In this document: piece after piece, positions 1 to 27,003 of the stretch | Position numbering within the stretch: the stretch's first letter is position 1 | Layout: the number at the start of each line of letters is the position of its first letter | DNA from: a virus | DNA length: 27,003 nucleotides | Virus record (IMG/VR): IMGVR_UViG_3300020154_000014 | Span: 1 to 27,003 of that record | Direction: 5' to 3' (one strand) | Notes under the pieces: model-generated | What the model was told of the DNA's origin: nothing | What the model saw: the letters and a program-made list of their open reading frames with translations, nothing else | Databases searched by the model: none | Position numbers and translations under genes: made by a program

Positions 1-76
1 ATCCCATTGCAGTTATAAATACTACTCCTACTATAGTAAGTAATATATATTCAAATTTATTTGAATTAGCATCCAT
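1..76 (-). CDS. Partial small membrane protein (3' end beyond window)
   Basis: A leftward reading frame starts with ATG at 76-74 and runs off the left edge of the window. The visible 25 residues begin MDANSNKFEY, followed by a hydrophobic run of about 15 residues (ILLTIVGVVFITAMG), which looks like a transmembrane helix. The start lies two bases after the stop codon of the upstream gene at 79-81, the tight spacing seen throughout this leftward cluster, so it is probably co-transcribed. Only the first segment can be seen, so no function can be given. Confidence 0.5.
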   Translation of the reverse strand, partial: MDANSNKFEYILLTIVGVVFITAMG

Positions 77-78
77 AA

Positions 79-261
79 CTATGTAAAGTTAATCACATAT
101 CTATTATGTACGTTAAAATCTAATGCAGTCATACCATAGTATATCTTAATATTTTGATTAGTACTATCAAATATTCTAACATATGTACCAGTTGCAGCCT
201 TTGACCACCAGTCTTGGTGTTTATCAGGAACATATCGATTCTTTATCTTTGCTGTTATCAT
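79..261 (-). CDS. Hypothetical small protein (60 aa)
   Basis: I do not recognise this protein. It has 60 residues, is polar and rich in Asn, Tyr and Lys, and has no signal peptide or membrane segment. A WWSKAATGTY stretch near residue 18 and a C-terminal half of alternating hydrophobic residues suggest a small mixed or beta fold. It is the third-from-last leftward gene visible, 11 bases downstream of the lipoprotein-like gene at 273-524, and its stop is directly followed by the next start at 76. The tight packing supports it as a real member of the leftward operon. Confidence 0.6.
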   Translation of the reverse strand: MITAKIKNRYVPDKHQDWWSKAATGTYVRIFDSTNQNIKIYYGMTALDFNVHNRYVINFT

Positions 262-272
262 TATTATGGGGT

Positions 273-524
273 TTATAGGTTTAACCAGCGAATATCTTTC
301 CTTACCTTACTCTTACGAGTTATGATATATCTCATTGAATCACCTTTACTATAATAGTAGTGAATAGATTGATTATACTTATGAGGTATAATATCTTCAA
401 TAGCCCAGTTATTCTGTCTATTACCTTCTCTTCCATTAACTAATGGTAATCCATCAATAACATCAATGTGTGCTTTCTTACTACAACCTGTAGCAATAAG
501 TAGTATGAGTATGAGTCTTTTCAT
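273..524 (-). CDS. Small lipoprotein-like protein (83 aa)
   Basis: The N-terminus (MKRLILILLIATGCSKKAH) has two basic residues, a hydrophobic core and a cysteine at residue 14 preceded by Ala-Thr-Gly. This is a short lipoprotein-type signal peptide with a relaxed lipobox of the kind seen in Bacteroidota. The mature part is about 70 residues, polar, and ends in a basic segment. Expected location is the periplasm, anchored to a membrane by lipid. It lies just downstream of the structured non-coding stretch at about 541-1150. Phage lipoproteins sometimes block superinfection, but nothing here proves that role. The residues after the Cys (HIDVIDGLP) faintly resemble those after the Cys of the 1970-2359 product (HIHADIVKDQ). 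Confidence 0.65.
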   Translation of the reverse strand: MKRLILILLIATGCSKKAHIDVIDGLPLVNGREGNRQNNWAIEDIIPHKYNQSIHYYYSKGDSMRYIITRKSKVRKDIRWLNL

Positions 525-540
525 GAGTTTAAATTAAAAA

Positions 541-1150
541 TGTGGACTTGTTCACCACTAACAATGATAACAACCTTCTAATAGAACATCTTGTTTATAC
601 ATGTCCCAATCCACCTGTTATCCTACCATTATAATGCGTCCATTAGTAACTGATTGTTAGTATCCACAATTGAGGTACATCTTTTACATTCACCATCTCT
701 AGTAATAGTGAAATAGTTATGTCCTCGCGGACCTCATCGATGTACATAGAGCATCGCCATCCTTTATACGATGGATTAATAATAACAGGCTTATTCTATA
801 TTTGAGAACTACGATGCTTATCCTGTTTTCAATGTTTCAACTTTCGGCTTACTACATCTTCAAGCTTTTAGTTACTGATCTTAAATAACATATAACTACT
901 AACTTCTGGAGCTTCACCAGCCTTCTATAGACTTCTACTTCCGTATTTGACCACTTTTATAACGTGGTCAACGGTCAGTAGAGAGCTTTTTATCCCAAAC
1001 ATACCTCAGCCGATATATCTATAGGATTGTTCTTTGTTAGTAGTTAATATCATAATAACTCTCACAAGGTTGCACCTTGACTTAGCCCATCCCAGCAAAT
1101 ATGCCAGCAATATTATCTTTCGATAGCAATTGGATGAGAGTTATGTATCT
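541..1150 (-). ncRNA. Candidate large structured RNA, about 600 nt
   Basis: No convincing reading frame fills these 610 bases on either strand, although the rest of the window is densely coding. The stretch contains long perfect complementary arms that nest into separate domains. Domain 1: 1055-1064 with 1135-1144 (10 bp), enclosing hairpin 1065-1070/1074-1079 and a tetraloop hairpin 1114-1117/1122-1125 (GAAA loop on the minus strand). Domain 2: 893-903 with 1036-1046 (11 bp), enclosing 925-931/1018-1024, then 935-939/977-981, then hairpin 947-954/964-971. Domain 3: 750-756/812-818 crossing 784-789/822-827 (pseudoknot), with hairpin 757-761/770-774. Domain 4: 675-681/739-745, a three-way junction holding 689-693/708-712 and 721-724/729-732. 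Domain 5: 557-565/653-661. A weak hairpin 542-545/555-558 followed on the minus strand by ATTTTTAATTT may end it. Minus strand is inferred from the flanking genes. No tRNA, RNase P, tmRNA or group I intron signature was recognised. Confidence 0.65.
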
Positions 1151-1384
1151 TTACCACAACCGTATCTCAATAAGATCCAGATACTTTTGTAGAGCATGAC
1201 TTCGTTCAATAACACGTACAAGCATAATCTGTCTTATGGTTCGATCATACACTAACTCATAAAACTCTCCCTTGAAATCAAATAGGAGAGTAGTATAATG
1301 ATAGTATTCAACATTCATCAACAGTTCACCATAATCTAATAGTATGTTTGCTCTATCACCAACTGAGAGTTTATCAAACTCCAT
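1151..1384 (-). CDS. Hypothetical protein (77 aa)
   Basis: I do not recognise this protein. It has 77 residues and opens MEFDKLSVGDRANILLDYGE. Its middle looks like beta strands (YYHYTTLLFDFKGEFYELVYD) and its basic C-terminal part is probably helical. There is no signal peptide or membrane helix. It starts six bases after the stop of the gene at 1391-1642, so it belongs to the same leftward operon, and it is the last coding gene before the folded non-coding stretch. The stop codon at 1151-1153 borders that stretch almost exactly. Confidence 0.6.
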   Translation of the reverse strand: MEFDKLSVGDRANILLDYGELLMNVEYYHYTTLLFDFKGEFYELVYDRTIRQIMLVRVIERSHALQKYLDLIEIRLW

Positions 1385-1390
1385 AATCAG

Positions 1391-1642
1391 TTAATTAAGT
1401 TCAACAACTAAATTGTAATTATCGAGATATGCAGTTATTCTCATATCTCGATTCCGTGCTTCAAACTCAGCAATGGTATATGCAATACTATTGTGTTTAA
1501 CAGTTAAATGCAAACTACCCGAGAATATTGTATTTGGGTATTCATACCAAACCAATAGATCCTTCTTCTGCGCATTAGTATTCACCTCTGGATTTTTCTC
1601 TTGAGGTGGATTATAAGATAAATGATAACCTGTTGGATTCAT
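1391..1642 (-). CDS. Hypothetical protein (83 aa)
   Basis: An unrecognised soluble protein of 83 residues. The first 28 residues are Pro/Asn-rich and probably disordered. The remainder has an alternating hydrophobic pattern (LLVWYEYPNTIFSGSLHLTV) that suggests a small beta fold. Its ATG at 1642-1640 overlaps the TGA stop of the upstream gene at 1639 in the ATGA arrangement, which implies translational coupling and supports this start. Confidence 0.6.
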   Translation of the reverse strand: MNPTGYHLSYNPPQEKNPEVNTNAQKKDLLVWYEYPNTIFSGSLHLTVKHNSIAYTIAEFEARNRDMRITAYLDNYNLVVELN

Positions 1643-1968
1643 AATGATCTTAATTTAGTAAGTATTCGTTCTTTAGGCGTTGTACCTAATACATTATCAT
1701 CACCATCATTTACAAAATATACTAGATTACAATCATTTCCTTCCCATCCTTCTCTACCACCAAATAGTCGCACAAAGGCTTTTGTCTCTTCTGTCATATA
1801 CCAATTACCTTCTGCATCACAATAATCACCTGTTTGTACACCATTTACAATACCCATTCCAACATGATGTAATGCACAATGATTAGGTAATGATCGTTGA
1901 CCTATCAGGTGATCAGGAATAGCCTCGAACTTTTCAATGAACCATTCCTTAGTATATAATTCAGGCAT
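1639..1968 (-). CDS. Conserved phage-type hypothetical protein (109 aa)
   Basis: The frame is open from 2022, but I place the start at the ATG at 1968, giving a protein that begins MPELYTKEWFIEKFEAIPDH. That start lies one base after the stop of the upstream gene (1970-1972) and avoids a 53-base overlap. The layout, an N-terminal KFEAIPD helix, a central CALHHVG segment, then VYFVNDGDD and a C-terminal TPKERILTKL helix, recalls small phage proteins with CALGHxG and VNDG...PKxRIL motifs. I think it belongs to that group, possibly related to DUF6197, but this is by eye. Their function is unknown. It is coupled by an ATGA overlap to the next gene. Confidence 0.65.
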   Translation of the reverse strand: MPELYTKEWFIEKFEAIPDHLIGQRSLPNHCALHHVGMGIVNGVQTGDYCDAEGNWYMTEETKAFVRLFGGREGWEGNDCNLVYFVNDGDDNVLGTTPKERILTKLRSL

Positions 1969-1969
1969 A

Positions 1970-2359
1970 TTATTGTATTTGAACGTATTGATGTGATGTC
2001 TTTCTAAAGACATAATAGTCATTATAGTTTACATCATATACAACACTATCATTTACTTCTCTGTATACAACACCAATCTGATCTTTAACTATATCAGCAT
2101 GAATATGTCTAGGTGTTGAATTACATGAAGTGAAACCGATTGCACATACAATAAAGATCACACAATTAAAAGACTTTTTATTATTTATGTGTTGATCATC
2201 GATTGCGTTGGTGATGTATAATACGAGGCTAATAAGACCAAGGATTGTACATAAGATGAGCCATACATATGTTTTTGCAACGTAATCGTGAATACATGCA
2301 ATGGCAAAGGTTAATGATCCAATCAATAACCAGATGAGAATAAGAGTTGTTGTTGACAC
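1970..2359 (-). CDS. Membrane protein with internal lipoprotein-like segment (129 aa)
   Basis: The reading frame begins MSTTTLILIWLLIG and has two hydrophobic helices (about residues 5-23 and 31-50). A polar Asn/Asp linker follows, then a third segment that looks like a lipoprotein signal: KK, SFNCVIFIVCAIG, then FTSCNS. The remaining 45 residues are polar and rich in Tyr, Val and Asp. It therefore looks like a short two-helix membrane protein fused in frame to a small lipoprotein. I see no ATG at the junction for a separate start; a GTG inside the third segment is the only nearby option. The C-terminal part faintly resembles the lipoprotein at 273-524. It could be a genuine three-helix protein instead. 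Confidence 0.55.
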   Translation of the reverse strand: MSTTTLILIWLLIGSLTFAIACIHDYVAKTYVWLILCTILGLISLVLYITNAIDDQHINNKKSFNCVIFIVCAIGFTSCNSTPRHIHADIVKDQIGVVYREVNDSVVYDVNYNDYYVFRKTSHQYVQIQ

Positions 2360-2518
2360 AGTTAGAGAGTTTAGATTGATAATATAATACGACTAGTTGT
2401 GAGAGTATTGGGAAAGAGAGCAATGAGTATAGAGTACGAACCACCGATCCCGCTTGCGCTCGTATATTCAGCATTGATTATATTACTAGTTATACTCGTT
2501 GCTCATATTATGATAAGA

Positions 2519-2545
2519 GTAAGAGAGGATTATTCCCTCTCTTAC
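2519..2545 (-). terminator. Candidate terminator hairpin after the 79-aa gene
   Basis: A perfect 10-bp inverted repeat (2519-2528 with 2536-2545) with a 7-base loop starts within the stop codon of the leftward gene at 2542-2781. Downstream on the minus strand the sequence is TCTTATCATAAT, T-rich but not a clean T-run, so termination may be leaky. It may instead protect the mRNA 3' end. Confidence 0.5.
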
Positions 2546-2781
2546 AATACGATGTCTTTCTCCACCGCTGCATTTACTATAACATACGCTTTATCTTCAG
2601 GTATTTCTACACCATCAGCATCACGTGTCATAGGTATTACAAACAGTGGTTTATTCAGATCTGTTGTACTACCAATAACAACTGTCTTACCTGCTACAGT
2701 TGTAAATGCATGTCCTTTCCCTTTGTAGAACTGCAACTCTGTCACATTGTGTTTCGTTTTAAAACTTACGAGAGTTTCCAT
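2542..2781 (-). CDS. Hypothetical protein (79 aa)
   Basis: A soluble protein of 79 residues that I cannot assign. The sequence METLVSFKTKHNVTELQFYKGKGHAF followed by TVAGKTVVIGSTTDL has regular alternation of hydrophobic and polar residues and several glycines, suggesting a compact all-beta fold. An acidic C-terminus follows (DGVEIPEDKAYVIVNAAVEKDI). It is separated from the next gene downstream by about 180 bases and carries a hairpin at its stop, so it may end one transcription unit of the leftward cluster. The opposite strand is also open here, but that product is low-complexity Ser/Thr-rich and not credible. Confidence 0.7.
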   Translation of the reverse strand: METLVSFKTKHNVTELQFYKGKGHAFTTVAGKTVVIGSTTDLNKPLFVIPMTRDADGVEIPEDKAYVIVNAAVEKDIVL

Positions 2782-2834
2782 GATGAATTTTATTTACATT
2801 CTAAATTACATGACGGGTACTTCCCATCCATAAC

Positions 2835-3044
2835 TTAGCCGGGGTTGTGGAATGGAGGGGGTTTTAACCACATGGGATTGGCAAAATTTTTCATTTGCTC
2901 TAATTTTTCCTGTACATTATTATCCTTTATATCCTCTTCTCTCTGTACATGAGCAAATACCCATTGTCCTGTGTATGGTATAAATCTAAAGAATAGAACA
3001 CAGCCATTACGATATCGTATTTGATATCTATATCGTCTTTTCAT
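2835..3044 (-). CDS. Hypothetical basic protein (69 aa)
   Basis: An unassigned 69-residue protein with a strongly basic, aromatic N-terminus (MKRRYRYQIRYRNG), a hydrophobic segment CVLFFRFIPYTGQW, a charged middle and a Pro-rich tail (WLKPPPFHNPG). It has no clear signal peptide. The start at 3044 lies 17 bases inside the end of the upstream gene, a frameshifted overlap like others in this cluster. Confidence 0.6.
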   Translation of the reverse strand: MKRRYRYQIRYRNGCVLFFRFIPYTGQWVFAHVQREEDIKDNNVQEKLEQMKNFANPMWLKPPPFHNPG

Positions 3045-3237
3045 AGGGTTTCAGGTGATTAGAATTGACAACTTTTTCATCTTTTATATGGATTCTATCG
3101 AACGATATTGTCTCATATCCATTTCTTCTCAATTCATCAAACTTAGCTTGTATAGTTAAATCAGATTCTGTTAATCTAACATATTCTCCTGTATTAGGAT
3201 GAATCAACACCACGCGATTTATCACTCCCATATTCAT
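3028..3237 (-). CDS. Hypothetical protein (69 aa)
   Basis: A soluble 69-residue protein of unknown function. It opens MNMGVINRVVLIHPNTGEYV, then has a helical TIQAKFDELRRNGYE segment and a strand (ISFDRIHIKD), consistent with a small alpha/beta fold. Its ATG overlaps the TGA of the upstream membrane-protein gene in the ATGA form, which fixes the start and suggests coupled translation. Confidence 0.65.
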   Translation of the reverse strand: MNMGVINRVVLIHPNTGEYVRLTESDLTIQAKFDELRRNGYETISFDRIHIKDEKVVNSNHLKPYEKTI

Positions 3238-3425
3238 CTTTTCCTCTTTAGTTCTTTATATTTAGTTATAAAATGTACCGTAACTCCTATTACAGCTACT
3301 CCTCCACTCCATATTAGCCATATTTTAGTATCACTCCATGCATCCCATCCGTTTACAATTAGTACTAATGCACTAAATCCTAGTACTAATGCTAAATACA
3401 TAAATAATTCAGTTTTTGGTTTCAT
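3234..3425 (-). CDS. Small two-helix membrane protein (63 aa)
   Basis: The frame is open from 3500, but the ATG at 3425 (MKPKTELFMYLALVLGFSAL) is the better start. It reduces the overlap with the upstream gene to 17 bases and begins directly with a basic residue before a membrane helix. Two hydrophobic segments (about residues 7-25 and 34-53) are joined by a short WDAWSDTK loop, and the tail is highly basic (KYKELKRKR). Expected topology is two inner-membrane helices with both ends cytoplasmic by the positive-inside rule. The size and topology resemble phage holins, but no lysis enzyme is nearby and the location in the leftward cluster does not favour that role. Confidence 0.6.
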   Translation of the reverse strand: MKPKTELFMYLALVLGFSALVLIVNGWDAWSDTKIWLIWSGGVAVIGVTVHFITKYKELKRKR

Positions 3426-3720
3426 ATTTTCTTTGGTTAAGTTCTGATGGCGGGGTCTTTCTGTATAAAATAGCACCGGGGACTTCTCCTCTATGTACAA
3501 AATCGGCTAGTACTCGTTTACTTACTAATATTGACTTCTTCATTACCTCCTCTATCATCCCTTTAGGTATATCGTAATGGGGATGATCGTATATTTGTCC
3601 TTTACGTCTATACCAACAACGGTTTATTCCCAAATCGTCAGCCATTTTATGTAAGTTCTCCCGTGTATAGGGGTAACATACTAGGTGTCGGAAGTTATCA
3701 CAAATATAGATGATCTCCAT
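3409..3720 (-). CDS. DUF4031-like protein (103 aa)
   Basis: The product has a DADD-type helix (NLHKMADDLGINRCWYRR, about residues 22-39) followed by an HYDIPKGMIEEVMKKSIL segment (about 48-65). This spacing of an ADD-LGI-W helix and an HYD-P motif is what I know from the small DUF4031 proteins of phages and bacteria, whose function is not established. It is the first gene of the leftward cluster, starting at an ATG at 3720 with the divergent intergenic region upstream. The family call is by pattern and reasonably secure; the role is unknown. Confidence 0.7.
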   Translation of the reverse strand: MEIIYICDNFRHLVCYPYTRENLHKMADDLGINRCWYRRKGQIYDHPHYDIPKGMIEEVMKKSILVSKRVLADFVHRGEVPGAILYRKTPPSELNQRKYETKN

Positions 3721-3798
3721 AGGGTACGAATATAGACTATTTTCTAGTAATCTTATTAATCTTTACACGATTTTTATTGCTTCGTATCAAATTTTTCT

Positions 3799-3958
3799 AT
3801 TGATTGCATCCGTCTCGGGGCAATCAATCTGAACGGTATTAGCGCCGCAGGCACTAGTAGGTAAGAGAGGGAAAGTCACCCTGAAGATCCGTCTTATCCA
3901 ACCTAGACTACATTACGCCCATACTATGCCCTTTTCAATCTGCTTCTAGGAAAGGGCA
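3799..3958 (+). ncRNA. Candidate structured RNA with compact pseudoknot, about 160 nt
   Basis: Four base-paired elements follow one another almost without gaps. They are: (1) a perfect 9-bp hairpin, 3799-3807 with 3820-3828; (2) a short hairpin, 3840-3842/3854-3856 plus 3844-3846/3850-3852 around one mismatch; (3) a bulged stem, 3860-3866 with 3892-3899, enclosing 3868-3871/3879-3882; (4) an H-type pseudoknot, in which 3902-3907 pairs with 3945-3950 and 3927-3934 pairs with 3951-3958, so the two 3' arms are directly adjacent and could stack. The region is also more GC-rich than its surroundings. It could be a separate small RNA or a leader of either divergent transcript, and the strand is uncertain because stems read the same both ways. 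Confidence 0.55.
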
Positions 3959-4019
3959 AATTTATATGTAGCCTTTCTCATAAGCAAGTTTCCACAAAAT
4001 TTATTTACAAAAATTGTTG

Positions 4020-4040
4020 ACAAAGATTGTCCATCTTTGT
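4020..4040 (+). promoter_or_regulatory. Palindromic operator-like site with promoter-like element
   Basis: Two perfect 8-base arms (4020-4027 ACAAAGAT and 4033-4040 ATCTTTGT) flank a 5-base spacer and sit 12 bases before the ATG at 4052. The right arm contains ATCTTTG, close to the Bacteroidota -7 element TAnnTTTG. The site could bind a dimeric repressor over the promoter, or form a hairpin in the leader. Confidence 0.45.
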
Positions 4041-4051
4041 ACCTTACTGCT

Positions 4052-4240
4052 ATGAATAATCAAATAGTAAAAATAGGGGGCAATGATTTCAAGATAGTTT
4101 ATTGCCCTGTATTACCTGCTAATACATATATAGTAATCTCTGATCCTTACTATGTAGAAGGAGTAGGTAGTATGAAAGTGAAAAAGAAAGAGGATGGTGA
4201 GCAGTGTATTGCTGAGTATAAATCGAGAATAAAGAAATGA
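4052..4240 (+). CDS. Hypothetical protein, first rightward gene (62 aa)
   Basis: I choose the ATG at 4052 (MNNQIVKIGGNDFKIVYCPV) instead of an upstream TTG at 4037, because the TTG lies inside the palindrome at 4020-4040. The protein has 62 residues with a beta-like N-terminal half (IVYCPVLPANTYIVISDPYY) and a Lys-rich C-terminus. No family was recognised. It is followed by an ATGA overlap with the next gene, so it heads a rightward operon. Confidence 0.6.
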   Translation: MNNQIVKIGGNDFKIVYCPVLPANTYIVISDPYYVEGVGSMKVKKKEDGEQCIAEYKSRIKK

Positions 4241-4554
4241 AGAAGGAGAGAACAATGGAAACAGTAGTAAATATGAAAGTACCAACGATAGACAGTAAGC
4301 TGCTAGTCAGCCTTTCTAAGTCTGGAAGAAATGTACTTGCCTATATTATTGATCATAGAAGAGATACTAGCACTATCAAGTTAGATAAGTTAGAGGTATC
4401 TAATTATATAGCTACTAATATAGGTAGGAAGGAAGCTAACACATGGAATGTGGAACGTGGTATTAAGGATCTAATTAGTAATGGAGTTCTTAATCGCCCA
4501 GCAGTATATAAAGTGGATCTTTATAATCTGAATATTAAATTACTATCTAAATGA
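4237..4554 (+). CDS. Winged-helix-like DNA-binding protein (105 aa)
   Basis: After a short lead the protein runs LLVSLSKSGRNVLAYIIDH, a strand (TIKLDKLEVSNYIATNI), a helix (NTWNVERGIKDLISNGVL), and a C-terminal beta pair. This order of helix, helix, recognition helix and wing, with a helix ending in LISNGVL, is typical of small winged-helix replication or regulatory proteins of plasmids and phages. It may regulate the divergent region just upstream. The ATG at 4237 overlaps the previous stop, but a second in-frame ATG at 4255 has an AAGGAG-type sequence just upstream and could be the real start. Function is inferred from fold pattern only. Confidence 0.6.
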   Translation: MKKERTMETVVNMKVPTIDSKLLVSLSKSGRNVLAYIIDHRRDTSTIKLDKLEVSNYIATNIGRKEANTWNVERGIKDLISNGVLNRPAVYKVDLYNLNIKLLSK

Positions 4555-4853
4555 GCTTACCAAAGATCGACTATAAGATGCCTATTACCATTAGAGTAAT
4601 AGCTAGTCATCAAGGTCTACAGCAACGTAGATTGACTAATATAGATATCCTATGGATGCATGTATTAGCAGTGGAGGAAGAAGCATTCCCAGAACAATAT
4701 GGAGAATTAGGTAATCAGGGTGTATGTACTATTAGATTACCCTATGGAAGTTACACAGCAATTGGTAAGTTTAGAGAGTATCATAATGCATGGTGTGAGT
4801 ATAAGGCACATCTTATAAATGAAGAAAAGAAGTTTCATCTACCATTACAATAG
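4551..4853 (+). CDS. Hypothetical protein (100 aa)
   Basis: An unassigned soluble 100-residue protein. It begins MSLPKIDYKMPITIRVIASH, has a helical ILWMHVLAVEEEAF segment, a GVCTIRLPYGSY strand, and a C-terminal helix (EYHNAWCEYKAHLINEEKKF). It is coupled to the upstream gene through an ATGA overlap and lies two bases before the J-domain gene. Conserved function cannot be named. Confidence 0.6.
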   Translation: MSLPKIDYKMPITIRVIASHQGLQQRRLTNIDILWMHVLAVEEEAFPEQYGELGNQGVCTIRLPYGSYTAIGKFREYHNAWCEYKAHLINEEKKFHLPLQ

Positions 4854-4855
4854 TT

Positions 4856-5428
4856 ATGTATAAGCACTTTGTAGGAGTTAAGAATCAAGAAGAACTTAAA
4901 GTTAGATATAGAGAACTAGCTAAGAAACATCACCCTGATAAAGGTGGCAGTCAAGCTATCTTTGTAGAGGTAACTAATGAGTACAATAAGATACTAGGCA
5001 CCATTATCACCTTTCCTATAAGCAATGATTCGTCGGCTGCTTTTATGAATGGACTTGAGGATTTCATTCAGACAGCTAATCGATATGCTTATGCACAACA
5101 GAGAGCACAGAAAGCTAATAGGGATATCTGGGAGGAGATAAAGAAGCAAAGACCATTAACAGAGGATGAGATTTGGCAACAGAAGAAACAACGGGATGAA
5201 AATCTAAGGATATTAGAGGATCTTGTTGATATTGCCTATAAAGAGAATAAGACTAATAATTGGTTTCTAGCTGAAATGTTTAAATTAGATGATCTTATAC
5301 TTGATCATTTTAAGTTTGTAAGGTATCAGTTTAAGAAAATATGTGGGAAGACTTTTAATGAGTATTGGGTATTTAATAGCTATCAGAATTATATTGCAAT
5401 AAGAAATATAAACTGGGAAGTTAAATGA
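4856..5428 (+). CDS. J-domain (DnaJ-like) protein (190 aa)
   Basis: Residues 1-50 form a short J-domain: a helix containing EELKVRYRELAKKHH, the HPD motif at residues 26-28 followed by KGGS, and a third helix (QAIFVEVTNEYNKIL). In J-proteins the HPD loop stimulates the ATPase of Hsp70, so this protein probably recruits host DnaK. There is no Gly/Phe region or zinc domain. Residues 60-190 are alpha-helical, charged and unlike standard DnaJ, presumably giving client specificity. It sits in the accessory block upstream of the packaging genes and overlaps the next start by ATGA. A role in virion assembly or DNA replication is possible but is only inference. Confidence 0.8.
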   Translation: MYKHFVGVKNQEELKVRYRELAKKHHPDKGGSQAIFVEVTNEYNKILGTIITFPISNDSSAAFMNGLEDFIQTANRYAYAQQRAQKANRDIWEEIKKQRPLTEDEIWQQKKQRDENLRILEDLVDIAYKENKTNNWFLAEMFKLDDLILDHFKFVRYQFKKICGKTFNEYWVFNSYQNYIAIRNINWEVK

Positions 5429-5667
5429 GTTTAAATAAAGAACAACTGGAAAAGTTGGTGGAGGATGCCTTATTTGGGCAACCTCCTTCTACCCAAGCTA
5501 TAGTAATGTGGACAGGTCATGGTGGTTGTAAAGACTATGTGAAAGCATTCTACGAACTAATCAATCCAAATAAACCTTATACGTGGAGGAAGATGAGACA
5601 TACGTATAACTTTCTTGTTGCAACTGGTAGTATTAAAAGAGTAGGTAGAGGATATAAAATATCATAA
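5425..5667 (+). CDS. Small winged-helix-like protein (80 aa)
   Basis: An 80-residue protein: an N-terminal helix (KEQLEKLVEDALFG), a GHGGCKDYVKAFYELI segment, then a helix (YTWRKMRHTYNFLVATG) followed by SIKRVGRGYKIS. The last part looks like a recognition helix plus a two-strand wing, as in small winged-helix domains, with a basic tip (KRVGRGYK). DNA binding is plausible. It is coupled to the J-domain gene by an ATGA overlap. No named family was recognised. Confidence 0.6.
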   Translation: MSLNKEQLEKLVEDALFGQPPSTQAIVMWTGHGGCKDYVKAFYELINPNKPYTWRKMRHTYNFLVATGSIKRVGRGYKIS

Positions 5668-5668
5668 T

Positions 5669-5929
5669 ATGAGAGCAATACATTTTGCTGAGGCTAATAA
5701 GACTTATGGTAAACCACAAGGTTGGACAGATGAGCAATGTTATGAAATATCAGCGTATGAAGGAGTAACAGAAGATGGCTTTCCAATTATTATAACCGTA
5801 TGGCAACCTAATAAGGAAGATATAGAAGCAATTAATGCTGGACGACCTGTTATATTAAGAATGATAAGTCATGGATTGCCTCCACATAGTTTATATACCA
5901 CTAACGAAAACGGAGAACCAAATGAGTAA
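5669..5929 (+). CDS. Conserved small phage protein (86 aa)
   Basis: The product has the order I associate with a widespread small phage family: an N-terminal strand with GW, a central IITVWQPNKEDIEAINAG segment (a W-x-P followed by a helix ending in NAGRPV), a strand VILRMISHG, then LPPHSLYTT near the end. Known relatives show SWKPTPEELAALNAG, a strand and HPPV in the same order. Their role is unknown; they are often encoded among morphogenesis or accessory genes. Assignment is by pattern only. Confidence 0.65.
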   Translation: MRAIHFAEANKTYGKPQGWTDEQCYEISAYEGVTEDGFPIIITVWQPNKEDIEAINAGRPVILRMISHGLPPHSLYTTNENGEPNE

Positions 5930-6182
5930 GAATAGTATTATAGATCAGCATTATGATAATCATGATTTTAATCTTAGACCACAACACTTTGTAATAAGTG
6001 TAGATGGTTATACTTTTAATAATGAGAAACAATTACCATTTGAATCTAGTTGGTATGCTGATAAAGTGGAAGAGTGTAGACAAAAATATCACAATGAAGC
6101 TATTGAAGGTATACTTGTTGGTAAACGTATACAAGTAAATAATACGAAGAAGTTCTATTTTAATGGAATACAAAATATATAA
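5922..6182 (+). CDS. Hypothetical protein (86 aa)
   Basis: The frame is open from 5871, but the ATG at 5922 (MSKNSIIDQHYDNHDFNL) is preferred: it overlaps the upstream stop by 8 bases instead of about 60. The protein has a strand (HFVISVDGYTF), a helix (WYADKVEECRQKYHNEA) and a basic C-terminal beta hairpin (VGKRIQVNNTKKFYF). I recognise no family. Confidence 0.55.
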   Translation: MSKNSIIDQHYDNHDFNLRPQHFVISVDGYTFNNEKQLPFESSWYADKVEECRQKYHNEAIEGILVGKRIQVNNTKKFYFNGIQNI

Positions 6183-6185
6183 GTA

Positions 6186-6554
6186 ATGGCAAATATTATC
6201 ACCAAAGACAAATCAACAAGAGAAGCAGTAGATCGTCACATGATGAACTCTGTCGAGTATAGTAATCCTAATCTAAGGAAAGATATTAAAGCTAAGTTTC
6301 CTACTCCTAATCAAGCTGATGAGCAGAGAGCTGTTAACATGAAGGATTTAGAAAAGTTACTTAAAGAGCATTCAACAGTTACTAGAGTTGTATTTGGTGG
6401 TTGGAGAGTAGATGAGTATTTTAAGGGGTTCTTTACTTATAGTCCTGCTGGTCTTCTATTTGACAAGAACGAAGTAAGAGTAGAATTTAGTAATGGTAGT
6501 GAATGTTTAAATAAGCTAAACCAAGTAGTTAATGACTATCCAAGACATATTTAA
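6186..6554 (+). CDS. Hypothetical protein (122 aa)
   Basis: An unassigned soluble 122-residue protein. The first 50 residues are charged, with the segment KAKFPTPNQADEQRAVNMKD. A helix (LEKLLKEHSTVTRVV) and a beta region rich in Phe and Gly follow (FGGWRVDEYFKGFFTYSPAG), then a C-terminal helix. It overlaps the next gene by 23 bases. It has no membrane segment. Confidence 0.55.
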   Translation: MANIITKDKSTREAVDRHMMNSVEYSNPNLRKDIKAKFPTPNQADEQRAVNMKDLEKLLKEHSTVTRVVFGGWRVDEYFKGFFTYSPAGLLFDKNEVRVEFSNGSECLNKLNQVVNDYPRHI

Positions 6555-6816
6555 GAAGTATAAACCGAAAGAGGAGTTTTCTATCTATGCTTTTCAATCA
6601 AAGCATACACAAAAGTACATTGCTTGTATATTTAAGAAGATAGCGGTTAATCGGTTTGCGAAGGAGTTTTGCGATGGATCAATCAAGAATATAAATGAAG
6701 TTCACATAGAAAAATATCTAAATGAGCTAAAACCTTACATAGAGGAAAGAAAGGAAATGCCCTCAGATGTAGCTAAATTCCCACGTACACCAGCGGAAGC
6801 GTATCAAAAAGAGTAA
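6532..6816 (+). CDS. Hypothetical protein with terminase-like C-terminal motif (94 aa)
   Basis: A 94-residue basic protein starting MTIQDIFKKYKPKEEF. Its last residues, DVAKFPRTPAEAYQKE, closely match the DRRMAEFPRTPTEALIR segment at residues 366-382 of the large terminase in this window. In terminases of this kind the segment lies between the ATPase and nuclease domains. The rest of the small protein shows no ATPase or nuclease motif, so it is not simply a truncated terminase. The shared motif may be a docking peptide, a remnant of a duplication, or chance. Confidence 0.55.
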   Translation: MTIQDIFKKYKPKEEFSIYAFQSKHTQKYIACIFKKIAVNRFAKEFCDGSIKNINEVHIEKYLNELKPYIEERKEMPSDVAKFPRTPAEAYQKE

Positions 6817-6905
6817 ATATATAGGCTAATAGTACACTACTATTGACTTGTATAGTTGATTTTTGCCCTTCTGTAGTATATATTTATACCTTAACCAATA
6901 CCTGA
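6817..6905 (+). promoter_or_regulatory. Candidate promoter region with inverted repeat
   Basis: This is an 89-base gap before the gene at 6906. It contains a 6-base inverted repeat with 5-base spacer (6828-6833 and 6839-6844) and, 14 bases on, GATTTTTGC (6858-6866), which fits ANNTTTGC of the Bacteroidota -7 element. No good -33 TTTG is visible at the expected distance, so the promoter call is weak. An AT-rich leader follows. Confidence 0.35.
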
Positions 6906-7559
6906 ATGTCAGAACAATTGACCGAAAGTTCTATTGATCCTATGGATCAGAAAACAGCAGAAGAAGATGCTGCATTTGATGCGCATGTAGAATCAAAAGA
7001 AGAAGAATTTGTACCCACCAAAGAGGATGAAATCTTCATCAATACGAAAGCGAAAGAGTACCGGATACAAGGTAGCTCAGATGAAGAGTCAATTAGATTA
7101 GCAACAGAAGATTGTAAGAAGTTAAAGGTAGCAGAAGCTAATGCTACTGATGCACTATGGAATGAAGTGACTAAGAAGATCAATTTAGCTGATTTTCTTG
7201 ACGATCAGATTAGACGTGCATTAGGAGCATATAAGTCTGAATACATGAAGAAGTATCCAGATTTTACCTTAGACTTTAAACTCCGTATGTGGAATGAAAA
7301 GGGTGCGGGAGGTAGATTAATAGCAGCGGCAAATTTAGAACTTAGTTTTGCGCTTAATGGTAACTGGAAAGTGTGGATGAATAAACGAATTAAGTTCACA
7401 CACATAAGAGAAATTAATAAAGCTCATGAGTGGAAATTAGCTTTATATGAAGCTATGATGAAAGATCTTATAGGTTGGGGAGCTACATATTGCTTGCATA
7501 TTGACGCAGTTAAAACCCAAAATATAAAAGCTCATGAACAACCTGACGCCACTAAATGA
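6906..7559 (+). CDS. Hypothetical protein with acidic N-terminus (217 aa)
   Basis: The first 45 residues are very acidic and low in hydrophobics, probably disordered. Residues 45-110 are helical (KAKEYRIQGSSDEESIRLA and onward). Residues 115-165 look like beta structure (PDFTLDFKLRMWNEKG, then AAANLELSFALNGNWKVWM). The remainder is helical again. No enzyme motif was found. It is preceded by an 89-base gap and shares a short CCTGAATG start context with the portal gene. It may be a structural or DNA-associated protein, but I do not recognise a family. Confidence 0.6.
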   Translation: MSEQLTESSIDPMDQKTAEEDAAFDAHVESKEEEFVPTKEDEIFINTKAKEYRIQGSSDEESIRLATEDCKKLKVAEANATDALWNEVTKKINLADFLDDQIRRALGAYKSEYMKKYPDFTLDFKLRMWNEKGAGGRLIAAANLELSFALNGNWKVWMNKRIKFTHIREINKAHEWKLALYEAMMKDLIGWGATYCLHIDAVKTQNIKAHEQPDATK

Positions 7560-7758
7560 TCGAAGGTACATTGTAGGATATGAACTATCCGAAGTAACAT
7601 CAAGAGTAGTTGTATTTGTTGTAGATAAGTGGGCACATAAAATTATCTACAAATCAATAGTAAAAGAGCGCCAAAAAGCTTATCCCTCTATTCAGAGGAT
7701 TTATGGAAAAGATCACTGCATACCACCAAAACCAATACCGTTAGCACTTTTTGAGTAA
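7534..7758 (+). CDS. Hypothetical protein (74 aa)
   Basis: A basic 74-residue protein starting 26 bases inside the end of the upstream gene. It has alternating hydrophobics in the first half (YIVGYELSEVTSRVVVFVVD) suggesting two or three beta strands, then a basic helix and a Pro-rich tail (CIPPKPIPLALFE). It is the last gene before a strong terminator. I recognise no family. Confidence 0.55.
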   Translation: MNNLTPLNDRRYIVGYELSEVTSRVVVFVVDKWAHKIIYKSIVKERQKAYPSIQRIYGKDHCIPPKPIPLALFE

Positions 7759-7762
7759 AGAT

Positions 7763-7824
7763 ATTACCTGTCCCAAGGTAATTTTGATGATGAGAGGGAG
7801 TTGGAGAGATCCAACTCCTTTTTT
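7763..7824 (+). terminator. Tandem hairpins ending the accessory operon
   Basis: The main element is a perfect 9-bp stem (7797-7805 with 7810-7818) with a GAGA loop followed by six Ts (7819-7824), a textbook intrinsic terminator. Upstream is a second hairpin (7763-7769 with 7776-7782, loop GTCCCA) followed by TTT. The pair follows the stop at 7758 and separates the accessory genes from the packaging module. Confidence 0.9.
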
Positions 7825-7841
7825 ATTTAAAATCTTTCCGC

Positions 7842-7850
7842 GATATTTGC
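7842..7850 (+). promoter_or_regulatory. Promoter -7-like element before the packaging module
   Basis: GATATTTGC lies right after the terminator and four bases before the ATG at 7855. It matches ANNTTTGC of the Bacteroidota -7 box and the GATTTTTGC before 6906. If used, transcription would start at or near the ATG, giving a leaderless or nearly leaderless mRNA. No clear -33 box was seen. Confidence 0.35.
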
Positions 7851-7854
7851 TACT

Positions 7855-8049
7855 ATGGCTATCAGAACAAAAGTAGTAGAATTGTTTGATGAGTTTACTC
7901 AAGTATTAGAGTATATGGATTCAGCAAGGAAAGTATATGAAGTTCTGGATAGAACCTGTACCATCGATTATTGTTTTGTATTAGATGATGGAGAACTTAA
8001 GTATAAAGTAATAACAGAAGGTAATGACAGACTTAAAAACAAAAAGTAA
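7855..8049 (+). CDS. Hypothetical protein (64 aa)
   Basis: A small 64-residue protein, first gene after the terminator. It has an N-terminal helix (KVVELFDEFTQVLEYMDSARKVYEVLD) and a beta part (TIDYCFVLDDGELKYKVI). No family was recognised. It overlaps the IHF-like gene by 26 bases and is probably transcribed with the packaging module. Confidence 0.55.
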   Translation: MAIRTKVVELFDEFTQVLEYMDSARKVYEVLDRTCTIDYCFVLDDGELKYKVITEGNDRLKNKK

Positions 8050-8293
8050 GGTTGATTATAAGAAACTAAACGAGAGCAAAAGATTTTGTAATCAAGATCT
8101 TATAGTAGAAGTAGCAGAAAAGCTTGGAGTATCTGAACAACTTGTAAAAGAAATAGCGGAAGCGCAAGCTAAGTTAGCTGCTAAGACAATAAAGAGTGGT
8201 ACTTTACAAACTATTATACTACCTTACTTAGGAAAGCTTAAAGTAAATCCCTATCAAGTACAAAAGATGATGGGGAACTCAATGAAGAATTGA
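8024..8293 (+). CDS. IHF/HU-like DNA-binding protein (89 aa)
   Basis: Residues 20-60 match the helical base of the HU/IHF fold: KRFCNQDLIVEVAEKLGVSE, then QLVKEIAEAQAKLAAKTIKSG, followed by a strand LQTIILPYLGKLKVNP. Cellular HU has a F...RKGRNPKTGE DNA-bending arm after this point; here the sequence continues KVNPYQVQKMM and stops, so the arm is reduced or altered. IHF-like small proteins are a conserved gene of crAss-like phages next to the packaging genes. It may bend or condense phage DNA for packaging. The family call is good; the effect of the missing arm is inferred. Confidence 0.75.
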   Translation: MTDLKTKSKVDYKKLNESKRFCNQDLIVEVAEKLGVSEQLVKEIAEAQAKLAAKTIKSGTLQTIILPYLGKLKVNPYQVQKMMGNSMKN

Positions 8294-8296
8294 TAT

Positions 8297-8995
8297 ATGC
8301 AGTTATTTATATTAGGAGAAGATTTCTTAGTCGAACTTGATAAGGAATGGATAAGCACAATAAAGGAATTCAAGGCACTCTTAGTAAGAGACAAAGGCAG
8401 CAAAGGTGATACGCAGGCTCGCAAAAAGTTACAGGCGCAGAAAGAGTTTACTTTTATTTATCATTATTGTGACTATCGTTCTAAGTTTATTAATTATTCA
8501 GAAAGAGATCGTCTCAAACATGCACTAAAGAATGCTGAACTAGCAGAAGATATCGATATTAATAAAGACCCTGAATTACTTGCCGCAATAGAGTGTTACC
8601 TCGCTCTACAAACTACTCCCGCCTTACGCTTAATTAAGTCTTTAAAAGAGGGAATGCATACTGGTCACAGAGTTGTTGATCGTATCATTGCTTATTTAAA
8701 TAAGAAGCTTGATGATATAGAAGCTAATGAGGATTCACTAGAAGAGAAAGTCAAAGAAGTTAATGGTAAGAAGTTTTTAATTGATCCTATTAAAGAGATT
8801 GAAGAGAAGCTATCTGTTATTATGGATATATCGGGTAAACTTCCTAAGACACTTAAATCGATAGATGAACTTGAGGAGGAAGTTACTAAAGAACTTGCAG
8901 AGTTGCCTAATCTTAAAGGTAAAGCAATGAAGGGAGATAGGGAAGATCCTAATAAATCATTTAACCCCGCTAATCTGAATCCGTTCGGAAGGTGA
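8297..8995 (+). CDS. Conserved-type protein upstream of terminase (232 aa)
   Basis: A helical, charged 232-residue protein. Residues 1-110 contain basic helices (ARKKLQAQKEFTFIYHYCDY). Residues 140-210 are coiled-coil-like with acidic and basic repeats (DDIEANEDSLEEKVKEV; DELEEEVTKELAELPNL). The C-terminus is short and polar (NPANLNPFGR). It lies between the IHF-like gene and the terminase, where many tailed phages encode the small terminase subunit, and its helical, oligomer-like character fits that role. No helix-turn-helix is obvious, so the small-terminase idea is only a hypothesis. The stop overlaps the next start. Confidence 0.6.
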   Translation: MQLFILGEDFLVELDKEWISTIKEFKALLVRDKGSKGDTQARKKLQAQKEFTFIYHYCDYRSKFINYSERDRLKHALKNAELAEDIDINKDPELLAAIECYLALQTTPALRLIKSLKEGMHTGHRVVDRIIAYLNKKLDDIEANEDSLEEKVKEVNGKKFLIDPIKEIEEKLSVIMDISGKLPKTLKSIDELEEEVTKELAELPNLKGKAMKGDREDPNKSFNPANLNPFGR

Positions 8996-9252
8996 TATAC
9001 AAACTAACCATAGTGGACGATGATGAAAAACTACTAAATAAAGGAGATGCAATAATTATCTTCAACCCTGATCTAGGTTATGAACAACTTATTCTAGTAT
9101 GTCCGGGTTGTGGTAAAACAAGTGCATCAGCAGGAAAACATAGATATAATAGAGATACTATGAGTTATACACCATCAATAGTCCATGATTCTAAACTTGG
9201 TGGGTGTGGATGGCATGGGTACTTAACTAATGGTGTATTTAAACCGTGTTAG
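8992..9252 (+). CDS. DUF6527-like zinc-binding protein (86 aa)
   Basis: The product starts with GTG at 8992, overlapping the previous TGA, with GGAAGG just before it. C37-P-G-C40 and GGC72-GWH75 frame a PSIVHD segment at 61-66, with a last Cys at 86. The order CPxC, PSI and CGWHGYLTNGVF resembles the small DUF6527 proteins, which have CPCG, a PSL/PSI motif and a final CGSHFFIxxG. C37, C40, C72 and H75 are the likely zinc ligands. Function of the family is unknown. In this phage it sits directly before the large terminase with no gap, so it may serve in DNA packaging. Confidence 0.6.
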   Translation: MIYKLTIVDDDEKLLNKGDAIIIFNPDLGYEQLILVCPGCGKTSASAGKHRYNRDTMSYTPSIVHDSKLGGCGWHGYLTNGVFKPC

Positions 9253-11340
9253 ATGGGGCATTTTGTAAATACACAATATTTTAGAGAGGCAGCTATTCAC
9301 TTTGAAAAGCATGGAAGATATACTCTTGCTCCTAAAGGAACAAAAGAATGGTGGGAGTATTGGGAAGAACAGGAGAGGAGATGCTTATACGGGTATGCGG
9401 TAGGGGATATGCGTATTACTGGAAGGCATTACTTCTATCTCAACTTTTCTCGTATACAACGTACAATTGGTAAGGGAAAGACAGAGTATAAAGTGGAAAT
9501 GTTTCCTGCCTTTTGGGAAATAGATTATAACTGGTTCTGGTATAAAGAGATTGCATGGTGGGGGTGTACACCTGAACAACTTGAATCACTTAACTTATGG
9601 AAGAACCCAACATATATAGGTGGCGGTCGTCACCTTTCCTGTTTAAAGACACGTCGTGGTGGTTTCTCATTTAAAGAAGCCGTTGATGGAGTTTACAATT
9701 ACAATTTCTTTCCTAAGTCTAAGAGCTATTATCTTGCTGATAAGGAGGATTATCTTATTGTAGATGGTATTCTTAATAAGGTTCAACCTAATTTAGATTG
9801 GCTTAATAAGCACACTGATGGGTTCTGGTTAAAGAACCGCATGAAGCATAATACGCTCATGCATCAGAAAGCTAGTTATATAGATAATAATGATAAACTT
9901 GAAAAGGGATTTGAAAGTGAGATCATTGGAGTAACGATAGCAGGTGATCCTAATAAAGCTCGTGGTAAGGATGGTATGAAGATTACCTGTGAAGAAGCAG
10001 GAAGTTTTAAAAACTTAAAGCAAACCTTGGGTATTATAGTACCATCTGTACGTGCTGGCTCATCTATTACTGGACAGATAAGTGTATTTGGTACTGGTGG
10101 AGAAGAAGGACAAGATATAGAAGGTCTTGATGAGATATTCAATGATCCTGCTACCTATGACATGTTACCCTTTGAGAATGATTGGGAGGACGGATTTGAA
10201 GCTACGGAATGTGGTGTATTCATACCATGTTACATGGCAAATCCTACCTTTATGGATGAGGATGGTAATATAGATAAGGAATCTGCTATCGCTGATGACG
10301 ATGCTGAACGTGAGAAACGTAAGAAGGCTAAGGATACAAAGGCACTTGATCGTAGAATGGCAGAATTTCCTCGGACACCTACGGAAGCTTTGATCCGTGT
10401 TAATGTTAATAACTTCCCTGTTGCTGAAGCTAAATATCAGAAACAACGTGTAATGCGTGATCCTGATATACAAGCTATGTTAAAGCATGGAAGCTTTGAA
10501 CGTACTGTTGATGGATTAGTATTTATACCTAAATCCAGAGATGTAGCAAAACCAGTTGATTATTATCCTCATAGAAAAGAACATCATATTGAAGGTTGTA
10601 CTACCATAGTTAAAGAACCAGAGAGAGATGAGAATGGTAAAATACCTGATAATCTCTATGTAATTAACGTTGACCCTTATTATGACGATGAAGCAGAAGA
10701 TGTAACTTCTCTTGGTATAGCTTATGTAACTAAGAGACAGTTTAATTTTACTCCTACTCATGCAATGGATACTGCATGGTTTGCAGGTAGACCAAGATTG
10801 CTTTCAGATTTTCATGAGGCTATAGTACGACTTGCAGAGTATTACAATGCTAAGATACAATCAGAGATTGCGGGTGGTGGTAAAGGATTATATGATTACT
10901 GTCGAAGAATGAAAAAGCTTCATTTACTTGATTTTGAAGCTACAGAGATTAAGAATAAGGAGGTTAAGGGTGGAGAGAAGAATAGAGCAGTATTCATGAC
11001 TATGAGTACTGACGATAAACGACTTGGCTTGACTTATTATCAGGACTATCTTAAAGAACCTGTTTGCATTGATCCTAAGACAGGAAATGAGCTTCTAAAC
11101 ATTCATTTTGTCTATGACTTGGGATTGTTAGATGAGATCATTAAATTCAACCCGTTAAAGAACGCTGATAGGATTTCAGCACAGATCGTTAAGCAATTCA
11201 CGTTAAAAGAAAAAAGTCACCTAGAAGTCCAGAAGAAAAAGAAGAAGAAAAACAGATTAGTTGACCGGAATCTGTATGGGGATGATGGAGGTAGTGGGTG
11301 GTCAAAAGTAAGAGTTGTTGACGGAGAAATGATTATATAA
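9253..11340 (+). CDS. terL: Terminase large subunit (TerL), 695 aa
   Basis: This is the packaging motor: an ATPase that pumps DNA into the capsid and a nuclease that cuts the concatemer. A Walker-A-like loop with an atypical KTRRGGFSFK sequence lies at 132-141. The Walker B segment is MKITCEEAG at 242-250, followed by a coupling-type segment ISVFGTGGEEG at 276-286. An EFPRTPTEA linker lies at 371-379. The RNase-H-like nuclease shows acidic residues in INVDPYYDDE (D474), QSEIAGGG (E538) and KNADRISA (D639). Length and motif order match crAss-like phage large terminases. A run of six lysines (661-666) near the C-terminus is a likely basic DNA- or portal-contact tail. The ATG follows the previous stop with no spacer. 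The portal gene follows ten bases downstream. Confidence 0.92.
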   Translation: MGHFVNTQYFREAAIHFEKHGRYTLAPKGTKEWWEYWEEQERRCLYGYAVGDMRITGRHYFYLNFSRIQRTIGKGKTEYKVEMFPAFWEIDYNWFWYKEIAWWGCTPEQLESLNLWKNPTYIGGGRHLSCLKTRRGGFSFKEAVDGVYNYNFFPKSKSYYLADKEDYLIVDGILNKVQPNLDWLNKHTDGFWLKNRMKHNTLMHQKASYIDNNDKLEKGFESEIIGVTIAGDPNKARGKDGMKITCEEAGSFKNLKQTLGIIVPSVRAGSSITGQISVFGTGGEEGQDIEGLDEIFNDPATYDMLPFENDWEDGFEATECGVFIPCYMANPTFMDEDGNIDKESAIADDDAEREKRKKAKDTKALDRRMAEFPRTPTEALIRVNVNNFPVAEAKYQKQRVMRDPDIQAMLKHGSFERTVDGLVFIPKSRDVAKPVDYYPHRKEHHIEGCTTIVKEPERDENGKIPDNLYVINVDPYYDDEAEDVTSLGIAYVTKRQFNFTPTHAMDTAWFAGRPRLLSDFHEAIVRLAEYYNAKIQSEIAGGGKGLYDYCRRMKKLHLLDFEATEIKNKEVKGGEKNRAVFMTMSTDDKRLGLTYYQDYLKEPVCIDPKTGNELLNIHFVYDLGLLDEIIKFNPLKNADRISAQIVKQFTLKEKSHLEVQKKKKKKNRLVDRNLYGDDGGSGWSKVRVVDGEMII

Positions 11341-11350
11341 TTATACCTGA

Positions 11351-13762
11351 ATGGAAAAATTACAATTAGTAGAGGAGGAAGGTGTTGAGAAAACCTACAC
11401 CGGTAAACCTTTACAGAACATACCATATTCAGAGAAGGTAAAGGACGATAATAAGTGGGGCAAGAAGACAATGAAGTACTACATTGATCAATGCCACTAC
11501 GGACAATCACCTAACTTTTCCGTTGCAGAGTTTAGAGATAAACAGACTCTATATGATGCCTACAACAATAACATACCTCAAAGTGTTTTCGATTATGTAA
11601 CCGATCCGTTCAAAGCTCAATTAGAAAAACACAAGAGATTTCCCGCCAAGATTCGTCCTTATAATATCCTTAGACCTAATATTGATCTTCTTATAGGAGA
11701 ATGGAATAAAAGACCATTCTATTATGATGTCGTTAATGCAGATGGTGATGATGCCATTAACACATATGAGATGCATAAGACAGAGATGTATAGGTCTAAT
11801 GTAACTCAAAGATTTGTTAATACAATTAATGAACAACGAGAAAGAGCAGGGCAGGAAGCTACTGATGTACCATCTCAACCTATTCCAGATCCTACTTTGT
11901 TAATGTCGGATCTAAATGTTAATTACAAAGATGCTAAAGCACTTAAAGGATATAGAGCACTTAAGGTACTTGAACTTGAATTAAAAGTACGAGAAGTTTG
12001 GAGACAGTTATTTAAAGACTGGTTAATTGCTGGTGAAGTATATACTATGAAAGTTCCCCTTCATGGTAATATGCTTTATATACGTCTTAGCCCTAAAGCA
12101 GTAGATACAGATAGAAGTAAGTTATCTCCGGCTGTTGAAGATGGAGAGTATGCATCTGTAAGATTTAGAGTTAGTCCTTCCGATATTGTCGATTTATTCT
12201 ACGACAAACTTAAGAAAGCAGATATAAAAGAAATCGAGGCAAATCCCGGTATTAACTATACTAGTAAGGTATTTAATATCTTTAACGTAAGTGGAGAGGG
12301 AGATAAGAAGAACTTTGTTGATAAGCTTGATTTATTCTACGTTTGTTGGAAGAGTAAGAAGACTGTAGGATATTTAACTTATCCTGATCCTATAACAGGA
12401 GAAATACAACACGATATTGTTGACGAGGATTATAAGCCCCAATCAGAACTTGGTGAGGAAGTTGAGTGGGTAACAGTTAATGAAGCGTGGGAAGGATGGA
12501 GAATCGGTGATGATAAATATATAGGTATTCAACCTGTACAAGCACAACGTAATGAAATGAATAATTTCTCTACGTGTAAGCTTCCTATTAATGGTAGAAA
12601 GTTTTCTGATACAGAGAGTGAGAATATATCTGTGATGTGGTTAGGTATGCCTTACCAGATTCTATATATAGTACTTATGTATCGTTTGGAACTTACTATT
12701 GCTAAGTCTAAAGGTAAAATCATGCTGATTGATAAGCATGTTATACCAGATGAGGATGATGGTGGTGAAGAAGGATTCTTCTGGTATAGTGAGGCAATGG
12801 GTATAGCACAGATCGATGGTGATAAAGTAAGTCCTCGATTTAATCAATATCAGGTAATGGATATGTCACTCTTTAAAGATATTAAAGAGTTGATAGAGCT
12901 TACACAGTATGTAAAGAGTGAGTGGGATGAATTGATAGGTATTAACCGTCAACGTAAGGGACAGAATACTGGCTCTGATGGTAAAGGAGTTAATGAACAA
13001 TCCATATTTAGATCATCTGTTATTTCTGATCTTATTTTTACTGGATTTGAAGAATTCCTTGAAACAGAGCTTACAGGGTTACAAGATGTATCCAAGTATG
13101 CTTGGGTAGATGGTAAGAAAGGCTATTGGCGTAATGAAGCAGGTAGACTTGAGATGCTTAATCTAGATGGAGAAGATTATGTAAATAGCTCATTCGGTGT
13201 TCATGTTCAAAACATGAGTAGTTATCTGGATAAGTTTAACATGTTAAAGAACCAGATTAATGCTATAGCTCAACGTAAAGATGTTAAAACTTCCACATTA
13301 ATTGATCTTACATTTACTGAAAGTTTAACAGAACTTAAGGCACTTGTTAAGAAGGCAGAAGCTGTTGATCAAGATATAGCAAGGAAAATGGCAGAGAGTG
13401 AACAAGAGGCTCAAGCTGCTCTTGAAGAATCTAAACGTAGATGGGAAGTATTTATGCATAGTCTTAATCTTAATATGCAAGAAAGAGATTGGGATAGGAA
13501 GGATAATAATACTATACTTGCGGCTGAAATTGAAGCTGGTAAACCTGTTGAAGGTGGTGAATCAGGACTTGATTATACCGAAATACAAAAGCAAGCTAAT
13601 GATAGGTTAAAGACCATGTATGAAGCTTCTGACAAAGCTCAGAAAAATCGTTTGGAACAAGGATGGCAAGAAATTGAGCGTGAAAAGATAAGATCGAATG
13701 AAAAGATTGCTAAAGATAAGAATAGAACGATGCTTAAAAATAAGACTAGCGGAGAAAAGTAA
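11351..13762 (+). CDS. Portal protein (803 aa)
   Basis: The portal forms the dodecameric ring at one capsid vertex through which DNA is packaged and to which the tail attaches. Evidence is position directly after the terminase, length of about 800 residues typical of crAss-like portals, and an N-terminal half with KIRPYNILRPNIDLLIGEWN and KDWLIAGEVY, characteristic of this portal group. Residues about 420-600 hold the clip and stem region. Residues about 680-800 are helical and highly charged (SEQEAQAALEESKRRWEVF and onward), consistent with a long barrel extension. The C-terminus is very basic. No frameshift is seen. Identification is from recognition and synteny. Confidence 0.88.
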   Translation: MEKLQLVEEEGVEKTYTGKPLQNIPYSEKVKDDNKWGKKTMKYYIDQCHYGQSPNFSVAEFRDKQTLYDAYNNNIPQSVFDYVTDPFKAQLEKHKRFPAKIRPYNILRPNIDLLIGEWNKRPFYYDVVNADGDDAINTYEMHKTEMYRSNVTQRFVNTINEQRERAGQEATDVPSQPIPDPTLLMSDLNVNYKDAKALKGYRALKVLELELKVREVWRQLFKDWLIAGEVYTMKVPLHGNMLYIRLSPKAVDTDRSKLSPAVEDGEYASVRFRVSPSDIVDLFYDKLKKADIKEIEANPGINYTSKVFNIFNVSGEGDKKNFVDKLDLFYVCWKSKKTVGYLTYPDPITGEIQHDIVDEDYKPQSELGEEVEWVTVNEAWEGWRIGDDKYIGIQPVQAQRNEMNNFSTCKLPINGRKFSDTESENISVMWLGMPYQILYIVLMYRLELTIAKSKGKIMLIDKHVIPDEDDGGEEGFFWYSEAMGIAQIDGDKVSPRFNQYQVMDMSLFKDIKELIELTQYVKSEWDELIGINRQRKGQNTGSDGKGVNEQSIFRSSVISDLIFTGFEEFLETELTGLQDVSKYAWVDGKKGYWRNEAGRLEMLNLDGEDYVNSSFGVHVQNMSSYLDKFNMLKNQINAIAQRKDVKTSTLIDLTFTESLTELKALVKKAEAVDQDIARKMAESEQEAQAALEESKRRWEVFMHSLNLNMQERDWDRKDNNTILAAEIEAGKPVEGGESGLDYTEIQKQANDRLKTMYEASDKAQKNRLEQGWQEIEREKIRSNEKIAKDKNRTMLKNKTSGEK

Positions 13763-13805
13763 CTATAACTATTTGTATATAATTTAATTTAACCTATTTT
13801 TGAAT

Positions 13806-15005
13806 ATGTTTAGACAGAAACCTTATTTCAACACAGATGCCGGGGCAACACCCCCCGCAGGAGGTACACCCCCCGGTGCTGCGGGAGCAAGCGGTGGAGC
13901 TGGTGATCAGGGCACACCTAATCCCGAAGTAGCAGAATTACAAACACTTACGACTAAGGATGCTACAACTCTTACCGAGGTAGAAAAAACAAGACTTACA
14001 GAACTTCAAGGTAAATACGAGGTTGTTCTTAAGGATGATAAAGGTAATCCTCTTACCAAAGAACAAGTTGATCAACTAAAAGCAGAAGAAAAGAAGTTCA
14101 ATGATATTCTGGCTAAACCAGAAGAACAAAGAACACAAGAAGAGAAAGACTTTCTGAAGACTCATGCTGAAGAAGAAAAGGATGAGAGAACAGTATATCA
14201 GAAGGTTGATGAGTTTACAGGAGTACCTTACGAGATTGACTACGAAGGTATTGATCCTATGTCAATCGAAGGTATTGCACGTAGAGAGCAAGTAATTAAA
14301 GAACAGGCAGCAAAGGAATATGATCGTTCATTAAAAACCAAGTATCCAAGAGCATACCAATACATGCTTCATTTATCTCAAGGAGGTAAAGAAGAAGATT
14401 TCTTTAAACCAGAGAATCAAGACTTTTTGAGTTTAACACTTAAGAAGGATGATCCAACACAACAAGAACGTGTTTTACGTACTGCTTTAGCAGCTAAAGG
14501 TAATTCGCCTGCCATTATTGATGCCGCAGTTGCTGCCCTTAAAGATGGACAGCTATACGAAACGGCAAAGACAGAACTTGAGGCATTACAAGCTGTACAA
14601 AAGCAACGTGAACAACAAAGAGAAACACAAATAGCAGAACGCAAACGTAAGGAAGATCAAGACATTGATCAGTTTTCCAAGCAAGTTGATGATGCTATTG
14701 TAAAAGGTTTCGATGGTGTTGTCATTCCTCAAGTGGATCGTGAGAAGTTTGCTAAGTTTGTATACGATCAATTGGATTATCACAATGGTAATTTCCTTGT
14801 GGTAAAGAAGATTGAGCCTAAAGAACTTAGTAAAGTACTCAAGACAGCCTATTTCGAGTTTAAAGGGGGTGATCTGAAAGGTCTTGTAGACCGAGCAGCA
14901 GCCACTAAGAATGCACTTAAGTTTAAGAGTGCAGTCAAAACCGAGATAGTTCCTAAAGGTAGCGCAGGAGCACCTACGAAGCGTGTACCACTAGGAAGCT
15001 TATAA
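13806..15005 (+). CDS. Putative scaffold / capsid assembly protein (399 aa)
   Basis: The frame is open from a TTG at 13800, but the ATG at 13806 (MFRQKPYFNTDAGATPPAGG) is preferred. The first 45 residues are Pro/Gly/Ala-rich, low-complexity and probably disordered. The rest is highly charged and helical, rich in Glu, Lys and Gln (EEKKFNDILAKPEEQRTQEE; QKQREQQRETQIAERKRKED). Composition, lack of fixed core motifs and position between portal and major capsid genes are typical of scaffolding proteins that guide capsid assembly. The C-terminus is basic (LKFKSAVKTEIVPKGSAGAP), as scaffolds often need to bind the shell. Some phages place a protease here, but no catalytic motif was seen. The role is inferred. 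Confidence 0.65.
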   Translation: MFRQKPYFNTDAGATPPAGGTPPGAAGASGGAGDQGTPNPEVAELQTLTTKDATTLTEVEKTRLTELQGKYEVVLKDDKGNPLTKEQVDQLKAEEKKFNDILAKPEEQRTQEEKDFLKTHAEEEKDERTVYQKVDEFTGVPYEIDYEGIDPMSIEGIARREQVIKEQAAKEYDRSLKTKYPRAYQYMLHLSQGGKEEDFFKPENQDFLSLTLKKDDPTQQERVLRTALAAKGNSPAIIDAAVAALKDGQLYETAKTELEALQAVQKQREQQRETQIAERKRKEDQDIDQFSKQVDDAIVKGFDGVVIPQVDREKFAKFVYDQLDYHNGNFLVVKKIEPKELSKVLKTAYFEFKGGDLKGLVDRAAATKNALKFKSAVKTEIVPKGSAGAPTKRVPLGSL

Positions 15006-15032
15006 GTGTAAACTCTTAATTACAATAGAACA

Positions 15033-16526
15033 ATGAGAAACTTTGAGTATCAAGTCCGGGAGACGATTTTTGATGCCAAGAGTATGTTGGATGAATTGAA
15101 CTTCTACCATCAGGAGCAGGGGAAACCTTCAGAACTGACGAGGAAGCTGACATATATCCTTGGTGACTATAATCGTAACTACCCCATCTCTATGATGACG
15201 ATGGGTAACATTGCGTCTAGTTCTGCTTCACAGGAACTTGACGATGTGCAATTCACTTATCCTGTAATGGGTAGGGATGATAAAGCCTCTAGCTGTACAT
15301 CTACTACCTATTCTGCAACTGATAGACCGGGGCTTGGCTTTCAACCCTTCTATATCTGGTTTGCTGACAATTGGATCAAACGCTTTTACGTAATTGAATC
15401 TCCTCGTGGTATTCAGGCTTACGTAATGGAAGATCCTATTCAGGATGGTGATCAGTGGCGTTATAAGGTGCAGCTCGATCCCGCCGAAGAGGATGATTAC
15501 TGCCCTGTTAGTGAACTCCAAAATGGTTCTCTTTGGGTCGAGTTGAACGTGCAAGTTGCTGAATCTGAATCAAGAGGAAGCCGCGCTAAGATGGCGATGC
15601 CGGGTAAATGGAAGAACCAAATGGGTTTTATCCGTGCCTCTATGGAATGGGCAGGTAACTCTGCTAACAAAGTCATGAACATCAATGTTAAAACCGATAA
15701 AGGTGATAGCAGCGGATGGATGGACTTCTTCATGTGGCAATTTGAGAAGCGGTGGTTGAACGAACAGGAACATGCTTACTGGTATAGCAGATACAACCGT
15801 CTTGCTGATGGTAGCATTCCTCTCAAAGACCTGCTTACAGGAAAGGTAATCCCTCGGGGTTCTGGTTTGATTGAGCAAATTCAGAATAAGAGTACACACT
15901 CTAAACTCAGCTACTCAAGTCTTGTTAATAAGATTGGTGATGCTCTCTTTGGACAAGATGATACTGGTGGAATGAGTATTACTCTCCATACTGGTCTTGG
16001 TGGTATCAGAGATTTTGATAATGCTATGAAAGATCAGGGTATTCGTCTCTTGACGGATTTCACAGGTGTCGCGGATAAGTTCGTAACTGGAAGTGGTCGT
16101 GAACTTATGCTTGGAGGCTTCTTTAATGGCTTCTATCACGTAGATGGATACGTTATTAAGGTGAAACACAATCCTATCTTTGATAAGGGAAGGATTGCGC
16201 TTAAGTCTCCTCGTCACCCTGAAACAGGTTTCCCGCTGGAATCACATCGTCTTGTCTTTATTGATGATAACGATTATGATGGACAGCCTAACATACAGCA
16301 TGTTAGCCAGAAAGGACGTACCTATATGCATGGTATTGTTCCCGGTATGACTCCTATGCCTCGTAGCTTGCAGATCATGAACGGATTGAAGTCTACAGAT
16401 AATGAAGTAGCTCAGATTCTCTCAACGGAAACTGACAAATCTAGCTATCATAGATTTAAGTCCTGCGGTGTTCAGCAACTAAGAAGCACCAAGAGTTTCG
16501 ATATGCAGTGTGTAGCCGGACTTTAA
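15033..16526 (+). CDS. Major capsid protein (497 aa)
   Basis: The product starts MRNFEYQVRETIFDAKSMLD and has the length (about 490-500) and sequence flavour of crAss-like major capsid proteins with the HK97 fold. Recognisable parts are NRNYPISMMTMGNIASSSA near the N-terminus, PGLGFQPFYIWFADNWIKRF at about 95-115, and a C-terminal region with HGIVPGMTPM. The protein has many aromatic residues and no signal peptide. Codon choice and composition are less AT-biased than its neighbours, as expected for a highly expressed gene. A strong terminator follows directly. Identification is by recognition and synteny; no alignment was run. Confidence 0.88.
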   Translation: MRNFEYQVRETIFDAKSMLDELNFYHQEQGKPSELTRKLTYILGDYNRNYPISMMTMGNIASSSASQELDDVQFTYPVMGRDDKASSCTSTTYSATDRPGLGFQPFYIWFADNWIKRFYVIESPRGIQAYVMEDPIQDGDQWRYKVQLDPAEEDDYCPVSELQNGSLWVELNVQVAESESRGSRAKMAMPGKWKNQMGFIRASMEWAGNSANKVMNINVKTDKGDSSGWMDFFMWQFEKRWLNEQEHAYWYSRYNRLADGSIPLKDLLTGKVIPRGSGLIEQIQNKSTHSKLSYSSLVNKIGDALFGQDDTGGMSITLHTGLGGIRDFDNAMKDQGIRLLTDFTGVADKFVTGSGRELMLGGFFNGFYHVDGYVIKVKHNPIFDKGRIALKSPRHPETGFPLESHRLVFIDDNDYDGQPNIQHVSQKGRTYMHGIVPGMTPMPRSLQIMNGLKSTDNEVAQILSTETDKSSYHRFKSCGVQQLRSTKSFDMQCVAGL

Positions 16527-16555
16527 TAGTTAGGTTTGGGTATAAAGTAGAAAGC

Positions 16556-16580
16556 AAAGGGAGAGAGTTTCTCTCCCTTT
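16556..16580 (+). terminator. Terminator after the major capsid gene
   Basis: A perfect 10-bp stem (16556-16565 with 16571-16580) with loop AGTTT is followed by CTTTT. It lies 30 bases after the capsid stop. Stopping or reducing read-through here would help set high capsid output relative to the distal tail genes. The A-run on the other side also allows function in both directions. Confidence 0.85.
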
Positions 16581-16603
16581 CTTTTAACTAAAAGATTAAT
16601 TAC

Positions 16604-16837
16604 ATGAAACCAACAATAGGGAGAATAGTACATTACAGAACTACTAAAGACGACCGTACTGTACTTGGTAATACTGGTGGTTGGGAAGCAAGTCTTCTAC
16701 CTGCTATTATTACAGCCACTCATAGTGATACATGTGTTAATATACAAGTATTTGCTGATGGTCGTCAGAATCTATGGAAGACTTCTGTTAATGAAGGAGA
16801 TGGAGAAGGTCAGTGGTCATGGCCCGTAAAAGAGTAA
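16604..16837 (+). CDS. Small beta-barrel-type phage protein (77 aa)
   Basis: A 77-residue protein opening MKPTIGRIVHYRT, with LLPAIITATHSDTCVNIQVF in the middle and GQWSWPVKE at the end. This order (GRIVHY, AxI strand, VNIxVF, W-W-P) is known to me from a widespread small phage protein group with an SH3-like beta barrel and unknown role. It is the first gene after the capsid terminator. A virion decoration or head-completion function is possible but not shown. Confidence 0.65.
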   Translation: MKPTIGRIVHYRTTKDDRTVLGNTGGWEASLLPAIITATHSDTCVNIQVFADGRQNLWKTSVNEGDGEGQWSWPVKE

Positions 16838-16855
16838 CAAACAATTATTATAAAT

Positions 16856-17827
16856 ATGCCAAGTAAGAAAATATACATTAAGAGAAACCGACCTTTCGTA
16901 CATGAACAATTAAGAAGTACGGAAGCCCAAGAGTATTTATCATACTCAAAGAGGGGTATAGGATCATACTATGCCAGCAAGAACTCAAGTCGTCAAGGTA
17001 CCGGATTAAGCGATGAGGAAGTCAAGTTACTTTTACCTCAGATATTGGATATCCGCCCAGATGATATGGAGTTCCGTAAGAAGGTTGCAGCATTCTATAT
17101 TGAGATCAACACACCCGTTCCTCATGAAAGAGGTACTGAATTAGAGATTGGTCTTGAGTTAGATAATGATAAGCCTGTTACGGATTACATTGAAAAGGAG
17201 GAAAAGGATAAAGAAGGTAAGCCAATTAGAGTTTATAATCTACCGATTAACATTGAGGACTATGTTCGTTACCGTCATGCTCTAAAGCATCCTCATTGTG
17301 CCCCAAGTCCTGAATTAGCTAAAGGTAATCAAACAGTAGATTACTACATAGAAGATCCTGAGAAAGTACTCGTTAATCAGATCAACACAGTAGATTACGC
17401 TGATAAGGCACTTCAAATGTATCAACAGATACGGAATGAGCCTAAGAAGATTAAGATGATTCTAACTCTTCTTCAGATGGAATTACCAAGGAAATCTGCT
17501 GGTCAGCCCGTTATTGTTGAGAAGCTTACGGATGAGGAACGTGTCTTATATGTGAGACAGCTTGCCATGAATAAGGCAGAGAAGTTTCTTAGAGTAGCAG
17601 AAGATAAATTCCTTCAACAGAAGTACATACTTAATGAACTCATTAGTGTAAATCTTCTTAAGAGAGCAGGTACTAGCATCCTTGTTACTAGTTCTAGTGA
17701 ACCACTAGGAATAAATGAGAATGATGCAGTAAAGAATCTCTTTGAAGATCCTGCTAAGGCTCCATTGCTTGCACTTCTGAAAGAGGAGTTTAGAGCAATC
17801 AAAGATAGACAGAATATACAAGTATGA
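16856..17827 (+). CDS. Putative virion protein of the head-tail module (323 aa)
   Basis: A charged, mostly helical 323-residue protein. The N-terminus is very basic (PSKKIYIKRNRPFVHEQLRS). The middle has an acidic segment (VTDYIEKEEKDKEGKPIRVY). The C-terminal half is helical (LQMYQQIRNEPKKIKMILTL). No enzyme motif was seen. It overlaps the next gene by an ATGA junction and lies between the capsid and tail genes, which in crAss-like phages encode auxiliary capsid, ring and cargo proteins. A structural or internal virion role is likely but is inferred from position. Confidence 0.6.
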   Translation: MPSKKIYIKRNRPFVHEQLRSTEAQEYLSYSKRGIGSYYASKNSSRQGTGLSDEEVKLLLPQILDIRPDDMEFRKKVAAFYIEINTPVPHERGTELEIGLELDNDKPVTDYIEKEEKDKEGKPIRVYNLPINIEDYVRYRHALKHPHCAPSPELAKGNQTVDYYIEDPEKVLVNQINTVDYADKALQMYQQIRNEPKKIKMILTLLQMELPRKSAGQPVIVEKLTDEERVLYVRQLAMNKAEKFLRVAEDKFLQQKYILNELISVNLLKRAGTSILVTSSSEPLGINENDAVKNLFEDPAKAPLLALLKEEFRAIKDRQNIQV

Positions 17828-18882
17828 CCGTAAGAGAACTTATCATTGAGGTTCTACAGCAAGTTCAGCGGAAGAATTCCTTTAAGAGGGATTCTACTGC
17901 TGAACAAGCTATTATATGGAGATTGAATACAGCGCAGAATCGACTCATTAAGAGTTGGATAAAGCCTGATCCAAATAACCCTAACAAGTTTTTGATAGAT
18001 CAGAAAGCTAATAGTGATATTCAACGTCTTATTAAACCCAACCAAACGCTACGTACTATTATCGATTCCGATAATAGAGTATATGCGTATTTACCAAACG
18101 ACTTTAGATATTTAATAAATGACCGAAGTAGAATACTTGAAGATTGTAAAGACTCATTTGCAAATGCGGAAGATCCTACTAGTTATCCGAGAACGGTTAC
18201 AGCAATCAAATTCACAGAAGCCGCAGTAGCAACACCTAACTATTATAAGGATATCATAATTACCATAGGTAGTTCAACTGAAACAATCAGTACTAATGGA
18301 GTTCCTAATGTAAAGGAGAAGTTTGAACTCATCGATTACATAATCAGTGAAGTACGAAGAAGAGGATATAATCTATATTGGGAAAAGTTTGATACTTGTT
18401 TCAGACCTGATTGTTTCATATTTGTTCCAGAGGTGGGTACAAGTCCTACTATTACAATCAGAGTAGATGGTACGGAATTAACTAAATCAAGTGTTGCCCT
18501 TAGTTCCGTCCGTAAGTATAAGACTATCGATCCTAGCGAGACTTCTACACCTATAAATAGGGGCTACAAGGGGGACTTCCTCTATGATGCTGTCCAACAT
18601 AACTATTACGATCAGTCTTTACCAGACAGTCCTGTGAGCCAATTGGCAGACGGAAAGATTTATGTTCATAGTAGTGAAAGATTCATAGTTTCTGAGATAA
18701 TTATGGATTACATTCGATCCCCTCGTAGAATAAGCTTATATTTGAATCATAGTTGTGAACTGGATGAGAGCGTACATGAGGAAGTTTGTTCTATAGCTGC
18801 TGAAATGATACTTGGTAATATAGAAGCTCCTAACTACCCTCTAAAGGTTCAAGAAAATATTAACCGCTTAGAAAAAACTTAA
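17824..18882 (+). CDS. Putative head-tail ring or tail protein (352 aa)
   Basis: The N-terminal region is helical (MTVRELIIEVLQQVQRKNS) and is followed by RVYAYLPNDFRYLINDRSRI, a LPxDF segment like those in connector and tail-ring proteins of Bacteroidota phages. A middle region is beta-rich (CFRPDCFIFVPEVG). The C-terminal third has DYIRSPRRISLYLNHSCELD and a final helical segment ending near the stop. Such proteins often form rings below the portal. Translation is coupled to the previous gene. The exact ring cannot be named without a structure comparison. Confidence 0.6.
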   Translation: MTVRELIIEVLQQVQRKNSFKRDSTAEQAIIWRLNTAQNRLIKSWIKPDPNNPNKFLIDQKANSDIQRLIKPNQTLRTIIDSDNRVYAYLPNDFRYLINDRSRILEDCKDSFANAEDPTSYPRTVTAIKFTEAAVATPNYYKDIIITIGSSTETISTNGVPNVKEKFELIDYIISEVRRRGYNLYWEKFDTCFRPDCFIFVPEVGTSPTITIRVDGTELTKSSVALSSVRKYKTIDPSETSTPINRGYKGDFLYDAVQHNYYDQSLPDSPVSQLADGKIYVHSSERFIVSEIIMDYIRSPRRISLYLNHSCELDESVHEEVCSIAAEMILGNIEAPNYPLKVQENINRLEKT

Positions 18883-18888
18883 AGAAAC

Positions 18889-20124
18889 ATGGCAACACGG
18901 AAGAAATTCGCTCGTAAAACCCAAGGTGTTAATCAGCAAGTTATTGTTGCAAAGGCAATCAATATTACTACTGATACTACACTCGCTGACTTTATCGCTA
19001 ATGCTCCACTTGGAGAGGTAGGAGTATATGATGGTAATGGCGCCCTTCACACGGACCTAATTGGTGCAACTGAAGAGTTCTTTTTTGTGATCAAAACTAC
19101 TGAAGGTATTAAACGTAGTAATACGTACCTTAAGAGTGAAACAGTAGCAAGGAAGAAAGCTTATGTGGCACCTGTTAAACAAGTAGCAGCTATTGGATGG
19201 ACTGGTAGTGGTGGAGCACTTAACAATGCTACTATTGCAGCAGGGCAGATTTTCAGTTTCAAAGTTATTGAAACTACCGAAGGTTATGATCCATATCCTC
19301 AGTGGTTGTATGAAGAAACTGCAAAGTCAACTGATGCTACGATGGACGTTATTCAGAGACTTGCAAAGAAGGTCAATGACGACAATGCTATTGAGCATAA
19401 ACTCAATAGGAGACTTGTAAATGCTATTGTTAAAGCAGATGCTACCTATGGTAACTACGCTATGACAGGTACTACTCCTACAGTTACTGTAACTAATGGT
19501 TCTACAGCAGTTACGCTAGGTGGTACTACTCCTACTATTGATGTTGCTGTTGGAGATTATATCTCTTTTGATGCTGCCGCAGCTCCTACTGATTCAGTTG
19601 GAGATATCTATAAAGTAACAGCAATCTCTGCTGGTGTTGGCTTTACACTCAATCGTCCTTACCAAGGTGTTACTCAAACCTTTACTGAAGCTGAAGCTGA
19701 AGGTACAAGGGTGAAGAAAGTAACTTCAATTGTACAAATTGGTTTGAGACTTACTGCCATAGATACAGATACTCACTTCCGTCTTGCAGTACAGGAAGAA
19801 CTTATCAATGCTGATATTGATAATGCAGTTACAGCATTTGTAAGGGGTAATGGTACATATGATCAAGTAGCAGCACTTGAAAAAGAAGGTAATACCTTCG
19901 CAGGTGAAACTACTCAGAACGCTGCATTCAAAGAGAAGTTTGGAACTCAAGACCTCTTTGCAGTTGACGGCGAGACTTATGATATCATCACTTTCCAAGC
20001 ACTCTCTGGTGAGAAGGGTATTGCACCAGAAGCAGTACATTACGAAAGAAAGCAAATTACCGTAGCAGTGGCTAAATCTTCGGGTAACGTAGATTCCACT
20101 TTAGATACCTTGTTTGGTCTGTAA
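18889..20124 (+). CDS. Putative tail tube/barrel-like virion protein (411 aa)
   Basis: The protein has a basic N-terminus (MATRKKFARKTQGVNQQ) and a beta-rich body. An insert at about 195-265 is Thr/Val/Gly-rich (MTGTTPTVTVTNGSTAVTLG) and looks like an Ig-like or beta-sandwich decoration domain. Flanking it are a helix (STDATMDVIQRLAKKVNDDN) and a C-terminal beta section ending KSSGNVDSTLDTLFGL. This layout, a beta protein with an inserted sandwich domain, fits tail tube or tail hub proteins. It is followed by a strong hairpin, so it may be produced in larger amounts than the next genes. Placement as barrel or hub is inferred. Confidence 0.6.
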   Translation: MATRKKFARKTQGVNQQVIVAKAINITTDTTLADFIANAPLGEVGVYDGNGALHTDLIGATEEFFFVIKTTEGIKRSNTYLKSETVARKKAYVAPVKQVAAIGWTGSGGALNNATIAAGQIFSFKVIETTEGYDPYPQWLYEETAKSTDATMDVIQRLAKKVNDDNAIEHKLNRRLVNAIVKADATYGNYAMTGTTPTVTVTNGSTAVTLGGTTPTIDVAVGDYISFDAAAAPTDSVGDIYKVTAISAGVGFTLNRPYQGVTQTFTEAEAEGTRVKKVTSIVQIGLRLTAIDTDTHFRLAVQEELINADIDNAVTAFVRGNGTYDQVAALEKEGNTFAGETTQNAAFKEKFGTQDLFAVDGETYDIITFQALSGEKGIAPEAVHYERKQITVAVAKSSGNVDSTLDTLFGL

Positions 20125-20146
20125 GCGTCAAAGTACAGCCGAGAAT

Positions 20147-20180
20147 TAAGGTGGTCGCAGACGGCGGCTACCTTATTTCT
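20147..20180 (+). terminator. Terminator or attenuator after the 411-aa gene
   Basis: A 12-bp stem (20147-20158 with 20164-20175, two G-U pairs) with loop AGACG is followed by TTTCTGTT. It is the only strong hairpin between 20124 and the next ATG at 20196. It probably reduces read-through into the distal tail genes. It also argues that the next gene does not start at the upstream GTG at 20151, which is inside this stem. Confidence 0.75.
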
Positions 20181-20195
20181 GTTAAATTAAAGTAC

Positions 20196-20843
20196 ATGGC
20201 GACACTACAACAAGCAGCAAGTTATCTCGCGGAAAGAGCAGGTAAGAAAACCGACATTCCCTTTATTAGGGAAATGAAGGATCTTGTTGTTGTTATTAGT
20301 GCAAGATTCAAAGCTGATACTCTTGGTAAAACTCCCTCCTTAGATAAGTACTATCTTCAACGTTTCAACGTACCACTTCAAGCAGTAGATAAATCAGATG
20401 AATGTAATGCTGATATTGCTAAGTGTGATAAAGTTTTTAGAAGTATAGAAAAAGTACCTTCTCCACTTAGGTACACAACAAATCCCTTCTCATACGTAGG
20501 TGCCCCAGATGGTAGTCATGGTTTTGGTTGGACTACTTTTGGTACAGAACCTAAAAGACAACTTAAAAAACTTACAGGTCAATTTCCCCGCCATACTTAT
20601 ATAAATGAGTATATTTATATCTTCAACAAGGATATTGATGAAATAGGGGTAGAGGGAGTCTTTTCTGATCCTCGTGCCGTAGCTAAATTCAAATGTGGTG
20701 GTAAACCCTGTTATTCAGATGAAAGTGAATTTCCGATTGATGAGCAATTGCTTAAGCTAGTCTATGATGAAATAATAACTAAACATCTTAGACTTATCAT
20801 ACCTAATGAAAAGATACTTATAAAGGAAGATAAGAATGTCTGA
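20196..20843 (+). CDS. Putative tail or ring protein (215 aa)
   Basis: The frame is open from a GTG at 20151, but that lies inside the hairpin; the ATG at 20196 (MATLQQAASYLAERAGKKTD) is the likely start. The protein has a central segment RYTTNPFSYVGAPDGSHGFG, a signature I associate with a conserved tail-region protein of Bacteroidota phages, then a C-terminal basic helix pair. There is no enzyme motif. It overlaps the next start by 8 bases, typical of the block 20196-22255. Virion function is inferred from context. Confidence 0.6.
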   Translation: MATLQQAASYLAERAGKKTDIPFIREMKDLVVVISARFKADTLGKTPSLDKYYLQRFNVPLQAVDKSDECNADIAKCDKVFRSIEKVPSPLRYTTNPFSYVGAPDGSHGFGWTTFGTEPKRQLKKLTGQFPRHTYINEYIYIFNKDIDEIGVEGVFSDPRAVAKFKCGGKPCYSDESEFPIDEQLLKLVYDEIITKHLRLIIPNEKILIKEDKNV

Positions 20844-21468
20844 AAAAATATCAACTGCATTAGATACGGTATCCGCAGAGGATATGTACCAAGACTATGT
20901 GAAGGGATTACTTAAAGATAATAAGAATCTTAGAGCTAAAAAATTTAGCTACGTTACTAATGGTATCGTATTTGATGTTAACACTAATGAAGTATATATC
21001 ACTTACAAACAATTCAAAGAAATACTTTCTACCTATAATCAACTAGCAGGGGATAAGATAGTAGAAGGGTATGCTTGGAAAGTAGGTGCTCAACTTGGTG
21101 ATATGTTTGTAGCACGTATTGAACGTCCTGCTAATAGTAGAAAACTTGATAGACAGAAAAGCTTTAAACGTAGAAAGGAATTAAAAGAAGCTGGGCTTTT
21201 AACAAAGGACAATTGGCAAGTACCTTATACAGATGATGATTTTATTATGGTCATGTGGCATAAAGGTAATGGACAACTAAGGAACATACACCTCTATAAG
21301 TTTAAAACCGCAGGTGGTCAGCCGGGAAAAGGATTCAAAGCTAAAGTATCTGGTGGTGTTAGACGTAGACCTGAACTTAAAGCCCTCTATCCATATTTAC
21401 CTAGTAAAAAGTTAGTACCTACTTCGGAGTTACCTAAGAAACTCAACCTAAAAGAAAATGGTATATAA
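20836..21468 (+). CDS. Hypothetical virion-module protein (210 aa)
   Basis: A very basic, soluble 210-residue protein. The N-terminal half has helices (DMYQDYVKGLLKDNKNLRAK) and beta strands (GIVFDVNTNEVYITYKQFKE). The second half is basic with Arg/Lys clusters (ARIERPANSRKLDRQKSFKR; VSGGVRRRPELKALYPYLPS) and a Pro-rich end. A nucleic-acid or tail-completion role is possible; I recognise no family. It is coupled by overlaps to genes on both sides, so it belongs to the tail operon. Confidence 0.55.
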   Translation: MSEKISTALDTVSAEDMYQDYVKGLLKDNKNLRAKKFSYVTNGIVFDVNTNEVYITYKQFKEILSTYNQLAGDKIVEGYAWKVGAQLGDMFVARIERPANSRKLDRQKSFKRRKELKEAGLLTKDNWQVPYTDDDFIMVMWHKGNGQLRNIHLYKFKTAGGQPGKGFKAKVSGGVRRRPELKALYPYLPSKKLVPTSELPKKLNLKENGI

Positions 21469-22255
21469 TTATTGTTCCTCTGAGGAAATCATAGCAGATG
21501 TTTTGTCGATCACACGAATGACAGATGCTACTTTTGCAGATGATATGTTGGAATGGTTGAAGTCTGGTTTAAATATGATGCGGGTACGTAACATGTTACA
21601 ACCAGATAATAAGGTATTAGAAGTTCATGATAATATAACTAAACTTCCTTGTGGTCTTGTTAACATAGATGGAGTATTTTATAATGGTGAAAGACTTCGT
21701 ATAGGTACAGGAGTAATAGATACTAGGGTATCACCTTTTAGTAAATTAACAGGAGATTATCAAAGTTACTTCACAAGTGATACAACTTCTGATGGATGGA
21801 CCGATAATGAGCAGAACTATCTTCTTCTTAGAGGTGATGATCTTAAACTGAACACAGTTAGGTTGTGTGAGAATCATTACTACATACCGTATCCTAATCA
21901 TTTTCAACTAAGCTTTAGAGAGGGTTGTATTCAGATATTCTATAGGAAGATGCCTGTAGATAAGAATGGTTATCCACTAGTACCAGATGAAGAGAACATT
22001 AGGTTTGCATTGTTCTGGTGGATTATGGGACACTTAGCACTTGCTGGTTATAGACATAATGATCCTAAAATGGATTGGGATTACTGCGAAGCTAAATTTA
22101 AAGCTTATGCAAAAGAAGGTAAAGGAGTACTTAAATACTGGTCTACAGATAAGAAGGAGGCAATTAAAAACTTAACCTGTAATCTTATTCCTCCACATGG
22201 ATATTATGAGAGATTCTTTATAGGAGGAGAACAACCTAAGTTCATTAACAAATGA
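21458..22255 (+). CDS. P22 gp4-like tail tubular / head-tail adaptor protein (265 aa)
   Basis: Crassvirales genomes carry a P22 gp4-like tail tubular protein just before the giant tail stabilization gene, and this product fits that place. Evidence in the sequence: an N-terminal helical section (SEEIIADVLSITRMTDATFA), then KLPCGLVNIDGVFYNGERLR, a beta segment, and the ring-family element GYPLVPDEENIRFALFWWIM at about 175-195 followed by a C-terminal helix. Such proteins form the ring joining portal and tail. It is translationally coupled to the next gene by an ATGA overlap. Confidence 0.7.
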   Translation: MVYNYCSSEEIIADVLSITRMTDATFADDMLEWLKSGLNMMRVRNMLQPDNKVLEVHDNITKLPCGLVNIDGVFYNGERLRIGTGVIDTRVSPFSKLTGDYQSYFTSDTTSDGWTDNEQNYLLLRGDDLKLNTVRLCENHYYIPYPNHFQLSFREGCIQIFYRKMPVDKNGYPLVPDEENIRFALFWWIMGHLALAGYRHNDPKMDWDYCEAKFKAYAKEGKGVLKYWSTDKKEAIKNLTCNLIPPHGYYERFFIGGEQPKFINK

Positions 22256-25200
22256 TTAAAGGTATAAGTCAGATGTTCAGTAAAGAAGGAACTCCAAAAG
22301 GATATGCCTTCTATAGTAAGAACATTATCATTAATAGAAAATTAGACGAAATCATTAATGAGAAAGGACATGAAATCATTAGTGCTTTTATTACATCTAG
22401 TGTTACTGATATAGTAGGACTTATAGCTCATGGTAGTAAAGTAATCATATTCTATAATGGACCTGCTAGTCTTACACCACCGTATACTAAAGAAGGTAGA
22501 ATAGGAGTTTACGATGAGAACACAGGAAGCTTTACCCTTAAACTTGCAAGAAGCGATTTCAACTTTAGTTCTGATTTTCCTATTACAGGAGAGGCTAAAC
22601 TAAATTCAAAGGGACAACTAATAGTTGTATTCTCAGACAATAATACCACTCCTAAGTATATAAATCTTGATACAGCTACATCTGCTGATAATTTAGGGCT
22701 CTATAATCTTTCTCTTGTTGCCTCTGATCCTTCAATTAGTTTTGAGGTGATAGAGGGAGGTGGATCAATGAAGACAGGTGTTCACTTCTTGTCTATCCAA
22801 TATGAAGATATAAATAAGAATGTAAGTAACTATTCTGATTTATCGAAACCAATCTATATAACTAATCATAACGATCTTGGTAATTTCGGAACTACACAAG
22901 GATCGGCTGCTGGTGTAGTAAGTAATAAGGGTATTAAATTTACTATATCTAACGCTGATACTAGTTTCAAAAAATTAAGGGCTATACTTATTACTAAGAT
23001 TGAAGATGTAGTTACGGTAGCATCATACAAGACTGTAGAAATTACTGGTAGCACTACTACATTTACAATTACTGGAACTGAACTTGCAAGTACTCTTACC
23101 ATAGAAGAAGTACTTACCTTCAATCAAGTATTTCAAAGAGTCAGACACTTTGAAACGTTGGGAGATCAACTTTTTGCTGCTGATTACTCTACACCTGAAG
23201 TTATTGACTTTCAGAATATCGCCAATCGAATTAGACTTGAGTGGACTAGTAGTCCTAAATACGATGCAGTAGTTGATCAGGGAGCAAATCAACCTGTAAG
23301 AAAATCAGGCAATAACCAAAAGACTTTCTTCCATGATGAAGTGTATGCAATGTATGCGCAGTTTGAGTTAACTGATAATACACATACAGAATGGTTTCAT
23401 ATTCCCGGTAGAGCACTTACAGCTAGTCATAGAGCAAATAGTAGTATTAATAACGATATCAAATTTAACGGTAACACACCTAAAGTATTTCAACTACAAT
23501 CAACCGCAGAACTTGGAGGTATTATAGGCTCCCTTAATGATATTGTAGGAGAAACCTATGCGTATGGTAACTTTGGTGTATGGGAAAATGAGGATGAACT
23601 TTATCCTAGTAATTTCCCAGACTTTGCTGGTCAGCGAGTTAGACATCATCGATTCCCGAGTTTAGAATGGTTACGGGATAATGTATATGGGGGTTCTACC
23701 GCTAATAGTTTTATGGTAGATATGTGGGATATGTTGGGAATCAAGTATAGTTTTAACTTAACTGATCTTGATACAACACTATTATCTCAGATCAAGTCCA
23801 TAAGGATAGGATACGCAAAGAGAGATATTAGCAATACATCAGTACTTGGTTATGATATTGCTCAACTAGGTGCGCATCCTGAAATATCAGCAGGTGTTGC
23901 AATTGATACTAATCTATTTGATCCAACTATTATAGGTTCTGCTGGTGGTAATTGGCGTGTTTATACTACCGCTAATTCTGCTGATTTAAATGCAAGTAAT
24001 AGTTTTGTTAGATTACATTCTCCTGATGTAATGAAACTAAAACCATCAGTGGAGAACATGTATCTGGCTAATCAACTTAAGCTTAAGATAACTGATCTTA
24101 ATGTTTCTTTCTTTACATCAGACTCAGTTAAACCTAGAGGATACATACTTAGAGGAGGAACCGAGATAGTTGATGGAGCATCTGCTGAAATTGACATATT
24201 TACATACGTAAGTAACTTCATTGCAGCCGATGAATTAGGAACATACTCATCGTTGTTTAAATATATCCCCTTACAGAATCCTAAATATATACCTGCTAAT
24301 AGTATAGTATCTGTTCCCGATGGTACTGTAAATAACCTACTCAGTGAGGAATGTATTCACGCAAAACTTCCTCCGGGAGTTAACTTACTTCTTGATGTAT
24401 CCGGTACGGGAGGAAGTACTAATGCATTTAAAGTACAACAAGGTATAGAAACAGCAAGTCCGGGTTTATTTGAAGAGACTGCATTAGTTGCTATTAAGGT
24501 ACCAAGAACAAACTTCTTTACTAGTTATGCTGATCAAATAGTTGTACCAATAACCCAGAAACTTGATCCGGATTCTTTTACCGGTATTTTATGGGGAGAA
24601 GGTGATGCATTTATTTGTACCCATTCATTCGTAACAATGGCATCTGCACCTCTAGCAGATCATATAGCATTCAATGCAACTGAAGATGATGGTATAAGAT
24701 GTGTTAAAGTTTTCTTATGTGAAAGCAGACTTAATTTAAATCAAAGGTATATCACACAAGAGAACTATAATACCTATTTTTATCCTGCTGGTGTATTTGG
24801 TCAACAGACAAATAAATCTAATTACTGGTTTACTAAGTTGAATCAACTTAATGCACCAGTTAATGAAATACAACTATCTAAGAGTTTCAATGCTATAAAT
24901 GATTTAGAACAAAATGGTGTATATGATCATACTAAGATATATGAATCAGAACTACCATATGCAATTGCTAGATCACTAATAGCATCCCGCTCAACTGACT
25001 TTGAAGATGGGTGGAGACAATTCAGACCGAATGATGTATTCTATACGGTACGTAATAAAGGAGGAGTGACTAACCTTGTTGCATGGGGTAGTGATAAATT
25101 ACTTATTCATCATGAGAGAGCACTATTTATAACAAGAGATAAAGCAGTACTTCAAACCGATATAACTAAAATAAGTTTAGGTAGCGGTGATCTATTTGCC

Positions 25201-26127
25201 ATAGAACCACAAGAACTTATACCTACTGATTACGGCTATGGTGGAACACAACATAAGTTTGGTTGTCTACTTTGTGAAGCTGGATATGCCTTTGTAGATA
25301 AGAGTGCAGGAGAAATTCTTTTATATAAAGAAGGAAATAGTTATGTCAATATAGGTAAGGGACTAACTAATGTATTTCAAGAACTACTTACTGAAAATAC
25401 CATAGGAGATAATCCATATAAATCAAGTGCATCAAGTATAACACTAGGTTTTGATAAACGTTACAAACGAATTCTACTTTCTCTAAAAGCAGATTCCGTA
25501 AATCTTACTGCTTCATTTGATTTAATTAAAGAAGAATGGAAAGGTTTTAATGATTATATTCCAGAAGGAATGATTCATACAAGAGAAAACCTATATAGTT
25601 TTAAGAACCATACCTTTTACAGACATAACACAGGTAGATATGGACAATTCTACGGAACTATTTATCCTAGTTTTGTTGACCTGATTATAAATGAAGAACC
25701 TGAAGTAGAAAAGATACTTTCAGCTATAGAATGGATCACACGGGTAGAAAAGAACGGTGCTGTTATGGAGAAGGAAACCATAACACATGTAACTATCTGG
25801 AATGATCACTTTTGTACTGGTAAAATAAGCATTAATCAACTTACTGATCTAATAGACTATGAAAACAAGAACACAAAATCCGCTGACAGAACTTGGAGAT
25901 TTAATGAGATACTTAGTACAGTCAGGGATATCAACTCCCCTTTTGTTGGGGGGCTTTCTACTGATTACCGTCCGATCAGTAACAATTTTGACAATACTTT
26001 AGCTTGGTTTGAAAAAGAGGAGATACGAGGTAAATATTTTATAGTTCGCTTGGAATATTCAAATAGTGAGGATAAACTCGTATCTTTGAGAAGTCTCATA
26101 CCTAACATAAAACGATCATCATGCTAA
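22252..26127 (+). CDS. Tail stabilization / muzzle protein (1291 aa)
   Basis: The largest protein of the window. It starts MIKGISQMFSKEGTPKGYAF, then YSKNIIINRKLDEIINEKGH, the opening I associate with P22 gp10-like tail stabilization proteins of crAss-like phages (the muzzle protein closing the tail end). It is mostly beta-structured, with a large N-terminal part of beta-propeller or sandwich type to about residue 300, several loops rich in Asn/Gly/Ser, and a C-terminal region with repeated KxxDxxTA segments. There is no lysozyme or protease motif. It would form the distal tail and contact the host or block premature DNA release. Position (after the P22 gp4-like gene) and size support the call; domain limits are estimates. 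Confidence 0.78.
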   Translation: MIKGISQMFSKEGTPKGYAFYSKNIIINRKLDEIINEKGHEIISAFITSSVTDIVGLIAHGSKVIIFYNGPASLTPPYTKEGRIGVYDENTGSFTLKLARSDFNFSSDFPITGEAKLNSKGQLIVVFSDNNTTPKYINLDTATSADNLGLYNLSLVASDPSISFEVIEGGGSMKTGVHFLSIQYEDINKNVSNYSDLSKPIYITNHNDLGNFGTTQGSAAGVVSNKGIKFTISNADTSFKKLRAILITKIEDVVTVASYKTVEITGSTTTFTITGTELASTLTIEEVLTFNQVFQRVRHFETLGDQLFAADYSTPEVIDFQNIANRIRLEWTSSPKYDAVVDQGANQPVRKSGNNQKTFFHDEVYAMYAQFELTDNTHTEWFHIPGRALTASHRANSSINNDIKFNGNTPKVFQLQSTAELGGIIGSLNDIVGETYAYGNFGVWENEDELYPSNFPDFAGQRVRHHRFPSLEWLRDNVYGGSTANSFMVDMWDMLGIKYSFNLTDLDTTLLSQIKSIRIGYAKRDISNTSVLGYDIAQLGAHPEISAGVAIDTNLFDPTIIGSAGGNWRVYTTANSADLNASNSFVRLHSPDVMKLKPSVENMYLANQLKLKITDLNVSFFTSDSVKPRGYILRGGTEIVDGASAEIDIFTYVSNFIAADELGTYSSLFKYIPLQNPKYIPANSIVSVPDGTVNNLLSEECIHAKLPPGVNLLLDVSGTGGSTNAFKVQQGIETASPGLFEETALVAIKVPRTNFFTSYADQIVVPITQKLDPDSFTGILWGEGDAFICTHSFVTMASAPLADHIAFNATEDDGIRCVKVFLCESRLNLNQRYITQENYNTYFYPAGVFGQQTNKSNYWFTKLNQLNAPVNEIQLSKSFNAINDLEQNGVYDHTKIYESELPYAIARSLIASRSTDFEDGWRQFRPNDVFYTVRNKGGVTNLVAWGSDKLLIHHERALFITRDKAVLQTDITKISLGSGDLFAIEPQELIPTDYGYGGTQHKFGCLLCEAGYAFVDKSAGEILLYKEGNSYVNIGKGLTNVFQELLTENTIGDNPYKSSASSITLGFDKRYKRILLSLKADSVNLTASFDLIKEEWKGFNDYIPEGMIHTRENLYSFKNHTFYRHNTGRYGQFYGTIYPSFVDLIINEEPEVEKILSAIEWITRVEKNGAVMEKETITHVTIWNDHFCTGKISINQLTDLIDYENKNTKSADRTWRFNEILSTVRDINSPFVGGLSTDYRPISNNFDNTLAWFEKEEIRGKYFIVRLEYSNSEDKLVSLRSLIPNIKRSSC

Positions 26128-26900
26128 TATCATCAAGATATAGAAGGGGAAGACGAACCTATCAAACTGGTGGAGAAGCTATAGGTATGCTAGGAGAACT
26201 AGGTACTTCTGTATGGGATAGTTTTAGTCCTCCTGATCAATATGGATATGATGAAAATCTTGCTGAGAAAAGTACCTTTAAGGGTATAACATCAGGAGCT
26301 GCCGCGGGTACAGCAATTATGCCAGGAATAGGTACTGTTGTAGGTGGCGTTGTAGGGGGAATAAGTGGACTTATTGGGGGAAATAGACAAGAAAAAGAAG
26401 CTCTTGAGGCTAAAAATAGGGCTATTGTTCATCGTAATGATGTACTTGGTAGAATGGGAAGAGCAAGAGCAATTGGATACGATTTTACAGGAAATCAGGA
26501 TGGTCAACTTTACGCATTAGGAGGAAAGCTAAAAGCGTTAAATTCTGATACAGTAGAAGTTGACGGACAAACACATGCTGAAGGAGGAGTTCAAATAGGG
26601 GGTAATGTTGAAGTAGAAGATAAAGAAACTATATCAGGAGATTACGTATTTTCTGATTTACTGGGTTTTGCAAAACCTCATAAATTTATCGCCAAGCAAA
26701 TAGGAAAAATTGAGAAGAAACCAATCAACAATGAACGTAAGACCAGCTTAGAGATACTTCGTAAGAAAGAACAAGTTCTTAAACAGACACAAGAACAAGT
26801 TAGAGAAGATATAGGTGCAGAACTATATGATAATATCAATAAGCAATTAGGTGGTAATATATCTTCTTGGAATAAACATAAGAACTGCGGATGCCATTAA
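26121..26900 (+). CDS. Putative cargo / ejected virion protein with glycine zipper (259 aa)
   Basis: The protein begins MLISSRYRRGRRTYQTGGEA, basic with an early TGG. A glycine-zipper segment lies at about 55-90 (GAAAGTAIMPGIGTVVGG, then VVGGISGLIGG), able to insert into membranes. Then comes SDTVEVDGQTHAEGGVQIGG at about 140-160, followed by VEVEDKETISGDYVFSDLLG. The THxxGGVxI / VExxE / VFSD series is typical of Bacteroidota-phage virion proteins, including crAss cargo. The C-terminus is helical and ends NKHKNCGCH. Together this suggests a protein packaged in the virion and ejected with DNA to breach the envelope. Exact function is unknown. ATG overlaps the previous stop. Confidence 0.65.
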   Translation: MLISSRYRRGRRTYQTGGEAIGMLGELGTSVWDSFSPPDQYGYDENLAEKSTFKGITSGAAAGTAIMPGIGTVVGGVVGGISGLIGGNRQEKEALEAKNRAIVHRNDVLGRMGRARAIGYDFTGNQDGQLYALGGKLKALNSDTVEVDGQTHAEGGVQIGGNVEVEDKETISGDYVFSDLLGFAKPHKFIAKQIGKIEKKPINNERKTSLEILRKKEQVLKQTQEQVREDIGAELYDNINKQLGGNISSWNKHKNCGCH

Positions 26901-27003
26901 GGAGAAGATTTAACACAGGTGGACCTGATCCTACCGTTCCGGTTAAGGGGAAACGTGCTAGGATTATTGCTAACTCTCAGTATCCTGAATTTAGTACAGA
27001 GTT
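26891..27003 (+). CDS. Partial cargo-like protein (5' end only)
   Basis: A reading frame starts at ATG 26891, overlapping the stop of the previous gene (26898-26900), and runs off the right edge with 37 residues visible. It opens MPLRRRFNTGGPDPTVPVKG, then KRARIIANSQYPEFSTE. The basic RRRFNTGG segment resembles the RRTYQTGG of the preceding protein. It is probably the next tail-cargo gene of the operon. The remaining product cannot be judged. Confidence 0.6.
   Translation, partial: MPLRRRFNTGGPDPTVPVKGKRARIIANSQYPEFSTE

Follow-up and report, generated by a model that had tools for sequence, protein, structure and literature searches.

The stretch of DNA analyzed here (the window) comprises 27,003 nt of the viral record IMGVR_UViG_3300020154_000014. 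It belongs to a crAss-like phage: its terminase, portal, and major head proteins match PHROGs 6681, 6547, and 11589, respectively, and the terminase shares 23 to 33% identity with those of Crassvirales. Near the left end, a gap at positions 541 to 1150 separates two leftward open reading frames (ORFs), 273-524 and 1151-1384. This gap had been described as free of genes, and indeed no ORF of at least 60 amino acids starts inside it, the longest stop-to-stop frame spans 58 amino acids, and neither strand holds a frame of note that could represent a degraded gene. ORF 273-524, downstream of the gap, starts with MKRLILILLIATGCSKK, which resembles a lipoprotein signal, and has no match in PHROGs. 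Protein searches with the small neighbors 1151-1384 and 1639-2022 retrieved no relatives, while the terminase search did, and the gap itself, compared with named phages by BLAST, matched them only over short stretches attributable to chance. Neither ARAGORN nor Rfam finds a cloverleaf or tRNA-like domain in the window, consistent with the original prediction that the element is unlike tRNA or tmRNA; no tRNA or tmRNA was found in the 27 kb, the left end of which is cut 541 nt past the gap. A tRNA with a long intron inside the gap was also considered and discarded, as ARAGORN found none when introns of up to 3 kb were allowed.

The minus strand of the gap, which is the strand of the flanking genes, folds more stably than shuffled sequences (z = -4.9 for 525-1150 against 20 dinucleotide shuffles; z = -3.1 for 541-1150 against 60); the value for the plus strand is -2.4. 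This signal is unevenly distributed along the minus strand: it is extreme at 889-1050 (z = -6.0), moderate at 1050-1147 (z = -2.0), and ordinary at 541-888 (z = -1.4). Two perfect arms of at least 10 bp with their partner within 170 nt are present (893/1036 and 1055/1135) against 0.076 expected, a number reached in 0.2% of 500 shuffles. Both are the longest arms listed in the original prediction, an 11-bp arm (893-903/1036-1046) and a 10-bp arm (1055-1064/1135-1144), and both turn out to be the closing helices of conserved RNA modules, described below. The two shorter arms listed with them, 557-565/653-661 and 675-681/739-745, fall within 541-888, the leader of the leftward ORF 273-524, for which we found no significant fold, no Rfam match, and no relatives.

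The 5'-most element of the gap, module A, occupies 1053-1146 on the minus strand, which also carries the other RNA features of the gap given below. Its ends are joined by helix P1, formed by a 5' arm at 1135-1144 and a 3' arm at 1055-1064. The latter adjoins the hairpin P2 (CAAGGUGCAACCUUG, 1065-1079), and a UUGC strand at 1126-1129 can pair with GCAA of the P2 loop (1070-1073). Module A was first related to another locus by an independent blastn match (L002; E = 4e-8 over 44 nt), in a phage whose terminase is 72% identical to that of the window. In that phage the equivalent site, with the strand unchanged, has a gap of 140 nt that contains just the 5' portion of the gap seen in the window, and the ends of its module A pair as those of the window do. 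Pattern scans of 2.9 million viral contigs, together with BLAST of named phages, extended the family to 36 aligned members (alignment A2), including Flavobacterium psychrophilum phages (Fpv20, at 88309-88404, and the FPSV series). A covariance model built from these members (R1), with the window in its training set, scores the window at 71.7 bits (E = 5e-12). The features that define the family, a covarying P1, a UCCAAUUGC strand, and the CAAGGUGCAACCUUG hairpin abutting the 3' arm of P1, are all present at 1053-1146.

In P1 of module A, the sequence is free to change while the pairing is kept. Two-sided changes are found among relatives at 10 of 10 pairs; RNAalifold, run on A2 without a given structure, recovers the helix with two-sided changes at nine pairs and broken cells only in the outermost, and it also pairs UUGCA with the UGCAA loop. 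The covariation score of the named structure is 0.243, compared with 0.119 for shuffled alignments (0 of 500 reach the observed value) and at most 0.114 for slid partners. The helix reads GUUCCCG/CGGGAAC in L036 and CUUA/UAAG in L041 and L043, its register is shifted by one pair on both sides in Fpv20 and four other members, and a few G-U pairs are present. Conservation ends at the outer ends of P1. Two of the pattern scans for module A left P1 free, so in the members they gave this covariation is not an effect of selection. The P2 hairpin is nearly invariant among members and came out nearly the same in scans that left either its outer pairs or its loop free; a compensatory variant (CAAAG/CUUUG) occurs at L021 10042-10144.

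The putative pseudoknot of module A, between UUGC and GCAA, is in part a prediction, because the loop and the strand are almost invariant and covariation therefore cannot prove the contact. In a variant form (A', found in L040, L120, and L135), the P2 hairpin is wholly different and both UUGCA and UGCAA are kept. In L048 and the first copy in L021, UUG is missing from the 5' strand and the loop reads UGGAA, so that both sides have changed together. Counting against the pseudoknot, L031 keeps the loop and lacks the pairing strand.

Some phages carry module A in several copies: three in L024, four in L049, and two in L021. The copies in L024 are located at 781, 1119, and 1489 within a gene-poor region of about 2.4 kb (600-3100), and the 60 nt preceding the second differ little from those preceding the third, which would fit duplication of a unit. 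In L049 (10102-14732; also G015), one of the four copies is degenerate. A scan of bacterial genomes with the module A pattern gave a single 4.4-kb contig (L034) from a metagenome-assembled "archaeon" bin; this is probably a phage contig placed in that bin, other contigs of which carry crAss-like terminases.

Module B (893-1046) lies directly 3' of module A on the transcript and is built around a longer P1, with a 5' arm at 1036-1046 and a 3' arm at 893-903. Its P2 hairpin (CUGGUGAAGCUCCAG, 906-920) contains a core common to all members (UAGAAGGCUGGUNAAGNUCCAGAA), and an AGCU strand at 984-987 could base-pair with the AGCU at 910-913 in the P2 loop. An additional hairpin at 992-1027 is peculiar to the window, being absent in the other 18 members. 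A covariance model made from window positions 887-1051 alone (R2) found one relative, L040 5978-6082 (E = 3e-5), which shares with the window a core, UAGAAGGCUGGUNAAGNUCCAGAAGU, and has a compensated P1. Scanning the viral contigs with this core gave 22 loci, 18 of which, L040 included, have the 5' AAAG..CUC strand and P1. The other four (L104, L107, L112, and L122) have neither and were rejected as chance matches in coding sequence. With the window, family B comprises 19 members, and the window displays at 893-1046 the defining combination of a covarying P1, an AAAG..AGCUC strand, and the UAGAAGGCUGGUNAAGNUCCAGAA hairpin.

The sequence of P1 is nearly arbitrary in family B. Among 14 distinct members, two-sided changes occur at 11 of 11 pairs; pairing is kept in 14 of 14 at four positions and in 12 to 13 at most others, as counted on a composite alignment from which the variable middle was removed, because MAFFT misplaces P1 in members with an extra base before the core. 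The covariation score is 0.614, against 0.163 for shuffled alignments and at most 0.163 for slid partners, and it cannot be ascribed to selection, since the viral scan for B left P1 free. The strand and the P2 loop also change together: a 5' G goes with a loop G..C/U in 13 members, a 5' A goes with A..A in six, and no mixtures occur. This linked substitution suggests a contact, although A..A does not form a standard pair and the change may be one event. In both families, the search patterns account for part of the invariance of the cores; for B, they fixed the core letters. Shuffles overstate significance, because the sequences are related, and model E-values are rough; the stronger evidence comes from the comparison with slid partners and from the arbitrary sequence of P1. 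On this evidence we regard it as nearly certain that both RNA families are real. Covariation in homologous intervals, which the original prediction had put forward as its own test, is found for 893-1146, and with conservation over dozens of phages it rules out for this part that AT-rich DNA folds by chance or that a gene has decayed here, a gene of which no notable frame is seen; such an origin, hardly credible for the locus, would concern at most 541-888.

In the window, 6 nt separate module A from module B on one strand, and the original prediction took the gap as a candidate for a single RNA of about 600 nt, recalling giant RNAs such as GOLLD, ROOL, OLE, or HEARO. That A and B would be domains of one ornate RNA fits this spacing and a habitat like that of GOLLD and ROOL (PMC12286853). 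Yet the closest relative, L002, has A alone in its 140-nt gap; A is alone in most other contigs too, B being present only in that of L040 among those A contigs to which the B model was applied; and 16 of the 17 B contigs tested lack A, the remaining one (that of L120) having only the weak variant A'. In L040 and L120, A', a small ORF, B, and a tRNA stand in succession, and in L135 A' is directly before the tRNA-Leu. The INDEPENDENCE of A and B is therefore that of distinct modules combined as a mosaic rather than a single RNA. Given also the ordinary fold of 541-888 and the absence of an Rfam match, a single large RNA is very improbable. What stands of the earlier proposal is an undescribed structured RNA at 893-1146, in the form of two families of about 95 to 155 nt in tandem; for the left 350 nt or so (541-888), the proposal lacks support.

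The two modules have a similar layout and unrelated cores. Each is closed by a P1 of free sequence; a short, near-invariant strand lies beside P1, followed by a variable middle domain and a near-invariant P2 abutting the other arm of P1, and a predicted pseudoknot joins the P2 loop to the strand beside P1. A third RNA-like motif, AUAGGUUAAACAUUGAARCCUUUGUGAAUUAAC, occurs at L040 3053, L009 13407, L014 8898, L116 1197, and L117 1162; in L009 and L040 it comes after A, in L116 and L117 after B. About 50 nt past it in L040 is CAAUGUUCACAUAAAGAUAC, which can pair back to the motif, and L009 is similar.

To our reading, neither family corresponds to a known one. None of the 4,227 models of Rfam 15 matched the window at its gathering score or at E <= 5, including those of GOLLD, ROOL, OLE, and HEARO; against 400-1300, only RT-4 appeared, at 17.4 bits (cutoff, 73.5). 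At the remaining loci of A, the matches were confined to tmRNA and a single hammerhead, elsewhere in the contigs; for B, L111 gave only snoR30, below its cutoff, and the other loci gave only tRNA or tmRNA. RF00023, RF04321, and the HDV model do not match A or B. The one hammerhead, of type II (53 bits), is at L030 4803-4877, in a phage contig also carrying A. Two segments, AAUUGCAGG and AAGGUGCA, resemble parts of a group I intron; this candidate was dropped, as the rest of the intron core is lacking and Rfam gave no match. A search of the open-access literature yielded nothing relevant on these motifs or on structured RNAs of crAss-like phages, although unpublished or subscription-only motif lists could contain them. 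Since there is no Rfam 15 match and no description in that literature, A and B appear to be new as families. Their habitat (phages and tRNA islands) and their kind (compact, pseudoknotted phage RNAs of unknown or processing function, such as GOLLD, ROOL, and theta ribozymes) are known.

Comparison with these systems shows where the likeness ends. Most similar in habit are theta ribozymes, which are HDV-like: they are small, pseudoknotted, and located within 5 nt of phage tRNAs, phages of Bacteroidota included, and have been proposed to trim the 3' trailers of tRNAs (PMC10879173). In contrast, B is found mostly at the 5' ends of tRNAs. Moreover, in the HDV fold P1 and P2 are interleaved and the ends are not paired together, whereas P1 closes both ends of A and B; the double pseudoknot in the order P1-P2-P3-P1'-P4-P2' is not seen in either module. 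GOLLD and ROOL (PMC12286853) are likewise pseudoknotted phage RNAs often near tRNA islands, but GOLLD RNAs are in many cases longer than 800 nt and both kinds form multimeric cages, while A and B measure about 80 to 155 nt. The comparison drawn in the original prediction is apt for habitat, B residing in phage tRNA arrays, and not for the type of RNA, given the lack of an Rfam match. Type II hammerheads also have a compact core closed by helices, but their core is absent from A and B. The tmRNA or permuted tmRNA gene shares the operon side of A in several phages, but tmRNA has a tRNA-like domain and a tag frame, and A and B have neither. ToxI antitoxin RNAs of type III systems are pseudoknotted and can also occur in tandem, in repeats of about 34 to 40 nt that precede toxN; no toxN was noticed beside the window's copies of A and B, as judged without a profile search.

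The genomic place of the modules is remarkably constant. In all 23 contigs with both A and a terminase match (the window and 22 others), terL is encoded on the other strand from A, which is 3 to 14 kb before the terL start, the distance being 8.1 kb in the window, 8.3 kb in the contig of L002, and 6.6 kb in Fpv20 (across the record ends). B is placed alike in G042, G045, G047, and G055 (6 to 14 kb) and in G041 (26 kb). Such constancy of strand and position suggests that a single locus has been inherited, and not that the module was inserted at scattered sites. Module A is absent from crAss001, phi14:2, cr118_1, FpV4, ProJPt-Bp1, cr127_1, crAss002, CrAssphage ZA, Fpv2, cr50_1, cr126_1, DAC15, and the more distant phi4:1, all of which were tested, and blastn found B in none of the named phages. 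Since FpV4 lacks the module that Fpv20 has, and crAss001, crAss002, DAC15, and other named Crassvirales lack it too, A is not essential. Two genes and A, at L035 871-1632 of Fpv20, are missing from FpV4 (L054) within a stretch otherwise 96 to 99% identical, and the FpV4 junction coincides with the 3' end of module A, providing a natural deletion for comparison with Fpv20. A site acting at the DNA level (an origin, a packaging or recombination site, or the end of a cassette), with folding incidental, would suit this joint absence of module and genes, with its junction at the module's 3' end, and the nearby packaging genes. We consider such a site scarcely likely, as the strand is fixed relative to the neighbors, a few G-U pairs occur in P1, and tRNA or tmRNA neighbors recur.

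The neighbors are mainly genes on the same strand. According to a simple ORF caller, the nearest ORF is on the module's strand upstream in 27 of 35 cases and downstream in 28 of 35 for A, and in 15 of 19 and 14 of 16, respectively, for B. Many B members reside inside tRNA arrays, which comprise 13, 26, and 18 tRNAs in L106, L110, and L117, and often at close range: B is 7 nt upstream of a tRNA in L040 and L103, 2 nt upstream in L110, and directly before tRNA-Leu in L120, while in L106 it follows a tRNA at a distance of 1 nt. In L135, a relative of the L120 phage, it is A' that stands directly before tRNA-Leu. The 5' half of this tRNA-Leu, after B on the reverse strand of L120, is apparently interrupted by a long insertion, a possible intron; the same gene is less interrupted in L135. 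As for A, a tmRNA gene follows on the same strand at about 0.95 kb in G003, 1.4 kb in G020, 0.2 kb in G031, and about 0.45 kb in G036, where ARAGORN reports it as permuted; in L040, a permuted tmRNA gene (ARAGORN) is at 3463-3817, about 0.5 kb downstream of module A. A is also often found between protein genes with no tRNA near, as in L002 and Fpv20.

Modules so placed could act on transcription. A T-rich run follows the 3' arm of P1 in most A members and many copies sit close behind a stop codon, as would suit terminators or antiterminators made of P1 and a U-rich stretch. But B and A' stand directly before tRNAs, where a new promoter would have no room, a strand scan of the gap shows no intrinsic terminator-like site above chance, and termination would not need an invariant, pseudoknotted core, which makes this role quite unlikely. 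It is a possible, if doubtful, alternative that A and B act in trans or bind a protein (as a small RNA, scaffold, or decoy) and merely share an operon with tRNAs and early genes. The near-fixed sequence and structure of P2 and its flanking strand, the inheritance of the position upstream of terL across terL identities of about 25 to 35%, and copies that are the sole element of a tight gap (L002) are in its favor; the free sequence of P1 and the copies 1 to 7 nt from tRNAs suggest a local role instead, and no promoter or end signal is conserved around module A.

We tentatively propose that A and B are cis-acting modules for the processing or stability of a polycistronic transcript carrying tRNAs, tmRNA, or early genes. 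The two would be transcribed in tandem, A before B, in a leftward unit starting near the packaging genes, a unit that in these phages often also houses tRNAs and tmRNA. Once transcribed, each would fold independently and mark a boundary of processing or stability between the adjoining RNAs, in the boldest form by self-cleavage and in a milder form as a fold that is specifically cut by, or resistant to, a nuclease. Such cis modules would fit the combination, found twice and at tRNA boundaries, of a near-invariant core with a closing helix of free sequence, a variable side domain, and a predicted pseudoknot, and the portability and multicopy state of the modules, the position of A opposite terL, and the adjacency to tRNA and tmRNA also count for processing in cis. 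Against it count the A copies without a nearby tRNA (L002 and Fpv20), the window's own lack of a tRNA or tmRNA, the nearly fixed sequence of the P2 helix, and the absence of A from named Crassvirales. Natural circularly permuted copies, which hammerhead and twister ribozymes have, would support a self-cleaving class without being required of it; none were found among the collected A and B loci.

Going further, A and B might be new classes of self-cleaving RNA that cut tRNA, tmRNA, or early transcripts, or alternatively RNAs that form assemblies on their own; we think this rather unlikely. Read as catalytic, they would possibly represent one architecture, a free closing helix beside a strand-to-loop pseudoknot, used in crAss-like and larger phages. 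In the alternative, by analogy with GOLLD and ROOL, the self-complementary UGCA of A and AGCU of most B members might let copies join. Most helices of known ribozymes are not fixed in sequence, and the nearly fixed P2 helix counts against catalysis; it suggests instead that P2 binds a protein or is packed into a tertiary contact.

Both the tRNA arrays of large phages and the non-coding biology of crAss-like phages are little studied, and two RNA families absent from Rfam, with clear covariation and a fixed genomic place, offer a handle on both. They provide defined candidates in which to look for a new element of RNA processing or RNA assembly; if catalytic, A and B would add new ribozyme classes. 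Because A is present in culturable Flavobacterium psychrophilum phages and absent in FpV4, direct tests of expression, cleavage, and deletion are possible. Finally, the related phages L008, L018, L026, L042, L044, and L046 have repeated 13-mers in common (e.g., TTGACTGACTAAA and TAAACACAACTGCT), some of them shortly ahead of start codons, which may be phage promoters.
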